DNA of 64,000 nt from Nitrospira sp. (GCA_029194535.1 JARFXR010000001.1:1868721-1932720), one strand, 5' to 3'; numbered from the stretch's first letter, positions 1-64,000 are shown. A program made the numbers and translations. Notes: generated from the sequence alone by a model not told the origin.

Positions 1-1748
1 AGCTCAGCCAACAAGCTGACGAAATTTATACCGACTATACGGTTGCACTGATCGATTTCAATCAGTTGTTGTTCAACGTCAATAGGTATCACGAGACGCT
101 ACAAGAGCTATCGAAAGCGCCGCGTGCCGCCGACTTCAAATCCGACGTGACGAAGCTGACTCCCTTTAAACAGCAGGTCAATAGCCTGATCGCGGCGTAT
201 GAGGGGAAGCCTCTGCGGATGTCGAGTTCTGGCCTCGATGAGGCCAAGGGGTTGAGCGATCTGAAGGGATCGCTCGCGGCCTTCTTCTCGCAGGCCGAGG
301 CGGGCGTCGCCGCCATCGCCGAAAGTTTCGAGTCGAAGGCCTTGACGCCGAGCCAAGCACAGCAAATGCGGGAGTTAGGTCAGTTGGCGCTCACGGTCAG
401 CATCGCACCTACGTACGACGTCGTCACCAACCGTCATGCCGACCAGATTAAGACCATGCAGGCGATCTCGGGCGATCTCAACGACGAGGCCAAATCTCTT
501 GCGTGGAACGGAACGATGGTGCTGGTTTTCGGTGGTCTCGTGGCCGTGGCGTTGGGTCTGGGTCTCGGTTACTGGGTTGCCCACAAGCTCGCGCTCGGTA
601 TCGGGCAGGTAGCCAGCGTGGCTCAGTTAGCCGCGAACGGCAACTACCAAGCTCGCGCGAAGATCGTCTCCAAAGATGAATTGGGGCAGATGGCATCATC
701 GTTCAATACCATGTTGGACCGCATTACGGCGCTCGTGACCTCCGAGGACGAGCGGAATGAGATGCAAAAACGTCTGATGAGCTTCCTCGTTCTGGTGTCC
801 GACGTCGGGAAAGGAGACCTGACCAAGCGCGGTGAGGTCACGGCGGACATGTTCGGTAACCTGGCCGATGGTTTCAACCTCATGATCACGAGATTCGGGC
901 AATTGCTGAAACAGGTTCGCGAAGCGGCGGAGCGCGTCAACAAGTCCGCCGGAGCGCTTCGAGACAGCGCCGGCCAGATGGCCGGCACGGCAAAGCATCA
1001 AGCTGACGAGTCAGTACGCACGCTCAGCGCGGTTGAACAACTGGCTGCGCAGATGCGGCAGGTCGCCGAAACCGCTGGCGCCTCGTCCGAATCAGCCAAG
1101 CAGGTGTTGCAAGCGACTGAGCGAGGTCGAGTCGCGGTGCAGGAGACCGTGCAGGACATGCAGAGCATCAGATCCGCCGTGCAACGCATGTCGAAGCAGG
1201 TCAAGGCCCTCGGCGACCGATCGTTGGAAATTTCTCAGATCGTGTCGACGATACGCGATATCGCAAATCAAACCAACTTGCTTGCTCTGAATGCCGCCAT
1301 TGAGGCAGCCGGAGCAGGTGAAGCGGGAGCCCGATTCGCCGTCGTGGCCGATCAGGTAAGAAAACTGGCCGAAAGCTCGACGCAGGCCACCCGTGAGATC
1401 GCTGATCTGGTCAAAGTCATTCAGTCAGAAACACAGGACGCCGTGGTGGCGATGGAACAGGAAACTCAGGCGGTGGAAGCCGGCTCCGCCTCCGCTCTCC
1501 GGACCGGTGAAGTGTTCAATGAAATTTCAGGCATTGCCCAGCGTTCCGCCGAGTTGGCGCAAACGATCGCCAGTTCGGCGGTGAGTCAAACAGCTTCGAC
1601 GGATCAGGTAGGCCGATCGATTAAGGACTTCACGGGAGGGGCGGTCGCCACTCAGAAAGCGACCGATGCGGCGCGCATGACCGTTGAAGATATGGCCAAA
1701 CTTGCCGACGGACTGACCTCTTCGGTCGCTCAGTTCAAACTGGCCTAA
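1..1748 (+). CDS. Methyl-accepting chemotaxis protein, PilJ-like (5' end outside window)
   Basis: This is a transmembrane chemoreceptor whose frame is open from base 3, so the true N-terminus lies before the window. The visible part has a periplasmic or sensor stretch, one hydrophobic segment near nt 513-578 ([20 protein letters not shown]), a HAMP domain after it, and what looks like a second HAMP (about nt 750-920) as in PilJ. A cytoplasmic signalling domain follows. The hairpin tip is easy to read near nt 1270-1370 ([20 protein letters not shown], then [13 protein letters not shown]), which is the CheA/CheW contact region. It is the first visible gene of a same-strand chemosensory cluster, 51 bp before the CheA hybrid. 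The ligand is unknown. The PilJ assignment rests on cluster context and the double HAMP; the receptor class itself is certain. Confidence 0.95.
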
Positions 1749-1799
1749 TCGTCTGGATCCCGGAGCGTCAGACGGCGTTCCGGGTCAGAAAGGATCGGG

Positions 1800-4700
1800 A
1801 TGAGTTCCGAACTGGACCGACAGGCCCTCATCGATATTTTCGTCCTGGAAGCCTCCGAAGCCGCGGACGCATTGTCGGCTGCCGTGAATCCTCCGGGCAA
1901 CGTCATTCCCACGGCACAAGAACTTCAAAACCAATATGTCTGGGCTCACAAGGTTCGTGGGGCCGCCGGTATCTACGGATTCACCGGACTCTCCACGCTC
2001 GGTGCCCTCCTTGAATCGGTGCTCGAGCAGGCGACGGCGATCGCCGAATCCTCTTGGCCGAACGCGGTCGGCATGCTGCGAGGGATGATTCAAACGTTTC
2101 AAGCTCAACTGAACGTCGTAAAACGGGGCGGACCAGAGGATCTGAGCGCCAGCGAACGATGGAGAACAGAAGTGGAAAGCCTCATTCCGAAGTCGGCTGA
2201 GAGTGCGAGGGATAGTGGGAGCGGAGAATCGTTGTCACCTCAGTATCTTGTCCCTTCGATTGATGCGGACGTCCTCTCGTATTTCGCCCCTGAAGCAGAT
2301 GAGTATCTCCAAACCATGGATTCTCTCATTCTACGCCTGGACGAATCTCCTAAGGACCAAGACGCGCTGTTTGCGCTGTATCGAACGGCTCATACGTTGA
2401 AGGGGTCTGCGCATACGATCGGCTTCAAAGCGGTCGGAGACGTGGCTCACCATGTCGAGGAGTGCCTGATTGCCGTGCGAGAAGGGAAGATTGTAGCGTC
2501 CCCTGTGCTGATGGATACGATCGTGCGGGCGATGAATGTCGTCCGCACCCTCATGCGCCGCGATGAAGGCAGAATCGCCGATCTCCAGCGCGATGTTCCT
2601 GCCGTTACTGAATCGTTAAGCCGCATTACTGGAGGCGAACAATTGGTTGAGACAGCCTCGGCCCCGATACCAGTTGCTTCTCAGGTCTGCACGGCGACGG
2701 CGGTCATGGATCCACCGTCGCAACCGACCGACGCGGCGGCTATGACTTCCGAGACGGTCCGGCAGTTGACGGATGAATATCTCTTACCCCAACTGGATCC
2801 GGATGTCCTGTCGTATTTTGCGCCCGAAGCGCAAGAGTACCTGGAATCCCTGGAGGCGCAGCTCCTCCGACTGGAAAAAGAGCCTGCCAATCCCGAGCTT
2901 ATCAATCAACTGTTCCGGACGGCGCACACCTTGAAAGGATCAGCCTATACAGTAGGTTTCCAATCCATCGGAGACCTGACCCACTACGTCGAGGATTTCA
3001 TGGGCGCGGTTCGCGAGGGGAGGGTAAGAGTTCTCCCTGGTCACACGGATATGTTATTGAAGGCGGTGGACGTCGTCCGGCTGCTGATGCGACGTGATCC
3101 GACACTGGCTGAAATGGTGCGGCAGCGGTTTGCTATCGCGATGCAGGGCCTGAAGCGGCTGGAGCAGCCGGTTGCGGCTGGCTCTGGAGTTGCTTCCGTA
3201 GTGGTCCAATCTGTTCCGATGATGCCGTCTCCCGAGCAGAGCAACCAGGCTGAAACTGAAACGGCAAGAGTCGCTGAAAGCAAAGGCAGGGAAGGCGGAT
3301 CCGAGGATCGAGAGGTCATTCGAGTCAGCCGGGATCGGTTGGAGAGACTGTTGAACCTAGTCGGCGAGTTGGTCATCGGGCGTGGCCGACTCGAGCAGCG
3401 GCTTCGGGTCTTGGAACAACTGTCGCAACAGGTGCTGGCCTTCAAAGGACGTTTGATGGACTCGGTCCGTTCGTTCGAAGAAAAGCATACGTTCACACTG
3501 CCTTCGGCAGGGCCCTCCGGCATGGACACCGGTGTGGGACGCACTGGGACATCCCTTTTCCCTGGACTCAGTGACTTCGGAAGTCTCGAGTTCGATAAGT
3601 ACGACGATTTCAACATCTTGGCCCGCCGGATTAGCGAGGTGACGGCCGATATCTCCGAATCGATGTCCCAGCTGAGCGGATCCATCCGTCGGTCGCATGA
3701 AGATATGAGTCAGCTTCAGCAATTGACTCTCGCAATGCGGGATGAGATCGCCCGTGCACGCATGGTACCCATCGGTACGCCGTTTACGCGGTTTCGTCGG
3801 GCTACGCGAGAGATGGCCAGGGCGACTGGTAAAGAAGTGACTCTCGTCACGTCCGGTGAACACACGGAAGTGGATACCGGAGTAGTTGAGCGGTTGGTTG
3901 ATCCTTTGGTGCATTTGGTCAGGAACGCTGTTTTTCATGGCATCGAACCGGCGGCGGCTCGGGTGGCAAAGGGCAAGCCTGCGGCCGGATCGATCTATCT
4001 GCACGCATCCCATCGAGGCAACGCGGTGCTGATCGAAGTCGAGGACGATGGGGCTGGGCTGGACATTGACAAAATCCGTGCGAAGGCCGTGGAACGAGGG
4101 TTGGTTCGTGCCGAGGTCGCGAGGAATCTGTCCGACGCCGAAGCGATCAAGTTCATTTTCATGCCTGGATTTTCGACAGCGGATCAGGTCGGGGATCAGG
4201 CCGGTCGTGGGGTGGGGATGGACGTCGTCAAGCGAGTCATCGAAAGCATGAACGGCCACATCGACGTGGAGTCGGTGCGCGGAGTAGGTACCAAGTTCAC
4301 GCTTCACCTCCCGCTGACGTTGTTGATCGCCACGGCATTGATGGTACGGACGGGAAGTGAACGATATGGCATACCGTTGCCGAGCGTACGAGAAGTGACG
4401 ATGTTGACGGGCAGCTCGCTTCAGCAGGTCGCGGATCGTTCGGTGATTCAGGTCGGAGAAGGTGAGGCCATAGAGGTTCAACCTCTTCAACGCTTGCTGG
4501 TCAGAGGTTCCGGCGCTTCGGTGGAAGTCGGCAAACCCGTCGTGATAGTCCGGACCGGCGTCGGACCGGTCGGCCTGGTTGTGGATGAGTTGCTGGGTCG
4601 GCAAGAAATCGTCATCAAACCGATTGCCTCGCTCAAGTCCCTCGCGCAATCAACGTTCGGAGGAGCCACCATCGATCCAGAAGGTCGGGTAATTCTGGTC

Positions 4701-5213
4701 CTCGATCCTGCACGTCTGGTGCCCGGCGGTACACGGTCGGAGGCTGTGCTCGAAGATGCGACTGCAGAATCGGGAGCCCATGGGCCCGAAATGCCGTACG
4801 AAGAGACGGTCGAACCCCGAGCCGACAGCAAACACATTCTGCTGATCGATGACTCGCTCAGCATTCGAAAGTTCGTAGGCCGGATGCTGGAAACCGCAGG
4901 CTATGAGGTTGAGACTGCTGTAGACGGGGAGGAGGGTCTCCGGAAAGCGTCAGCGCAACAGTTCCGTTTAATCTTAACCGATCTTGAGATGCCCAAGCTT
5001 AACGGTTATGAGGTCATTCAGGCGTTGCGCAGCAGACCTCAGACTCAGCAGACGCCGATCATCGTAATGACCACCCGTGCAGGCGACAAACACCGCCAAA
5101 TGGCCATCAATATCGGCGCGAGTTCCTATATCGCCAAGCCGGTTGAAGAACGGGCGTTGATCCAGGAATTGGAACGGTGGATCGGACAGGAGAGTTCTCT
5201 ACGAAAGGGATGA
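1800..5213 (+). CDS. CheA-type hybrid histidine kinase with three Hpt domains and a C-terminal receiver (ChpA/PilL-like)
   Basis: This is the central kinase of a Chp/Pil-like chemosensory system, 1137 aa. Domains in order: Hpt1 with His50 (AHKVRGAAG), Hpt2 with His198 (AHTLKGSAHTIGF), Hpt3 with His376 (AHTLKGSAYTVGF), dimerisation region about 505-545 and 605-655, HATPase with N box near 703-716 (LVHLVRNAVFHGIE), G1 near 748-753 and G2 near 802-810 (GRGVGMDVVK), CheW-like domain about 840-975, and a receiver from 1011 with phospho-acceptor Asp1061 (LTDLEMP). All three Hpt histidines are present, so it can act as a multistep phosphorelay. The start has GGATCGGG just upstream. Multi-Hpt CheA proteins with a receiver are typical of type IV pilus and surface-motility systems. 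The N-terminal Hpt1 is the most divergent of the three. Confidence 0.96.
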   Translation: MSSELDRQALIDIFVLEASEAADALSAAVNPPGNVIPTAQELQNQYVWAHKVRGAAGIYGFTGLSTLGALLESVLEQATAIAESSWPNAVGMLRGMIQTFQAQLNVVKRGGPEDLSASERWRTEVESLIPKSAESARDSGSGESLSPQYLVPSIDADVLSYFAPEADEYLQTMDSLILRLDESPKDQDALFALYRTAHTLKGSAHTIGFKAVGDVAHHVEECLIAVREGKIVASPVLMDTIVRAMNVVRTLMRRDEGRIADLQRDVPAVTESLSRITGGEQLVETASAPIPVASQVCTATAVMDPPSQPTDAAAMTSETVRQLTDEYLLPQLDPDVLSYFAPEAQEYLESLEAQLLRLEKEPANPELINQLFRTAHTLKGSAYTVGFQSIGDLTHYVEDFMGAVREGRVRVLPGHTDMLLKAVDVVRLLMRRDPTLAEMVRQRFAIAMQGLKRLEQPVAAGSGVASVVVQSVPMMPSPEQSNQAETETARVAESKGREGGSEDREVIRVSRDRLERLLNLVGELVIGRGRLEQRLRVLEQLSQQVLAFKGRLMDSVRSFEEKHTFTLPSAGPSGMDTGVGRTGTSLFPGLSDFGSLEFDKYDDFNILARRISEVTADISESMSQLSGSIRRSHEDMSQLQQLTLAMRDEIARARMVPIGTPFTRFRRATREMARATGKEVTLVTSGEHTEVDTGVVERLVDPLVHLVRNAVFHGIEPAAARVAKGKPAAGSIYLHASHRGNAVLIEVEDDGAGLDIDKIRAKAVERGLVRAEVARNLSDAEAIKFIFMPGFSTADQVGDQAGRGVGMDVVKRVIESMNGHIDVESVRGVGTKFTLHLPLTLLIATALMVRTGSERYGIPLPSVREVTMLTGSSLQQVADRSVIQVGEGEAIEVQPLQRLLVRGSGASVEVGKPVVIVRTGVGPVGLVVDELLGRQEIVIKPIASLKSLAQSTFGGATIDPEGRVILVLDPARLVPGGTRSEAVLEDATAESGAHGPEMPYEETVEPRADSKHILLIDDSLSIRKFVGRMLETAGYEVETAVDGEEGLRKASAQQFRLILTDLEMPKLNGYEVIQALRSRPQTQQTPIIVMTTRAGDKHRQMAINIGASSYIAKPVEERALIQELERWIGQESSLRKG

Positions 5214-5271
5214 ACGGAGGTGGGTCCCCATCGGGGAAACCTTCCACTGCGAAGCGAAGGACACGGTACGC

Positions 5272-5766
5272 ATGGGGTTGAGGGGGCATTTCAAGTCGAC
5301 TACCACGGATGTGCATACTGTCAGCCTATTGGTGGTGCGATATGGCGCCAGTTACTGCGCGTTGCCATCTGACGGAGTTCGCGGGGTGCTGACCAAGGAC
5401 CAGGCCGGACAAGGAGAGACCGTGAACTGGGTCGGTATCACATATCAGCGTGTTGATCTTGCCGCTCAACTCTCCACGAAATTGGATGCAGCCAGCCCGG
5501 ACCTTCGGATCGTCCTTTTCTCCAATGGTCACTCGCATGGGGCCATTCACGTCGACGAGGTGGTGGGCTTGCTTGACGCGGACCAGCGGGAGTGCAAGCC
5601 GCTTCCTCCGCATTTTCGTTGCGAGGAGCGGACGTGGGTTACGGGTATGATCCAATACCGAAGTGATCTGGCAATCGTGTTGGATCCGGAATGGGTCTTG
5701 GGCGAACTCGAAGCTGAGGCCTCACCGACGTTTAGGGCGATGGTGGGCCGCAGTTTCGTCTCCTGA
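5272..5766 (+). CDS. CheW-like adaptor protein 1
   Basis: A 164-aa protein with one CheW-like domain over about residues 12-150. It begins with a beta strand LLVVRYGASYCALPSDGVRG and ends with a hydrophobic strand LAIVLDPEWVL, the usual order for CheW. It probably links the receptor to the CheA hybrid at the membrane. It lies 58 bp after the kinase and 20 bp before a second CheW-like gene. The pair resembles the PilI/ChpC-type duplication of adaptors in Chp systems; which one serves the receptor cannot be told from sequence. The ATG start is preceded by no strong ribosome site, so a start a few codons later (GTG near 5311) is possible. Confidence 0.85.
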   Translation: MGLRGHFKSTTTDVHTVSLLVVRYGASYCALPSDGVRGVLTKDQAGQGETVNWVGITYQRVDLAAQLSTKLDAASPDLRIVLFSNGHSHGAIHVDEVVGLLDADQRECKPLPPHFRCEERTWVTGMIQYRSDLAIVLDPEWVLGELEAEASPTFRAMVGRSFVS

Positions 5767-5786
5767 GGATAGGAGAGGCATAGAGC

Positions 5787-6224
5787 ATGCTGAGAGCCGC
5801 GCGACAACAGGAGCGGGCCGTCTCAACCAGACAATCCTGGAGCGTCGTCGTATTTTCCGTCGGCGGGATGAAACTTGCGGCGAAAGCCGAGGATGTGGGT
5901 GGCATCTCGGCATGGGGAATTGATGTGCCCGTTCCGAGCCGAACCCCGTTTGTCGGTTCTCTGGTAAAACGGGACAAAGACGTGCTTCCGGTGTACGATT
6001 TGGCGGCACGGTTGGATCGACAGACCGACAGGGAGTCGTTGTGTCTGGTTGCTCGTCATGCCGACGGCCCGATAGCCATTCGCATCGACGCGGAGATCCC
6101 CTCTCTGCACACGGTGGGTGCATCGGAGGTCCGGCCGAGCCGCAGGCACGATATTGAAACGATGGGAAGCTTTACTAGGTATGGGGTCGACATTGACATA
6201 GTGGCCCTGCGACGATTGGGATAA
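5787..6224 (+). CDS. CheW-like adaptor protein 2
   Basis: A 145-aa protein containing a short CheW-like domain. The strand pattern WSVVVFSVGGMKLAAKAEDV, the central segment VGSLVKRDKDVLPVYDLAARL and the later SLCLVARHADGPIAIRID match the scaffold of CheW proteins. It is clearly divergent from the neighbour at 5272, so this is not a recent copy. The upstream sequence AGGATAGGAGAGG provides a good ribosome site for the ATG. A role as alternative coupling protein or as a scaffold for the hybrid kinase is inferred from position. Confidence 0.82.
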   Translation: MLRAARQQERAVSTRQSWSVVVFSVGGMKLAAKAEDVGGISAWGIDVPVPSRTPFVGSLVKRDKDVLPVYDLAARLDRQTDRESLCLVARHADGPIAIRIDAEIPSLHTVGASEVRPSRRHDIETMGSFTRYGVDIDIVALRRLG

Positions 6225-6274
6225 CCCTGACGAGCCGACGTTGAATCGTAGGTGATGGGTGAAAGGATTGGGAC

Positions 6275-7615
6275 ATGCCGAAAGTGCTGGTGGCCGATGA
6301 CAGCATCGCGGTTCGGAAAGTAGCCGAACGCTTGCTCACAGAGGCCGGCTTGGGTGTGACTCTCGCTGCGAACGGGGAAGAGGCGTTGGCATTTCTTTCC
6401 AAAGAATGTCCGGACCTCATCGTCTCCGATGTCATCATGCCCGATAAGAGTGGCTATGAAGTGTGCGCCTTCGTCAGGACCCAGACGGCCTTGGCTGGTA
6501 CACCGGTTCTCCTCATCTCCGGGATCGTCAATGACGAGGTCGCCAAGCAGGCTGAATCGTGCAAAGCAGACGGCGTGCTCAAGAAGCCCTTCCAGGGAAC
6601 ATCCTTGAAAGACCGCGTTCTCGAGTTGCTGGCGAAACGACAGGCTCCCGTATCCAACCAGGCTAAACCCGCGGCCAAGGCGACCCCTCCCTCCGATGCC
6701 GATCAATCCATCCGCGTGAGCCAGGAGCAACTGGAAACCTATCGCCGGATGGCGGCGCAACTTAAACAGGCAGAAGACGATCTCCGGAAAGAGCGTGATC
6801 AGACGGGCATGCTGGGAGAAAAGCTTGCCAAACTGGAAAGCCAGTTCGGTCGTCTCAAAGAATTAGAAGCCCTGGCTGCCCAGGGTGAAGAACAGGCAGA
6901 GCAAGCCCGGCAATCGACAGAAGAAGCCAGAAGGTCCTCGGAGGAAGTGCAGCGGTTGAAGGGTCGGATACAGGAATTGGAATCCAAGCTGGCCGTCGAG
7001 CATGAGCGGGCGGAGCTGACTGGAAAATTGACGGACGAATTGCAGCTTTCCAAAGGACGGGTCAGCGAACTGGAAGTAAAGTTGCGTGCCGAACAAGAGC
7101 GGACGGCCGCGTTGAAGCAAACACAGGCTGAACTGAAGGAAATGGCCGAGCGCGCTCAGGAACTTGAGGCAGCTCTGCATGTGGAGCAGGATCGTGTTGA
7201 ACAGCAGCTGCAGCGTATAGGCGAGCTTCAGAAAGCAGCAGAGCGAGCCCGAGAGTTCGAGTCGGCTTTGCAGGCGGAACGGCAAGCTGCCGCTCAGCTC
7301 GTGGAGCAAATGAACACCATGGAAAAGGCGCTGGCCCGTTCACAGGAAACGGCGCAACAACTCGCCCGTGAACAGCAGCGATCTGAAGATCTCTCGCGAC
7401 GATTGCACGAGATGGAAGGAGTCGTGACCAAGGTCAAAGAGTTGGAGGAACTATTGCAAACGGAGCGAGAACGGAATGCGGTGCTGACTAGGCATGTGTC
7501 GGAAACCGAGCAATCCGCTCAACAGGCGACCAAGCGATTTGAGGAGATGGCCAAGAAGCTGGGGGAGATCGCCGGCCTGGCATCGCAACTCGGAAGCGGC
7601 GCACGGCGGTCTTGA
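6275..7615 (+). CDS. Response regulator with long C-terminal coiled coil (FrzS-like architecture)
   Basis: A 446-aa protein. Residues 1-120 form a receiver domain starting MPKVLVADDSIAVRK, with acidic pocket D8/D9, phospho-acceptor Asp52 (LIVSDVIMPDKSGYEV) and the conserved Lys in LKKPF. From about residue 150 to 440 the chain is nearly all Glu, Gln, Lys, Arg, Ala and Leu with heptad spacing (repeats such as AEQERTAALKQTQAELKEMAER), so it should form a long coiled coil. There is no DNA-binding or enzymatic output domain. Receiver plus extended coiled coil is the layout of Myxococcus FrzS, a polarity and motility protein; that comparison is architectural only. It follows the two CheW genes by 50 bp and is the likely phosphorylated output of the kinase. 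Confidence 0.88.
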   Translation: MPKVLVADDSIAVRKVAERLLTEAGLGVTLAANGEEALAFLSKECPDLIVSDVIMPDKSGYEVCAFVRTQTALAGTPVLLISGIVNDEVAKQAESCKADGVLKKPFQGTSLKDRVLELLAKRQAPVSNQAKPAAKATPPSDADQSIRVSQEQLETYRRMAAQLKQAEDDLRKERDQTGMLGEKLAKLESQFGRLKELEALAAQGEEQAEQARQSTEEARRSSEEVQRLKGRIQELESKLAVEHERAELTGKLTDELQLSKGRVSELEVKLRAEQERTAALKQTQAELKEMAERAQELEAALHVEQDRVEQQLQRIGELQKAAERAREFESALQAERQAAAQLVEQMNTMEKALARSQETAQQLAREQQRSEDLSRRLHEMEGVVTKVKELEELLQTERERNAVLTRHVSETEQSAQQATKRFEEMAKKLGEIAGLASQLGSGARRS

Positions 7616-7669
7616 TTGCACGCAATCCTCATCGATGGTGACCGGCAGTATGCGCGAGGGGCTGGATTC

Positions 7670-8590
7670 ATGGCGGGGGACACCTCGGACGACTTCCAGA
7701 AAGAACTCGTCGACCTGTTTGTTCAAGAGGCTCAGGAATGGCTACAAAATATCCATGTGGCGCTGGATGAGCTGCAACAGGGGCCGGCTCCGGAACGCCA
7801 CGAGACGCTGATCGGCACCCTCACCGGCGGCGTGACCAACCTCGGCGGATCCGCCGCGACGATCAATCTCCCCGAGGTCGAACAAGCCAGTTTCGCAGCG
7901 ATTCCATTCATCGAGGCCCTCAAGGATCCTTTCAAGTCGCTCTCTGTTCAAGATTTCCTTTCACTCTGCAAACAACTAGGGCAAATTCATGTCGCGTTGA
8001 CGCGCGCCACGGGCGTGTCGTTCGAGAGCCAAGACAGCTCGGAGAGCCAGGGAACCACACAACGCACCGTATCGCCCGAAGAGTTTCTGCAGGCATTGCG
8101 CCGGCTCCAGGCGTCACAAGAGGAGGGCAGCGCATCGGAATGGAACATCGTCAGGACGATGATCGAGCAGATGGAGGCCCAGATCAAGGCTGGAGTGCAG
8201 CAGCTCGGAGTTGACGCCGTTCAGGACTATCTCCAGCGGCTGTCCGATTCGGAGGACGCCTTCATGCGCACCTTGGATAGCGCCGTGCCGAACTTGACGG
8301 CACAGCTCTCGTTGATGGTGGAATCGTCGTCGAACGCGGCGGCGGAACCTTGGTTGCAGAGCGTGGCGCAATTGCGCACAGAAGCTCAGAATCTCAATGC
8401 CATACAGGTAACCTCGTTCTTTTCAGGGCTGCATAGTTTGGTGTCAGTGACGGCGCAGCACCGCATCCGGTTGGCCGCTGGGCGGGTTGATGCGATCGCA
8501 TCGCGCTTGGAAGCCGTCAGGGCGATGATGCATCAATGGGCAGATCAGAGACGAACGGAACGAACGGCCATTGAGCAAGCGCTATCGTGA
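7670..8590 (+). CDS. Protein with degenerate Hpt-like domain, chemosensory cluster
   Basis: A 306-aa protein from the ATG at 7670, chosen because GAGGGG lies just upstream and because the Hpt-like fold begins at once (DDFQKELVDLFVQEAQEWL). A TTG at 7616 directly after the previous stop would add 18 residues. The Hpt signature is recognisable, but where a true Hpt has His in AHTLKGSA this one reads VTNLGGSAAT, with Thr56 in place of the histidine. It therefore cannot take the usual phosphoryl group. The remainder is mostly helical with no family I recognise. The same modified signature occurs in the next gene, so the two are partial paralogues. Confidence 0.75.
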   Translation: MAGDTSDDFQKELVDLFVQEAQEWLQNIHVALDELQQGPAPERHETLIGTLTGGVTNLGGSAATINLPEVEQASFAAIPFIEALKDPFKSLSVQDFLSLCKQLGQIHVALTRATGVSFESQDSSESQGTTQRTVSPEEFLQALRRLQASQEEGSASEWNIVRTMIEQMEAQIKAGVQQLGVDAVQDYLQRLSDSEDAFMRTLDSAVPNLTAQLSLMVESSSNAAAEPWLQSVAQLRTEAQNLNAIQVTSFFSGLHSLVSVTAQHRIRLAAGRVDAIASRLEAVRAMMHQWADQRRTERTAIEQALS

Positions 8591-8686
8591 CTTCGGCAGT
8601 GCTGACGGGCTGGAGCGGGAATCCGGCAGTTCTCTTCGGACACTCTTTCGGCTCACGAGAGACAGGTGTGGTGAGGCTCCGCTAAG

Positions 8687-10807
8687 ATGGGAAGTATGGA
8701 AGAGCGTCGCAGTGCAGATCTGTACCGGAGCGCCGAACAACAATTGGGCGCCGTCGCTGCCGTGGTTCAACGGCAGAAAACACCTGATCTCGGAGCGCTT
8801 TCTGATCTGGCAGTCTCCATTGCGGAGGCTGTGAACGACGACGACCAACTGGTCATTCATGCGTTGGCTGGTCCGGCAGGTCCCCCGCTGGTCACCAATC
8901 TCGTCAACGTCAGCATCCTCAGCGCAAAAGTTGGAGCCGGACTTGGCTATTATGGGAAGGAATTGCGGCAGTTGGTGCTCGCTGCCTTGGTCCACGACAT
9001 CGGGCTGTTTGCAGTACCGCAATCCATCTTAGCCAAAGCAGGTCGGCTGACCAGCGATGAGCGCACGCTGATCGAGCAGCATCCCGAACTGGGGTATCGA
9101 TTGATTCGCAAAGTCGGTCCTGAGTGGGAATGGCTCGCTTTGGTGGTGCGACAGGCGCATGAGCGATGGAATGGACAAGGGTACCCCAACAAGCTGAAGG
9201 GGAGAAACATCAGCGAATTGGCTCAAATTATTGGCGTGCTCGACGTTTTCGACGCCCTCGTAACACCTAGGCCCTATCGTCGGCGCTTCTTTCCGCACGA
9301 AGCGGTTAGGGAATTGATCGTGGCCGAGCGAACGGCATTCCCCCGTGAGGTCGTCAAAGCATTGGTCGAGCAACTATCTGCCTATCCGCTTGGAACATTG
9401 GTTCGCCTGACTACTGGGGAAGTCGGCACAGTCGTTCAGATCAATCCGCATTTTCCGCTCCGCCCTGTCGTTGAAGTTGGAAGGGGAGTGGTTCAGAACG
9501 ACGGGACGGATCGTCGCCTGCTGGATCTCAGTCGGCTGCCGCTGGTCTCTGTGATCGAAACCGTCGAACCGCCGAATGTGACGCGCATCCAGTTTCCGTC
9601 AGGGCGGACAGAGGAACGCCGATCGCAATCGGTCCCTTCGGTCTCCGCTCAGTTTTCTTCGCTCTTGGAGAGTCTGGACGCCATCGCGGATGCTATTCAG
9701 GGTGTGGTGGCGACCCGTGGCGTCTCGACCCAGGCGGGAACCATCGAGCGGCCTGATTCGAACACACCGGTCTCGGCCGAGGTGGTTCCGTCGCCGGAGC
9801 GATCAGAAGCACCGCTTGACAACGAGGTGATCGGCCTTTTTGCGCTGGAAGCCCGCGAATGGCTCGCGCAAATCCATGCGGCTCTGCGACAGCTGGGCGA
9901 CGGAGCCAACCAAGATCTCGAATCGAAGCTGTACGGAATTATCCTGCAGGCGCTGACGAACCTGGCCAAGTCGGCTGCGACCGTGCATCAGCGCGCCATC
10001 GAACGGATGGCGACGAGTCTGCTTCCGATCCTGCACGATGCCGGAAGGCGAGAACCCCGGTCGATGCAAGCGGCTCTTGTGTCCCTTCAAGCGGGCCTCG
10101 ATCGCATAGCCGATGCTGTGCGCCAGGCTGCAGGAGAGCCGCCGTCGGGAGTACCTGACGCCATGAGACCCCAGCGCGAGACCGCGGAGCCGTCTTGTGT
10201 CGAGGAAATACCTGCCTACGGGGAGGCAGAGACGCGAGAGAGAGGAGCTGAGAGGGCCGTCCAGACGACTGGTGCGGCAGAATCAGGCCATACGCTCCTG
10301 ACCGCTCTGCGGGATCTTCAACGCGTCAGATCGCGTTCGATTCAGCCGACCAGAGATGTGTTGGAAGCCATCATCCATGATGCCGAGGGCAAGGCGGGCG
10401 AACTGACGGTGAAGGTCGTGCGCGAGATCTTAACCGAGCAGAACCGTGCCGACGAAGCGTTTCTAGAAGAGGTGCGACGTCGTGTTCCCGTCATGAGCCG
10501 GACCCTGGCTGATCTGCAACATGTGGGCATGGAGGATTTTGTCACAGCCTCGCAACTCGATCCCGTGATTGAGCAAGTCGAGGCGTTGCATGCCATCGCG
10601 GATCGTGTCCAGGCGGGTATGATTACGATGATCCTGCAAGGGGTACGATCCTTTCTCTTGATGATCGCGAATCGCCAGACCGGAACCGCCCTCAAACGCC
10701 TGACCGCTTTGGAGGGCCGCATCCGGGCGCTGGTGCCGATGGCAGAACAATGGGTGACCATCGGGAGGGTGGGTCGTACAACGATCGCGGACATTCTTCC
10801 CGCATGA
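8687..10807 (+). CDS. HD-GYP domain protein with degenerate Hpt-like domain
   Basis: A 706-aa protein. Residues about 60-240 form an HD-GYP domain: His103-Asp104 (ALVHDIG), His132 (QHPELGY), His158 with the GYP at 165-167 (HERWNGQGYP), and VLDVFDALVTPRPYR at 184-198. This family usually hydrolyses cyclic di-GMP. The canonical HDIGK lysine is Leu here (HDIGLFAVP), so activity is likely but not certain. Residues about 380-475 hold a second Hpt-like domain (ALEAREWLAQIHAALRQL) whose phospho-His is replaced by Thr424 (ALTNLAKSAAT), matching the gene before it. The tail after 520 is helical and unknown. It ends the cluster and could tie chemosensory signalling to c-di-GMP turnover. Confidence 0.88.
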   Translation: MGSMEERRSADLYRSAEQQLGAVAAVVQRQKTPDLGALSDLAVSIAEAVNDDDQLVIHALAGPAGPPLVTNLVNVSILSAKVGAGLGYYGKELRQLVLAALVHDIGLFAVPQSILAKAGRLTSDERTLIEQHPELGYRLIRKVGPEWEWLALVVRQAHERWNGQGYPNKLKGRNISELAQIIGVLDVFDALVTPRPYRRRFFPHEAVRELIVAERTAFPREVVKALVEQLSAYPLGTLVRLTTGEVGTVVQINPHFPLRPVVEVGRGVVQNDGTDRRLLDLSRLPLVSVIETVEPPNVTRIQFPSGRTEERRSQSVPSVSAQFSSLLESLDAIADAIQGVVATRGVSTQAGTIERPDSNTPVSAEVVPSPERSEAPLDNEVIGLFALEAREWLAQIHAALRQLGDGANQDLESKLYGIILQALTNLAKSAATVHQRAIERMATSLLPILHDAGRREPRSMQAALVSLQAGLDRIADAVRQAAGEPPSGVPDAMRPQRETAEPSCVEEIPAYGEAETRERGAERAVQTTGAAESGHTLLTALRDLQRVRSRSIQPTRDVLEAIIHDAEGKAGELTVKVVREILTEQNRADEAFLEEVRRRVPVMSRTLADLQHVGMEDFVTASQLDPVIEQVEALHAIADRVQAGMITMILQGVRSFLLMIANRQTGTALKRLTALEGRIRALVPMAEQWVTIGRVGRTTIADILPA

Positions 10808-11122
10808 GCCGTGTCCCTTGTCCTACTGTCTTTTGCGATCTTCATAGGCTTCACCGCCTAACCAGTCGATCCATCGGGAATGACAGGTATGTGATTTCTC
10901 GTTTCCCATAATCAGCCATCCGCTGCCAAAATTATTCTGAAAGTCCCTCGCTCCTCACCCATGTCCGCTCGCTCATCGTCCGAGTACGCTTGTACCTATC
11001 CGGCGATTCTCCGCCGACCGATCAAGATGTGGGCCGCCGCTCATGCATAGCTTGGATCAGGAATGCTAAGATAACGCGTTCCTGACCCGTCTATTGTCGT
11101 TCAGAGAAAGGAGTAGCTGCGC
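10808..11122. other. Intergenic region, no gene seen
   Basis: This 315-bp stretch between the chemosensory cluster and the small membrane protein holds no convincing ORF. The only structure I see is an inverted repeat of 7-bp arms, TCAGGAA (11057-11063) and TTCCTGA (11079-11085), with a 15-base spacer, about 40 bp before the next start codon. It may be an operator or a leader stem. I see no T tract for a terminator and no clear promoter hexamers. Confidence 0.4.
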
Positions 11123-11644
11123 GTGCCAAAACTTGTGACGGTATGGCGCAAGGATGACATCGTATCCCAGGCTAAACACTATGTCCGGTCGTATATTCTG
11201 CTTCCATCCGGAATCCTCGGCCTGGTCTGCATGCTCGGCGGTATCGGCGGACTCGGCTATCAACTCGTCACGGGGGAATCCTACACGTGGAAGACCTTCG
11301 TCGTCAGTTCCGGACTTCTAGTCGTTGGAGGTCTGTGCGGGGCGGCCCAAACCCTGTATCATCGCCATCTGCTCTCCACCGTTCCGGAGGTCTTTGCTGC
11401 GCGGATGCGGGCTGCTGTGAGCAAGTCGAGCAGGAAGGGGAAAATCGATCCTCAACACGAGGATATCCGGCATAAAGGGCGAGCACTGGTTCCGTTGGGA
11501 TATGTAATCGGTGCAGGGCTGTTGTTGGCCGGTTCGGTCTTGGCGTTTCAACAAGGGGTGGTTGACGCAATTCCGGCTGTGCTCATGCCATGGGCCGGAT
11601 TCTATTGGGGGAAGCTATTGCTATGGCGGGGAATCGTCCACTAG
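11123..11644 (+). CDS. Small integral membrane protein of unknown function
   Basis: A 173-aa protein starting at GTG 11123 with a good ribosome site (GAAAGGAG at about 11105-11112). It has four hydrophobic segments: about residues 28-53 (LLPSGILGLVCMLGGIGGLG), 61-82 (FVVSSGLLVVGGLCGAAQTL), 121-140 (LVPLGYVIGAGLLLAGSVLA) and 146-168 (AIPAVLMPWAGFYWGKLLLW). A basic hydrophilic loop lies between segments two and three. No catalytic motif is visible and I do not recognise the family. It is a single gene, convergent with lpxD, from which it is separated by only 6 bp. Confidence 0.7.
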   Translation: MPKLVTVWRKDDIVSQAKHYVRSYILLPSGILGLVCMLGGIGGLGYQLVTGESYTWKTFVVSSGLLVVGGLCGAAQTLYHRHLLSTVPEVFAARMRAAVSKSSRKGKIDPQHEDIRHKGRALVPLGYVIGAGLLLAGSVLAFQQGVVDAIPAVLMPWAGFYWGKLLLWRGIVH

Positions 11645-11650
11645 CCCGAA

Positions 11651-12763
11651 TCAACGGGTGGTTCTGGCAGTCGTCTTGCGCGAAGACTTGGCTTTGATTC
11701 GAGCGCGCCCTGTCTTCGCGGCCTGTTCCTCCAGGAGTGCTACACGCGCTTCCAGACCATGCAACAGTCGTCGCAACTCCGGAAGCCGAGGAATCACGGC
11801 CTGGGCTTTCATCCAGGTTTCATGCGGCATGACCGGAGATCCAGATACGATCTGATTGGATTCGAGATTGCGATTGACGCCTGCCCGCGCGGCGATCATC
11901 ACCTGATCGCCTATTTGAATGTGATCGGCGAGACCGGCTTGGCCGCCGATCATGACATGACGGCCGATGGTCGAACTCCCCGCGATTCCTACCTGGGCGA
12001 CGAGAATGGCGTGTTCTCCGATCGTCACGTTGTGGGCGATTTGCACCAGGTTGTCGACCTTGGTTCCCTTCCGAATGAGCGTCTGGCCCAGTGTCGCACG
12101 ATCGATCGAGACGTTGGCGCCGAGTTCGACGTCGTCTTCGATGGTGACACCTCCAAGTTGGGGAATCTTGTGATGTCGCCCCTCATGCTGGACGTAACCG
12201 AACCCGTCCGACCCAATGACCGTTCCGCTGTGAATGATCACTCGCTTGCCGATCGTGCAGCCTTCGCGAATCACCACATTGGGATAGATCAGACTGCCAT
12301 CACCGATGGTGGAGCCTGCGCCGATGAAAACTCCGGGATACAGCGTCACCCGGGCTCCCAGCGTGACCCCGTCTCCCAAGGTGACGAAGGGCCAAATGGA
12401 GGGATCCGTGCCGATACGGACGTCCTTACCCCGGATCACTTCAGTCGCAATGCCACGTGCCGTGTACGGGCGGACGAAAAATCGTTGGGCGACCTGGGCC
12501 AAAGCCAGCAGGGGATTCGGCACGACGATCTGGGGTATCCGCAGTTCAGGAATAGGCCGATGGGTCAGAAGGGCTCCCGCACGGATCTCTGGAGAGCCTT
12601 TCAACGCTTTGTCGTTGAGGACGAAAGATAAAGCGTGCGCTGTGGCCTCATTCAGCGAGGCGAGGACCGACAACTCGACGGTTCCATCGCCATGCAGGGT
12701 CCCCCCGATGGCTTGATGAATTTCGGAGAGAGGGGTCGGCTTCGAAACGATCGGGACAGCCAT
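11651..12763 (-). CDS. lpxD: UDP-3-O-acylglucosamine N-acyltransferase
   Basis: LpxD (370 aa) transfers a hydroxyacyl chain from acyl-ACP to UDP-3-O-acylglucosamine, the third step of lipid A synthesis, in the cytoplasm. Residues about 25-100 are the N-terminal uridine-binding domain; residues about 105-315 are left-handed beta-helix hexapeptide repeats (for example IGDGSLIYPNVVIREGCTIG). The family motif GSDGFGYV is at 184-191 and the probable catalytic base is His244 in LVQIAHNVTIGE. A C-terminal helix (LPELRRLLHGLEARVALLEE) matches LpxD. The tail after it is lysine- and arginine-rich. It is the last gene of the lptF-lptG-fabF-acp-lpxD operon, 9 bp after the ACP gene, which may supply its acyl donor. 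Confidence 0.97.
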   Translation of the reverse strand: MAVPIVSKPTPLSEIHQAIGGTLHGDGTVELSVLASLNEATAHALSFVLNDKALKGSPEIRAGALLTHRPIPELRIPQIVVPNPLLALAQVAQRFFVRPYTARGIATEVIRGKDVRIGTDPSIWPFVTLGDGVTLGARVTLYPGVFIGAGSTIGDGSLIYPNVVIREGCTIGKRVIIHSGTVIGSDGFGYVQHEGRHHKIPQLGGVTIEDDVELGANVSIDRATLGQTLIRKGTKVDNLVQIAHNVTIGEHAILVAQVGIAGSSTIGRHVMIGGQAGLADHIQIGDQVMIAARAGVNRNLESNQIVSGSPVMPHETWMKAQAVIPRLPELRRLLHGLEARVALLEEQAAKTGRARIKAKSSRKTTARTTR

Positions 12764-12772
12764 AGGTCTGCG

Positions 12773-13072
12773 TCAGCCTTTACGTTTTTTCGTCTTGGCT
12801 TTTGCCGACGCAGATACGACGGGTTTGGCAGGCGCCAGACGATGTTCCACGTACTGGGCGACGGAGCCGACCGTTGTCAACCCGACCAGATCTTCGTCGG
12901 GAATCTGAATGTTGAAGGTCTCTTCGATCTTGTACAGCAATTCAATAACCGCCATGGAATCCAAGCCGAGATCGTCTCGGAGGTGGTAGTTCTCCTGGAT
13001 GGTCGCGGGGTCTCGCCGCAGATACTCACCCAGAGCGGCAATGATTTTTCCGACCACGACACGGTCATTCAT
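12773..13072 (-). CDS. Acyl carrier protein with basic C-terminal tail
   Basis: A 99-aa acyl carrier protein. The phosphopantetheine site is Ser39 in LGLDSMAVIELLYKIEETFN, close to the DSLxxVEL consensus, and the four-helix pattern is complete. I chose the ATG at 13072 because GGAG sits 8 bases before it; a GTG nine bases further upstream is too close to that site. After the domain it carries an unusual tail of about 20 residues rich in Lys, Ala and Ser (AKAKTKKRKG), which normal AcpP lacks. It lies between a beta-ketoacyl-ACP synthase and lpxD, so it may be a dedicated carrier for lipid A acyl chains rather than the housekeeping ACP. That role is inferred. Confidence 0.9.
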   Translation of the reverse strand: MNDRVVVGKIIAALGEYLRRDPATIQENYHLRDDLGLDSMAVIELLYKIEETFNIQIPDEDLVGLTTVGSVAQYVEHRLAPAKPVVSASAKAKTKKRKG

Positions 13073-13122
13073 GTCCGTCACTCCATCAGGTTCGACATCG
13101 CTGTCCCGAGCACGAATCTCGT

Positions 13123-14379
13123 TTAGGCAGCATACCGTTTCAGTACGACCGCGGCATTGTTACTGCCGAATCCGAAGGCGTTGAGCAGCGCCATCTTGAC
13201 CTTCCGCTCTTGAGACGCACGGCTGATGCCCGGCAACGCGCAGGCCGGATCGGGATCGTCATAGTTCACGGTGGGGTGTACCTGTCCCGTGTGAATTGTT
13301 AGGACCGTGGCGATCCCTCCGATCGCGCCGGCCGCGCCTAGAGTATGGCCGACAAGCGACTTGGTGGCGCTGACGGCAATCTTGTCGGCCCGTGACCTGA
13401 AGAGCTGGCGTAGGGCCTTGGATTCTACGGCATCACCGATCAAAGTCGAAGTCGCATGGGCGTTGACGTAGTCGACCTGGGCCGTAGTTGCTCCCGCATC
13501 CGCCAGAGCGAGACGCATGGTCGCGGCGACCTCCTCGCCGTCCTCCCGTGGAATCACCATATGGTAGGCTTCGCTGGTTGCAGCATAGCCGGCGACTTCG
13601 GCATAAATTCTGGCTTTGCGTTTTCTGGCATGGACCAGCGACTCCACGATGAGGGCACCGGCTCCCTCGCCCATAACGAATCCGTCCCGTCCCAGATCGA
13701 ACGGGCGCGAGGCCTTTTCCGGCTGATCGTTGTACTTGGTCGAGAGGGCCCGCAGCGAGCAGAATCCGGCGAACACGAGCGGGGTGATGCTCGCGTCGGC
13801 CCCGACGACAATGAGGACGTCCGCACGGCCTTCACGGATACAATGCAACGCCTGACCTAAAGCATGGGCGCTGGACGAACAAGCGGTGGAGATCGTCACA
13901 TTCGGACCTTTGGCCCCACTAGCCATGGCGACGATCCCCGACGCACTGTTGAGCGTGATCACGGGGATAAAATTGGGGTGCACCCGATGCGGCCGCTGCT
14001 GCTGGTACAGTTGGGTGATCTCCCGTTCTCCCATGACCATGCCACCCATCCCCGCGCCGACGATGACACCCACGCGATGGGGATTTTCCTTACTCATGAT
14101 CACCCCCGAATCGGCAAGAGCCTCTTTGGCGGCCACGAGCGCAAACTGCGCATAGCGATCGACCCGGTCGGCGTACTGAGGATCGAGGTATCGTTCAGGA
14201 GAAAATTCCCGCACTTGACCGGCGACCTTTGACCGATAGCCGTCTATCGGAAAGGGGTCGAACCCCGAAATGGCCGAGATCCCGGACCGGCCGTCGAGCG
14301 CGGATTTCCAGAATTCGCTGACTCCGATGCCGATCGGAGAAACGATTCCCAATCCTGTCACAACTACACGAGCCTTCAT
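13123..14379 (-). CDS. fabF: Beta-ketoacyl-ACP synthase II
   Basis: FabF-type condensing enzyme (418 aa) that extends acyl-ACP with malonyl-ACP in fatty acid synthesis. The Cys-His-His triad is intact: Cys167 (ISTACSSSAHAL), His308 (VNAHATST) and His345 (SLVGHTLGAAGA). The C-terminal glycine-rich segment NAFGFGSNNAAVVL is typical. Length is normal. AAGGAAC stands before the ATG as ribosome site. Its place between lptG and an ACP gene, far from the usual fab cluster genes, suggests either a specialised synthase working with that ACP or simply a relocated fabF-acp pair. Confidence 0.95.
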   Translation of the reverse strand: MKARVVVTGLGIVSPIGIGVSEFWKSALDGRSGISAISGFDPFPIDGYRSKVAGQVREFSPERYLDPQYADRVDRYAQFALVAAKEALADSGVIMSKENPHRVGVIVGAGMGGMVMGEREITQLYQQQRPHRVHPNFIPVITLNSASGIVAMASGAKGPNVTISTACSSSAHALGQALHCIREGRADVLIVVGADASITPLVFAGFCSLRALSTKYNDQPEKASRPFDLGRDGFVMGEGAGALIVESLVHARKRKARIYAEVAGYAATSEAYHMVIPREDGEEVAATMRLALADAGATTAQVDYVNAHATSTLIGDAVESKALRQLFRSRADKIAVSATKSLVGHTLGAAGAIGGIATVLTIHTGQVHPTVNYDDPDPACALPGISRASQERKVKMALLNAFGFGSNNAAVVLKRYAA

Positions 14380-14537
14380 GCAGGTTCCTTTGATCGGATT
14401 GTTCGTCGCCTCAGTTCTTACCGGAAGCGTTAGGATGAGTCAACCCGTCTTGGCGGCCTGGCGGGTCGTAAATCCGCAGGCTTCCGGGGCGAAGGCGGGG
14501 CGAAGGATGGACGAGAAGGATCAAATCGGTCCTATCC

Positions 14538-15629
14538 TCAGTAACGCACCTTCAGCATGAGATAGAGTCCGTAACTCAGAAACAACGCGTTCGTCAGCCA
14601 TCCCGCCACAATCGGGGGGATCGCTCCCCCTCGTCCGAACGCGATCGAAATGGAATGTGTGGTCCAGTAGAGAAATCCGATGACCAAGGCCTGTCCGATG
14701 CCGACCGCCATGCTGCCACCTCGGGTGCCGCTGCGGCGGAGGCTCAGCGCGATGCCGACCAAGACCATGATAATGGTCACGAACGGGAAAGCGATCCGTC
14801 CGTAATAATCCGTCTTCAACCGGGTGATCTGAGAACCGTTGTGATACAAGCGCGTCGTATGTTCGCGAATGTCTCGGAAGGTCATGGATTCGGAATCGCT
14901 GGCCAGCCAGGTGGTGAAATCTTCCGGAATCAACGTCAACGGCACGGGCATGTGCTTGAACGGTTCAAGGACGATCGCGCCGTCCGGCTGGAATGCTCGA
15001 CGGAATCCCTGATGCAAGGTCCAGGCATGGTCGACGTACCGGGCTTCCTGTGCTTCCGTCATGTCGACCAGACGAAATTGAGGGTCAAAGTGAAACAGCC
15101 TGACGCCGCTAAGGCTGCCGCCTCCCACGGCGACGCTCTTGACGTGCAGGATGGTATCGGCGCCCATCCGCGCCCACGGTTGTGGCAGTCTCAAGGCCGT
15201 CGAAGGTGATTTTCTCTCGATGCGGATTGCGCGAATTTCCTCGGCCTTGTTGGAGGCCAGGGGGATGACGGTCGAACTGAACAGTAGCAGTACCATGGCC
15301 AGCCCGATGGCCAGTGTGAGAAAGGGGGAGGTGATTCGCGGCAGGCTGATGCCGCAGCTCCGCATGGCCGTGATTTCGTGGCTGCGGGACAACAAGCCGA
15401 GCGTGAGCAAGGTCGCCATGAGGATGGCCAGCGGAGCGATCTGGTAGGAAATCGCCGGCACCTTAAGGGCGAAATATCCGAGCACGTCCAGCCAACTCGC
15501 GTCAAAGCGGAGGAACCGCCGGACTTTCTCAAAGAAATCGATGACCAGATAAATGGTCATGAGGCCGGCGAAGCACATGCCGAAGATCTTGGCATACTCG
15601 CGCAGCAGATAACGAAATAGGATGGTCAT
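14538..15629 (-). CDS. lptG: LPS export ABC transporter permease LptG
   Basis: A 363-aa inner-membrane permease of the LptBFGC machine that pulls lipopolysaccharide from the inner membrane towards the outer membrane. The sequence begins MTILFRYLLREYAKIFGMCF and has the YjgP/YjgQ pattern: three N-terminal membrane helices (up to about residue 115), a large periplasmic domain, and three C-terminal helices (FVTIIMVLVGIALSLRR onward). The start at 15629 is 2 bp after the lptF stop, so the two are surely co-translated; a longer reading into lptF is unlikely. F versus G is assigned from gene order (lptF first), since both are homologous. Confidence 0.93.
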   Translation of the reverse strand: MTILFRYLLREYAKIFGMCFAGLMTIYLVIDFFEKVRRFLRFDASWLDVLGYFALKVPAISYQIAPLAILMATLLTLGLLSRSHEITAMRSCGISLPRITSPFLTLAIGLAMVLLLFSSTVIPLASNKAEEIRAIRIERKSPSTALRLPQPWARMGADTILHVKSVAVGGGSLSGVRLFHFDPQFRLVDMTEAQEARYVDHAWTLHQGFRRAFQPDGAIVLEPFKHMPVPLTLIPEDFTTWLASDSESMTFRDIREHTTRLYHNGSQITRLKTDYYGRIAFPFVTIIMVLVGIALSLRRSGTRGGSMAVGIGQALVIGFLYWTTHSISIAFGRGGAIPPIVAGWLTNALFLSYGLYLMLKVRY

Positions 15630-15631
15630 CG

Positions 15632-16723
15632 TTATTCCCGGCTCATTTTGTAGAACCACAGCGCCGTCACAAGCCCAAAGATTCCGTTCGGGAGCCAAGC
15701 GCCCGCGAAGGGAGATAGTGCGGCGGTCGTGACCAGGAATTCACAGCCGACGTTCAGCACGTAATAGATGATGACCACCAGGACTCCGACCGCAAAACCT
15801 CCAATGCGCCCGGAGCGCTTAGAGACGATGCCCACCGGCACCCCCAAGATGCAAAAAACCAGCGAAGCGGTCGGAAACGCCAGATCCTTGTAGTATTCCA
15901 TCAGCCGTCGTCGCGCCGAGGGATCGCGGCCTTGGGACTCCCGCAACTGAGCCATGATCGTTTCGTAGGAGGGGCGTTCTTCGGTGGAGGTGTAGCCGCT
16001 TTGATTGAGGGACAGCTTCAAGTCGTAACTGGAGAACCCGACCTGCTGGTATTCGTCGATCTTGTCCGGTTGGCTGTGAATGACTCCGTCTTGTAGCTGC
16101 AGTGCGACTTGGCTGGTCGCCGCATCGACGAAGACACGGTACCCCCGAGCTACAATGACCCGTGGGTCGTCCGGATTGCGCTCGTCCGACACAAAAATGC
16201 CGGGGGCTGTCGCATCGTCTCCCAAGTCCGACACATAGATCATCATTTTGGGAATCGGCTCGTTGAATGTGCCTCGTTCCAGCGCGAGCACCAATTGGTC
16301 GCGCAGGAGGTTGAGCGCGACCTTCTTCAGATTGGTGGAACTCCAGGGTTGACCCCATTGGGCGAGCCACAGGGTCAGGACGAATACTAGAAACGCAAAC
16401 AGGAACACAGGTCGTGCCAACCGAAGCAGGCTGAGACCAGCCGCCCGCATGGCGACCAGTTCTTTATCGAACGACAATCGGCCGAAGGCGGTAATTGAAG
16501 CGATAATTCCTGCAATCGGCAGAGTCAGGACGAGAAAAGAGGGGAGGAGGTTGGCGAACACCTTCAGGACGGCGAACAAACCGACGCCTTTGGAGACGAG
16601 CAACTCGACCAGTCGAAGCAATTCGCGCGTCAACATCACAAAGCAGAGGGCGCCCAAGCTGACCAGAAAGGGAGACAGGAGTTCGGTGAAGATGTAGCGA
16701 TCGAGCAGCTTGGAAAGCAGCAT
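15632..16723 (-). CDS. lptF: LPS export ABC transporter permease LptF
   Basis: A 363-aa partner permease of LptG. It starts MLLSKLLDRYIFTELLSPFL and has three N-terminal membrane helices (about 15-40, 55-80, 100-120), a periplasmic beta-jellyroll domain (about 130-270) and three C-terminal helices (ASLVFCILGVPVGIVSKRSG, then VLVVIIYYVLNVGCEFLVTT, and the last at the end). It is the first gene of a five-gene envelope operon. A sigma70-like promoter stands 30-58 bp upstream (16753-16781), giving a leader of about 23 bases. Confidence 0.94.
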   Translation of the reverse strand: MLLSKLLDRYIFTELLSPFLVSLGALCFVMLTRELLRLVELLVSKGVGLFAVLKVFANLLPSFLVLTLPIAGIIASITAFGRLSFDKELVAMRAAGLSLLRLARPVFLFAFLVFVLTLWLAQWGQPWSSTNLKKVALNLLRDQLVLALERGTFNEPIPKMMIYVSDLGDDATAPGIFVSDERNPDDPRVIVARGYRVFVDAATSQVALQLQDGVIHSQPDKIDEYQQVGFSSYDLKLSLNQSGYTSTEERPSYETIMAQLRESQGRDPSARRRLMEYYKDLAFPTASLVFCILGVPVGIVSKRSGRIGGFAVGVLVVIIYYVLNVGCEFLVTTAALSPFAGAWLPNGIFGLVTALWFYKMSRE

Positions 16724-16752
16724 GGGGCACGAAGTTCCTGAAATGGGGGATC

Positions 16753-16781
16753 ACTATAGGCGACTCACAGAGGCTTGTCTA
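16753..16781 (-). promoter_or_regulatory. Sigma70-type promoter of the lptF operon
   Basis: Read on the minus strand: -35 TAGACA (16781-16776), 17-bp spacer, -10 TATAGT (16758-16753). Both hexamers are one mismatch from consensus and the spacing is optimal. It would drive lptF-lptG-fabF-acp-lpxD. Confidence 0.7.
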
Positions 16782-16847
16782 TCGAAGCGCCGGTGAAGGA
16801 TTGATCACGCTGGACTGCCCTCGTCCGAGAGGACGGCAAAGATTGTC

Positions 16848-16876
16848 TTGACAAGTTCAAAAATCCCGTGTTACAT
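16848..16876 (+). promoter_or_regulatory. Sigma70-type promoter of the cold-shock gene, with long leader
   Basis: TTGACA at 16848-16853, a 17-bp spacer and TTACAT at 16871-16876 form a near-consensus promoter. The predicted start, about 16883, leaves a leader of roughly 165 bases before the GTG at 17050. Long leaders are usual for cspA-type genes, where the RNA structure senses temperature. The leader ends in a strong ribosome site, AGGAAAGGAGGG (17034-17045). No ORF is seen in 16724-17049. Confidence 0.7.
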
Positions 16877-17049
16877 GCTCCGCGGTTCGTAACCAAGATG
16901 GGTCTCGTGAGCGCTTCTTCTTTTCTTGGCAAAGACCCCGTCCCTTCCTCTTCATCCTATTTTTATCATTCCTTATTCGGCGCAGGGTATCAACCGGGTT
17001 TTGGCGCGGCAACGTAAGTCTACGTGGCCCTTGAGGAAAGGAGGGTTTT

Positions 17050-17265
17050 GTGAAGACAAAAGGTACGGTGAAGTGGTTTAACGATCGAAAAGGCTTTGGA
17101 TTTATCCGGCTTGATAGCGGAGAGGACGTGTTCGTCCATTACTCCGCTCTCCAAGGGGAAGGATTCAAGACCCTGAAAGAAGGAGAAAACGTCGAATTCG
17201 ATATCGTGCAGGGCGCCAAGGGGCCACAGGCTGCCAATGTCGCGAAGATGATCGCGGCGTCTTAG
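17050..17265 (+). CDS. Cold-shock domain protein (CspA family)
   Basis: A 71-aa single cold-shock domain, the whole protein. It starts at GTG and reads [16 protein letters not shown], with RNP1 at residues 14-19 (KGFGFI) and RNP2 at 27-31 (VFVHY). It should bind single-stranded RNA or DNA and act as an RNA chaperone. A good promoter with a long leader lies upstream and a strong intrinsic terminator 35 bp downstream, so it is monocistronic. Confidence 0.97.
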
Positions 17266-17300
17266 CGCGGCATCTTTTCAGAGAGGATTCTGTTTGACGC

Positions 17301-17332
17301 AGGCCTGCCGGCTAGACGGCAGGCCTTTTTTT
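17301..17332 (+). terminator. Intrinsic terminator of the cold-shock gene
   Basis: A perfect 10-bp stem (AGGCCTGCCG, 17301-17310, with CGGCAGGCCT, 17317-17326), a 6-base loop GCTAGA and a run of seven T from 17326 to 17332. It is GC-rich, with a proper T tract on the plus strand. Confidence 0.92.
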
Positions 17333-17354
17333 GTACGCGGTCCCTCTGTCAGGG

Positions 17355-18716
17355 TCAGCGGATGGTCGGGTCGATCTGCAGCTGAGCGCTGCCGCCCGAG
17401 GCATAGGCCAGGGTCACCTCGGAGATTTTGTAGTCATATTGGGCTTCGGCCAAGCGTGTTTGTGCAGCTGTGAGCGCCACTTCCGATTGCGTCACCTCCA
17501 CGATTGACCCCAAGCCCAGCTTGTACCGTTGCTTGGACAGCTGCTGAGCCTCCTGCGCTGTCCTGACCAGTTCCTCGCCCAACTTGATTTGCTGGGAAAA
17601 AGTGAGGGTGTCCAAGTAGGAGTTCGTGACCTGTTGTGTCAGCGCCTGTTCAACGTTCATGCTGGCGGCTGCAGCTGCCTCCTTCTGGGCGGTAGCTTCT
17701 ACAACCTGGTTTTCGATCAGGAAGCCTGTAAAGAGCGGCATGGAGATCAGTGCACCTGCCATCCACCAGCCCCCGGTCTGCTGATTCTGCCGCGGATCAA
17801 AGGGTTCGAACGCACCTCCGCTGCCGATGGCATTGATGGTGGGGAGGTATTGGCGCTTCGTCGCGACCAATTTCGCCTCGGCCGATGCCGTCTGCTCCTT
17901 GAGCCGCTGGAGCTCTGGATGGGACAAACTGTCGCTGACCAGAGATTCAAGCGGCCTCGGTGGCGTGACTGTCACGGCAAGATCCTCAAGGACGTAGTCC
18001 TCGCGTCCTGCGACTCCCATCGCACGGTTCAAGTCGGCGAAACTCGACTTGAGATCGTTACGACTCCGGACCAGCAAGGATTCCGCATTGACGAGCTCGA
18101 CCCGCATCAAATCGAGATCCAATTTGGATTTCAGTTGTTGTCGGTGGAGTGTTTCGATCTGACCGGTGATGATGCCTCGTTCTCGGACCCGTTCCTCGGC
18201 GATGCGGACCAACCGCTGCCGTTTCAAACTGATGAGATAGTTGCGCTGCACTTGTACGATGACCAGTGCTCGTCTGGCATTGACGTCTTGGCCTTGGGCT
18301 CGCTCCGCCAGCTTCGCTGAGTCGACGAGATTGCTGGTGAATCCGAAATCATAGACCCGCTGGTTGGCGATCACACCGCCAGCAAAAATGGTTTGATTCT
18401 GCTGTAATAACGCGCCTCCGACCAGGAAGCGCGGATTCGGCCTGCCGGCTCCCGCCACCGTATCCGCGTTCGCAAAGATCTGGGGAAAATACATCGAGCG
18501 CGTCTGTTGAGTTCTGGCTTCGGAGGCTTTCAGATTGGCATTAGCCTCCTGCACAATCGGGTGGTGTTTTAAGGCCAGTTCAATTGCCTGCTGCAAGGCG
18601 AGGAAACTACCTCGCTCCGGGGGCTCGGTCGGCGAGTCTCCCCATGCGGCCGAGGATATGCCCAGCATGAGCAGCACGATTATCGGCCCAATCTTTCTGA
18701 CGGATGCTGTGTACAT
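17355..18716 (-). CDS. TolC-family outer membrane efflux protein
   Basis: A 453-aa outer-membrane channel of a tripartite efflux pump. The N-terminal signal peptide is clear (MYTASVRKIGPIIVLLMLGISSAAWG cut in two: basic start, then IIVLLMLGISSAAWG). Two OEP repeats follow, about 40-240 and 260-445, rich in long helices with Ala, Gln and Glu (for example ALKHHPIVQEANANLKASEA and QQLSKQRYKLGLGSIVEVTQ, the latter being the typical repeat motif YxxGxxSxxEV). It is the last gene of the receiver-RND-MFP-TolC operon, 21 bp after the adaptor. Confidence 0.95.
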   Translation of the reverse strand: MYTASVRKIGPIIVLLMLGISSAAWGDSPTEPPERGSFLALQQAIELALKHHPIVQEANANLKASEARTQQTRSMYFPQIFANADTVAGAGRPNPRFLVGGALLQQNQTIFAGGVIANQRVYDFGFTSNLVDSAKLAERAQGQDVNARRALVIVQVQRNYLISLKRQRLVRIAEERVRERGIITGQIETLHRQQLKSKLDLDLMRVELVNAESLLVRSRNDLKSSFADLNRAMGVAGREDYVLEDLAVTVTPPRPLESLVSDSLSHPELQRLKEQTASAEAKLVATKRQYLPTINAIGSGGAFEPFDPRQNQQTGGWWMAGALISMPLFTGFLIENQVVEATAQKEAAAAASMNVEQALTQQVTNSYLDTLTFSQQIKLGEELVRTAQEAQQLSKQRYKLGLGSIVEVTQSEVALTAAQTRLAEAQYDYKISEVTLAYASGGSAQLQIDPTIR

Positions 18717-18737
18717 GGTGCCTCCTTGGCGATCGGT

Positions 18738-19949
18738 CTACGGACGGAGTGTCCCCTGGTCGACGGTGGCCGGTGCGACCGGCCGGACGCCGGCCGACTT
18801 GCGTTCGAACCGCTGTTTGGAGGGGATGGCTTCCGGCAGCCGGTAGGGGCTTGCGTGTACCGGGGAGCCTTCCAGCAACCTACGTTTGCCGACGACGACG
18901 ACCTCGGCATCGGCTTCCAGCCCCTGCGTGATCTCGATGAATTTTCCGCTGGTGATGCCGGTGCTTACGGCTACCGATTTTGCCTTTCCCTGGTCAACGA
19001 CGAAGACCGAGTGGCCGCCCGGGCTGCTGGTCACGGCCAAGGGAGGCAGCACCAACGCATCCGGGATCTCCCTGAGGTCGACAGTCAATTCCGCATACGT
19101 TCCCGGCTTGAGTGCGTGGTCACCGTTGGGTAAGTCCACTTCGATCAGCAGACTGCGGGTCGAAGGATCAAGGGCCAGGGTGGAGCGGGTCACAGTGCCG
19201 GCAAATGAGCGGTCGGGAAGTTCCGCAACCCTGACCGTGGCCTTGGTCTTTCCGGGTACCACCCACGGTGAATCGTCCTGAGGGACATTGGCGTAGATTC
19301 GGACGGTATCCAAATCCATGATCGTAAAGAGTGGAATGGCGGTAGTGGCCGACGACGTGGCCACCTGAATCAGCGCCCCGGGGTCGGCGAATCGGGCGGT
19401 GATCGTGCCGTCGTAGGGGGCACGAACTTTGGTATAGTCTCGGAGCACCGCCCGCTGCTGCATGAGATTTCTCGCGCCTTCGTACGCCGCTTCGGCCACG
19501 TCGACGTCCTGCTTGGCGATGACGTCGGGCGCCTCCTTCCAGACCTTCATGAGCCGGTCGAACGTGATTCTCTTGATCTTGTAATCCGCCGCCGCCTGTT
19601 GATACTGCTCTTCGACTTCCGGTGCATCGATGATGGCGACCACCTGATCCTTCTTCACCGCGTCGCCCTTGTCCGGTCCGATCCACTTCAGGTAGCCCGA
19701 GACCTTCGCGTACAGCGTCGTTTGGTACAGCGGAGCGATGTTTGCCGGCAGCGTGATCGAGTAGACCAAGAGTTGTTTGGACGGATTCGTGACCTGCACG
19801 TCCACAGGCACGTTTTGGTCGGCATTGGGGACCTCGGCCTCGTAGGTGTTGCCGGAGGCTGGCGCGGGTTTCTGAGGCGTCTCCTCGCGTCCGCAGGCGG
19901 TGACGATCATGGACAGCAACAGCAGTATCGTGAATGAGGGAAACGTCAT
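18738..19949 (-). CDS. RND efflux membrane fusion (adaptor) lipoprotein
   Basis: A 403-aa periplasmic adaptor. I place the start at ATG 19949, 4 bp after the RND stop, because it begins a lipoprotein signal (MTFPSFTILLLLSMIVTACG) with Cys19 as lipidation site; a longer frame overlaps the RND gene. The HlyD/AcrA layout is visible: barrel-sandwich strand ISGYLKWIGPDKGDAVKKDQ in slightly altered form (VSGYLKWIGPDKGDAVKKDQ), an alpha-hairpin (about 100-170), the lipoyl second half VRAPYDGTITARFADPGALI, a beta-barrel and a membrane-proximal domain. It joins the inner-membrane RND pump to the TolC channel. Confidence 0.95.
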   Translation of the reverse strand: MTFPSFTILLLLSMIVTACGREETPQKPAPASGNTYEAEVPNADQNVPVDVQVTNPSKQLLVYSITLPANIAPLYQTTLYAKVSGYLKWIGPDKGDAVKKDQVVAIIDAPEVEEQYQQAAADYKIKRITFDRLMKVWKEAPDVIAKQDVDVAEAAYEGARNLMQQRAVLRDYTKVRAPYDGTITARFADPGALIQVATSSATTAIPLFTIMDLDTVRIYANVPQDDSPWVVPGKTKATVRVAELPDRSFAGTVTRSTLALDPSTRSLLIEVDLPNGDHALKPGTYAELTVDLREIPDALVLPPLAVTSSPGGHSVFVVDQGKAKSVAVSTGITSGKFIEITQGLEADAEVVVVGKRRLLEGSPVHASPYRLPEAIPSKQRFERKSAGVRPVAPATVDQGTLRP

Positions 19950-19953
19950 GGCC

Positions 19954-22900
19954 TCAGATTTCCTCACGCGAAGCGGCCGGCGTCGACGATACGATCGGAT
20001 GCACACGACGTCCGAGCACCACGGCGTGCATCACGGGTACGACCAAAAGGGTCATGACGGTGGAAACGGCCAGGCCGCCGACGACCGCACGGGCCAGCGG
20101 CACCATCGTTTCGTTGCCTTCGCCGAATCCCAGGGCAAGCGGCAACAGACCGAGAATTGTGGCCAGCGCTGTCATCAGAATGGGGCGAATCCGTCGCCTT
20201 CCCGCTTCTATGACCGCCTGCTCCGCGGTCGCGCCGGCGCGCACCATGTGGTTGGCGAAATCGACGAGCAGGATGCTGTTCGACACCACGATGCCCATCA
20301 TCATCAGCGTGCCGATCATGGACTCCACATTCGCAGAGGTATTCGTCGCAAACAACACCATCGCGGTGCCGATCCATCCCAAGGGTACCGCGACCAAGAT
20401 GATCAACGGATCGATCATAGAGCGGAAGAGGCCGACCATCACCAGATAGATCAGCAGGACGGCCAGCGGCAGGGCCAACGCGAAGTTGCCGAACGCCCCG
20501 CGCATGTTGGCCACTTCTCCTTTGATTTCGATCGTCACATCCTTCGGCAATTTGACAGCGGCGAGCGCACGCTCGATGTCCGCTGCCACGCGCCCCAGGT
20601 CGTTGCCGACGGGGGTCACCAGGACGTCGATCAGGCGCGACAGGTCATAGTGATCGACACTGTCGGGACCGGTGCGTATCTCAAGTCCCGCGACGTCGCG
20701 TAGAAGCACCGGAGGACCGCGTCGTTCATCCGCCGAATAGAATCCGGCCGACAGATCGAGATTGCGCCCCGCAAAAGGGGTATTCTGCAGAGCGATGGTC
20801 GAGCCGCTAGAACCGGCCGTCATCAAGGCCGACGTCGGGTTCAACGGCGTGCGGGCGCCGATGATCGGAATGTTCAGGAGGTCCTCCGTCTCGGTCAGCG
20901 ATTGTTCGGGGTATTGCGCCAACAGGTAGTAACCATTCGCCGTCTTGGGGTCGAGCCAGTAGTTTGGACTCAAGGCCAGATTAGAACTGATACCGGTGAT
21001 CACGTCGACGATGACGCGATCTTGGGTGAGGCCGTAGTAGGCGGATTTGGTGCGATCCACGTTGACGTGTAGTTCCGGATAACTCTTCCCCTGCTTGATG
21101 CGGACGTCGGTCGTGTTGGCGACTTCTGCAACCCGTTCACGGATCTCTTCCGCGACCGGACGAATCACGTCCAGTTTCGGTCCCTTGACTTGAATGTCGA
21201 TCGGCGCGCGCAGGCCGAAGTTGAGCACATCGCTGATGATGCCTCCTGTCTGAAAACTGATCTCCACTCCGGGAAGCGACCCCCTGAGCTTGGCCCTCAA
21301 GGTCGTAATGTACTCATCGGTTGCTCCCTCATGGCCGCTGACGAGATTGACCAAGACGAACGCGGTGTGGCTGCCCGTATTGGGTGCGAACCGGGCTGCA
21401 TCTCCGAAGTAGAGGCCGGTATTCGAAATGACTTCTTCCAGATCGTGCTGAGGGACGGTTTCGTGGACCAATCGTTCGATATCCGCCACGATCGCGGTCG
21501 TTTTCTCGATCCTGGAACCTTCCGGCGCGACTACGATCATCGTGAAGTTGCCGGCGTCCACTTTGGGAAAGAATTCCGTCGGAAGCCGCGGAACCAGAAA
21601 GAGGACGGCGGCGAGCAGCGTCGCGAGCGCCGCTCCCAACAGGACGGCCTTGTAGCGGAGGCCGGCGCGGAGCAGGGGGACGTAGACGCCCAGAACGTAA
21701 CGAAACCATCCCTCGGCGGCCGAACCTCCTTCCGAACCGTGTTCATGGCCTCGGGCGTAGAGTCTGGCCAGTACCACCGGAGTGACCGACATGGACACCG
21801 CATAGTCAGCAAGCATGGCGAAGGCGACGGTCATGGCGAGCGGCACGAAGAGGTATTTGATGATGCCTGTGAAAAAGATGATCGGCAGATACACGATCAG
21901 AATGCAGACCGTGGCGACGAAAATCGGCAGTGTGAGCTCTGTGGCGCTGTCCTCGGCGGCGGAACGCCCGTCTTTGCCCATTTCCATGTGACGGTGAAGG
22001 TTTTCCTGTACCACGATATTGTTGTCCAGTAGCGTTCCGATCACCAGGGCCAATCCGCCCAAGGTCATGATATTGACCGATTGGCCGGTCAGGTACAGCG
22101 CAACCAACGCGGCGGTCAACGAGAGAGGAATGGCTAGGCCGACCACGAGCGCGGCCTTGACGCTTCGCAGGAACAGAAAGATCATCAAGCCCGCAAGTCC
22201 GGCGCCGAGCAACCCTTCCTTTTGCAGGTTCGCGATGGCTTGTCTGATGTAGAGCGACTGGTCGTAGATGAACTTCACCGTCGCGCCGGCCGGGATCTCG
22301 GTGAGCTTGTGAAGCTTGGCTCGGATTCCGTCCGTGACTTCCAGCGTATTTGCGCCTTCCTGTCTGGTGATCGGCAGATAGGTCGCCTCGTGACCGTTTA
22401 CCCGCACGACAGAGGTTTGAATCGCGGCGCTGTCGGCGGCCGTACCGATGTCACGCACGAGGATCGGCGTGCCGTTCACCACCTTGATCGGAATGTCGTT
22501 GATCTTCTCCACCACACCGACGAGACTGTTGCTGTACACGTAATAGTCCAGGTCGCCGATCTTGACGTCGCCGGCCGGTATGATGGCGCTTTGGGCATTG
22601 ATCGCCTTCACGACGTCGGATGGCGAGATTCCCCTCGCGAGCATGCGCTGCTGGTCCATGAATACGGTGATCTGTCTGACCTTGCCCCCGAGCGGCGGCC
22701 CGAATGAGATGCCCGGGATGTTGGCGATCTGATTTCGCACCGTGAAGTAGGCCAGGTCACGGATTTCCTTCGGCCCGAGATTCTCGCTGCTGATGGACAA
22801 CAGCCCGATCGGTAGACTCGCGACCCCGAACTTGTACACGGACGGCGGATAGACTCCGGGCGGCAACAATCTGATGATGCTGTATGCGAGACTCGTTAGT

Positions 22901-23217
22901 TCCGATTGCGCCGCATCGATGCCGTACTCCGGCTGGAAGAACACCTTGATGTAGCTCATGCCGGCCAGCGATTGAGACTCGATATGTTCGACGTAACTGG
23001 CTTCGACGAACCGCTGCTCCATGCGGAGCGTGATGGCGCCTTCCATTTCGCTGGGGCTCATGCCCCGGTAGAAAGTCGTCACGAGAATCGTCGGAATTTT
23101 TATCTCGGGGAAAATATCCACGCGCATCTTCTTGTAGGACACCGTACCGAGCACGAGCGCAATCATGCAGACGGCGAAGACCGCGTATGGGTTCTTGAGG
23201 GCGGCGCGGGTCAACAT
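19954..23217 (-). CDS. RND efflux transporter, inner-membrane pump
   Basis: A 1087-aa proton-driven RND pump of the AcrB/HAE group. The N-terminus MLTRAALKNPYAVFAVCMIA and the following YRGMSPSEMEGAITLRMEQR are typical. TM4 carries the proton-relay region but reads LVIGTLLDNNIVVQEN, so one of the usual two Asp residues is Asn. A central loop, a second set of membrane helices (DPLIILVAVPLGWIGTAMVL) and the C-terminal block GRRRIRPILMTALATILGLL are all present, so the protein is complete. Substrate is unknown. The gene overlaps the upstream receiver gene by 7 bp. Confidence 0.96.
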   Translation of the reverse strand: MLTRAALKNPYAVFAVCMIALVLGTVSYKKMRVDIFPEIKIPTILVTTFYRGMSPSEMEGAITLRMEQRFVEASYVEHIESQSLAGMSYIKVFFQPEYGIDAAQSELTSLAYSIIRLLPPGVYPPSVYKFGVASLPIGLLSISSENLGPKEIRDLAYFTVRNQIANIPGISFGPPLGGKVRQITVFMDQQRMLARGISPSDVVKAINAQSAIIPAGDVKIGDLDYYVYSNSLVGVVEKINDIPIKVVNGTPILVRDIGTAADSAAIQTSVVRVNGHEATYLPITRQEGANTLEVTDGIRAKLHKLTEIPAGATVKFIYDQSLYIRQAIANLQKEGLLGAGLAGLMIFLFLRSVKAALVVGLAIPLSLTAALVALYLTGQSVNIMTLGGLALVIGTLLDNNIVVQENLHRHMEMGKDGRSAAEDSATELTLPIFVATVCILIVYLPIIFFTGIIKYLFVPLAMTVAFAMLADYAVSMSVTPVVLARLYARGHEHGSEGGSAAEGWFRYVLGVYVPLLRAGLRYKAVLLGAALATLLAAVLFLVPRLPTEFFPKVDAGNFTMIVVAPEGSRIEKTTAIVADIERLVHETVPQHDLEEVISNTGLYFGDAARFAPNTGSHTAFVLVNLVSGHEGATDEYITTLRAKLRGSLPGVEISFQTGGIISDVLNFGLRAPIDIQVKGPKLDVIRPVAEEIRERVAEVANTTDVRIKQGKSYPELHVNVDRTKSAYYGLTQDRVIVDVITGISSNLALSPNYWLDPKTANGYYLLAQYPEQSLTETEDLLNIPIIGARTPLNPTSALMTAGSSGSTIALQNTPFAGRNLDLSAGFYSADERRGPPVLLRDVAGLEIRTGPDSVDHYDLSRLIDVLVTPVGNDLGRVAADIERALAAVKLPKDVTIEIKGEVANMRGAFGNFALALPLAVLLIYLVMVGLFRSMIDPLIILVAVPLGWIGTAMVLFATNTSANVESMIGTLMMMGIVVSNSILLVDFANHMVRAGATAEQAVIEAGRRRIRPILMTALATILGLLPLALGFGEGNETMVPLARAVVGGLAVSTVMTLLVVPVMHAVVLGRRVHPIVSSTPAASREEI

Positions 23218-23651
23218 CGGCTTTCAATCGGCTGCGGCGAAAGGTTGCAATCGACCCAGAACCGGCAGATCGCCTGAATGCATCGGACCAGTTCATCGAA
23301 GGTGTCGGGTTTGACCACGTAACCGTTCGCGCCGCTGGTATAGGCCGCGGACACGTCGACGGCGGCATCCGAGGTGCTGAATACGACGACCGGGATTGTG
23401 GCGACGCCGGGACGCGCCCGCAGGCGGCGCAGGAACTCGTCCCCGCTCTGACGGCGAAGATGCCAATCCAGCAAAATGAGGGAAGGGGGGAGTCCCAGGC
23501 TTGCGCGGTGCGTGAGGAATCCCAGTGCAGCCTCTGCATCCGGCTCCGCAAAGAGGGCGACTGCGAGCCTCGTACGGGTCAAGGCTTCACGGAACAGTTC
23601 GCGCTCGCCAGAACTGTCGTCGATCAACAAGAGTGATGGATACAGGGGCAT
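23211..23651 (-). CDS. Stand-alone response regulator receiver, first gene of efflux operon
   Basis: A 146-aa single receiver of the Rcp1 type. Acidic pocket D11/D12 (LLLIDDSSGERELF), phospho-acceptor Asp62 (LILLDWHLRRQSGDEFLRRL), Ser/Thr switch in VVFSTSDA and Lys in YVVKPDTFDEL are all present. There is no output domain, so it must act through protein contacts. Its stop codon lies inside the RND gene start (7-bp overlap), which means translational coupling with the pump. A receiver-kinase gene is divergent 467 bp away, so the two could form one signalling pair; that is inferred. Confidence 0.92.
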   Translation of the reverse strand: MPLYPSLLLIDDSSGERELFREALTRTRLAVALFAEPDAEAALGFLTHRASLGLPPSLILLDWHLRRQSGDEFLRRLRARPGVATIPVVVFSTSDAAVDVSAAYTSGANGYVVKPDTFDELVRCIQAICRFWVDCNLSPQPIESRC

Positions 23652-24118
23652 GTAGGGCTACACGCAGGGACCATGCCGTTGGATTTCGTAAACGTAGAAA
23701 ATCATAATATTTAAATATGACAGGCTCTTAACAAACATAACTCATGTCATTAATGAGATATTGTTGCACGGGTCGATAGGGAGGAATTCCACGCCATCTG
23801 GAAATTCTCCCTAACCAGCGGAGGATTCAACGCGTATCCGCGCAAGAGAGCGGTGGGGCTCTCGGTGATCGGTGAACTGGGGGCGAGCCTTGAAGTGCGG
23901 GCTGCCTGCGTTCGTGCGGCTGAATCGGAAGTGATCCCTCCAAGGTCCGATTGGATTCACCAAGCTCAGGCCCCACCTTCCATCACCTTACTAAGAGCCT
24001 GAGATTTCGACTTGTCGGATCGTGGCGTGTGTTTTGCTCACTCTCTCAAGGAAAAGGATGCCCCGACGGCTGCGGCGCAGATCTGCACCGTAGCCGTCGG
24101 GCAGGATGGAGCGAAACA
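23652..24118. other. Divergent intergenic region with AT-rich core
   Basis: This 467-bp gap separates the efflux operon (-) from the receiver-kinase (+). It contains an AT-rich block at about 23690-23765 (with TTTAAATA and TCATTAATGA), the likely promoter zone, though I cannot assign clean -35 and -10 hexamers. The right end holds a long palindrome at 24062-24101, listed separately. An ORF frame upstream of 24119 exists but its residues look non-coding. Confidence 0.5.
24062..24101 (+). promoter_or_regulatory. 40-bp palindrome directly before the receiver-kinase ribosome site
   Basis: Arms CCCGACGGCT (24062-24071) and AGCCGTCGGG (24092-24101) match perfectly. Pairing then continues inward through a G-T pair, CGG/CCG, one mismatch and GCA/TGC, to a GATC loop. 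As RNA it is a stem of about 18 pairs ending 2-3 bases before the ribosome site GGATGGAG. No T tract follows, so it is not a terminator. Confidence 0.6.
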
Positions 24119-25270
24119 ATGCCTATTCGAATTCTCGTGGCGGACGATGAACCGGATATTCTGTTGAGCTTGGCCGAGCGATTTCGCTGGCTGGGACATG
24201 AAGTCATCACCGCAGGGGACGGGCAAGCGGCGGTGACGGCGGTGGAGTCCTGCTCGGTGGACCTCGTCTTTCTCGACATCACGATGCCGAAGATGAGCGG
24301 TATGGATGCGTTGAGGCGGATCAAGAAGCGATGGCCGACGCTCCCGGTGGTGATGCTGACCGCATACGGTAATATCCAACGGGCTGTGGAAGCCATGAAA
24401 GAGGGCGCGGTGGATTTTGTCACCAAGCCGTTTGAACCGGGCCAAATCGACTCGGTGCTGACCATGGCGCTGGAGCGCCGGGAGCAAACGGGAGAAATGA
24501 CACAGCTGCTCGGGGAGATCAGCCATGATGTGAAGAATCTCTTGATGCCGATGGTCACTGGCACCGATTTGCTTGCCGAGGAAATCGACGATCTGTTCAA
24601 GTCGCTGCCGGAACAGACCTCCGCCCGGTCAGACGTCCACCATCAAACGTGCGAGGAGGTGCTTCAACTTCTGCGCAACACCTCCAGGCGGATTCAGGAT
24701 CGCATGAAGGAAATTGCAGATTATGTCGCGGTCACAAGTGCGCCGCAGCGGCTCGAACCCTGCCACATCGGAAAAATCGCCGACGGTGTCGCGAAAACGT
24801 TGCGGGTATTGGTTCAGCAAAAGCGAATCACGCTTCGGCTCGAGAACCTCGAGTCATTGCCGACCATTGTGGGTGACGGCAATCGATTATATTCGCTGCT
24901 CTACAATCTGGTTCACAACGCAGTTCCCGAAGTTCCCCCGTTGGGATCGATCACCATCCGTGGACGACACGATCCCGGGACGCAATCGATCGTGCTCACG
25001 GTTGAGGATACGGGGAAGGGCATGCCCGAGGATGTGCGAAAGACGCTCTTCACAAGTCGGGCGGTCAGCAGGAAGGCGGGAGGAACAGGACTTGGCACCA
25101 AGATTGTGAAGGATGTCGTCGATGCACACGGCGGTCACATTTCGGTCGGCAGCCAAGAGGGAGAAGGCACCACCTTCATTATTACGCTGCCGATCCATCC
25201 ACCGACTTTCGCCTCGACCAACCAGTCCGCTCTGCCCAGTATCCCGGAATGCGGTGAAGCGCGGTCCTGA
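24119..25270 (+). CDS. Receiver-histidine kinase fusion
   Basis: A 383-aa soluble protein. I use ATG 24119 because the receiver starts right there (MPIRILVADDEPDILLSL) and GGATGGAG precedes it. Residues 1-120 are a receiver with Asp53 (VFLDITMPKMSGMDAL) and Lys103 (VTKPF). A kinase core follows: H box His136 (ISHDVKNLLMPM), N box near 260-270 (LLYNLVHNAVPEV), G1 EDTGKGMPED near 296-305 and G2 GGTGLGTKIVKDVVDAHGGH. The H box reads HDVKN, as in NtrB/HisKA-like kinases. There are no membrane helices and no DNA-binding domain. Its partner is not evident; the divergent single receiver at 23211 is one candidate. Confidence 0.93.
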   Translation: MPIRILVADDEPDILLSLAERFRWLGHEVITAGDGQAAVTAVESCSVDLVFLDITMPKMSGMDALRRIKKRWPTLPVVMLTAYGNIQRAVEAMKEGAVDFVTKPFEPGQIDSVLTMALERREQTGEMTQLLGEISHDVKNLLMPMVTGTDLLAEEIDDLFKSLPEQTSARSDVHHQTCEEVLQLLRNTSRRIQDRMKEIADYVAVTSAPQRLEPCHIGKIADGVAKTLRVLVQQKRITLRLENLESLPTIVGDGNRLYSLLYNLVHNAVPEVPPLGSITIRGRHDPGTQSIVLTVEDTGKGMPEDVRKTLFTSRAVSRKAGGTGLGTKIVKDVVDAHGGHISVGSQEGEGTTFIITLPIHPPTFASTNQSALPSIPECGEARS

Positions 25271-25398
25271 CTCGCCTCGACCTGATCATCGCCAGCGCGT
25301 TCGGCAAGGGCACCGCTTTCGGCTGGCGGTCGGCACCGCCGTCCTGCCAAGCGAACGAGCCTCCCGTTCGAGGAGAAGATCGTCCTGGAGAAAGGGTA

Positions 25399-25441
25399 CA
25401 ATACGGTAGCGGGTGCAGATCGACGGCCCGTTACCGTATTG
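25399..25441 (+). promoter_or_regulatory. Long inverted repeat overlapping a -10-like box and abutting the ribosome site
   Basis: Left arm CAATACGGTAGCGGG (25399-25413) and right arm CCCGTTACCGTATTG (25427-25441) are complementary except for one G-T pair, with a 13-base loop. A TACAAT box at 25397-25402 overlaps the left arm, and GGAGG (25441-25445) begins at the last base of the right arm, 4 bases before the ATG at 25450. The position suits a repressor operator or a translation-blocking hairpin. Confidence 0.6.
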
Positions 25442-25449
25442 GAGGCGAT

Positions 25450-26664
25450 ATGAACGACGGCAGGAAGGACGAGCGCGGAGCGCAGTTTCCTGAGCCCTGT
25501 TTCTGGGAGACAGGCCTGGTCGTGCTGGTGTTGCTTGTCGGTGTGGCGGCCTGGCAAGCCGTACCGGCCGCGGCCGATCATCGTGGCCATGACGAGCCGG
25601 AGGATGTCCATCAGGAGACGGTTGGTCCCGGTGTTTCGGTGCCGGGAACCGTCTTCAGAGTTTTTCGCGCAAAGCCGTCCGGTTCCGCTGACCCCGGCGG
25701 TCCGGATCCCCTCACGATCGAGGAGGCTTTTCGAACTGTCGTGGACGCACTCACGTTGATGTCGCAGCATCGAACCGACTTTCCTCGATTTGACGAAGCC
25801 ATGAAGAAGGAAGCGCTGCAGGCCGTCATCGTCGAACCGAAAGTGGTCAATCGTGACGGCAAGGAATTTCAATTACTGGTCGCCAGAACCAAAGAGCGCG
25901 GCAAGGTTAAATTGTTGGTCAGCGCTGTCGGCCTGAAAGAACGCGAGCTGATTGATCGACCGGAACGACTCGCTCCGCTGCTCGACCGGGAATTTCAATG
26001 GGTGGTCAGCAAGGCCGATACCGCACCAAAACCACAAGCCAGGGTGACCGAGCGTGATCTACGGCACGCGCCGATCCTTGCCGATCAGGATGTCTCCGCG
26101 CTGTCGGCCGAGGCTCGCGCCAGGACGCTGCAACAGTTGTTCGGAACATACTTGCACACGCTGGACGAACTGAAGAGTCTCGACGGGCAGCCGTACTACG
26201 AGATCGGCTCATCCGTTCTGATTCCTCCAGCTCGCCCGGATTCGACCACGAACCTGTACGATATCCGGGTGCGACAGGCGTTGGAACGGATTGTGCGCGA
26301 GCCGGTTTTTCTCGAGCAGATGCCGAATGCCGTGAGAAGCCTGCTGAACGGAAAAATCTGGAACGTGGCGTTCGTCAAGATCGATGGACGGGATTGGGCG
26401 ACCCGCACGCGCGTCTTGCCCGATGACCGATCAATCCTGGTCGGCGAGCGGGAGCGCCGGATTCAGCCCGCTCAGATTTTGGTGAACGCCTATCGTAAGG
26501 CCACACCGGACGACCCGTTCTATTCCCGGACGAATGACCTCCCCATGGGTGCGCTCCCGCCGGAGCAATTGGCCTTCGTCATTGCATTGGAGATCCAGCA
26601 CAATATCGTAGAGAAGTCGATGTCGGGTCACGTTGCGCAGGATGCTCTGACCGCGCCGAAGTGA
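25450..26664 (+). CDS. Membrane-anchored or secreted hypothetical protein
   Basis: A 404-aa protein I do not recognise. The N-terminus has a charged stretch, then a hydrophobic segment at about residues 21-40 (GLVVLVLLVGVAAWQAVPAA) followed by an Ala-rich possible cleavage site and a His/Asp/Glu-rich stretch (DHRGHDEPEDVHQET). It therefore looks exported or anchored. The remainder is soluble, mixed alpha/beta, with no cysteine cluster or known catalytic motif. GGAGG gives a strong ribosome site. The gene is preceded by the inverted repeat at 25399-25441, which suggests tight regulation. It stands alone, convergent with the TPR gene downstream. Confidence 0.75.
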   Translation: MNDGRKDERGAQFPEPCFWETGLVVLVLLVGVAAWQAVPAAADHRGHDEPEDVHQETVGPGVSVPGTVFRVFRAKPSGSADPGGPDPLTIEEAFRTVVDALTLMSQHRTDFPRFDEAMKKEALQAVIVEPKVVNRDGKEFQLLVARTKERGKVKLLVSAVGLKERELIDRPERLAPLLDREFQWVVSKADTAPKPQARVTERDLRHAPILADQDVSALSAEARARTLQQLFGTYLHTLDELKSLDGQPYYEIGSSVLIPPARPDSTTNLYDIRVRQALERIVREPVFLEQMPNAVRSLLNGKIWNVAFVKIDGRDWATRTRVLPDDRSILVGERERRIQPAQILVNAYRKATPDDPFYSRTNDLPMGALPPEQLAFVIALEIQHNIVEKSMSGHVAQDALTAPK

Positions 26665-26877
26665 GCGAAGCGAGATCGGAGGCGCTAGGAGTCTGTCCGA
26701 GTCATCCTTCGTGGCGAGGCGAAGGAGGTGCAGGCAGATGAGCGGCGCAAGGCTCGAAAACAAACCGGACGCGTATTCGCTGAAATACGGTGAGGATTTT
26801 TTCGGGCCGAGAACGATGCAGATCCCTGCCGATCGTTTGCCGCAGTAGAATGGCATGACTTGGACAGACGCCCAGGT
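26665..26877. other. Intergenic region between convergent genes
   Basis: Two hundred and thirteen bases with no supported gene. A strong ribosome-site-like AAGGAGG (26723-26729) precedes an ATG at 26739, but that frame stops after 14 codons. No terminator hairpin is obvious. Confidence 0.4.
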
Positions 26878-28704
26878 TCAACCGAGCGGTTGCGATCTGT
26901 GGACAAGCGGCTCGATCGATGATGAGATACGCAGCGGCTGTAGGATCCGAAACCGGACTTCATCCACCTGCGTGTCCGCCGAGGTACGTTCTCCTGCAAA
27001 CAAACCGCAACGGTACAATCCCGGCGTCCAGCCGGAGGTCGGAGATGGCAATCTGAAGTAGCCGGACTGATCGTTCATGGCCATCATGACCTGGTCATGG
27101 GTTATGGCTCGTTGCTCACCCGCCATCTCGGATGTTTCAAGATAACATCGCGCCGCCAGCGGGATGGCATCATACGAGGCGGAAACCAGCCCAAACACGA
27201 GATAAATGTCCTGTTGCGTGGTGAGGAAGCTGTCTCCCGGATTGAGAGGGATAAATTCGTGCGCCCCGGTCGGGAAATCATCCCGCATGACCTTTCCGGC
27301 CGGGATGACGAACCGGAACCAGCTGAAATCCGCATCGCGACCGACCAGCGAGGCATGAATCTCCAAGGGTTTGATCGGTTTCACTCGTTCGATGGCTTTC
27401 GCATAGAGTTCTTCCTCGGACAGGCCTGGAGCGGCTTCCTTGCGGGCACGGCGATGCAAGGCGGCCTCCTCGGCTTGCTGCTGCGCCAATTCGGGAACGT
27501 GGGGGCGCACCTTGTCGAGCCAGCGCTTGATCTTGTTCTTATCCAGTACCCGTGTGTCAGGGGGGAGATCAACATTCTTGTTGTTCTCCTCGGATTCGAC
27601 GGCTGCGTCGTATAAAGTTTGAAAATGCGCGAAGGCCTCTTCCCATTGTTCGAGTTCGACCATGCATTGTCCCATTCGATAGACCGTATCGGCATAGTCT
27701 TCGTCGCTCGGATCCAGATTGAACATCGTGCCGAAGACGGTCAGCGCATCCTTGCAGCGGCCGAGATGCATGAGAGTCAATCCCAGCTGGTGCGTGGCTG
27801 AGGGGTCGTTCGGATTGAGCGCCAGAAGTTGACGATAGATCGGCTCGGCTTCCTCGTAGTGTCCGTCGATGTACAGTCTCCACGCGTCCGCACGGATCAG
27901 AGCCCACTCTTTCTGGCGGGCAGGGGAGATCTCTTTCGGGGCGAGAGCCGGGTCGTATCGCCTCCCGCGATCCTGGGAGGTTCCTTGGATCACGGAGAGC
28001 AGCGTCTTCGCGGAAGACTCCAGAGAGGAACCTGAAGGAACCCGTTCCAGCACGTAGCGAACGTCGGCTTCAGACCCCTGATAGTCCAAGAGATCGAAAC
28101 GCGCACGGGCCAACGCCAGCCGCCAGCCGAGCAGCGAGGGGACGAGCGTGACGGCTTTCTCATACGAGGGCAGAGATGCTTCTAGTCGATCGAGTTTTCT
28201 GAGCTCTTGTGCGAGACGCAAATGCACCAAGGGATTTTGCGCGTCATCCTCGACGATCAGCTGCAGCTCTTCGACGGCATCTTCGCTTTGCCCAGACCGC
28301 ACGAGCACCCCCCATTTCGCCCATCTGACGTCGAGGGCATGCGGCGCGCTCGCGAGGACGGCATCATAGGCCTCGATAGCTTCCTGGGGACCACGGGAAG
28401 TGGCGAGAATATCCCCGCGAAGTTTCTGGAGGGTCACGGCTTCCGGATGATCCTGTATGCCCTGCTCCAGGATGTCCAGCGCCGGTGCGACGGCCCCGCT
28501 TTCCCAGACGATGCGAGCCTGTTCGACGACACGTGCCTCAGGGGGAACATGGGCTTCTCCTCCCCGCGCGGGGAGAGCCGCCGTCGTGACGAGCAGCCCC
28601 ACGATGAAGGTCGTTTCAACCAAACCGCGTGGCCACGGTCGGGGATCGAAGCCGCGAGTGCCGGAGAATTGGCTACGAACAGGATTGCGGTCCATCTGGT
28701 TCAT
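26878..28704 (-). CDS. Exported TPR-repeat protein
   Basis: A 608-aa protein. A hydrophobic segment at about residues 31-48 (TFIVGLLVTTAALPARGGEA) looks like a signal peptide after a longer, Arg-containing leader, so the true start may be one of the inner Met codons. Tetratricopeptide repeats follow from about 55 to 400: VLASAPHALDVRWAKWGVLV, QNPLVHLRLAQELRKLDRLE, and YRQLLALNPNDPSATHQLGL with LMHLGRCKDALTVFGTMFNL. The C-terminal 180 residues (about 420-608) are a different, non-TPR domain rich in beta strand and aromatic residues, which I do not recognise. A scaffold role in the periplasm is the best guess. Confidence 0.85.
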   Translation of the reverse strand: MNQMDRNPVRSQFSGTRGFDPRPWPRGLVETTFIVGLLVTTAALPARGGEAHVPPEARVVEQARIVWESGAVAPALDILEQGIQDHPEAVTLQKLRGDILATSRGPQEAIEAYDAVLASAPHALDVRWAKWGVLVRSGQSEDAVEELQLIVEDDAQNPLVHLRLAQELRKLDRLEASLPSYEKAVTLVPSLLGWRLALARARFDLLDYQGSEADVRYVLERVPSGSSLESSAKTLLSVIQGTSQDRGRRYDPALAPKEISPARQKEWALIRADAWRLYIDGHYEEAEPIYRQLLALNPNDPSATHQLGLTLMHLGRCKDALTVFGTMFNLDPSDEDYADTVYRMGQCMVELEQWEEAFAHFQTLYDAAVESEENNKNVDLPPDTRVLDKNKIKRWLDKVRPHVPELAQQQAEEAALHRRARKEAAPGLSEEELYAKAIERVKPIKPLEIHASLVGRDADFSWFRFVIPAGKVMRDDFPTGAHEFIPLNPGDSFLTTQQDIYLVFGLVSASYDAIPLAARCYLETSEMAGEQRAITHDQVMMAMNDQSGYFRLPSPTSGWTPGLYRCGLFAGERTSADTQVDEVRFRILQPLRISSSIEPLVHRSQPLG

Positions 28705-28970
28705 GATAACAAGATGTTGCAGGAACCGAAACCGGATGGTACAGGGCAGCTCATCCTCGCACGGGTCCCCCAGGCTCTGTAAGAGTCAGGATCAGCCGGA
28801 AGGATTCGTGCGGTGTTCCGACCTTGTCGAAATCGAAAATTTGTGCAGGACCTTCAGAGACTCCCTCTGAGGACTGCCCGATGACCCTATTTAGCAGGGA
28901 AGGTTGTCCGGTCGGTAGGTCTTGTTGACGGGCGTCGGTTGTCTCGCCACCAGGAGAAAGGACATCAGCC

Positions 28971-29435
28971 ATGTTCGACGTGATTCTCCATGAACCGGAG
29001 ATTCCTCCCAATACCGGCAACATCATCAGGCTATGCGCCAATACAGGAGTTCGGCTTCATCTTGTCGAGCCGCTGGGCTTCTCGCTCGAAGATAGACAGT
29101 TGAGGCGGGCCGGGTTGGACTATCACGAATGGGCCTCGATTGCCGTCCATGCGAACTGGGCTCAATGCCGCGCGCATTTCGAAGGCAGACGTCTGTTCGC
29201 TGTCACCACGAAAGGCCGGCAGCGCTACGATGCCGTGAAGTATGTGGAGGGCGATGTATTCCTGTTTGGAGCGGAGACGAGGGGATTGCCGGAAGCTCTT
29301 CTGGGGAGCGTGAACGACCTTGAGCGACTGCGCCTGCCGATGTTGCCCGACAGCCGGAGCCTCAATCTCTCGAATGCGGTGGCCGTAATCGTGTATGAGG
29401 CCTGGCGGCAGACAGGATTTCGTGGAGGCCGATAG
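28971..29435 (+). CDS. trmL: tRNA (cytidine/uridine-2'-O-)-methyltransferase TrmL
   Basis: A 154-aa SPOUT methyltransferase that 2'-O-methylates the wobble base 34 of tRNA-Leu isoacceptors using S-adenosylmethionine. Family motifs are present: the opening [20 protein letters not shown], the middle [17 protein letters not shown] and the knot region [20 protein letters not shown]. The length is that of E. coli TrmL. GGAGAAAGGA precedes the ATG. It is divergent from the TPR gene, and 266 bp of sequence without another supported gene lie between them. Confidence 0.96.
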
Positions 29436-29460
29436 CTGACAGCGGCCCTGGCCGGCTTCT

Positions 29461-30714
29461 CTATATCGCTGAGGATCGGGGCGCAAGCACTCGGGCGTCG
29501 GTCAGTTCGTATTGGCCTCGCGCCATCACAGGGAAGAGTGAAAACACCGGGGTGTTGGCCGGAATGACGGCGGCGGTCACGTCAGGCAGCAACTGCAAAT
29601 GCATGTTGACGAAATTGAAGCTCAGCCCTCGCTGCCAGGGCTGACTACCGGCACCCGCATAGGCGGCTGTTTTTTCCGAGGCATAGGTCCTGGTGAGCAA
29701 CCCGGCTCCTCCCTGTAGTCCGTATTCGTGCAGATCGGGGGCGCCTTGGACCAACAGATGTATGGCGGACGCGTCGAACCATACTTTGATGTTGCACCCG
29801 ATCTGCACGTAAGGTCCCAAGGTATTGGTGCCGTCCAAAAACGCCCGAGGGAGGCCGATCTCCATCGGCACATCCGCGGCCACGGCGCGTTCGACGGCGC
29901 CAAGCGCCTGTTCCTTCAGCGGGGACACCGAAACGAACAGGAGATGCGGATCGTTCATCTCGATATCCAGCACCTGATCGTCATAGTAACTGCAGAGGCG
30001 GCCCATCTCGTAGCGGAGAGGAAATGAGTAGCCGATCTTCGCGTACCAGATCCGGAGGCCCGCCTCCAAGGGATCTTCCGGCAGCCGGCTGATCTTCAGA
30101 TCGAACGGGAGCATGGCGTGCCAGGCTCCCGTTCGCGCCGAGACGAAGGGAGCGCAGGCGCCGGGGAATTCCTTGTGGACGGCCGTCGTTTCCGGTTCGA
30201 AGCGCCGTGTGGGTCCGGAGAAGTGTTGCGCAACCTTGGATTCCTTGGTTAAGCGGTATTTCGCCTGGTAGTAGGCCGAGGCCCGTCGTTGCGCCGTGGC
30301 AAGAAAATAGTCCGGCATGTCGGTTTCGACAATGATCTGTTCGGGAGCCGTGTCGTGGTGGGATCCGACAGGTTCCGGCTTCATCGCAGCGGCATAGAGG
30401 TCCAGTTCCGCTCGGAGACGAAGAATGTCCTGGTGAATCTGACGCGACAGAGCCGAATCGAAAAAACTGGTCTGGGGGAGGATATCGGCAGCCTTCTGCA
30501 GGCAATCGAGCTTATGAGTGTACCGTTTAGGCTCGTCGGCGAATGCTTCGGCGACGGCCGTGTAGAGTGTGAATTGCTCTTCGGCCGTCAGGCCGAGTTG
30601 GTCCGGGCTGTGGTCCTTAATGAACGCGAACGCCACCGGTCCGAATGTTTCGGCCTTTCGGATATAGAGCGTCAACAGAAAGTTGTAGTGCGCACGCGCT
30701 TCTTCAACGGTCAT
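29461..30714 (-). CDS. Conserved-looking hypothetical protein
   Basis: A 417-aa soluble protein from ATG 30714; an upstream ATG at 30747 would add 11 residues and neither has a good ribosome site. The N-terminal third (MTVEEARAHYNFLLTLYIRK and AEEQFTLYTAVAEAFADEPK) is helical; the rest is mixed with several Trp and Gly residues and no recognised motif. There is no signal peptide or membrane segment. It is convergent with trmL, 25 bp apart, and divergent from prfC. I cannot assign a function. Confidence 0.7.
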   Translation of the reverse strand: MTVEEARAHYNFLLTLYIRKAETFGPVAFAFIKDHSPDQLGLTAEEQFTLYTAVAEAFADEPKRYTHKLDCLQKAADILPQTSFFDSALSRQIHQDILRLRAELDLYAAAMKPEPVGSHHDTAPEQIIVETDMPDYFLATAQRRASAYYQAKYRLTKESKVAQHFSGPTRRFEPETTAVHKEFPGACAPFVSARTGAWHAMLPFDLKISRLPEDPLEAGLRIWYAKIGYSFPLRYEMGRLCSYYDDQVLDIEMNDPHLLFVSVSPLKEQALGAVERAVAADVPMEIGLPRAFLDGTNTLGPYVQIGCNIKVWFDASAIHLLVQGAPDLHEYGLQGGAGLLTRTYASEKTAAYAGAGSQPWQRGLSFNFVNMHLQLLPDVTAAVIPANTPVFSLFPVMARGQYELTDARVLAPRSSAI

Positions 30715-30861
30715 AGGGCTCGATATTCTAACGAGGCGGCTTTCCATTCAGCAAGGGCGCTGAGTCACCGTCGGGACGGAACTCTTTCGGCAGAAGCGAA
30801 CTCTACCGGTTTCCGCTGAGGAGGGCCGCTTGACCGGACTGAAGAGGCTTCGTTACAGACG

Positions 30862-31008
30862 ATGCCGCGGGCGGCGGTCGACCGGCTGGCGAAGATCGTC
30901 ACGAGACTCTGGCTGGATTCGGTCTGTGAGCGCGATTTGGCGGTAACGGCCGCACGCAAGGTGGTCGCGCAACAGGAGCCGATAGTCCGGGCCTTCCTGG
31001 AGCAGTAG
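30862..31008 (+). CDS. Possible 48-aa small protein
   Basis: An ATG frame of 48 codons that reads like a helical amphipathic protein (RAAVDRLAKIVTRLWLDSVC, then ERDLAVTAARKVVAQQEPIV). It has no clear ribosome site directly before the ATG; the only GAGGAGG, at 30818-30824, is too far away. The frame is open some 14 codons further upstream. It lies in the 332-bp gap before prfC, otherwise without a gene. The evidence is only composition, so it may be chance. Confidence 0.25.
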   Translation: MPRAAVDRLAKIVTRLWLDSVCERDLAVTAARKVVAQQEPIVRAFLEQ

Positions 31009-31046
31009 TCGCGCCATTGTGGTATGCTGCCGCTTCGATCGTGCAC

Positions 31047-32645
31047 ATGGAAACGACCCTTCAACATGCCTTGGCTTCCGCGACGGCGCAACGACGAACC
31101 TTCGCGATCATCAGCCATCCTGATGCGGGAAAGACGACCCTGACCGAGAAGCTGCTGTTGTACTCGGGGTTGATCCGCACGGCGGGGATGGTGCGTGGTC
31201 GCAAGGGGGGAAAGGTCACGGCCTCGGACTGGATGGGGATGGAACAGGAGCGCGGCATCTCGATCACCGCCTCCGCCATGCAGTTTCCCTACAAGGATGC
31301 CGTGATCAATTTGCTGGATACCCCGGGACACCAGGATTTTTCCGAGGATACCTATCGGACGCTTACGGCGGCAGACAGCGCCATCATGGTCATCGATGCC
31401 GCCAAGGGTGTTGAAGCGCAGACCAGGAAACTGTTTGCGGTTTGCCGTATGCGGAAGATTCCGGTCCTGACCCTTATCAACAAGATGGATCTGCCGGGAC
31501 GGCAACCGCTGGATTTGATGACGGAAGTCGAGCAGGCGCTGGATATTCAGGCCACCGCGGTCAATTGGCCGATCGGATCCGGAAGCGACTTCGCCGGGAT
31601 TGTGAATCGGGAGGATGGCCGGGTGCAGTTGTTCGGCCGAACGGCGCCGGGGGGAGCGACCAAGGTGACGGTCAGCGAGCTCGAGTTGGCCGATCTCACA
31701 AGCAGCGGACGGGTCTCACAAGACACCATGATGCAGCTGGATCACGACTTGGAATTACTCGAGATTGCCGGCAACCAGTTTGTCCGCGAACGATTCCTCC
31801 ACGGCTTGGTGACGCCGGTGTTCTTTGCTTCGGCGCTGACGAATTTCGGGATCGAGCGCTTTTTGGATGCCTTCGTGGATCTGGCTCCCTCGCCGGGGGC
31901 AAGACCGGCTGACCTGGAAGACGGAGGCGAAGTCTCGGTTGATCCGATTCAGACCCCGTTCAGCGCCTATGTCTTCAAGCTTCAGGCGAACATGAATCCA
32001 AAACACCGCGATAGTACGGCATTTCTCCGCATTTGTTCCGGGCGGTTCGAGCGCGACATGGTAGTCAAGCATCATCGTCTGAACCGCGAGATACGGCTGT
32101 CCCGTCCGCACAGCATGGTGGCGCAGGAGCGCAGTACGGTTGAGGAGGCTTTCCCGGGGGACATCATCGGCATTATCAATCCGGGGATTTTCTCGATCGG
32201 CGATACCATTTCCCTGTCCGGCGGGTTCAATTTCAAGACATTGCCCCAGTTTCAACCGGAGATCTTCGCCCGTATCCGTCCAACCGACGTCGGCAAGCGC
32301 AAGACATTCGACAAGGGCATGGCCCAGATGGCTCAAGAGGGAACTGTTCAAATCATGCGAAGTCTCAACGAGGGGGATCAGCTTGTGGCTGCTGTGGGTC
32401 GTCTCCAGTTCGACGTCTTGCAGTACCGACTCCGACACGAATATCGGGTGGAAACCGTTCTCGACCAATTGCCCTATACCTGCAGTGCCTGGCTGGAGGG
32501 TGATCCGACCACCTTCAAAGCCCCCTCCGCATCGATGCTGGTGAGGGACCAACGTGATCGCGTTGTCGTGCTGTTCGGCGACACGCTCATGAAAACCATC
32601 GGACGGGACCGCAATCCCGACCATACCCTGCGCGACATGGGCTGA
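31047..32645 (+). CDS. prfC: Peptide chain release factor 3
   Basis: RF3 (532 aa, usual length about 530) is the GTPase that recycles RF1/RF2 from the ribosome after termination. G motifs: G1 SHPDAGKTTLTEK at about 24-36, G2/switch region with WMGMEQERGISITASAM, G3 DTPGHQDFSED and G4 NKMDLPGR. The later part RSLNEGDQLVAAVGRLQFDV is typical of RF3 domain III. I start at ATG 31047 (METTLQHALASATAQRRTFA), since the 10 codons before it look non-coding. Confidence 0.97.
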   Translation: METTLQHALASATAQRRTFAIISHPDAGKTTLTEKLLLYSGLIRTAGMVRGRKGGKVTASDWMGMEQERGISITASAMQFPYKDAVINLLDTPGHQDFSEDTYRTLTAADSAIMVIDAAKGVEAQTRKLFAVCRMRKIPVLTLINKMDLPGRQPLDLMTEVEQALDIQATAVNWPIGSGSDFAGIVNREDGRVQLFGRTAPGGATKVTVSELELADLTSSGRVSQDTMMQLDHDLELLEIAGNQFVRERFLHGLVTPVFFASALTNFGIERFLDAFVDLAPSPGARPADLEDGGEVSVDPIQTPFSAYVFKLQANMNPKHRDSTAFLRICSGRFERDMVVKHHRLNREIRLSRPHSMVAQERSTVEEAFPGDIIGIINPGIFSIGDTISLSGGFNFKTLPQFQPEIFARIRPTDVGKRKTFDKGMAQMAQEGTVQIMRSLNEGDQLVAAVGRLQFDVLQYRLRHEYRVETVLDQLPYTCSAWLEGDPTTFKAPSASMLVRDQRDRVVVLFGDTLMKTIGRDRNPDHTLRDMG

Positions 32646-32714
32646 GCGCAGCCGGAACGGCAGCTTGCCGGGCCGGCGCAAGGTGCGGGCAGGTACGGCC
32701 GGTCGGAGGTGGGG

Positions 32715-32990
32715 ATGACTGGTGGAACCGATACACAGATTCGGGATCGACTGGCATGGCAACGAACGGTTTTGGCAAATGAGCGGACGCTTCTAGCCTA
32801 TGTCAGAACGGCACTGGGGTTTTTTATTGCGGGCATTCCAGCTTTGTGGTGGCCGGATCAACCGTCGATCCACCTTCTCGGCGGCGTGGCGCTGATGGCG
32901 GGGGTCGTCTGCTCGGCGATCGGCGTCCGCCGGTTCGTCTCAACCCAACGGATGATGACGCGGGAGGGAGAACCGCCGGCCGAAACATGA
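32715..32990 (+). CDS. DUF202 (YidH-like) small membrane protein
   Basis: A 91-aa protein. The DUF202 signature is clear: RLAWQRTVLANERTLLAYVR followed by TALGFFIAGIPALWW, then a second hydrophobic helix LLGGVALMAGVVCSAIGVRR. Two membrane segments result, with a conserved amphipathic N-terminal helix. Function is unknown in this family. GGAGG at 32705-32709 fixes the ATG at 32715 rather than the GTG two codons earlier. It sits 69 bp after prfC and 66 bp before the metallo-hydrolase gene on the same strand. Confidence 0.88.
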   Translation: MTGGTDTQIRDRLAWQRTVLANERTLLAYVRTALGFFIAGIPALWWPDQPSIHLLGGVALMAGVVCSAIGVRRFVSTQRMMTREGEPPAET

Positions 32991-33056
32991 GGCGCCGGCA
33001 TGAGTGAGCTGAGCGTGTCCAACAGCGCCAGATGAAGAAACCTGTGTGGAGGTGTC

Positions 33057-33785
33057 ATGGCTCAGGTAACCGAGATCGCTCCGGACATGTTCCGGATCAC
33101 AACATTCGTTGAGCCCTTCGACATGCAGTTCAGTCAATTTCTTGTTCGGGATGAGGAACCGCTGCTGTTTCATACAGGACCTCGAGCCTTGTTCCCTGGG
33201 GTCAGGGAGGCGGTCGCCTCGCTGATCGATCCGGCTGCGGTTCGTTGGATCGGCTTCAGCCATTTCGAGGCAGACAAGTGCGGAACGTTGCCGGAATGGC
33301 AGGGGTTGGCTTCAGAAGCAACCGCGGTGTGCAGCATGGTCGGCAAGTTGGTCAGCGTCGATGACTGCCTCGCCATCAGGCCGGCGAGAGGCATGGGCGA
33401 GGGGGAGGTGCTCAGCACCGGGAAGTATCGATTCCGCTTCCTCAGCACGCCCCATGTTCCACATTGTTGGGAAGCGGGCCTCCTGTTCGAAGAAGGCAAT
33501 CGAACGCTCTTCTGCTCCGATCTTTTTCATCAGGGCGGCAACGTGGAGCCGGTGGCTGGCTCGGATTTGCTCGAGCGTTGCCGAAGGATCTTGGTCGAGT
33601 ATCAGCGGGGACCTCTGGCGAACTACATTCCGTATTCGACATTGACGGAACCGACGCTGCACCGGTTGGCCGAACTCAGGCCCAAGACACTGGCGGCCAT
33701 GCACGGCTCGGCATTCGTGGGTGACGGCGCCGGGGCATTGCGGGAACTGGCCGCGTTATGGAAGGACGTGCTCACGATACCCTGA
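33057..33785 (+). CDS. Stand-alone flavodiiron-type beta-lactamase-fold protein
   Basis: A 242-aa metallo-beta-lactamase fold without the flavodoxin or rubredoxin part. The ligands fit the diiron set of flavodiiron proteins (FprA/ROO) exactly: His69-x-Glu71-x-Asp73 (SHFEADKCG), then 62 residues to His136, 18 to Asp155 (LFCSDLF) and 60 to His216 (AAMHGSAF). It is therefore likely a diiron O2- or NO-handling protein, or a sensor, and not a classic zinc hydrolase. An external electron donor would be needed for reductase activity. GGAGGTG precedes the ATG. Its stop codon overlaps the start of the aldo/keto reductase (TGATG), so the two are coupled. Confidence 0.9.
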
Positions 33786-34687
33786 TGCCATTCGAGGTAG
33801 CGCGCGGATGGCATGCGAGCCAACACATGATGGAAAACCGCGACGACACCCTCACCGCATACAACGGCGTGCCGGTACCGTCGTTTATGTACGGCACCGC
33901 GTGGAAGAGGGATGCCACCGCTCAACTCGTCATAACGGCGGTGCAAGCCGGTTTTCAGGCGATCGATACAGCCAATCAACTGATTCACTATGATGAAGCG
34001 CGGGTAGGGAACGCGTTGGTCAGCTTGGCCGAGCAGGGTGTAGCTCGCGAACACCTGTTCGTCCAGACGAAGTTCACTCCCCTCAACGGCCAGGACCATC
34101 GTACGCCCTATGATCCGCGTGCCGGGGTGGGTGTGCAGGTGGAACAATCCTTCGAACGTTCGCTGGGACACTTGCACACTGATTACGTGGATTCGTATGT
34201 CCTTCACGGCCCTTACGGCAGGCGTGGGCTTGGGGCCGAGGATTGGGAGGTCTGGGCGGCATTCGAGCGGCTGTACGAAGCCAAGAAAACCAGAATGATC
34301 GGAATCAGCAACGTGACGGGCGAGCAACTTGCTTTGTTGTGCGCACAAGCCAGGATCAAGCCAATGGTGGTTCAAAACCGCTGCTATGCGGCGCTCGGCT
34401 GGGATCGGGCAGTGCGCAAGGTTTGTCAGGCCCAGCACATTCTCTACCAAGGCTTTTCGCTGTTAACGGCCAATCGCGAAGTCTTTGTCGATCCGGATAT
34501 CAGGGCGATGGCGGGGCGTTACGGTATGGGTTTGGCCCAGCTGGTGTTTCGATTTGCCATGCAGATTGGGATGTTGCCACTGACGGGCACGACCAACCCC
34601 CAGCATATGAGAGACGACCTTGCCTGCCGGGATTTTGCGTTGGCCGAAGCGGATCTCCGGCTGATCGAATCCATCGGACATCGCTAG
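33785..34687 (+). CDS. Aldo/keto reductase
   Basis: A 300-aa NAD(P)H-dependent oxidoreductase of the AKR family, TIM-barrel fold. The catalytic tetrad can be read: Asp in QAIDTANQLIHYDEARVG, Tyr in IHYDEARVG, Lys in LFVQTKFTP and His in YVLHGPYG. The cofactor-end motifs GISNVTGEQLALLC, then PLTGTTNPQHMRDD, are typical. I use the ATG at 33785, which overlaps the preceding stop (TGATG). Later ATGs at 33827 and 33830 would also keep the domain. The substrate is unknown. Coupling to a diiron protein suggests a shared redox or stress role, as inference. Confidence 0.92.
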   Translation: MPFEVARGWHASQHMMENRDDTLTAYNGVPVPSFMYGTAWKRDATAQLVITAVQAGFQAIDTANQLIHYDEARVGNALVSLAEQGVAREHLFVQTKFTPLNGQDHRTPYDPRAGVGVQVEQSFERSLGHLHTDYVDSYVLHGPYGRRGLGAEDWEVWAAFERLYEAKKTRMIGISNVTGEQLALLCAQARIKPMVVQNRCYAALGWDRAVRKVCQAQHILYQGFSLLTANREVFVDPDIRAMAGRYGMGLAQLVFRFAMQIGMLPLTGTTNPQHMRDDLACRDFALAEADLRLIESIGHR

Positions 34688-34698
34688 CCTCGGAAGCC

Positions 34699-34724
34699 CT
34701 TGAGGGGCTCCCTAGGGGGGTACC
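34699..34724. promoter_or_regulatory. GC-rich motif before a receiver gene, shared with the Ig lipoprotein region
   Basis: CTTGAGGGGCTCCCTA begins at 34699 and runs into GGGGGGTACC, ending at 34724, about 68 bp before the receiver start. The same order CTTGAGGGG, two or three bases, CCCTA recurs at 52719-52735 upstream of an Ig-repeat lipoprotein. It is followed by a small stem CTGGCG/CGCCAG at 34724-34739 without a T tract. Confidence 0.35.
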
Positions 34725-34791
34725 TGGCGTCTCCGCCAGTATCGGCCGGGCTTGTTCTTTGATACAAGAGCCAAAGTGAGGAAACCCCGCT

Positions 34792-35160
34792 TTGGCTGAA
34801 ATTCTTCTGATCGACGATGAAGCTTCGGCCCGACAATTCTTCCGGCGAACGTTGGAAGGAGCCGGGCATGCCGTCAATGAAGTATCGTTGGCGCGGGACG
34901 GCTTGGCTCATCTCCAACGCCATGCAGTCGATCTGGTCATCACGGATATCCTGATGCCTGACATGGACGGCCTCGAGCTTACCTGGATGCTCCATCAGCA
35001 ATTTCCCCGCCTCAAGGTCGTCGCTGTGTCCAGTGGAGCGCGCGATCTCGACTATTGCAGCGTCGCCAGATTCTTTGGCGCGCACGAAACATTGGTCAAA
35101 CCCGTCGCAGTGCCGCGTCTGCTTGAAACCGTGGGTCGCCTGACCGGCCCCGCGTCCTGA
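34792..35160 (+). CDS. Stand-alone response regulator receiver
   Basis: A 122-aa CheY-like single domain. It starts at TTG, with GTGAGGAAA upstream, and reads MAEILLIDDEASARQFFRRT. Acidic residues D8/D9, phospho-acceptor Asp52 (LVITDILMPDMDGLEL), Ser in VVAVSSGAR and Lys in TLVKPV are all present. There is no output domain and no kinase gene alongside. The partner is unknown. The upstream motif at 34699 may control it. Confidence 0.9.
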   Translation: MAEILLIDDEASARQFFRRTLEGAGHAVNEVSLARDGLAHLQRHAVDLVITDILMPDMDGLELTWMLHQQFPRLKVVAVSSGARDLDYCSVARFFGAHETLVKPVAVPRLLETVGRLTGPAS

Positions 35161-35413
35161 ACAGACGGTCTCCCGGCCGCGCTGTTTCCGGCCCTTTCAC
35201 ATACCACCCGGTTTTTGCGTTCTCCGGTCTTGGGACAATCCCTGATCGAGTGGCTGGTCTTGTCCTGACCGATTCCGTGAGCGGCGGGATGCCGATGGGA
35301 GGGCCGACGGTACCGGGAGAGGCCTGTTGCTGCCGCGACTTGCTCCTCGCCCTGAGTATCGCTAGGGTAGCGACTGGCTCGTTGACTGAGGCCAATAGGG
35401 AAAGCCGATCCAT

Positions 35414-35899
35414 ATGTTCAAGGCAACGAATATCGCACGAGCAGACCCGGCCGATGCAACGCTCATCGCCGAGATGGTCGGTGAACTGCTGCGGGAAATT
35501 ACGACGACGATCGGTGAGGCCGTGTTTCGATTCGACCACGACGCGACGGAATCTCGCGCGCAGGATTGGTTGACCAATCGGTCTTACGCGGTCTTCCTGG
35601 CGCGGAATCCGGAAGAGGTTCAGACGATGGGGTTTCTGAGCGTCTATGAAAGCTATGGGTTGTATGCGGGTGGACGGTTCGGGACGATCCCGGAGGTCTA
35701 TGTGCGTGCGGCCTATCGCTCACGGGGTGTGGGCGCCCACCTCTTGAGGGAGGTCAAGCGTTATGGCGAGACCAGGGGATGGACCAGGTTGGAGGTAACC
35801 ACACCTCCCTTGCCACAGTTTGAACGGACGATGAAGTTCTATAGGAGCCAAGGGTTTCAGGTATCCGGGGGAAGAAAGCTCAAGGTCGATCTGCCGTGA
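35414..35899 (+). CDS. GNAT-family N-acetyltransferase
   Basis: A 161-aa acetyl-CoA-dependent transferase. Motif A, which binds the CoA pyrophosphate, is visible as VRAAYRSRGVGAHLLREVKR at about 97-116, followed by TRLEVTTPPLPQFERTMKFY and SQGFQVSGGRKLKVDL, the usual end of the fold. The substrate is not predictable. Its stop overlaps the GTG start of the next gene by four bases (GTGA), so the pair is translationally coupled. The 253 bp before it (35161-35413) contain no gene I can support. Confidence 0.88.
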   Translation: MFKATNIARADPADATLIAEMVGELLREITTTIGEAVFRFDHDATESRAQDWLTNRSYAVFLARNPEEVQTMGFLSVYESYGLYAGGRFGTIPEVYVRAAYRSRGVGAHLLREVKRYGETRGWTRLEVTTPPLPQFERTMKFYRSQGFQVSGGRKLKVDLP

Positions 35900-36351
35900 A
35901 ACCGGTGATTCAAGAGGAGCGGACAGGATGTGGTATTGCCGCTGTGGCGGCGATCGCGGGAGTGTCCTACGCAACGGCGAAACAGGCGGCCGGTTCGGCC
36001 GGCATTGTGGCTGCCGACCCGCGGCTGTGGTCGAATCTCCACCACGTCCGTCGCCTGCTTTCCAGGTTTGGGATACGGTCCGGTCGATCGACTAGACCCT
36101 TTCGCTCATGGAATTCCCTGCCTGCCTGCGCCCTCTTGGCCATCAAGTGGCACAGGCACGAGAGCGGCACGTTCTGGCATTGGGTCGTGTATGTGGCGGA
36201 CGAGGCAGGAGCCTACGTGTTGGACTCCAAGAGTGCACTGAAGACACACGTCCGAACGGATTTCGGTCGAATGAAGCCCAAGTGGTATCTGCCGGTGTTC
36301 ACGATGCGGCGATCACGGCGACAAGCGCAAGATCGGTCACCGGCCGGCTGA
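35896..36351 (+). CDS. C39-like cysteine peptidase fold protein
   Basis: A 151-aa protein. The start ERTGCGIAAVAAIAGVSY places Cys12 at the N-terminus of a helix, as in C39 and related papain-like peptidases; His95 (GTFWHWVVYV) and Asp110 (YVLDSK) complete a Cys-His-Asp triad in the right order. It lacks a transporter domain and a signal peptide. The four-base overlap with the GNAT gene suggests the two act together, possibly on a peptide. It is convergent and overlaps the VOC-type gene by 15 bp. The triad is seen; peptidase activity is inferred. Confidence 0.7.
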   Translation: MKPVIQEERTGCGIAAVAAIAGVSYATAKQAAGSAGIVAADPRLWSNLHHVRRLLSRFGIRSGRSTRPFRSWNSLPACALLAIKWHRHESGTFWHWVVYVADEAGAYVLDSKSALKTHVRTDFGRMKPKWYLPVFTMRRSRRQAQDRSPAG

Positions 36352-36933
36352 CGATTTCATTAGACTGTCCGCTTGCGGGGGCAGGAAGCCTCGATAACCA
36401 CGATGGCGTTCCGCCAGCTCCAGTACTGAAAACGGATGACCACCTACCATTTCAGGCGCCGAGAAAATCTGACGTAGCTGGTCTCCTTGCGCTCCTACGA
36501 TCTTTCCCGCGAAGACGATGCCTTGACCTTTCAAACGTTCGATCGCGGTTTCGATGTCTTCGATCCTCACGGCGATATGATGAAACTGTTCATCTCCAAA
36601 CTGCTCGACCCACCCAGGAATGATGCTGGTCTTCCCGCGATCGTCCGGATATGCCTGATCGACGAAGAGCGCCGGGTAGCCGTTCTTTCGGAAGACCTTG
36701 GCGTACCAGTCGTCGAATTCGAGCGTTTCGTCATAGGCATAGCCGAGCGTCACAAACGGCTTCACCCGTCGATCGATGTCCGTGGTACGGAGCGTGAGGT
36801 GATCGATGACCGGCGTAAACCCGACTCCGACCTGATCCAGCATCCGCTTCAGGGTCGCGGCAGCTCCGTTGCGCTGCAGGTACTCTGCGACCATCTTTTC
36901 TAGCAGGCGGTCCAGTTCCAGATTGTGGTCCAT
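36337..36933 (-). CDS. VOC-fold protein resembling DUF1338/HglS (putative 2-oxoadipate metabolism)
   Basis: A 198-aa protein from ATG 36933, chosen for the ribosome site GAGGTGAG; the long upstream frame overlaps the ALDH gene and is not coding. It contains a vicinal-oxygen-chelate core with likely metal ligands His45 (VIDHLTLRT), His118 or His119 (QFHHIAVRI) and Glu172 (SVLELAER). The opening LDRLLEKMVAEYLQRN and VIDHLTLRT recall the DUF1338 family, whose member HglS converts 2-oxoadipate to 2-hydroxyglutarate in lysine breakdown. It is shorter than HglS, so this is only a working idea, supported by the two lysine-type genes upstream. Confidence 0.65.
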   Translation of the reverse strand: MDHNLELDRLLEKMVAEYLQRNGAAATLKRMLDQVGVGFTPVIDHLTLRTTDIDRRVKPFVTLGYAYDETLEFDDWYAKVFRKNGYPALFVDQAYPDDRGKTSIIPGWVEQFGDEQFHHIAVRIEDIETAIERLKGQGIVFAGKIVGAQGDQLRQIFSAPEMVGGHPFSVLELAERHRGYRGFLPPQADSLMKSSAGR

Positions 36934-36947
36934 GCTCACCTCTTGAT

Positions 36948-38483
36948 TCAGGACGACGAACCGAACTTGATTCCTTGGGCAAGCGGAAGGTCGGTGCCCC
37001 AGTTCACCGTGTTGGTCTGCCGTCGCATATAGGCTTTCCAGGCATCGGACCCTGCCTCCCGGCCGCCCCCGGTCTCTTTTTCGCCCCCGAACGCTCCGCC
37101 GATTTCCGCGCCGGATGTACCGATATTGATGTTGGCAATGCCGCAATCGCTGCCGGCGGCTGAGAGAAATCGCTCGCTATGGTGCAGACTGGTGGTGAAC
37201 ATGGCGGAGGAGAGACCCTGAGGGACGCTGTTCTGGAGTTCGATGGCCTGTTCGATCTCGTGGAATGGCATGACGTACAAGATTGGCGCAAAGGTTTCGC
37301 GCTGAACGACCGGCCATTGATTGTGTGCACGGACGATCGTCGGCTCGACGAAATAGCCGGCGCGAGGGAGGACTTTCCCGCCGTGGAGGATTTGGCCTCC
37401 CTCGGCCTTGATTTCCTCGATTGCCTGGCGATAGGCCTCGACAGCGGCCCGATCGATCAAGGGGCCCATGAGCACGTTCGGCTCCAGCGGATTGCCGATC
37501 GGGATCTGACCGTATGCCTTGACGAGTTTGGTGAGCAGCTCGTCTGCCTGCGACTCGTGCACAAACAACCGTCGAGTGGTCGTGCACCGTTGTCCCGCCG
37601 TCCCCACCGCTCCGAAGACAATCGCGCGCGTGGCCATGTCGAGATCGGCCGTCTCGTCGACGATGACCGCGTTGTTGCCGCTGAGTTCCAGCAAAGTCCG
37701 GCCCAGACGCCGGCCGACCACGGAGGCCACTTGTCGTCCGACCGTGACGGAGCCGGTAAAGGAGATCAGCGGCAGACGACGATCCTCCACCATGGTCTCA
37801 GCGAGAGACTGCTGATCGGTGATGAACAGCGAGAACACGCCGGGTAAGCCCTGTTGTTCCATGACTCGGTTGCAGATGTGCTGCACCGCGATCGCGCAGA
37901 GCGGGGCCTTCGGAGAAGGCTTCCAGACGACCGTATCCCCGGCAATGGCCGCCAAGAAGGCGTTCCATGCCCAAACGGCGACGGGAAAATTGAACGCGGT
38001 AATGACTCCCACCGGCCCCAGGGGATGCCATTGCTCGGACAGTCGATGGGCCGGGCGCTCGGAAGGCATCGTCGCTCCGTAGAGCATGCGCGACTGTCCG
38101 ACGGCAAGGTCGGCCATGTCGATCACCTCCTGGACTTCGCCCTCGCCTTCCGCCTTGATCTTTCCCGTCTCCAGGGAGACCAGCGTTCCAAGCGGATCTT
38201 TCTTTTCTCGCAAGATCTGTCCAATCTGTCGGACGACCTCACCACGTTTCGGAGCCGGAACGAGCCGCCATCGCTGGAAGGCCTCAAGGGAGTCCTTAAG
38301 AATGCGATCATAGTCGGGAAGGGTACAGGGATGGACGCCGGCGACGGGATCGCCGGTTGTCGGATTCATCGATTGAAGCAGAGGCATGCTGCTTGGACCG
38401 CACCATCGGCCGCTTCCGGTGCTGCCGCCGGCATTGGTGCCTTGAATGCCCAGTTCCCTGAGTATGTCTTGCGCGCTGCTCAT
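36948..38483 (-). CDS. ALDH7-type aldehyde dehydrogenase (alpha-aminoadipic semialdehyde / P6C dehydrogenase)
   Basis: A 511-aa NAD-dependent dehydrogenase. It follows antiquitin (ALDH7A1) closely by eye: LLELSGNNAVIV with Glu266, GAVGTAGQRCTTTRRLFVHE with nucleophile Cys300, YFVEPTIV, TFAPILYVMPF and the end GAFGGEKETGGGREAGSDAW with LPLAQGIKF. That subfamily oxidises alpha-aminoadipic semialdehyde (in equilibrium with piperideine-6-carboxylate) to aminoadipate. The ATG at 38483 overlaps the stop of the upstream saccharopine-type dehydrogenase as ATGA. Longer readings of the frame into that gene look non-coding. Confidence 0.93.
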   Translation of the reverse strand: MSSAQDILRELGIQGTNAGGSTGSGRWCGPSSMPLLQSMNPTTGDPVAGVHPCTLPDYDRILKDSLEAFQRWRLVPAPKRGEVVRQIGQILREKKDPLGTLVSLETGKIKAEGEGEVQEVIDMADLAVGQSRMLYGATMPSERPAHRLSEQWHPLGPVGVITAFNFPVAVWAWNAFLAAIAGDTVVWKPSPKAPLCAIAVQHICNRVMEQQGLPGVFSLFITDQQSLAETMVEDRRLPLISFTGSVTVGRQVASVVGRRLGRTLLELSGNNAVIVDETADLDMATRAIVFGAVGTAGQRCTTTRRLFVHESQADELLTKLVKAYGQIPIGNPLEPNVLMGPLIDRAAVEAYRQAIEEIKAEGGQILHGGKVLPRAGYFVEPTIVRAHNQWPVVQRETFAPILYVMPFHEIEQAIELQNSVPQGLSSAMFTTSLHHSERFLSAAGSDCGIANINIGTSGAEIGGAFGGEKETGGGREAGSDAWKAYMRRQTNTVNWGTDLPLAQGIKFGSSS

Positions 38484-39568
38484 CGGAAACAGGCTCCAAA
38501 GTCGTTGGCGAGGAAATTTTGCAGGCTGAAGGTTTCCTGTGTGACGAATCCCTTGTAGGCGTCGGGGTGCTGCAGGACAAGATCGACGACGCAGCAGGTG
38601 CTGGACGCCGTGGTGACCTGGATGGCGGACCAGGGTCTTCCCATGATGCATTGCGGATAGACTTTCTTGACGTAATTCTCTTCGAAGAACCCGTCCGGTT
38701 TGGTGCCCGTCACCGAGGCGTAAATGAGGACGACGTCTTGAAGTGTTTGGGGGATTGCCCGCTCAAGCACACGCTTCAGCGTGTCGCGGTCCTCGTTCAG
38801 CTTCAGGTCCTTCACCAGAAGGTGGATTTTCTCGCAGTGGCCGGGATATCGGAGGGTCTTGTAGTTCATGGTGCGGACCCTGCCGGCATAGGAGTCGGCC
38901 AACGTGCCCAACCCACCGGAGGTGTTGAACGCTTCATACAGCAAACCGTCGAGTTCGATGGTTTCATAACCTTCCAGAGGTTGAAGCGGCACCCGCTCGC
39001 CTTCCTCGATGCCATAGCACAAGTTGCCGTATTCGTTGATCAATCCGTCGGTGGACCAGGTGAGCGAATACTTGAGCGCATTGCTGGGGTGAACGGGCAG
39101 TGCTCCCACCCGCATCTTGACTGTGTCCAGGCTCTCGAAATGCGTCATCAGGTCGTGCGCCACAATGCTGATGAACCCGGGAGCCAGCCCGCATTGCGGT
39201 ACAAAGGCTCGTGCGGCTCCCGCGCTGAGAGACTTGACCTGACAAGTAATCTCGACGTCTTCGGTCAGGTCGAAGTAATGCAAGTCGTGTGTGCGAGCGA
39301 GTCCAGCAATCGTAGGATTGCAGAAGTAGGGAAGACCGGAAATGACGGCATCAACGGGATGTGTCTCCAAAAACGTGCTGATACTGTCCGGATGGCGCGC
39401 ATCCAGCAGGTACGGTGTGACTCGCGACAGTCCCAAGTCCTCGACAAGCCTCTTGGGCTTGTCCAGCGTGATATCTCCGAGGTACAGGGCATAGTCTTCG
39501 GCTCCCGCCAGGAGGCAGGTGATCAGCGAGCCGATTTTACCGGCGCCCAGGACAAGCACACGAGGCAT
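38480..39568 (-). CDS. Saccharopine dehydrogenase-family oxidoreductase (possible lysine 6-dehydrogenase)
   Basis: A 362-aa NAD(P)-binding enzyme. The Rossmann motif is at the start (MPRVLVLGAGKIGSLITCLL), followed by a saccharopine-dehydrogenase-like core (AVISGLPYFCNPTIAGLART, VPQCGLAPGFISIVAHDLM) and a C-terminal substrate domain (YPGHCEKIHLLVKDLKLNED). The family includes saccharopine dehydrogenases and lysine 6-dehydrogenases; both yield aminoadipic semialdehyde. Direct coupling (ATGA) to an ALDH7 that uses this aldehyde supports a lysine-catabolic role. No lysine-ketoglutarate reductase domain is present, which favours the lysine 6-dehydrogenase reading. Confidence 0.85.
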   Translation of the reverse strand: MPRVLVLGAGKIGSLITCLLAGAEDYALYLGDITLDKPKRLVEDLGLSRVTPYLLDARHPDSISTFLETHPVDAVISGLPYFCNPTIAGLARTHDLHYFDLTEDVEITCQVKSLSAGAARAFVPQCGLAPGFISIVAHDLMTHFESLDTVKMRVGALPVHPSNALKYSLTWSTDGLINEYGNLCYGIEEGERVPLQPLEGYETIELDGLLYEAFNTSGGLGTLADSYAGRVRTMNYKTLRYPGHCEKIHLLVKDLKLNEDRDTLKRVLERAIPQTLQDVVLIYASVTGTKPDGFFEENYVKKVYPQCIMGRPWSAIQVTTASSTCCVVDLVLQHPDAYKGFVTQETFSLQNFLANDFGACFR

Positions 39569-39604
39569 GAGACCCCTCCCTCTTCAAGTATACTCCTCTT
39601 CCCC

Positions 39605-39960
39605 CGTCTCATCACGCGGGATCGCTGGAGTACGCCGTGAAGTTTTCTGCTCCTTCGTCCTCAATTCGACTGGCTGCGGCGGTCGCGGGCGACGCGATGG
39701 AGGTGTCGATCTCCAGCACCGGTGGCGGCATTCCGGCCGATGAGTTGCCCAGGATCTTCGAATGATTCTAGCGGGCGCACTCCGCACGGAGCGCCGGGAT
39801 TCCTGGAACCCGGCCTAGGGTTTGGTCATCTGGATGGCGATCATCGAGGCTCACGGTGGCCAGACTGCCGCAAACACGGGGGCCGGCAATGAGGACGATC
39901 ATGTTTACGCTGCCGGTACCGAGGGACGTCCTCCGCGGACCTTCAGGGTCGATGGAGATA
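39605..39960 (+). pseudogene. Decayed histidine kinase ATPase domain
   Basis: Fragments of a HATPase domain can be read in order on the plus strand. An altered N box (EYAVKFSAPSSSIRLAAAV) lies at about 39628-39684, and the G1 region VSISSTGGGIPADELPRIFE (39703-39762) is directly followed by TGA. Then F, a TAG, and RAHSARSAGIPGT. After two apparent single-base insertions near 39810 and 39820 comes a G2-like GLGL and VIWMAIIEAHGGQ (about 39825-39863). After a third frame change comes TIMFTLPVPRD (about 39899-39931). Two stops and three frameshifts mean no product. The upstream DHp domain is gone. No intact gene lies between 39569 and 40291. Confidence 0.8.
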
Positions 39961-40291
39961 AGTGCCCGCGCACGAGACGTTCTGCCGAAGTCCATCGATC
40001 CGAGAACATTTGAAAAAAATGCCGAAAAATGCTGCATTAATTTTTCCCTCCGGAGAGCTGAAGAATGAGCGGGTAACCTGTTGAGATCGCATCAAATCCA
40101 CTCGGCTTCTTCGGCCGGACAGCACTGCTTCACGGGGTGGCACATCAGGAGAAGCGCACCCCTCTTCTGTTGTCTTGAAACTTTCATCCAGAGATGTTTC
40201 AATCCGCTTCGGAGGACCCCTCCTGACGTTCTTCGTATGCCATTCTTGGCCGGAGTGAGTGTTGTCTTGACCTAAGGGGGACTAGGGCCGA

Positions 40292-41503
40292 ATGGACGGT
40301 AACGTCACTTGTGAGCCCCCTGTTGCGAGCGGACGGGTCATTGAATCGCCTCGCTCGGCGCCCAGGGTGCTCTATGTGATCAATCTGAATCCTTCCATGA
40401 AATTCGGCTCCCTGGAGGAGCAGATTTTTCTCTTGGCGGAGGGATTGGCCAACCGCGGAGGCTTGTTGGTTCCGGTCTTCTCTCGTGAGCCTGATGAGAG
40501 TCATGGCGCAAGATATCGCAGTACCGGTCTCCCGGTGACCTCCCTCCGCTTGGGGAAATTTCGAGCTGCAGCGGTGGTGGGATTGATTCGTCTAGCCGAT
40601 CGTCATCGTATCCATATCATTCATTGGAATCTCTATCCCCCGATCAATCCATATGTGCTGCTTCTCAGACTCCTGAGGCCGAAGATCAGGCATGTCTTGA
40701 CGGACCACAACTCCCGTCCTCGCTCCTTTGTCCGATCGACTGGTGTGCTGAAGCGATTGAGTCGCAAATGGTTCGCCTCGGCCTATTCCGACATCTTTGC
40801 GGTCAGCAACTATGTCCACTCCGATCTCCTGAACCAGGCCATATGGAGGAATCCACGTCGGTACTATCATTTTGTCAACACCGACCGCTTCAAGCCGGAC
40901 GCCGAGACCAAAAAGATCGTCAAGGCTTCGCTGGGATGCGAGAAGCGATTTGTCATGCTCGTCGTGGCGCACCTCATTCCTGAGAAAGGAGTGGATACGG
41001 CGTTACGCGCGCTGGCACTTCTCCCGCCGTATGCCTCTCTCTGGATTGCGGGGGACGGCCCTGAGCGAGGAAGGCTGGAGCAGTTGACCGAATCGTTGAA
41101 CATCGGCGAACGGACGGCTTTTCTCGGGCTGTGCTCCGATGTGTGTCGCTATATGCAGGCCGCAGATTGCCTGGTGTGTCCGTCGCTCTGGGAGGAGGCG
41201 GCTGGATTGGTCATTCTTGAAGCCATGGCCAGCGGCCTGCCTGTCATTGCCAGTTGCGTTGGCGGTATCCCTGAGTTCGTGCGATCGGGCCACAACGGAT
41301 TCTTGATCGCAGCCGGAGATTATTCCGCGATGGCGCGTCACGTAGCGGCTTTGGCGGATTGCGAACCGCTCCAGAACGAGATTTCTCGTGCAGCTAGGGT
41401 CGATGCGGTCGCGCAGTTCTCCCACGAGACCCGCGTGGAGGATGCACTTTCTCTGTATGACGCTCCGATGTCGGACGTAGGCCAGGTGGGATATGGCACA
41501 TGA
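40292..41503 (+). CDS. Glycosyltransferase family 4
   Basis: A 403-aa GT-B fold transferase. The N-terminal domain opens with VLYVINLNPSMKFGSLEEQI; the nucleotide-sugar domain shows VVAHLIPEKGVDTALRALAL, LWIAGDGPERGRLEQL and the EX7E region SLWEEAAGLVILEAMASGLP, which binds the sugar donor. A retaining mechanism is usual for the family. Donor and acceptor are unknown. The gene overlaps the PhyH-type gene downstream by 11 bp, so the pair may modify a glycan or lipid. About 30 residues before the fold look extra; a later start is possible but I see no better ribosome site. Confidence 0.92.
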   Translation: MDGNVTCEPPVASGRVIESPRSAPRVLYVINLNPSMKFGSLEEQIFLLAEGLANRGGLLVPVFSREPDESHGARYRSTGLPVTSLRLGKFRAAAVVGLIRLADRHRIHIIHWNLYPPINPYVLLLRLLRPKIRHVLTDHNSRPRSFVRSTGVLKRLSRKWFASAYSDIFAVSNYVHSDLLNQAIWRNPRRYYHFVNTDRFKPDAETKKIVKASLGCEKRFVMLVVAHLIPEKGVDTALRALALLPPYASLWIAGDGPERGRLEQLTESLNIGERTAFLGLCSDVCRYMQAADCLVCPSLWEEAAGLVILEAMASGLPVIASCVGGIPEFVRSGHNGFLIAAGDYSAMARHVAALADCEPLQNEISRAARVDAVAQFSHETRVEDALSLYDAPMSDVGQVGYGT

Positions 41504-42392
41504 GTTGAGTGCAATTCTGGAACGTGATGGGCTTGTTCGTCTACCAGAGATCATCTCGTCGGGGCAGTTGCGGTCAATGCAGCAGGCATTCCTGGTCAGA
41601 CTTCAGCGTATGGCCTGGAACGACGTGTCGGGATTTGAACGGACGGAGAAGTTCCGGTACATGATCCAGGACGTCCTGGCGCTGGATCAGGGATTCATGG
41701 ATGTCGCGTTGCATCCGTTGGTCAAACATATCCTCCACGAGTACATCGGCCCGCGAGTGCAACTTGTTGAAGCCAAGGGGTGGCGGTCACTGCCGACGAA
41801 GAAAGATTTTCACGGCTGGCATGGAGATGCGTGGTACGACCAACAGGTGAATCCCAACATACCGCGGGAGATCAAGCTAGCGGTCTATCTGACGGATGTT
41901 TCGTCGGGTGCGTTCTGCTATATCAAGGGGAGTCATCGAAAACAGCATCCGCGACTGGTTCCGGACCGAGAGCTTGTCGACATTGCGCCCGATCGCATCG
42001 TCCAGGTGACGGGACCGGCCGGGTCGGCATTCCTGTTCGATACGTCGGGCATTCATCGGCAGGCAACGCCTGTGCTGGAGAGCCGGCAGGCCGTGTTTCT
42101 CAATTATCACGATCCCGCCGTGGCTTTGCAGCGCGAGGATATCGAGTACTATCGCTACCATCCCTTACTGCTTAATGCTGCATTCCTGGGTAATCTGTCG
42201 GGGGAGGATCAGCGAATGCTGGGATTCGGGGACAAGAGGAATTACCAGCATGGGTTCGTCAGGAAACGGAGATATCCGGCCTTGGAGTTGATGAATCGTT
42301 CGCTGGTCGAGATGGTGATGGAAATGAACCACATCAGGCATTATGCGCGACGTATCGTGGCGAAAGTCCGGTCCGTACTGAGGTTGGCGTAG
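41493..42392 (+). CDS. Phytanoyl-CoA dioxygenase-family Fe(II)/2-oxoglutarate oxygenase
   Basis: A 299-aa non-haem iron oxygenase. The iron ligands read as His110-x-Asp112 (FHGWHGDAWYD) and distal His188 (TSGIHRQATPV), with Arg198 (LESRQAVFLNY) for 2-oxoglutarate. The jellyroll strands between them (IKLAVYLTDVSSGAFCYIKG) are typical of PhyH proteins, which hydroxylate diverse substrates. Overlap with the glycosyltransferase suggests a joint role in decorating a surface or secondary product. The C-terminal 70 residues are basic and helical, beyond the core fold. Confidence 0.88.
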   Translation: MAHELSAILERDGLVRLPEIISSGQLRSMQQAFLVRLQRMAWNDVSGFERTEKFRYMIQDVLALDQGFMDVALHPLVKHILHEYIGPRVQLVEAKGWRSLPTKKDFHGWHGDAWYDQQVNPNIPREIKLAVYLTDVSSGAFCYIKGSHRKQHPRLVPDRELVDIAPDRIVQVTGPAGSAFLFDTSGIHRQATPVLESRQAVFLNYHDPAVALQREDIEYYRYHPLLLNAAFLGNLSGEDQRMLGFGDKRNYQHGFVRKRRYPALELMNRSLVEMVMEMNHIRHYARRIVAKVRSVLRLA

Positions 42393-42528
42393 CAGACCAT
42401 GCGGAGGAGGTTCGTGGGCGGAACCCTCGTGTGCTCCCTACAAACCGTCCAGAGGATGGGCAGGCCGGCTGACAAGATGTTGCCGACAAGCGAAACAAAG
42501 CGGCTGAGAACGGGTGAGACGAAGGAGT

Positions 42529-43497
42529 CTATGCAGGTTTGGTTTCCAGCCCATTGATGGCGCCGATGCGGCGGTACTTCTGTTCGCGTTCGGCCAGCAG
42601 TTGCGGAATGGAGCACTCGGTGAGCGGGAAGAGATAATTGGTCAGTGCCTTGGCGACCCGGTCTGTGACTGCCTTCGGCTCTCGGTGAGCACCGCCAAGG
42701 GGTTCCGGGATGATGTCGTCGACGATCCCGAGACCGACAAGATCCTGGGCCGTCATTTTTAGCGCGGCCGCTGCATCGGGTACTTTGGTCGGATCATCCC
42801 ATAGGATAGCCGCGCAGCCCTCGGGAGAGATCACCGAATAGACACCGTGTTCCAGCATGAGCACCCGGTCTGACACCCCAAGGGCCAATGCACCACCACT
42901 ACCGCCTTCCCCGATCACGACGGAGACGATGGGGACGGTCAGCCTCGACATGACCAGGAGGTTTCTGGCAATCGCTTCGGCCTGCCCCCGTTCCTCCGCA
43001 CCGATTCCGGGGTAGGCGCCCGGGGTGTCGATAAAGGTGACGATGGGTCGGTTGAATTTCTCGGCCATCTTCATGAGGCGCAACGCCTTCCGGTAGCCTT
43101 CCGGGTTCGGCATGCCGAAATTTCGTTGCATCCGTTCCTTGAGAGTCTTGCCCTTTTGGTGGCCGATGACCATCACGGAGCGATCGTTGAATCGGGCGAA
43201 CCCTCCCACGATGGCTCGGTCGTCGCCGAACGACCGGTCTCCGTGGAACTCCAGGAAATCACGGAAAACCTCGTTGACATAATCGAGGGTGCTGGGTCGT
43301 TGCGGATGTCTGGCCAACTGGGTGCGCTGCCAGGGAGTCAGCCCGCTGTAGAGGTCATGCTCGACTTGGGCCAGCTTCATCCGCAATTTGCGGATTTCTT
43401 CCTGGTGGCTTGCTTTGGTGCTCCCCGAGGTCACCAGCTTTTCTATCTTTTCCTCGATCTCACGGAGAGGCTTTTCAAATTCAAGATAGTCGCGCAT
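42529..43497 (-). CDS. accA: Acetyl-CoA carboxylase carboxyltransferase subunit alpha
   Basis: AccA (322 aa) is the alpha part of the carboxyltransferase that moves CO2 from biotin to acetyl-CoA, the first step of fatty acid synthesis. It opens MRDYLEFEKPLREIEEKIEK and includes IVTFIDTPGAYPGIGAEERG and VVIGEGGSGGALALGVSDRV, the oxyanion-forming glycine motifs, plus VISPEGCAAILWDD. Length is standard. It follows dnaE on the minus strand by 63 bp, the same gene order as in many bacteria. Confidence 0.98.
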   Translation of the reverse strand: MRDYLEFEKPLREIEEKIEKLVTSGSTKASHQEEIRKLRMKLAQVEHDLYSGLTPWQRTQLARHPQRPSTLDYVNEVFRDFLEFHGDRSFGDDRAIVGGFARFNDRSVMVIGHQKGKTLKERMQRNFGMPNPEGYRKALRLMKMAEKFNRPIVTFIDTPGAYPGIGAEERGQAEAIARNLLVMSRLTVPIVSVVIGEGGSGGALALGVSDRVLMLEHGVYSVISPEGCAAILWDDPTKVPDAAAALKMTAQDLVGLGIVDDIIPEPLGGAHREPKAVTDRVAKALTNYLFPLTECSIPQLLAEREQKYRRIGAINGLETKPA

Positions 43498-43560
43498 AGG
43501 CCGTCAGGGCTGTGGATATTCTCAAGAAATGGACGGGCTCTCAGGGTCATTCATCGGGTG

Positions 43561-46500
43561 TTACGATACCAAAGAAAGGGCCCCTTTGCCTAGCACTTCC
43601 TCGACCTCTGCCACGAAGTGCTCACTGGCTGTCACGCTGAGGTTGGGGAGGGGACCGGTGTCGGCCTCCAGGGCTTCCTCCGTCCGGAACGTCAGCGACA
43701 CGGTGGCGCCTCCCGGGTGGCGTTTGAAGACTTCCAGCAACCGGGGCAGTTGATCCTGGGTATCCGGACGATCGTTCAGCCAGATTCGTACGCGCTTGAC
43801 CGTTTGGGTTTGGACTTCGGCGAGGGGTTCGATATGGCTACCCCGGATCTTCGTCCCCTTGTCACCTCGGTCGATGGTGCCGGTGATTCGTACCAGGCGT
43901 TCCGGTGCGATCAAATCGCCCGCAGACTTAAAGAGGTCGGGGAATGCGATGACCTCGACCGTACCCTGAAGGTCTTCCAGCGACAGATACGCCATGCGAT
44001 CGCCCTTCTTGGTCAGCATCGACTTGACGGTGGCGATGATGCCGCACAGCTTGACCTCCTTGCCATCCGACAGATCCATGAGGCCCCCCGTGGTGACCGT
44101 TGCCAGGGCGCCGATCGTGGCTTCATAGCGGGCGAGGGGATGTGCGCTGATGTAGAACCCGGTCAGTTCCCGTTCGTACTTCAGCCTGGTCGCTTGATCC
44201 CATTCCTGAACCGAAGGCAGCAGCGGATCTGCCGAGTGAGCGGGTTGGCCTTGGCCGTGGAATTCTTCTCCGAATATGTTCGTTTGGCCCAGTTCTCGTT
44301 CTTGTTGGGCCGCCGCGCCGTCTTCGACCGCCCGGTCCAGGGCCGCCATGAGTTGCGAGCGTCTCGCTCCGGTCGAGTCGAACGTGCCGGCCTTAATCAA
44401 CCCTTCCAGCATCCGCTTGTTGACTTTTCTGAGGTCGACCCGTCGGCAAAAGTCGAAGAACGATGCGAACGGTCCGCTCTCCGCCCGGATCGCCAGGACG
44501 GATTCGACGGCGCCTTCTCCCACGTTCTTGATCGCGGCGAGCCCGAAGCGGATGGCTCCGTCTGCCACCGCAAAGTCCTTTTGGCTCTCGTTGACGTCGG
44601 GCCCCAGAACTTTGATGTCGAGATCTCGGCATTCGGTGAAATAGCCGACGATCTTGTCCTGGTTCCCCATGTCGCTGGTCATGAGCGCCGCCATGAATTC
44701 GGTTGGATAGTGGGCCTTGAGATATCCCGTCTGATAACAGACGACGGCGTAGGCCGCTGCATGCGATTTATTGAAGCCGTAGCCTGCGAACTTGTAGATG
44801 AGTTCGTATAGCTTCTCGGCTTTCTTCTCCGGAATTTTCTTCTGCTTCGCTCCCTCCAGAAACTTGACCCGCAGTTTCTCCATTTCCTCGGGCTTTTTCT
44901 TCCCCATTGCCCGACGAAGAATATCGGCTTGTCCCAGCGAGAATCCCGCGATCTTGTTGGCGATCGCCATGACCTGCTCTTGGTAGACGATGACGCCGTA
45001 GGTGTCATTCAGGATGGATTCAAGCTCGGGCGTTTCATAGGTGATCGGCACCTTGCCCTGTTTACGTTTGATGAAATCCGGAATCAGGTCCATCGGACCC
45101 GGGCGATACAACGCGATGATGGCGATGATATCTTCGAACCGGTCCGGCTTGAAGCTTGTCAGCAGATCGCGCATCCCGGAGCTTTCCAGTTGGAAGATGC
45201 CGGTGGTCTTGCCCGACGAGAGGAGCGCAAACGTTTCCGCGTCGTCGAACGGCAGCCGGTCCACCACGAGCGGCGCATGATCAGGTCGAGCCTCATTGAT
45301 CAAAGTTTCAGCCCGCCGAATCATGGTCAGCGTCTTGAGGCCCAGAAAGTCGAATTTCACCAGACCGATCTTTTCGACGTCTCCCATGGAATACTGGGTG
45401 ACGATTTCGTCGTTGGCGCCCTTGTAGAGCGGCACATGATCGGTCAGTGGACCCTCCGAGATCACCACTCCAGCCGCATGGGTCGAAGCGTGGCGCGCCA
45501 GGCCTTCGAGCGATTGGGCGATCGACATCAGTTCCTTCACCTTGGGGTCCGAGTCGACCAACTCGCGCAATCGCGGTTCGGCATCGAGGGCCTGTTGCAA
45601 GGTCACATTGAGCTGGTTGGGCACCAACTTGGCCACTTTGTCTGCCTCGGCATAGGGCATTTCCAGCACGCGGCCCACGTCCCGGATGGCGGCCTTGGCG
45701 CCCAGCGTTCCGAAGGTGATGATCTGCGCCACATGGTCGGATCCGTATTTCTCGACGACGTAGTTGATGACCTCGCCTCGGCGATCCATGCAGAAGTCCA
45801 TGTCGATATCCGGAAGCGACACGCGCTCTGGATTCAGGAAGCGCTCGAACAGCAGACTGTAAACCAAGGGGTCAAGATCGGTGATGCGCAGCGCATAGGC
45901 CACCAGACTTCCGGCAGCCGAGCCCCGGCCCGGCCCAACGGGAATGCCGCGGGATCGGGCGAACCGGATGATGTCCCAGACAATAAGAAAATAGCCGGCG
46001 AAACCCATCGAGCAGATGACCGTCAGTTCTTCCCGTAAGCGCTGCTCGTACACCGCGCCAGGAATGCCGCTTGGCCGGTCTCTCAATCGAGCTTTCAGAC
46101 CTTCCATCGCCAGATGGTCGACATAGGATTCGCGGGTATAACCCTCGGGAGCCGCATATTGCGGCAGGTAGGTCCTGTTCAGGGCCAATTCCAACCCACA
46201 GTGATCGGCGATACGGCAGGTGTTTGTGACCGCCCCGGGGAACTCGGCGAACGCGGGAGCGATTTCCTCAGTGGATTTCACGTAGAGCTCGTCCGTGTCG
46301 AACTTCATCCGATTCGGGTCGCTGATGGTTTTGCCCGTCTGAAGGCAGAGCATCAGATCGTGCGGCCGAGAGTCTTCCTTCTTGAGATAGTGGCAGTCGT
46401 TGGTACCGGCCAGCGGGATGCCCAGCTTCTTGTGAATTTCGATGAGGCCCGCATTGGCAATCCGCTGATGTTCGAGGCCGTTCGCTTGTACTTCCAGGTA

Positions 46501-47016
46501 AAACTGGTCGCGACCGAAGATCTCTTGAAATTCGCCAGCCACCGCCATGGCCTCGGCCATGTTCTGCTGGCCGATCAAGTAGGGAATTTCTCCGCTCAGA
46601 CAGCCGGAGAGCGCGATGATTCCCTCGTGGTGCTGTTTGAGGATTTCCTTGTCCATCCGAGGCTTATAATAGAATCCCTCAAGATATGCTTTGCTGACGA
46701 GCTTGATCAGATTCTGGTATCCCGTGAGGTTCCGCGCCAAGAGGATGAGGTGATAGTAGTCGTTATGGGCAAGTTGGCTGCTGTCTTTGTTGAGTCGGCT
46801 GCCGGGGGCCATGTAGGCTTCGCATCCGATGATCGGCTTGATTCCTGCCTCTTTCGCTTTCCGATAGAACTCGATCGCCCCGAACATGTTGCCGTGATCA
46901 GTCATCGCGACGGCGGGTTGGCCGAAGGATTTGATTCGTTGTACCAGGGGGCTGATTTGGTTGGCGCCGTCCAGAAGACTGAATTGTGTGTGGAGATGGA
47001 GGTGCACGAACGACAT
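43561..47016 (-). CDS. dnaE: DNA polymerase III alpha subunit
   Basis: The replicative polymerase alpha subunit (1151 aa, DnaE1 class). The PHP domain starts at residue 4 (HLHLHTQFSLLDG), the catalytic aspartates are in LPDIDMDFCMDRRGEVINYV, and fingers and thumb motifs such as GVIVYQEQVMAIANKIAGFS and YGFNKSHAAAYAVVCYQTGY follow. A helix-hairpin-helix, an OB-fold (VKLCGIIATVKSMLTKKGDR) and a C-terminal tau-binding part are present, so it is complete. The PHP motif fixes the start. No ribosome site is present; the -10 box ends six bases before the ATG (see the promoter entry), so the mRNA is probably leaderless. Confidence 0.98.
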   Translation of the reverse strand: MSFVHLHLHTQFSLLDGANQISPLVQRIKSFGQPAVAMTDHGNMFGAIEFYRKAKEAGIKPIIGCEAYMAPGSRLNKDSSQLAHNDYYHLILLARNLTGYQNLIKLVSKAYLEGFYYKPRMDKEILKQHHEGIIALSGCLSGEIPYLIGQQNMAEAMAVAGEFQEIFGRDQFYLEVQANGLEHQRIANAGLIEIHKKLGIPLAGTNDCHYLKKEDSRPHDLMLCLQTGKTISDPNRMKFDTDELYVKSTEEIAPAFAEFPGAVTNTCRIADHCGLELALNRTYLPQYAAPEGYTRESYVDHLAMEGLKARLRDRPSGIPGAVYEQRLREELTVICSMGFAGYFLIVWDIIRFARSRGIPVGPGRGSAAGSLVAYALRITDLDPLVYSLLFERFLNPERVSLPDIDMDFCMDRRGEVINYVVEKYGSDHVAQIITFGTLGAKAAIRDVGRVLEMPYAEADKVAKLVPNQLNVTLQQALDAEPRLRELVDSDPKVKELMSIAQSLEGLARHASTHAAGVVISEGPLTDHVPLYKGANDEIVTQYSMGDVEKIGLVKFDFLGLKTLTMIRRAETLINEARPDHAPLVVDRLPFDDAETFALLSSGKTTGIFQLESSGMRDLLTSFKPDRFEDIIAIIALYRPGPMDLIPDFIKRKQGKVPITYETPELESILNDTYGVIVYQEQVMAIANKIAGFSLGQADILRRAMGKKKPEEMEKLRVKFLEGAKQKKIPEKKAEKLYELIYKFAGYGFNKSHAAAYAVVCYQTGYLKAHYPTEFMAALMTSDMGNQDKIVGYFTECRDLDIKVLGPDVNESQKDFAVADGAIRFGLAAIKNVGEGAVESVLAIRAESGPFASFFDFCRRVDLRKVNKRMLEGLIKAGTFDSTGARRSQLMAALDRAVEDGAAAQQERELGQTNIFGEEFHGQGQPAHSADPLLPSVQEWDQATRLKYERELTGFYISAHPLARYEATIGALATVTTGGLMDLSDGKEVKLCGIIATVKSMLTKKGDRMAYLSLEDLQGTVEVIAFPDLFKSAGDLIAPERLVRITGTIDRGDKGTKIRGSHIEPLAEVQTQTVKRVRIWLNDRPDTQDQLPRLLEVFKRHPGGATVSLTFRTEEALEADTGPLPNLSVTASEHFVAEVEEVLGKGALSLVS

Positions 47017-47022
47017 GCGCGG

Positions 47023-47051
47023 ATTCTATGAGGGGGAACCATCGATGTCAA
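47023..47051 (-). promoter_or_regulatory. Sigma70-type promoter of dnaE, giving a leaderless transcript
   Basis: On the minus strand: TTGACA (47051-47046), 17-bp spacer, TAGAAT (47028-47023). Only CCGCGC separates the -10 from the dnaE ATG at 47016, so the expected start of RNA falls on or next to the A of the start codon. Confidence 0.75.
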
Positions 47052-47085
47052 ACCCGATCTAGGATGCTCCGAAGAGCCGCTCCGA

Positions 47086-48354
47086 CTAATTGCTGACTCG
47101 AAGCCGGATGGATTTGGTGAAGGTCTGATTTGTCGGCAGGGTGGAATCCTGCACCGTGAAATCGTAGACCACGTTGCTGGTGAAGAACGGGGTTCCTGAG
47201 ATGTTTCCGGTGGCCGCATTTAGGACCAGTCCGGCCGGAAGCGGTGGTGATACCGTCCAGGTGAACGGAGCCGTCCCACCCGAGCGCTGCAGCGTCTCAT
47301 TATAGAATCGCCGAACCCGGGCATTATCCAGTGAATTGGTCGTGATGGTCAGTGCGACGCTGACCGTCAGGGAAAACTGCTGTGTATCGGATTGTGACAA
47401 GGCGTCGGTCACTCTGACCGTGAAGGTTGATGTGCCGCCGTCGGTCGGCGTGCCAGAGATGATCCCGGCGGGGTCGAGCGCCAGATTTGCCGGCAGCGAG
47501 CCGACTGTACGGCTCCAGACGAGCGTGCCGGTCCCACCCGCGGCAGCCAAGGTGTGACTATAGGGCGCCCCCACTGTCGCTCCCGGCAGGGGCGAGGTGG
47601 TGGTGATGTTCGGCGGCGTCGACGGGTTGATCAGGATCGAAAAGGATTGCGTGTCGGCTTGTCCCGTCGTGTCCACGACACGAACGGTGAAGGTCGACGT
47701 GCCGACGGCGGTTGGTGTGCCGGAGACGAGGCCTGTCTGGAGATTGAAATCCAGATTTTGCGGGAGCGAACCTGACGTGATACTCCAGAAGAGGGGCGGA
47801 GTTCCGCCGACGGCCTGGATCGCCTTGCTGTAGGGTTGACCGACGTGACCGGCAGGGAGAGAGGTCGTGGTGATGGCCAGTACAGCCGGCGCGGCGTTGA
47901 TCGTCAGCGACAGAGAGATTTGTGTCGACTGCACCGGGTTTGAGGCGTCTTGCAAGGCGAAGGTGTGAGTCGTTGTCCCGACGACTTCCGGTGTGCCGCT
48001 GATCGCACCGGTCGATGGATCGAGGACAAGGCTACGGGGAAGGGGTGGATTCACGGACCATTGATAGGGAGTGATCCCGCCCGCCCCGCCGATGGTGGTC
48101 GCATAGGGTTGATTCACGAGCCCGTCGGGCAGCGAAAGCGAGACGATCGCCAGCGCACCCGGACCTGGTGCGGGATCAGGAGCTTTCGAGACGTCGTTGC
48201 AACCGATGGGTCCTGCCAGGCAAATGACCGACAGCAATGGAGCCCACAAGCCCCTTCCGGTTCGGCTGACGCGTGATGCTTGCGTCTGATTATTCAGATC
48301 ATTCACCTGTACGCTTGATCCAAGCAAATATGAATGCGTTGCCTGTCGCAACAA
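47086..48354 (-). CDS. Putative Ig-repeat lipoprotein A (CNDVS family)
   Basis: A 422-aa protein, first (by position) of five tandem paralogues. The signal region ends LLSVICLAGPIGC, with the shared mature start CNDVSKAPDPAPGPGALAIV. The lipobox here (PIGC) is weaker than in its relatives. Four Ig-like repeats of the putative Ig (He_PIG) type follow, each with LPxGxxxxPYxxxL, GGxxPxxWS, LPxxLxLxxxTGxISGTP and TFTVRVxD. The start is unclear: the frame opens at TTG 48354, GTG 48306 is possible, and neither has a ribosome site. Likely surface or periplasmic, perhaps an adhesin or structural protein; no known partner. Confidence 0.82.
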   Translation of the reverse strand: MLRQATHSYLLGSSVQVNDLNNQTQASRVSRTGRGLWAPLLSVICLAGPIGCNDVSKAPDPAPGPGALAIVSLSLPDGLVNQPYATTIGGAGGITPYQWSVNPPLPRSLVLDPSTGAISGTPEVVGTTTHTFALQDASNPVQSTQISLSLTINAAPAVLAITTTSLPAGHVGQPYSKAIQAVGGTPPLFWSITSGSLPQNLDFNLQTGLVSGTPTAVGTSTFTVRVVDTTGQADTQSFSILINPSTPPNITTTSPLPGATVGAPYSHTLAAAGGTGTLVWSRTVGSLPANLALDPAGIISGTPTDGGTSTFTVRVTDALSQSDTQQFSLTVSVALTITTNSLDNARVRRFYNETLQRSGGTAPFTWTVSPPLPAGLVLNAATGNISGTPFFTSNVVYDFTVQDSTLPTNQTFTKSIRLRVSN

Positions 48355-48395
48355 TTCTGTGGCGGCAGATATGAAGCCATACGTTCCGGAACTGC

Positions 48396-48442
48396 ATCTT
48401 ACGGGATGGGCTGTGAGGAGGTCTCCCCTACAAAGGTATAGG
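48396..48442 (-). promoter_or_regulatory. Promoter of Ig lipoprotein A with adjacent dyad
   Basis: On the minus strand a -10 TAAGAT (48401-48396) is preceded after 18 bases by GAGACC (48425-48420). Directly upstream lies an imperfect dyad, on the plus strand CCCCTACAAAGGTATAGG (48425-48442). The same arrangement stands before lipoprotein E, which makes an activator site likely. Confidence 0.45.
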
Positions 48443-48486
48443 AAAGAGGAGAGTGAACCGGTGTCGCGAGTTCTAACGAGGCGGAG

Positions 48487-49158
48487 CTATCGACTGGTCA
48501 GCGAAGGGGCGATCGTCAAGCCCAGCGTCGCGGTGGCTGACTTGTTGAATGGTGAACTGGAATCGCGGACGGTGAAGGTGACGCTCGTCGTCCCGCTGGT
48601 CAATGGCGTACCGAGGATGGCATGCGAGGCTGGGTCGAAGGTCAGACCGAACGGCATGGCGACCGGCTGCCAGATCAAAGGGGGTAATCCTCCCGCTGCG
48701 GCTAACGTGGTGACCGGGTATGGCACGTTCACACGCCCGTCGGGAAGCGACGTGCTGGTAATCATGAGGGGTGGTTCGATCGTGATGGACAGAGACTTCT
48801 GCACGGTGTCCGCCGGCTTGGAAGAATCTTGGAGCGTGAACGTGTGGGTGGTCGTCGCGGCCGTGGTGGGAGTTCCGCTGATCGATCCGCTTGTCTGGTT
48901 GAATGTGAGATTGGGGGGAAGAGCCGGAGATACGGACCACGTATAGGGCGTGATTCCTCCCGCTCCTCCCAACGTGGTCACGTAAGGCTCACTCGCGACT
49001 CCATCGGGAAGAAACGTCGTGACGATGGCGAGTTCTCCCGGTCCCGGATCGGGTGGGGGAGCTTTGGATACGTCGTTGCATGCGAGAAGGCCGCACAGGG
49101 CTGCGGCGGCCATGAGCGCGGTACCCAACCCAGACGTCATGAACGTGCGATCGTGCAT
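48487..49158 (-). CDS. Putative Ig-repeat lipoprotein B (CNDVS family, shortest member)
   Basis: A 223-aa protein. The lipoprotein signal is good (ALMAAAALCGLLAC, lipobox LLAC) and the mature N-terminus is CNDVSKAPPPDPGPGELAIV. Two Ig-like repeats follow: LPDGVASEPYVTTLGGAGGI and LPDGRVNVPYPVTTLAAAGG. The protein ends SLTSR, as does neighbour C. The frame starts at ATG 49158; ATG 49140 is equally possible and neither has a clear ribosome site. It may be a shortened copy of A or C, because its repeat 1 matches repeat 1 of A closely. Confidence 0.8.
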   Translation of the reverse strand: MHDRTFMTSGLGTALMAAAALCGLLACNDVSKAPPPDPGPGELAIVTTFLPDGVASEPYVTTLGGAGGITPYTWSVSPALPPNLTFNQTSGSISGTPTTAATTTHTFTLQDSSKPADTVQKSLSITIEPPLMITSTSLPDGRVNVPYPVTTLAAAGGLPPLIWQPVAMPFGLTFDPASHAILGTPLTSGTTSVTFTVRDSSSPFNKSATATLGLTIAPSLTSR

Positions 49159-49240
49159 GGTAGGTTATGCGCATCGACCGCTCCTGATTGCAAGAGGTCG
49201 ACGCGCATAAATTTGAGCATCGGGTCAGCACATCTCCTTC

Positions 49241-50467
49241 CTACCTCGACGTCAACGAATCCAGGATCGTTAGGCCCAACGATTTGGATGTCGTTCGTCC
49301 GGCGGCATCGTGCACCGTGAATACGTGGCTTCCGTTGAGTTCCGGAACCAATGGTGCCCCGCTGATGGTTCCCGTATTCGGATCAAACAGCAATCCAGTC
49401 GGGAGGGCCGGGATCACGGTGGCGGACCAGGCATAGGGTGGTGTGCCGCCGGATGCACTCAGACTCACCGGTCCGTATGCCTCGCCAACCCGCCCCGTGG
49501 GCAGCGCGGTTGTGTCGATGATCAGTTCAGCCACTGTGATGGTCAGTGATTGAGTCACTGCAGCCCCGTTGTTGTCCTGCAGGCGATAGGTGTTGGTGAA
49601 TGCTCCTTTGGCCGTCGGGGTACCGGTGATCACACCGCCCGAACTGAGCGCTAGACCGGGAGCCGGTGGCGCTCCTCCGACGATGGACCAAGTATAGGGC
49701 GGGCCGCCTCCAGAAGCATTCAGCGAGACCGGTCCATAGCCTTGGTTGACCGTGGCATCCGGGAGCGAACTTGTGTCGATCTTCAACGCCACGTTCACGG
49801 TAATCGTGAGGGTACCGGACGCGGTCTGGTTGAAAGGAATCGCGGAGTCGTTCACTGTGAACGTCACAGTTGCCGTTCCGCTGCTGGTGGGGACTCCACT
49901 GATGGAGTGACTGGCCGCGTCGAACGTCAAGCCGAAGGGCATGCCCACCGGCTGCCAGATCAAGGGGGGGACTCCACCGGTTGCGGTGAGCGTGGTCTGC
50001 GGATAAGGCGCGTTCACGGTTCCCGCCGGCAACGACAGGGTGGTGATTGCCGGCGGCACCAGGGCTTGATTGATCTTCAATGAAAGAGTCTTTTGCGTCG
50101 TTTGCGGCGGCTTTGAGGAGTCTTGCAGCGTAAAGGTGTGGGACGTTGTGCCCTGTGTGGCCGGCATGCCGCTGATGGCGCCGCTCGCTCCGTTGAACGA
50201 GAGGTTGGCCGGCAACGGGGGGGTCACGGCCCAGGAATAGGGAGTGATGCCCCCTGATCCGCCTATGGTAATGGAATAGGGTTGTCTGACGGTGGCGTCG
50301 GGAAGCGAAGCGGTGACAACGGTCAGGGCTCCGGGACCTGGATCCGGCGCGGGAGCCTCCGACACGTCGTTGCAGCCGGCCACAAACGACAGGCAGAACA
50401 GGAGTCCTAGTAACAATCCGTCTAACAGTGGCCAAGGTCGATATGTGGAATCTGCGAGCAAAGTCAT
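49241..50467 (-). CDS. Putative Ig-repeat lipoprotein C (CNDVS family)
   Basis: A 408-aa protein. AAGGAG 7 bases upstream fixes the start at ATG 50467. Signal peptide LLLGLLFCLSFVAGC with a clear lipobox (VAGC), mature start CNDVSEAPAPDPGPGALTVV, then four Ig-like repeats (first LPDATVRQPYSITIGGSGGI, last LPTGRVGEAYGPVSLSASGG). It ends SLGLTILDSLTSR, like B. This is the member with the best translation signals. The second repeat, with the odd phrase IWQPVGMPFGLTFD, is shared almost word for word with B and D, a sign of shuffling among the copies. Confidence 0.85.
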   Translation of the reverse strand: MTLLADSTYRPWPLLDGLLLGLLFCLSFVAGCNDVSEAPAPDPGPGALTVVTASLPDATVRQPYSITIGGSGGITPYSWAVTPPLPANLSFNGASGAISGMPATQGTTSHTFTLQDSSKPPQTTQKTLSLKINQALVPPAITTLSLPAGTVNAPYPQTTLTATGGVPPLIWQPVGMPFGLTFDAASHSISGVPTSSGTATVTFTVNDSAIPFNQTASGTLTITVNVALKIDTSSLPDATVNQGYGPVSLNASGGGPPYTWSIVGGAPPAPGLALSSGGVITGTPTAKGAFTNTYRLQDNNGAAVTQSLTITVAELIIDTTALPTGRVGEAYGPVSLSASGGTPPYAWSATVIPALPTGLLFDPNTGTISGAPLVPELNGSHVFTVHDAAGRTTSKSLGLTILDSLTSR

Positions 50468-50580
50468 GCGAACTCCTTCTTGAATCAAACTTCATTTGAT
50501 AGCCTGGTTGGGGTCTCTAGATCAAGGGAGAAGTTCAGTCGGCGATCTCGTGCGAGGCTAGAGGCTGCAAATAAGCCTCT

Positions 50581-52647
50581 TCAGCAGCCGCAACTGATGA
50601 TCGTAAGGGTCAGCGCCTTGCTTACTGATTGATTGACCGAATCTCTGACCGTAAGCAGAAATTTTTGAGGTGGAACCACAGCAGTACCTTGCTCGGGAAT
50701 ACCTGCGATCACGCCAGCGACCGTATCCAGGGAGAGTCCTGCCGGTAGCGTAGGACTTACTGACCAGGTGTAAGGGGGAGTCCCTCCAGAAGCAGATAGC
50801 GTCGTCGAGTAAATCTGAGTTTCGAAGCCGACGGCAAGAGGCTTACCGACATCATCAGATTCGATTGTCAGTTCAGTACTGACCTTCAGCGTGAGTGCTT
50901 TTGTGGCGGTCACTCCGTTTCTGTCCTGCACACGGTAGGTTCGGCCAAACGTTCCTGTCGTAGTCGGTTGGCCGCTGATCAGGCCATCTGAGCTCAGAGA
51001 CAAGCCAGGCGCGGGTGTCGATCCACCGTTTGCGATAGACCAGGCATACGTTGACGGTCCAGTTCCACCGGATGCGACCAGAGCGGTGTTATATGGGCGA
51101 CTGGTTGTGCCGACCGGCAGCGGCGAAGTAGAGTCATCGCTATTGATCGTGAGCGCCGAGTTGACCGTCATGGCGTACATCTTGCTGCCGGTCTGGTTAA
51201 AGGGGGTGGTGGAATCATGAACGGTGAATGTGACGTTCGCCGTGCCCGCGCTGGTCGGAGTTCCTGTGATCATCGCTGTTGCCGGGTCGAACGATAGGCC
51301 GAACGGCATACCCACCGGCTGGAACGACAAGGGTGGCGCACCTCCGCTGGCCTGAAGGGTCGTGCTTGGATAGGGCGCATTGACGGTGCCGACTGGAAGC
51401 GAGGTAGGCGCGATGATGCTCGGCGGCGGCGGCGGAATCACGGCTATCGTGAATTGTTTCGTGGCGACGAACAGCGCATCCGTAACCTGGACCGTAAATG
51501 TAAAATTGCCTGTCGGCGTCGGATTACCGGAAATCCTGCCGGTCGATGGGTTCATGCTTAGGTTTGGGATCGTGCCACCTTGAAAACTCCATGTTCTGGA
51601 GCCTGAACCACCAGTAGCCTGAACGGTCTGATCGTAGGGCTGACTCAACACACCGTTGCTGAGGGATCCGGTCGTAATACTGAGTGGAGCTGGTTGGTTA
51701 ATAGTAATGGTGAGTGGCTTTTGTGATGATTGCTGCGGAGCACCGCTATCTTGCACTCGAAAGGCTGGGGTGAATGTTCCGAAGGTCGTGGGTGTTCCCG
51801 CAATTGCACCGTTGCTCTGGTTCAGTTGAAGTCCAGGAGGCAGTGTGCCGCTCACAACCGTCCATGTCAGCGGTGAGGTCCCTCCTGTCGCCACGACTGT
51901 ATCGCTATAGGTCTGAAGCTGAGTTCCGGATCGCAGAGAATCGGTTGTGATGGTCAAGGGCAATGGTGCTGGAGTGATGGTCAACGTATATTGTCTTGAT
52001 CCATCTTGAGGCGTCGGCGAGAAGGAGTCGGTGACGGTGAAGGTGTGGGATTGATTGCTGGGAGCCGAGGGGGTACCGCTGATCGTACCTGTCGCGGTGT
52101 TAAAGACAAGTCCGCTCGGCAGCGCAGGAGTCACAGTCCAGCCGGTATAGGGGGGAGTTCCTCCCGAAGCTGTCAACTGAGTCTGGGGATAAGGCCGACC
52201 GACAATACCGTTGGCGAGCGTTGCAGGCGCGGAGATCGTCGGCTGCGGGACGGCATTAATCGAAATGGTGAGAGTCTGTTGTGCAACTTGCGGGGTCGGC
52301 GTCGAAGAATCCACCACTTGGAATTTCGATGTGACAGTTTGTATGGTCGTCGGTGTGCCACTGATGACACCGGTGGAACTCAGACTAAGGCCGTTGGGCA
52401 ACGAAGGAGATCCACCGACGAGACTCCAAGAATAGGCGGGGTTCCCGCCTGAGGCGGCCAGGGTCGTACTGTAACGGATGCCGATGCTGCCGCTCGGCAG
52501 CGGGGAGCCCGACTGAATCGCGAGGGCCGTCGGCCCCGGTGGAGGTTCGGGCGCCGTGGAGACATCGTTGCAGGCGGTCACTATCGAGAGATGGAAAACC
52601 AACAGGACCAGCGAAGGGAGATGTGATTCAGTTCGTTCATGAGACAT
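50581..52647 (-). CDS. Putative Ig-repeat lipoprotein D (CNDVS family, seven repeats)
   Basis: A 688-aa protein from ATG 52647, where a signal peptide begins (LPSLVLLVFHLSIVTAC, lipobox VTAC); the frame is open 45 codons further but these look non-coding. Mature start CNDVSTAPEPPPGPTALAIQ, then seven Ig-like repeats of 85-100 residues, and an unusual C-terminus ending LTIISCGC with two cysteines. Repeats 1 and 2 are close to those of E, and a 225-bp part of repeats 2-3 is nearly identical at the DNA level. A sequence of 17-bp direct repeats and a perfect palindrome lie upstream. Confidence 0.85.
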   Translation of the reverse strand: MSHERTESHLPSLVLLVFHLSIVTACNDVSTAPEPPPGPTALAIQSGSPLPSGSIGIRYSTTLAASGGNPAYSWSLVGGSPSLPNGLSLSSTGVISGTPTTIQTVTSKFQVVDSSTPTPQVAQQTLTISINAVPQPTISAPATLANGIVGRPYPQTQLTASGGTPPYTGWTVTPALPSGLVFNTATGTISGTPSAPSNQSHTFTVTDSFSPTPQDGSRQYTLTITPAPLPLTITTDSLRSGTQLQTYSDTVVATGGTSPLTWTVVSGTLPPGLQLNQSNGAIAGTPTTFGTFTPAFRVQDSGAPQQSSQKPLTITINQPAPLSITTGSLSNGVLSQPYDQTVQATGGSGSRTWSFQGGTIPNLSMNPSTGRISGNPTPTGNFTFTVQVTDALFVATKQFTIAVIPPPPPSIIAPTSLPVGTVNAPYPSTTLQASGGAPPLSFQPVGMPFGLSFDPATAMITGTPTSAGTANVTFTVHDSTTPFNQTGSKMYAMTVNSALTINSDDSTSPLPVGTTSRPYNTALVASGGTGPSTYAWSIANGGSTPAPGLSLSSDGLISGQPTTTGTFGRTYRVQDRNGVTATKALTLKVSTELTIESDDVGKPLAVGFETQIYSTTLSASGGTPPYTWSVSPTLPAGLSLDTVAGVIAGIPEQGTAVVPPQKFLLTVRDSVNQSVSKALTLTIISCGC
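51947..52171. repeat. Near-identical tract shared with lipoprotein E (copy 1)
   Basis: This 225-bp piece of gene D matches 54496-54720 in gene E with about seven differences by eye and no gaps, far closer than the flanking sequence. It covers the end of Ig repeat 2 and the start of repeat 3. It suggests recent gene conversion or duplication. Confidence 0.8.
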
Positions 52648-52740
52648 GTGATGGGCTCGTACCCCCACAAACCCAGCCTCGATAATCAGCGAGAAGATGC
52701 AGAACGGTGGTGACGGTACTTGAGGGGGGTCCCTATGGCA

Positions 52741-52758
52741 CCTAGGGAGATCCCTAGG
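52741..52758. promoter_or_regulatory. Perfect palindrome upstream of lipoprotein D
   Basis: CCTAGGGAGATCCCTAGG: two perfect 7-bp arms (52741-52747 and 52752-52758) with spacer AGAT. It lies about 94 bp before the likely start codon, next to the CTTGAGGGG/CCCTA motif (52719-52735). Probably an operator for a dimeric regulator. Confidence 0.5.
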
Positions 52759-52778
52759 TCGAATTGTTGTAAGGAACC

Positions 52779-52811
52779 GCACGAAGCACTATAGCGCACG
52801 AAGCACTATAG
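52779..52811. repeat. Tandem 16-bp direct repeat
   Basis: GCACGAAGCACTATAG occurs at 52779-52794 and again, after a single C, at 52796-52811; a partial GACTATAGG follows at 52812-52820. It lies in the gap between lipoproteins D and E. It could be a binding site or simply replication slippage. Confidence 0.7.
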
Positions 52812-52856
52812 GACTATAGGATGGACCGGTCGGCGCCCCACTTGAATAATGCTCGG

Positions 52857-55199
52857 TCAAGGATTGATCGTAATGGATAGAGCCTGTGTATCAGATTGTG
52901 GAACCGTGTCGGTGACTTCTACTGTGAAGCTGAATGGGCTGCCCACTGAATCGGTAGGCGTGCCAAAGATCACCCCCGTTGCCTGTTCTATGTCGAGCCC
53001 TGGTGGTAGCGCTCCCGCGCTTATTTTCCAAGTAAGATTTCCGATCCCGCCAACAGCTTGAACCTGCTGATTGTTGTATGCCTGACCAACCTTTCCGTCC
53101 TCAAGCGAAGTGGTCGTGATATTCGGCGGGGCCGGAAGATCAACTGTTATGGAAAGAGGTTGATCATCAAATTGATTCAACGTGTCGGTGGCTCGTACCG
53201 TGAAATTGGAAGAGCCTGCAAATGATGGTGTGCCGGAGATCAGACCAGTTGTGGGGTTGATTGGGTTCAAACCCGTGGGTAGAGAGCCAGCACTGATGCT
53301 CCACGTGAGGGCGCCGGTTCCCCCACTTGCCTGCACAGTTTGATTGTAGGCACTGCCAACCGTTCCATTCGGAAGCACCGTGGTCGTGATATTCGGCGGG
53401 GCCGGGAGATTGATCACAATTGATAGAGGTTGGTCATCAAACTGATTCAACGTGTCCGTCGCTCTCGCAGTAAAATTGAATGTTCCTGGGGCCGAAGGGG
53501 TACCAGAAATCACACCCGTCGTCTCGTTGATGGGATTCAGTCCGGTCGGGAGTGAACCAGACGGTATGCTCCACGTCAATGATCCCGTCCCTCCGCTGGC
53601 TTGGAGGGTTCGGCTATAGGGTTTGGTAACCGTGCCATTTGGCAACAGCGAATTGGAAGTGGTCGTGATATTCGGCGGCGCCGGAAGATTGACCGTCAGT
53701 GATAACGTCCTTGTTGCCGTCAGTACAGGATTTGTTGAATCTCTGACTGTGAAGACATGTTGAGTCGTGCCCTGACTTCCATTTAGGGGCGTGCCGGTGA
53801 TGGTATGCGTACCGGCGTTCCAACTGAGACCGTTCGGCAGGGCAGGCTGAACCGCAGGGTCCCAGGTCAACGGCGCCGTCCCTCCGGAGGCCTGCAGCTG
53901 GGTTGCCGGATAGGCCTGAGTGACAGTGCCGTTCGGGAGCGACGATGTGGTGATTTGCGGAGGAGCCGGTGGGGTGATCGTAATGGATAGCGGTTGAGAA
54001 TCAGACTGCGGTATAGCATCCGTGACCTGCACTGTGAAACTAAAGGTGCCTGTTTGCGTCGCCGTGCCGGAAATATTTCCCGTGGCTGCATTGAGACCGA
54101 GGCCAGGAGGGAGAGAGCCTGAAATGACTCCCCATGTTCGAGGTGAGACCCCTCCGGTAACTTGTAAGGTCTGATTGTACGTACTGTTGAATGACCCGTT
54201 GGGAAGCGACGTCGTGGTGATACTCGGTGGCCCGGGCAGGACTACGGTAATGGAGAATGGCTTTTGAGTTGATTGCTGAGGCGACCCAACATCCTGCACC
54301 CGGATGGTTGGAGTAAAGGTTCCCGGGGTGGTTGGGGTTCCGGAGATGGTGCCTGTGTTCTGGTTCAATTGAAGGCCAGGCGGCAGATTTCCACTTACAA
54401 CACTCCATGACAACGGAGGCGTACCGCCTGTTGCCGCTAGTTGTACAGGAAGATACGCTACTGTTACGGTGCCGTTCGGAAGCGGCGAGTTTGTCGTGAT
54501 AGTCAACGGCAACGGTGCTGGAGTGATGGTCAACGTATATTGTCTTGATCCATCTTGAGGCGTCGGCGAGAAGGAGTCGGTGACGGTGAAGGTGTGGGAT
54601 TGATTGCTGGGAGCCAAGGGGGTACCGCTGATCGTTCCTGTCGTGGTGTTAAAGACAAGTCCGCTCGGCAGCGCAGGAGTCACCGTCCAGCCGGTATAGG
54701 GGGGAGTTCCTCCCGAAGCGGTTAATTGAGTGAGAGGATACGCTTGCCCGACGATACCGTTGGGGAGAACTGCGGGTGCGGTGATCGTTGGTTGTGGAAC
54801 TGCATTAATCGAAATCGTGAGAGCTTTTTGTGCAACTTGCTGGGTCGGTTTTGAAGAATCCACCACCTGGAATCTCGGTGTGACGGTTTGAATGGTCGTC
54901 GGTGTGCCGCTGATGACGCCATTGGAGTTCAGACTGAGGCCGTTGGGCAGCGAAGGAGAACCACTCGCGAGACTCCATGAATAGGAAGGATTCCCCCCTG
55001 AGGCGGCCAACGTCGTACTATAGCGGATACCAATGCTGCCACTGGGGAGCGGCGAACTGGAGACAATTTCCAATGCGGCTGGGCCAGGAGGTGGCGCCGG
55101 TGCCGTCGACACGTCATTGCAACCGTTCAAACTGAAGATGAGAGCGAGGAATACAAGAATGATCCACCGAACATTCGAGATTGCTTGGAATTCTGACAT
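52857..55199 (-). CDS. Putative Ig-repeat lipoprotein E (CNDVS family, eight repeats)
   Basis: A 780-aa protein, the largest member. I place the start at ATG 55199 (GAGGACG about 10 bases upstream); the frame is open 16 codons further. Signal WIILVFLALIFSLNGC with lipobox LNGC, mature start CNDVSTAPAPPPGPAALEIV, then eight Ig-like repeats. Repeats 6-8 are close copies of one another at the DNA level (period about 270-280 bp, for example GTGGTCGTGATATTCGGCGG near 53109, 53388 and 53658). It stops 75 bp before the small-repeat region of D. A promoter with an upstream dyad lies at 55246-55292. Confidence 0.86.
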   Translation of the reverse strand: MSEFQAISNVRWIILVFLALIFSLNGCNDVSTAPAPPPGPAALEIVSSSPLPSGSIGIRYSTTLAASGGNPSYSWSLASGSPSLPNGLSLNSNGVISGTPTTIQTVTPRFQVVDSSKPTQQVAQKALTISINAVPQPTITAPAVLPNGIVGQAYPLTQLTASGGTPPYTGWTVTPALPSGLVFNTTTGTISGTPLAPSNQSHTFTVTDSFSPTPQDGSRQYTLTITPAPLPLTITTNSPLPNGTVTVAYLPVQLAATGGTPPLSWSVVSGNLPPGLQLNQNTGTISGTPTTPGTFTPTIRVQDVGSPQQSTQKPFSITVVLPGPPSITTTSLPNGSFNSTYNQTLQVTGGVSPRTWGVISGSLPPGLGLNAATGNISGTATQTGTFSFTVQVTDAIPQSDSQPLSITITPPAPPQITTSSLPNGTVTQAYPATQLQASGGTAPLTWDPAVQPALPNGLSWNAGTHTITGTPLNGSQGTTQHVFTVRDSTNPVLTATRTLSLTVNLPAPPNITTTSNSLLPNGTVTKPYSRTLQASGGTGSLTWSIPSGSLPTGLNPINETTGVISGTPSAPGTFNFTARATDTLNQFDDQPLSIVINLPAPPNITTTVLPNGTVGSAYNQTVQASGGTGALTWSISAGSLPTGLNPINPTTGLISGTPSFAGSSNFTVRATDTLNQFDDQPLSITVDLPAPPNITTTSLEDGKVGQAYNNQQVQAVGGIGNLTWKISAGALPPGLDIEQATGVIFGTPTDSVGSPFSFTVEVTDTVPQSDTQALSITINP
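53109..53688. repeat. Internal tandem repeats of lipoprotein E
   Basis: Three successive starts of the same junction, GTGGTCGTGATATTCGGCGG, at 53109, 53388 and 53658 mark DNA-level copies of an Ig repeat unit (279 and 270 bp apart). The units are in frame and encode repeats 6-8, so copy number can change without destroying the protein. Confidence 0.75.
54496..54720. repeat. Near-identical tract shared with lipoprotein D (copy 2)
   Basis: Partner of 51947-52171. About seven single-base differences over 225 bp, then the match drops sharply at the 3' side (52172 versus 54721). Confidence 0.8.
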
Positions 55200-55245
55200 C
55201 GAGACCGTCCTCATGAGTGAATGTAAGCTACATGACGTGGACATC

Positions 55246-55292
55246 ATAATACGGAAAGCTTCGTAGGCGGTCTACCCCTACAAATGTAAGGG
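55246..55292 (-). promoter_or_regulatory. Promoter of Ig lipoprotein E with adjacent dyad
   Basis: On the minus strand: TAGACC (55274-55269), 17-bp spacer, TATTAT (55251-55246). Abutting upstream is a dyad, on the plus strand CCCCTACAAATGTAAGGG (55275-55292), arms of seven with spacer AAAT and one mismatch. The layout equals that before lipoprotein A. Confidence 0.55.
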
Positions 55293-55368
55293 AATTTCTT
55301 AAATTTTGATGAATTTTAAAGGCTGACGGGCATCTCAGCCGGTGTGGTCTGTCGGAGGAGGGAACGGG

Positions 55369-56703
55369 TCAGAGAGCATCTCCATACTTCTCACGGTGTT
55401 GCTTTTTGGCGTCGGCAATCCAGTTACATCGTTTGATTTGGTCCAACGGGGTCGCCAGCTGCTTGGCGACGCGAGACATGTCGGTGCTCGTCCATCTCGC
55501 GATCTGGATGAAAGTGTGCGTACCCAGCTTATTTAGAGCCTGTTCAAGGGTAGGATCAATACCTCGAATCTTCGTCAGGTCATCCTTGCGCGACCCAGTG
55601 GCTTGTGATCCGGACGACATCGCCAAATTGAGTTGATCACTCTCGGCAGCGTTGAGAGGGGGCGCGTGCCGCCCGATGTTTTCCGATGCTCCCTTGACCG
55701 TTCGCGGGGTACGCATTTCGGCTTGGCGTTTGCGAGAGCCCGGGCGATCCGAGTCGTCCTGCTTTCCCTTCGACTGGGATGCCGTCAGAGTCGTATAGAG
55801 CAAGCTCAGTTCGTCGAACTGACGCTGAAGCGCCGCGCTCTGCTCGGCTTGCGCCTCCGCCGTCCGTTCCCGTTCCGCCAGCGTCGATTGCAGCTCCTGT
55901 ATCGTCTCGCGATGCGCGTCGATCAGCTTCGTATCTGTCGCGTGCTGCCGCAGGGTCTTTTCGTGTCTGAATTCCCATTCCCGCAGGCGTCGCGACTGCT
56001 CATCGATCTGTTTTCTCAAGGCGTCGAGTTCGCTTCCTCGTTGGGTCGCGGCCGCGCGTTGTTCCTCAGTTTCGTGGATCGCCGTTCGGAGGTGACTTTC
56101 TTTTTCGCTGAGCTGCACCTCCAGCCAGTGGAGGCGCCCCTGAGCCGGTTCGATCTCCGCCACGTGAGATCGCAGTCGATCCGCCTCAGCCGTGAGGTCT
56201 TCGAGTTCGGCCACGCGGCTCTGCAACTCGCACAGTTCTTCGTCTTTGAGACTCAAAGCCTGCTGTGCCGCAGTCCGGGCGGCGTTGGCCTGACGTGCTT
56301 CCTGCTCGAATGCGGCGATCACTTTGTCGCTATCGGTGGACCGCTGGAGCGACGCGGCCAGTTCTGATTCCAGGACGGCGATCCGCTGAGTCGCGCCGGA
56401 CAACTCGGATTGCACTTGCTTGGTCTGCTCGGCGTGCGCGGTTGCTTCCTGTTGGGCTGTCTGCAGCAGGAGTTCGGCAGAAGAGAGTTTGCTTTCATAG
56501 CTTTGCACAGTCGATGTCCGGGATTTGATTTCCAGCTGTGCCGCGCTCAAGGCCTGTTCTTTGGCCTGAAACGCGGTCATGAGATCGTACATCTGCTGAT
56601 CCAGTGCACGGACGGAATGTTGTCGCAAGAACCACCCGACGAGGCCGCCGATTCCGGCCGCCACAATCAGGCATCCCGCGATCTGGCCGATGAGCGTCAT
56701 CAT
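55369..56703 (-). CDS. Membrane-anchored coiled-coil protein with C-terminal helix-hairpin-helix-like domain
   Basis: A 444-aa protein. One N-terminal membrane helix (LIGQIAGCLIVAAGIGGLVG) is followed by a coiled coil from about 35 to 310, rich in Glu, Gln, Arg and Ala (AEQTKQVQSELSGATQRIAV). A disordered, charged stretch comes next, then residues about 375-440 (KDDLTKIRGIDPTLEQALNK, LGTHTFIQIARWT) resemble the helix-hairpin-helix module seen in COG3743-type proteins and often attached to membrane anchors. The start overlaps the stop of the OmpA-like gene upstream (ATGA), so the two are coupled. Function unknown; a scaffold is plausible. Confidence 0.85.
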   Translation of the reverse strand: MMTLIGQIAGCLIVAAGIGGLVGWFLRQHSVRALDQQMYDLMTAFQAKEQALSAAQLEIKSRTSTVQSYESKLSSAELLLQTAQQEATAHAEQTKQVQSELSGATQRIAVLESELAASLQRSTDSDKVIAAFEQEARQANAARTAAQQALSLKDEELCELQSRVAELEDLTAEADRLRSHVAEIEPAQGRLHWLEVQLSEKESHLRTAIHETEEQRAAATQRGSELDALRKQIDEQSRRLREWEFRHEKTLRQHATDTKLIDAHRETIQELQSTLAERERTAEAQAEQSAALQRQFDELSLLYTTLTASQSKGKQDDSDRPGSRKRQAEMRTPRTVKGASENIGRHAPPLNAAESDQLNLAMSSGSQATGSRKDDLTKIRGIDPTLEQALNKLGTHTFIQIARWTSTDMSRVAKQLATPLDQIKRCNWIADAKKQHREKYGDAL

Positions 56704-57584
56704 GCGTCACCGTTCCCTTTCACCTGCAGTTCGATTCTTCTATTCTTCTTGAGCGAGGCTTGTGTGCGCTCATTGGACTGGGGTTTGGTCGAACCGTATC
56801 CGATGGGAATGAAGCGCTGGGTCAGTCCATGTTTCACGAAGTAATCGCGGACTGCTTCGGCCCGGCGGCGACTGAGGGTCAGATTGTAATCCGGTGCGCC
56901 GTACCCGTCGGTATGTCCCGCGATCTCGATTTCCGTCTGCGGCGGTGCGTCGCGCAGGATGGGCAGGAGCTGATCCAATGTGGCCCGTCCGGTGGCGGTC
57001 AGACTCGCCTGGTTGGATTCGAACTCGATCCGGTTGCGGGAGAGAACGGCGTTCAGGCGCGATTGCAGTGAAGCTCGCGATGGTCGAGCCGGCATCGCGG
57101 CAGCAGGTGTCGACGAGGAAGCCAGGATATGATCTTCCAACTCGAGGCCGGTTGCGGTGATGGGGGCGATGGCCCGGAGAACATCGACCTTGGACTGTTC
57201 GGATGCGACCTTTCCACTCAGGACCAGAGAGCGACCATCGATGATCATGGAGCCGCGTCCGTTCATCTGTTGCAGAACAGGAAGCACTGCGGGCAAGGAA
57301 TCGATCCACCGGGCCGGTGAGACCTTGCTGTCCACGGTCAATTGGTCGACGATCTGAACGTGGGCGGCGTCGTAACGGGCATGGGCGCCCTGGAGAATTC
57401 TTCCCAGGCTGGAGGTATTGGGAAGCGTGCCGCGAAGCGTCAGCATCCCGTTTTCGATTCTCGCGTGAAAACTGGCGGGAATCATCGGCGGTGCGGGGCT
57501 CTGCGGAAGGTGGCGAGGGATGCACACTGCGGCCAGCAGTAGGAGCGCACTCCCGCCTGCGCCGAGAATCGCTGCGCGGATCAT
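56700..57584 (-). CDS. OmpA-family peptidoglycan-binding protein with BON-like domain
   Basis: A 294-aa protein from ATG 57584; the frame is open much further, but that part lies opposite hisH and looks non-coding. The N-terminus has a hydrophobic segment (ILGAGGSALLLLAAVCIPRH). Residues about 40-140 have a BON-like pattern (ARIENGMLTLRGTLPNTSSL), and residues about 185-290 are an OmpA C-terminal domain with EIEIAGHTDGYGAPDYNLTL, SRRRAEAVRDYF and SLKKNRRIELQV, which bind diaminopimelate in the cell wall. The combination resembles mycobacterial OmpATb/ArfA. It is coupled to the coiled-coil gene. Confidence 0.9.
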   Translation of the reverse strand: MIRAAILGAGGSALLLLAAVCIPRHLPQSPAPPMIPASFHARIENGMLTLRGTLPNTSSLGRILQGAHARYDAAHVQIVDQLTVDSKVSPARWIDSLPAVLPVLQQMNGRGSMIIDGRSLVLSGKVASEQSKVDVLRAIAPITATGLELEDHILASSSTPAAAMPARPSRASLQSRLNAVLSRNRIEFESNQASLTATGRATLDQLLPILRDAPPQTEIEIAGHTDGYGAPDYNLTLSRRRAEAVRDYFVKHGLTQRFIPIGYGSTKPQSNERTQASLKKNRRIELQVKGNGDA

Positions 57585-57791
57585 GATGGTGGTCGTTCCC
57601 AATCCCTTACATGAGGGGGGACAGTACCATACAATGATGGGGCAAGTCAGCCTGGGGATTGGGTTTGGAGTGGGTGAGCGTGGGCGCAAGGCGAGGGCAT
57701 GGGAGTGGCAGGATCGGGACGATTGCGGTATGGTACAGGCCCTTTGCATCCACGAGCGGATTGAAGGGCGGACTGACGCGGGACTGAGATC

Positions 57792-58400
57792 ATGATCGCC
57801 ATCATCGACTACGACATGGGTAATCTCCGCAGCGTCTCCAAAGCCTTTGAGGCTGTCGGGCACCGGGCTGTGGTGACGCGCGACGCGAAGCTGATCGACG
57901 ATGCCACCCGGGTCGTCTTGCCCGGTGTCGGGGCATTCGGTGATTGCATGGCGAACCTCGAGCGGTACGGCCTGGTTCAGACCATTCGAAAGAGTATTCA
58001 GTCCGGGAAGCCCTTTCTCGGGATTTGCCTCGGACTGCAGTTGCTGTTTACGGAGAGTGAAGAGTTCGGTCGGCACGAGGGGCTCGGCATCATTCCCGGC
58101 AAGGTAAGGCGGTTTGCGGCCGGTCCGGCCGTCAAGGTACCGCATATGGGATGGAACCAAGTCAATTTTCGGACCGCCTGTCCTCTGTTCGATGGAATTC
58201 GCGACGGGGCGGACTGGTATTTTGTCCATTCCTATTTCGTCGATCCGGTAGATCCGTCGATCATCGGTACGACGACGACGTACGGGATTCCCTTTGCTTC
58301 GAGTATCTGGCGTGACAACGTCGTCGCATGTCAGTTTCACCCGGAGAAGAGTCAATCCGTCGGATTGCGTTTGATGAGGAATTTCGGGGTCTGGAAGTGA
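57792..58400 (+). CDS. hisH: Imidazole glycerol phosphate synthase, glutaminase subunit
   Basis: HisH (202 aa) releases ammonia from glutamine for HisF in histidine synthesis. The amidotransferase triad is present: nucleophile Cys79 (FLGICLGLQLLF) and His/Glu in CQFHPEKSQSVG. It opens MIAIIDYDMGNLRSVSKAFE. First gene of the histidine cluster on this strand, with hisA and hisF following; hisG, hisD, hisB and hisC are not in the window. Its stop overlaps the next gene's GTG start (GTGA). Confidence 0.97.
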   Translation: MIAIIDYDMGNLRSVSKAFEAVGHRAVVTRDAKLIDDATRVVLPGVGAFGDCMANLERYGLVQTIRKSIQSGKPFLGICLGLQLLFTESEEFGRHEGLGIIPGKVRRFAAGPAVKVPHMGWNQVNFRTACPLFDGIRDGADWYFVHSYFVDPVDPSIIGTTTTYGIPFASSIWRDNVVACQFHPEKSQSVGLRLMRNFGVWK

Positions 58401-59146
58401 CGCGGCTCCGCAGTCGTCAATGGGGACTGACGCTCGTTGCAGCGGTGGCGCTCGTGACCGGGGCGGCTTGCAGCGGCGCCAAAGTGACGACTCAGAAATC
58501 GAGCAGCCTGCCCCGCTATCAGATCCGCACATTGGTGCTCCTTCCGTTCGGAACGCTGCATACTCCCCAGATACGGGATGAGGGCAATCAATACATGTCG
58601 ACGCCGCGAGGGGCTCGAGCCTCCGACATTTCAGTCGGCGTCCAGTCAAACGTGGAACCTCAATTGCGGCAAACGGTGGTGGTGCCGGCTTATGCGGCCG
58701 ACAAGGTGACGCAGTTGTTTTGGATCAGGTTGCGGAATTTGAAGGGAGTGACCGTTCTCTCACCCTCGCAAAGCTCCGCGTCCACGACCTCGGCCCGCCA
58801 GTCCGCCGATCTTCCGCATGTCCTACCGGAACAGGCCGCCGCTGATGTGGCCAAAAAGGTCGGCGCGGACGCCGCGCTGTTGGGACAGGTGTCCGTGTAT
58901 CAGGAGCGAGTCGGCAGCCGGCTCGGCGCGAATCCTCCGGCATCTGTCGGCTTCGAACTCAAAGCCGTCGCGACGGACGGACATGTGCTGTGGGTGGGGA
59001 ACTACTACGAACGCCAGAAGCCGATGACGGAGGATTTTTCCGGCTTCATCCATCATGGCTGGGGGTTCGTGACCGTCGATGATCTCACACGTTACGGGGT
59101 GGAGGAGCTCATGAAGGTCTTCCCGTTCGGTTCGACGGAGGAATAG
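58397..59146 (+). CDS. Hypothetical lipoprotein within the his operon
   Basis: A 249-aa protein starting at GTG 58397, overlapping the hisH stop by four bases. The N-terminus is a lipoprotein signal (RQWGLTLVAAVALVTGAACS, lipobox GAAC). The mature part has YQIRTLVLLPFG, then an alpha/beta segment with AAADVAKKVGADAALLGQVS and GFELKAVATDGHVLWVGNYY. This order recalls the TolB-N/LpoB/CsgG-like fold of small envelope lipoproteins, but I am not sure of the family. It has no obvious link to histidine, yet it is tightly packed between hisH and hisA (3 bp). Confidence 0.78.
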   Translation: MTRLRSRQWGLTLVAAVALVTGAACSGAKVTTQKSSSLPRYQIRTLVLLPFGTLHTPQIRDEGNQYMSTPRGARASDISVGVQSNVEPQLRQTVVVPAYAADKVTQLFWIRLRNLKGVTVLSPSQSSASTTSARQSADLPHVLPEQAAADVAKKVGADAALLGQVSVYQERVGSRLGANPPASVGFELKAVATDGHVLWVGNYYERQKPMTEDFSGFIHHGWGFVTVDDLTRYGVEELMKVFPFGSTEE

Positions 59147-59149
59147 GGC

Positions 59150-59878
59150 ATGCTCGTCATTCCGGCCATCGACTTGAAGGACGGGCGCTGTGTCCGTCTG
59201 CGGCAAGGCGACATGGCGGCCGAGACAGTCTATTCGGAAGACATTCCTGCCGTCGCCCGCCGGTGGCAAGCGCAGGGTGCCGCCGTCATCCATGTCGTGG
59301 ATCTGAATGGTGCGGTCGAGGGAGAGCCGAGAAACCTTCCGCAGATCGAACTGGTGATGCGGCACGTCGATGTCAGGATACAAGTGGGCGGAGGCATCCG
59401 GAACATTCAGACCGTGCGTCGCTATCTGACGTCCGGCGTGTCGCGCGTGGTCCTCGGCACCGCGGCGCTCACGGATCGTGCCTTTCTTGAGCAGGCTTGC
59501 AAGGAATTTCCCCGGCGCATTCTTCTCGGACTCGACGCGCGAGACGGCAAGGTGGCCATCAAGGGGTGGACGGCCGTCTCCGGCCGTCTGGCCACGGATG
59601 TGCTCAAGGAGGTGTCGGGCTGCGAACTCGGCGCCGTGATCTATACCGATATCGCCCGTGACGGAATGTTGGTTGGGCCCAATCTACGGGCGCTGCAGGA
59701 AGTGGTCGAACGTTCCTCCTTTCCGGTTATTGCGTCGGGCGGTATCACCAAACTTGAGGATCTTGTGGCGGTCCAAGCCCTGGGTCCTTGCATCGAGGGA
59801 GCGATCGTGGGGAAGGCCCTCTACGATGGCAAGCTGGATTTGTCTTCGGCGATTGCCGCCGTAGGCGCAGGAGGTTAA
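59150..59878 (+). CDS. hisA: Phosphoribosylformimino-5-aminoimidazole carboxamide ribotide isomerase
   Basis: HisA (242 aa) is a TIM-barrel isomerase that opens the ribose of ProFAR to PRFAR. The general acid/base residues are in VIPAIDLKDGRCVRL (Asp8) and VIYTDIARDGMLVGPNLRAL, and the phosphate-binding glycines in IQVGGGIRN, VIASGGI and EGAIVGKALYDG. Standard length. It follows the lipoprotein gene by 3 bp. Confidence 0.97.
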   Translation: MLVIPAIDLKDGRCVRLRQGDMAAETVYSEDIPAVARRWQAQGAAVIHVVDLNGAVEGEPRNLPQIELVMRHVDVRIQVGGGIRNIQTVRRYLTSGVSRVVLGTAALTDRAFLEQACKEFPRRILLGLDARDGKVAIKGWTAVSGRLATDVLKEVSGCELGAVIYTDIARDGMLVGPNLRALQEVVERSSFPVIASGGITKLEDLVAVQALGPCIEGAIVGKALYDGKLDLSSAIAAVGAGG

Positions 59879-59922
59879 GACTGAGGTTGAGTCGGACGCG
59901 CTAGTGTTGCGCCCATGAAGGT

Positions 59923-59996
59923 CGTTCGTGGTGAGCCTGTCGAACCATGAACGGAACTCCTTGAAAGTGGGCGCCCTTCGACCGGCTCAGGCCCAC
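59923..59996. repeat. REP-like palindromic pair between hisA and hisF
   Basis: Two inverted repeats in tandem. The first has arms CGTTCGTGGT (59923-59932) and ACCATGAACG (59944-59953), one mismatch, with GTCGA in the loop. The second has arms GTGGGC (59967-59972) and GCCCAC (59991-59996) around CTTCGACCGGCTCAG. Such paired elements with GTCGA/TCGAC cores are a common dispersed repeat type. It is the only feature in the 201-bp gap inside an otherwise compact operon. Confidence 0.6.
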
Positions 59997-60079
59997 GGAT
60001 TATTACCGGAACTTGCGGGACACAACACAAGCTTTTTTCTTCAATCTGATCTCGACCTGAACCTGTTCCAGAGCGAGTT

Positions 60080-60862
60080 ATGCTGACCAAGCGCATCATT
60101 CCCTGCCTCGACGTCAAGGATGGGCGCGTCGTCAAGGGCGTCGGTTTCGTCGATCTTCGCGATGCCGGCGATCCGGTTGAAGTCGCGACAGCCTACGATC
60201 GCGAAGGCGCTGATGAACTCTGTTTTCTCGATATCACGGCATCGCACGAAAACCGCAAGACGATTCTTGATGTCGTGGAACGCACGGCTGCCCGTGTCTT
60301 TATGCCCGTGACGGTCGGAGGCGGGGTGCGGACGGTCGAGGATATCCGGGCGTTGTTGAACGCAGGCGCGGACAAGGTCAGTATTAATACGGCCGCGGTG
60401 CAGCGACCCGAGTTCGTAAAAGAGGCCGCACAACGGTTCGGCACGCAGTGCATCGTCGTGGCGATCGATGCGAAACGCCGTGACGATGGTGCCCGTTGGG
60501 GAGTCTTCACGCACGGCGGTCGAAATGCCACCGTGCTCGATGCAGTCGAATGGGCCAAGCAAGTGGAAGACTACGGAGCCGGAGAAATTCTCTTGACCAG
60601 CATGGATGAAGACGGGCGGCAAAGCGGATATGACCTCGGATTGACCTCGGCAGTCTCGGAGACGGTGTCGATTCCCGTGATCGCGTCCGGGGGAGTCGGG
60701 ACATTGGAACACCTGTACGAGGGCTTCGTTAGAGGCAAGGCGGATGCGGTGCTCGCTGCGTCGATCTTTCACTTCCGGACGTTCACGATCCCGCAAGCCA
60801 AGGCGTTCTTACGAGGCCGCGGCCTTCCCGTGCGGATCGTCCAGGAGTTGGAAGGCGGATGA
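60080..60862 (+). CDS. hisF: Imidazole glycerol phosphate synthase, cyclase subunit
   Basis: HisF (260 aa) condenses ammonia with PRFAR to give IGP and AICAR. It opens [20 protein letters not shown] with catalytic Asp11; the second catalytic region is [18 protein letters not shown]. Phosphate-binding motifs [14 protein letters not shown] and [11 protein letters not shown] are typical. The stop overlaps the hisIE start (ATGATGATG). Confidence 0.98.
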
Positions 60863-61554
60863 TGATGGGTGGCTCCTCGACCACGGGATTGAAGTTCGAT
60901 GAGCAGGGCTTGCTCCCGGCTGTCATCCAGGACTGGCTGGACGGAACGGTGCTGATGTTGGGCTATATGAATCAGGAGGCCATCGGGAAGACGATCGCGA
61001 CGAGATCGGTTCATTTCTGGAGTCGTTCCCGACGGTCGCTGTGGGAGAAGGGCGAAACGTCCGGGCATAAGCTGATCGTGAAGGATCTATTCATCGACTG
61101 CGACCGGGATACGATATTGGTCAAGGCCGAGCAGGTCGGGCCTACGTGTCACACGGGCGAACGCGCGTGCTTCTTTTCCAGACTCGATGCTCACGGGCGA
61201 CCTCAAGCGGAGAGGACGTCGGCGGCTGCCGGCGGGATTCTGGACGCGGTGTTGCGGACAATCATGGAGCGTCGGACCGACCCGCAGGCCGGGTCCTACA
61301 CGACGAAGCTGTTTGAAGGTGGGCACGACAAGATTCTGAAGAAAGTTGCGGAGGAAGCCGGCGAGGTGCTCATTGCGGCCAAAGGGGGCAAGAAGGATGA
61401 GATCATTTACGAGACGGCGGATCTGTTCTTTCACACGTTGATGGTTCTCGGATATCACCACATTACGCTGCAGGAAATTTTGATGGAATTGGGGAGGCGA
61501 TTCGGCAGGTCCGGGCTCAGATCGGCGGAATCAGGAGGAGCAGAGCATGGGTGA
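60859..61554 (+). CDS. hisIE: Bifunctional phosphoribosyl-AMP cyclohydrolase / phosphoribosyl-ATP pyrophosphatase
   Basis: A fused HisI-HisE protein (231 aa) that carries out the second and third steps of histidine synthesis. Residues 1-115 are His[40 protein letters not shown], the metal-binding DCDRD and [10 protein letters not shown] cysteines. Residues about 128-215 are His[21 protein letters not shown] and [20 protein letters not shown] with the metal-binding acidic helix [10 protein letters not shown]. The first ATG of three is taken. The end overlaps the HIT gene by 8 bp. Confidence 0.97.
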
Positions 61555-61891
61555 TTGTCTTTTTTGCAAGATCGTCGACAAGAAGATTCCGGCGGCGGTG
61601 GTTCACGAGGATGATCATACTCTGGCGTTCGATGACATCAATCCCCAGGCTCCCGTCCATACGCTGGTGATTCCGAAACGGCATATCGATTCGGTTCATG
61701 TCCTCGACGCGAGGGATGAGGCGTTGCTCGGGCGACTCTTGGTCAGTTGTAATCAGGTCGCTAGGCTGAAAGGATTGACCGAGGCCGGGTTCCGACTTGT
61801 CGCCAATACCGGGAGAGACGGCGGTCAGACGGTGTCGCATCTCCATTTTCATGTCATGGGCGGCCGGCGCATGACCTGGCCGCCCGGGTAA
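61547..61891 (+). CDS. HIT-family nucleotide hydrolase (HinT-like)
   Basis: A 114-aa purine nucleoside phosphoramidase-type protein. It begins CLFCKIVDKKIPAAVVHEDD and ends with the histidine triad HLHFHVMGGRRMTWPPG. The two N-terminal cysteines (C4, C7) are part of the HinT zinc-site pattern. It is co-transcribed with the his genes through an 8-bp overlap, a placement seen in other bacteria too. Probable house-cleaning enzyme. Confidence 0.95.
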   Translation: MGDCLFCKIVDKKIPAAVVHEDDHTLAFDDINPQAPVHTLVIPKRHIDSVHVLDARDEALLGRLLVSCNQVARLKGLTEAGFRLVANTGRDGGQTVSHLHFHVMGGRRMTWPPG

Positions 61892-61999
61892 ATGAAGAAA
61901 GGCCGAGGGTCGGTGTTGGACCAAGGAACCGACGTGATGGATTAAACCTCCTGTTCCTTCCCTCAACTTACGCCTCAAGCTGAACCTCTCGCCGTGACA

Positions 62000-62029
62000 T
62001 TGACAGATTTCCTTCCCGTCTGTTAGGGT
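62000..62029 (+). promoter_or_regulatory. Possible promoter before dnaG
   Basis: TTGACA at 62000-62005, 18 bases, TAGGGT at 62024-62029. The -35 is consensus and the -10 is weak. It would start dnaG-rpoD transcription about 70 bases before the GTG, in a 214-bp gap after the HIT gene that holds nothing else I can identify. Confidence 0.4.
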
Positions 62030-62105
62030 AACCGGTCAATTTTTCCGATCACTTACGTTCGACCGACCTGCCAGTTTAAGGCGGGAAAGAGGAGCCGCGA
62101 CTCCC

Positions 62106-63911
62106 GTGGGCCGAGGCCTGATTTCTGAGGACATCATCAATCAAATCAGGGATCGGGTCGACATCACGGAGATTGTCGGGCAACACGTGAGCTTGGTCAG
62201 GGCCGGCCAGAATTTGAAGGGGTTATGCCCCTTTCACCAGGAAAAGACTCCCTCGTTTACCGTCAGTTCTTCTAGACAAATGTTTCATTGTTTCGGCTGC
62301 GGCGCCGGGGGCAACGTCTTTACTTTTCTGACCCGCATCACCGGCGGAAGTTTCCCCGAAGTCGTTCGAGACCTGGGATGCAAGGTTGGCATCGACGTTC
62401 CGGACACCGCGGATTCTGGGCCCGCCCAGGCTCAAAATGCTCGCCTCGAGTTGCTGAACCGAAGCGCCGCCGCCTGGTTTCACCGAAATCTTCGCGATGA
62501 GCGTCTTGGCGAGGAGGCGCGTGAGTATCTTCGCAGGCGGGGGATTGAGCAACCCACGATCGACCGTTTTGGGGTTGGTGTGGCACCGGGAGAATGGGAC
62601 GGGCTGCTCAAGGCTCTGGCCAAGGAAGGATTTCAACAGACCGAACTGGCAGCCGCCGGATTGATCATCGGGCGCGACAACGGGTCCGGATTTTACGACC
62701 GCTTCCGTGCACGGGTGATGTTCACGATCTCCGATCTGCGCAAGCGCATCGTGGGATTCGGGGGACGGGTCCTTGGCGACGGCACCCCAAAATATCTGAA
62801 TTCACCGGACACCCCGCTGTTCAAGAAGGGGCACACACTTTTTGCCTTGGATCTGGCGCGCGAGGCTATCGCGCGGACCAAGACCGTGATCGTCGTCGAA
62901 GGATACTTTGATGCCATCGCTCTGCATCAGGCGGGGCTGATCCATACCGTTGCCACCTTGGGAACCGCTCTGACGACCGATCATATTCACGTGTTACGCC
63001 GGTTTGCGTCAAACGTCATACTGCTCTTCGATCCCGATCCAGCCGGTGTCCGTGCCGCATTGCGAGGACTTGATCTGTTTGTGAACAGCGGGCTCGGCGT
63101 CAAAGTCGTGTCGCTTCCCGTGGGCGAAGATCCAGACACGTTCGTCCGGTCATGCGGTCCGGAGGCGTTCGCGCGGCTGGAGGAACAAGCACCGAGCCTT
63201 CTGGATTTTGCACTTGAACAGAGTCTGCAGTCGGCGCAGGGAGGCACGGTGGAAGGTCGGATCCGGAGTGTGGACGACGTGTTGCGGATTCTCCAGAAGA
63301 GTGAACATCCGATCGAACGGGAAGAGCGCATGAGAATCGTCGCCGAGCGTCTCGGCATCAATCAACAACGCTTGATCGAACGATACCCCGCGTTGGCGTC
63401 GCAGGACAAGCGGCGTCCGCCCGGCGGCAAGCCTGAGGGGCGTCCCGCACCGCTCTGGAGGGGAGCGCCTGAAGAGCGCGATGTGGTGTATTTCCTGCTG
63501 CAGGGGCAATTGTCTCCTCTCGATGTGCGGCGACTTCGGCCTGAAACGTTTACGGTATCGGCCTGTCGAACCTTGGTCGAGCGGGCGTTGGCGCATGTCG
63601 GTCAGGACGGCCGAGTGGGATTGCAGCATCTGCTGGATACGGTCGCCGACGATCCAGAGTGCGGCCCCCTGGCGACGGAATTATCCATGCTGGAGCAGCA
63701 CTTCGACGATGTGCGTGCGCACTTGCAGGATTGCCTTGATCGGCTCGATCGAAAATATGCGGAAGCGGCCTTACGGGAGCTGATCGTGAGGCTCAAGGCC
63801 GCTGAGCGCGACGGACGAACGGAAGAAGCGCGCGCGCTCAATGTGCAAGTCAATGAACTGCGGTTGCGGAAAGCCGGTCAGCCGCCTGTCCTGTCATTGG
63901 TCAAGGAGTAA
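62106..63911 (+). CDS. dnaG: DNA primase
   Basis: DnaG (601 aa) makes RNA primers for replication. The zinc ribbon is Cys41-x2-His44 (LCPFHQEKTPSF) and Cys62-x2-Cys65 (MFHCFGCGAGGN). The RNA polymerase basic domain includes FYDRFRARVMFTISDLRKRI and GFGGRVLGDGTPKYLNSPDT, and the TOPRIM domain VIVVEGYFDAIALHQAG with LLFDPDPAG. The C-terminal third (from about 420) is the helicase-binding region. Start GTG 62106, close to the conserved beginning GLISEDIINQIRDRVDITEI. It is 2 bp before rpoD. Confidence 0.98.
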   Translation: MGRGLISEDIINQIRDRVDITEIVGQHVSLVRAGQNLKGLCPFHQEKTPSFTVSSSRQMFHCFGCGAGGNVFTFLTRITGGSFPEVVRDLGCKVGIDVPDTADSGPAQAQNARLELLNRSAAAWFHRNLRDERLGEEAREYLRRRGIEQPTIDRFGVGVAPGEWDGLLKALAKEGFQQTELAAAGLIIGRDNGSGFYDRFRARVMFTISDLRKRIVGFGGRVLGDGTPKYLNSPDTPLFKKGHTLFALDLAREAIARTKTVIVVEGYFDAIALHQAGLIHTVATLGTALTTDHIHVLRRFASNVILLFDPDPAGVRAALRGLDLFVNSGLGVKVVSLPVGEDPDTFVRSCGPEAFARLEEQAPSLLDFALEQSLQSAQGGTVEGRIRSVDDVLRILQKSEHPIEREERMRIVAERLGINQQRLIERYPALASQDKRRPPGGKPEGRPAPLWRGAPEERDVVYFLLQGQLSPLDVRRLRPETFTVSACRTLVERALAHVGQDGRVGLQHLLDTVADDPECGPLATELSMLEQHFDDVRAHLQDCLDRLDRKYAEAALRELIVRLKAAERDGRTEEARALNVQVNELRLRKAGQPPVLSLVKE

Positions 63912-63913
63912 GC

Positions 63914-64000
63914 ATGCCGAAACAAGAATTGCTCGTGGAAGTCAAGAAGCTCATTTCCATCGGAAAGGAAAAGGGGTTCTTAACCTATGACGAGTTGAAC
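63914..64000 (+). CDS. rpoD: RNA polymerase sigma-70 factor, N-terminal fragment (cut by window end)
   Basis: Only 29 codons are visible: KQELLVEVKKLISIGKEKGF and LTYDELN, which match sigma 1.1 of the primary sigma factor RpoD. AAGGAG lies 5 bases before the ATG. The dnaG-rpoD order, 2 bp apart, is the classical macromolecular synthesis operon arrangement. The rest of the gene lies beyond the window. Confidence 0.92.
   Translation, partial: MPKQELLVEVKKLISIGKEKGFLTYDELN

Follow-up and report, generated by a model that had tools for sequence, protein, structure and literature searches.

What are the proteins encoded by five tandem lipoprotein genes in a 64,000-nucleotide stretch of Nitrospira DNA (hereafter the window), and does their recombination change the number of repeats that they carry? 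An initial annotation of the window had proposed surface fibres or adhesins of an undescribed kind that vary by recombination. We compared the genes with their relatives in 172 genomes of the family, with known folds and with known surface systems.

The gene cluster and its N-terminal module

The 8.2 kb between 47086 and 55247 were found to contain five intact minus-strand ORFs, A to E, all of them lipoprotein genes (Table 1). The true start codons of C, D and E are probably internal to the ORFs. The initial annotation had described five tandem lipoproteins starting with CNDVS-x-AP and a Pro/Gly linker, and our analysis agreed with this: in all five (5/5), a hydrophobic signal peptide ends in a lipobox, and the mature protein starts with CNDVS-[KET]-AP followed by a Pro/Gly/Ala linker. 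These five CNDVS sites are the only ones in the window, and a profile of the module matched no further copy in this genome. In the wider family the module comprises 38 residues, namely the signal peptide and C[NGS]DVSNAPAP, and its lipobox Cys is invariant in a 20-row alignment. No Pfam or NCBIfam model covers this CxDVS lipoprotein module preceding He_PIG, in line with the earlier statement that no named family is known to have such an N-terminus.

Table 1. Features of the lipoprotein cluster and its surroundings, in positions of the window
Feature	Position	Strand	Description
Gene A	47086..48354	-	CNDVSKAP lipoprotein, 4 He_PIG repeats; Cys codon 48201; start codon uncertain
Gene B	48487..49158	-	CNDVSKAP lipoprotein, 2 He_PIG repeats; Cys codon 49080
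Gene C	49241..50488	-	CNDVSEAP lipoprotein, 4 He_PIG repeats; Cys codon 50374
Gene C, likely start	50467	-	ATG, after AAGAAGGAG; internal to ORF
Gene D	50581..52782	-	CNDVSTAP lipoprotein, 7 He_PIG repeats; Cys codon 52572; likely start ATG 52647
Gene E	52857..55247	-	CNDVSTAP lipoprotein, 8 He_PIG repeats; Cys codon 55121; likely start ATG 55199
Coiled-coil neighbour	55369-56703		444 aa
OmpA-domain neighbour	ends at 56700		start probably ATG 57584
Promoter-like TTGACA-17-TAGAAT	47023..47051	-	between A and dnaE; 11/12 matches, consensus match only
D tract around repeat 2	51933..52232	-	90% identical to E; recent gene conversion
Probable donor tract in E	54482..54781	-	matches 51933-52232
B repeat 2 tract	48616..48762	-	72% identical to C repeat 2 (49901-50047); older B/C paralogy

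The +2 residue of A-E is Asn and not the inner-membrane retention Asp, and a LolA gene is present in the genome (C2:915683-916201, E 3.6e-23). Under the sorting rule of E. coli, the lipobox, the Asn at +2 and the LolA gene together suggest that A-E would be exported, lipidated and sorted to the outer membrane. Ser and Thr make up 25-29% of the mature proteins, in which charged residues are very scarce.

Both neighbours named in the initial annotation, an OmpA/BON protein and a coiled-coil protein, are present, but the BON part of the former is just a weak match to an ArfA/OmpATb N-domain. The coiled-coil gene also adjoins dnaE in several Nitrospira that do not have these lipoproteins (loci L067, L075, L076, L102 and L103). 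This indicates that the lipoproteins are an accessory cluster inserted into a conserved interval, and that the coiled-coil gene is a feature of the locus and not of the lipoprotein set; its functional linkage to the lipoproteins was judged unlikely. Since neither promoter-like sites (4 found, 3.2 expected) nor terminator-like sites (8 found, 7.9 expected) occur above chance, no operon structure is claimed for A-E. The TTGACA-17-TAGAAT sequence upstream of dnaE may be the promoter of dnaE itself.

Repeats and predicted fold

Every repeat of A-E belongs to He_PIG (PF05345), which is a domain and not a system. The counts of 4, 2, 4, 7 and 8 domains in A to E (Pfam E 1e-14 to 1e-81; whole-protein scores 54.9 to 269.7 bits against a gathering cut-off of 24) reproduce the 2, 4, 4, 7 or 8 Ig-like repeats first read from the sequence. 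The motif GITPY likewise occurs in repeat 1 of A, B and C and is absent from repeat 1 of D and E, as had been noted. No other Pfam family scored above its cut-off in the bodies of A-E, nor was any known adhesive or tip domain found. At the C-terminus, at most about 7 residues follow the last repeat in the window proteins, and 2 residues do so in nearly all members of the family. The initial annotation had also named what would speak against an undescribed system, a common cadherin-like family with fixed repeat number and known function; half of this describes A-E, since He_PIG is common and cadherin-like.

The AlphaFold model of mature A (ten sequences) has four beta-sandwich domains, with mean pLDDT 91.7 and pTM 0.55. 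The domains are well predicted, but at this pTM the angles between them, and hence the stiffness of the rod, are not fixed by the model. Upon Foldseek search and VIA-align comparison, the best matches of the model were tandem cadherin ectodomains and the stem of SraP (4m03: Z 13.1, 29% identity, 160 residues); SraP was also the best PDB match by sequence. Single domains of A match a domain of the Bacteroides putative alpha-galactosidases 4nzj and 4ogz with Z 12-13 (4nzj: Z 12.4, 1.6 A over 84 residues). The bodies of A-E are predicted to fold as cadherin-like beta-sandwiches in tandem, with the SraP stem as their nearest bacterial counterpart.

The cadherin-like modules of SraP make up a rigid stem and bind calcium, one site using Asp573, Asp601, Asn602 and Asp645 (PMC4047093). 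We mapped these ligands through sequence alignment, in which the residues before the GG motif are the equivalent of Asp601-Asn602. The equivalent of Asp645 is kept in 25/25 window repeats, and an acidic residue at the Asp601-Asn602 equivalent is found in 0/25. Because the Asp-Asn pair is replaced in all 25 repeats, an SraP-type calcium site was rejected on its ligand residues, and stiffening by calcium as in SraP is unlikely. SraP and A-E have the fold in common, but not the calcium site.

Repeat number and recombination within the cluster

The source organism, whose relatives in the genome collection are Nitrospira MAGs, is closely related to Nitrospira japonica (DnaE 94.5% identical). In N. 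japonica NJ1 all five genes occur at the same place and in the same order, and their repeat series, 8-7-4-2-4, is identical. Its orthologues show amino acid identities of 86% (A), 82.5% (B), 86% (C), 79% (D) and 86% (E), and each window repeat is closest to the same-numbered orthologue repeat (72-94% identity), except D1 and D2. Between A-E and these orthologues, dS is 0.8-1.3 and dN/dS 0.09-0.12, the latter above accA and dnaE (0.03-0.04) and close to the coiled-coil neighbour (0.10). The substitution ratios show purifying selection on A-E and, together with the identical repeat series, a maintained function.

A third species (G003) has kept only E (8 repeats) and A (4 repeats). At the locus, Nitrospira sp. 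KM1 has one D-like gene with 7 repeats and one A-like gene with 5, and members with 4 repeats lie elsewhere. Across genera, colinearity extends over the whole of each body type, and the number of repeats is mostly constant, with 4 repeats in the A type and 7 in the D type; two further body types have 9 and 3 repeats. The comparison of repeat numbers that the initial annotation had suggested was run here between species. The fixed number in N. japonica and the mostly fixed body types across genera contradict the claim that repeat number varies, which we therefore reject at the species level.

Recombination between paralogues is another matter. D1 and D2 cluster with repeats of E from this species and from N. 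japonica, and repeats 3-4 of D follow orthology. For repeat 2, D and E of this genome have 91% DNA identity and a dS of 0.21, while the dS between D and the D of N. japonica is 1.63. This shows that repeats 1-2 of D were overwritten by E in this species through gene conversion. Thus the recombination claimed at the start was seen between paralogues, as E-to-D conversion, and not as a change in repeat number. The proposed D/E subgroup is a mosaic: D1-D2 were converted by E, and D5 and D6 group with repeats 2 and 3 of C, respectively. The 5' leaders of A-E are only 46-64% identical to one another, and for this reason no recent body swap is claimed for these genes.

Distribution of the module and exchange of bodies in relatives

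The search for the lipobox and module that had been proposed was done with a profile at E<=1e-6, weaker matches being left out of the count. The module is present in 17 of the 172 family genomes, in three genera. It was not found at this threshold in the other 155, among them N. moscoviensis and the complete genomes G034 and G064. A figure of 51 of the 172 genomes takes in other He_PIG proteins and is not the size of the family. This patchy distribution argues against a core role in the envelope, such as setting the wide periplasm of Nitrospira, and for a niche trait.

Bodies other than He_PIG also occur behind the module: eight cadherin-like PF12733 domains in KM1 and, in other Nitrospira, PF12733 (five or seven domains) or PKD (four or seven domains). 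What varies in the wider family is the entire body, which is replaced while the 5' module stays constant. One sister genus shows this at the locus upstream of dnaE, where genes with PF12733, PKD, 7-repeat He_PIG and 9-repeat He_PIG bodies are similar in their DNA between about -200 and about +50 nt relative to the Cys codon. Most 50-nt bins of this leader are 70-100% identical; the bin from -150 to -100 is weaker. Past about +50 nt identity drops to background, and it recovers some 100 nt downstream of the stop codon. The sharpest case is G155 and G156, whose 1.1-kb flank is 96% identical, with the 5' flank at 92-100% in most 50-nt bins, while the body types differ (7-repeat and 9-repeat).

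In G127, two genes in tandem carry different bodies behind similar leaders. This suggests that the pattern could arise by unequal exchange between leaders and loss of one of the genes, which accounts for it no less well than horizontal swapping does. The region beside dnaE may be a locus of surface diversification, in which about 250 nt of constant leader, signal, lipobox and linker serve as a homology block and He_PIG, PF12733 or PKD bodies are exchanged or lost from tandem arrays. We regard this as a tentative reading, with somewhat less than an even chance of being right. If it is true, each Nitrospira lineage would have a different surface coat. A constant module with exchanged bodies is also a clear case from nature of how surface proteins evolve in organisms that are not pathogens.

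Comparison with known surface proteins

Our literature search on Nitrospira with Ig-domain adhesins found nothing relevant. The SraP stem of Staphylococcus aureus (4m00, 4m02, 4m03) is, like A-E, a tandem cadherin-like beta-sandwich rod, but A-E have neither its lectin tip nor its Asp-Asn calcium pair, and their anchor is an N-terminal lipid in place of the cell-wall anchor of SraP. Fibrillar adhesins have an anchor and a stalk of repeated Ig-like domains, as A-E do with their 2-8 He_PIG domains. However, that class is defined by a stalk plus an adhesive domain (PMC8286594), and none was found in A-E, which fall outside the class on this point. Periscope proteins (PMC8201768) are also repeated-domain rods, and their repeat number, which varies between strains, sets the projection height. 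In A-E the repeat number is constant between two species, and repeats inside one protein are at most about 78% identical.

The Vpma locus of Mycoplasma agalactiae and the Vsp locus of M. bovis are multigene lipoprotein loci, as is A-E, and in both of them unrelated bodies follow a 5' untranslated and signal-peptide region that is conserved (PMC2268961), a layout also seen in the Nitrospira relatives. The site-specific DNA inversion that switches expression in such loci was not found in the window cluster, which has no inverted repeats of at least 30 nt and carries its five genes on one strand. Its leaders are 46-64% identical and its bodies are all He_PIG. In Nitrospira, moreover, the exchange is seen between species, and the bodies are folded beta-sandwich domains.

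Possible role of the lipoproteins

We propose, with about even confidence, that A-E are accessory outer-membrane lipoprotein rods for aggregation or matrix contact. Signal peptidase II would cut before the Cys, and the lipid would hold the protein in the outer membrane. The linker of 12-14 Pro/Gly/Ala residues would let the rod swing freely, and 2-8 cadherin-like beta-sandwich domains would stack as a rod without a tip domain, whose length, judged from cadherins, would be roughly 9 to 36 nm. In the absence of such a domain, contacts are likely to be made by the faces of the rod, as they are in rods of the homophilic or matrix-binding kind. Together, A-E would form a coat of differing heights that helps cells to hold together in microcolonies or in the biofilm matrix. 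An accessory trait is in keeping with the patchy occurrence (17 of 172 genomes), and an N. japonica-like strain has been described as microcolony-forming (PMC13049253). The outer-membrane location, the surface exposure and the adhesive role are inferred, and A-E may instead have a periplasmic position. Of the surface fibres or adhesins proposed at first, the lipid-anchored tandem Ig-like rods hold up, surface fibres are plausible, and adhesion is conjectural. Nitrospira are dominant nitrite oxidisers in wastewater and drinking-water treatment. Little is understood of the proteins that keep their dense microcolonies together, and this clade-limited, highly modular set offers defined candidates.

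Three other explanations were weighed. Lipoproteins face the periplasm by default, and 7-9 domains at about 4-4.5 nm each would span about 30-40 nm, so the rods might point inward from the outer membrane as a spacer or ruler that helps to set the unusually wide periplasm. The OmpA-type neighbour would suit such a role, as would the extended periplasm stated as a trait of the order (PMC13049253). However, the wide periplasm is general in the order, whereas 155 of the 172 family genomes, N. moscoviensis, G034 and G064 among them, gave no module hit at E<=1e-6, and 2 to 8 repeats within one genome is a variety that a ruler would not need. We consider this explanation improbable. It is about equally doubtful that the domains are carbohydrate-binding modules for matrix polysaccharide. 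Some bacterial cadherin-like domains have been reported to bind polysaccharide, and the single-domain structural matches to 4nzj and 4ogz agree with this, but A-E have no catalytic domain and match no named carbohydrate-binding family.

A further explanation, unlikely though a little less so, is that A-E are fast-varying surface antigens or decoys for phage receptors, whose repeat number or body recombines within a population and allows escape from grazers and phages. Bodies are replaced behind a constant leader in relatives such as G155 and G156, E-to-D conversion has occurred in the window, and the distribution is patchy. Against this stand the strand arrangement of the five genes, the lack of inverted repeats of 30 nt or more in the cluster, the divergence of the A-E leaders, and repeats too diverged for slippage. 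Moreover, repeat order and number are fixed against N. japonica at a dS near 1, with dN/dS about 0.1. The accessory rods of A-E look like a modular cell-surface coat or stickiness system, and not like a fast length-varying one.

Extra copies of the dnaE 5′ end

Additional copies of the dnaE 5′ end, about 116 nt long (approximately −41 to +75), were found in four Nitrospira (table), where they lie in the interval that separates the lipoprotein cluster from the true dnaE; none was seen in the window. These copies look as if insertion had occurred repeatedly, regenerating the start of dnaE each time. They are often followed by small gene cassettes of toxin-antitoxin-like appearance, and transposase-like ORFs are also present with them.

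Features at Nitrospira loci (L-numbers; locus-internal coordinates unless stated) and in the window
Feature	Locus	Coordinates
dnaE 5′-end copies	L071	7496-7613; 10646-10817
dnaE 5′-end copies	L139	5039-5151; 10836-10948
dnaE 5′-end copy	L148	5921-6036
dnaE 5′-end copy	L048	10961-11079
CNDVSNAPAP lipoprotein	L035 (Nitrospira sp. KM1)	2218-4719
Repeat-1-like protein	L039	genome G000, contig C2:349936-350232
Repeat-1-like protein	L040	
Repeat-1-like protein	L041	
Repeat-1-like protein	L042	
Two-He_PIG proteins	L038	3706-5862; 16689-19112
Coiled-coil protein	window	55369-56703

Related proteins and the coiled-coil neighbour

The CNDVSNAPAP lipoprotein of KM1 carries eight PF12733 cadherin-like domains and occupies the same dnaE locus. 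Several Nitrospira also encode separate proteins of 560-680 residues with 31-35% identity to repeat 1. Two more proteins, each with two He_PIG domains, are encoded at L038; the second also has carboxypeptidase-regulatory-like domains, a distinct He_PIG protein type found in several Nitrospira.

Many Nitrospira have the coiled-coil protein as a neighbour upstream of dnaE, a conserved arrangement, and the protein's C-terminal stretch matches the tail regions of models for phasin PhaH and L21/S2/NuoE fusions.
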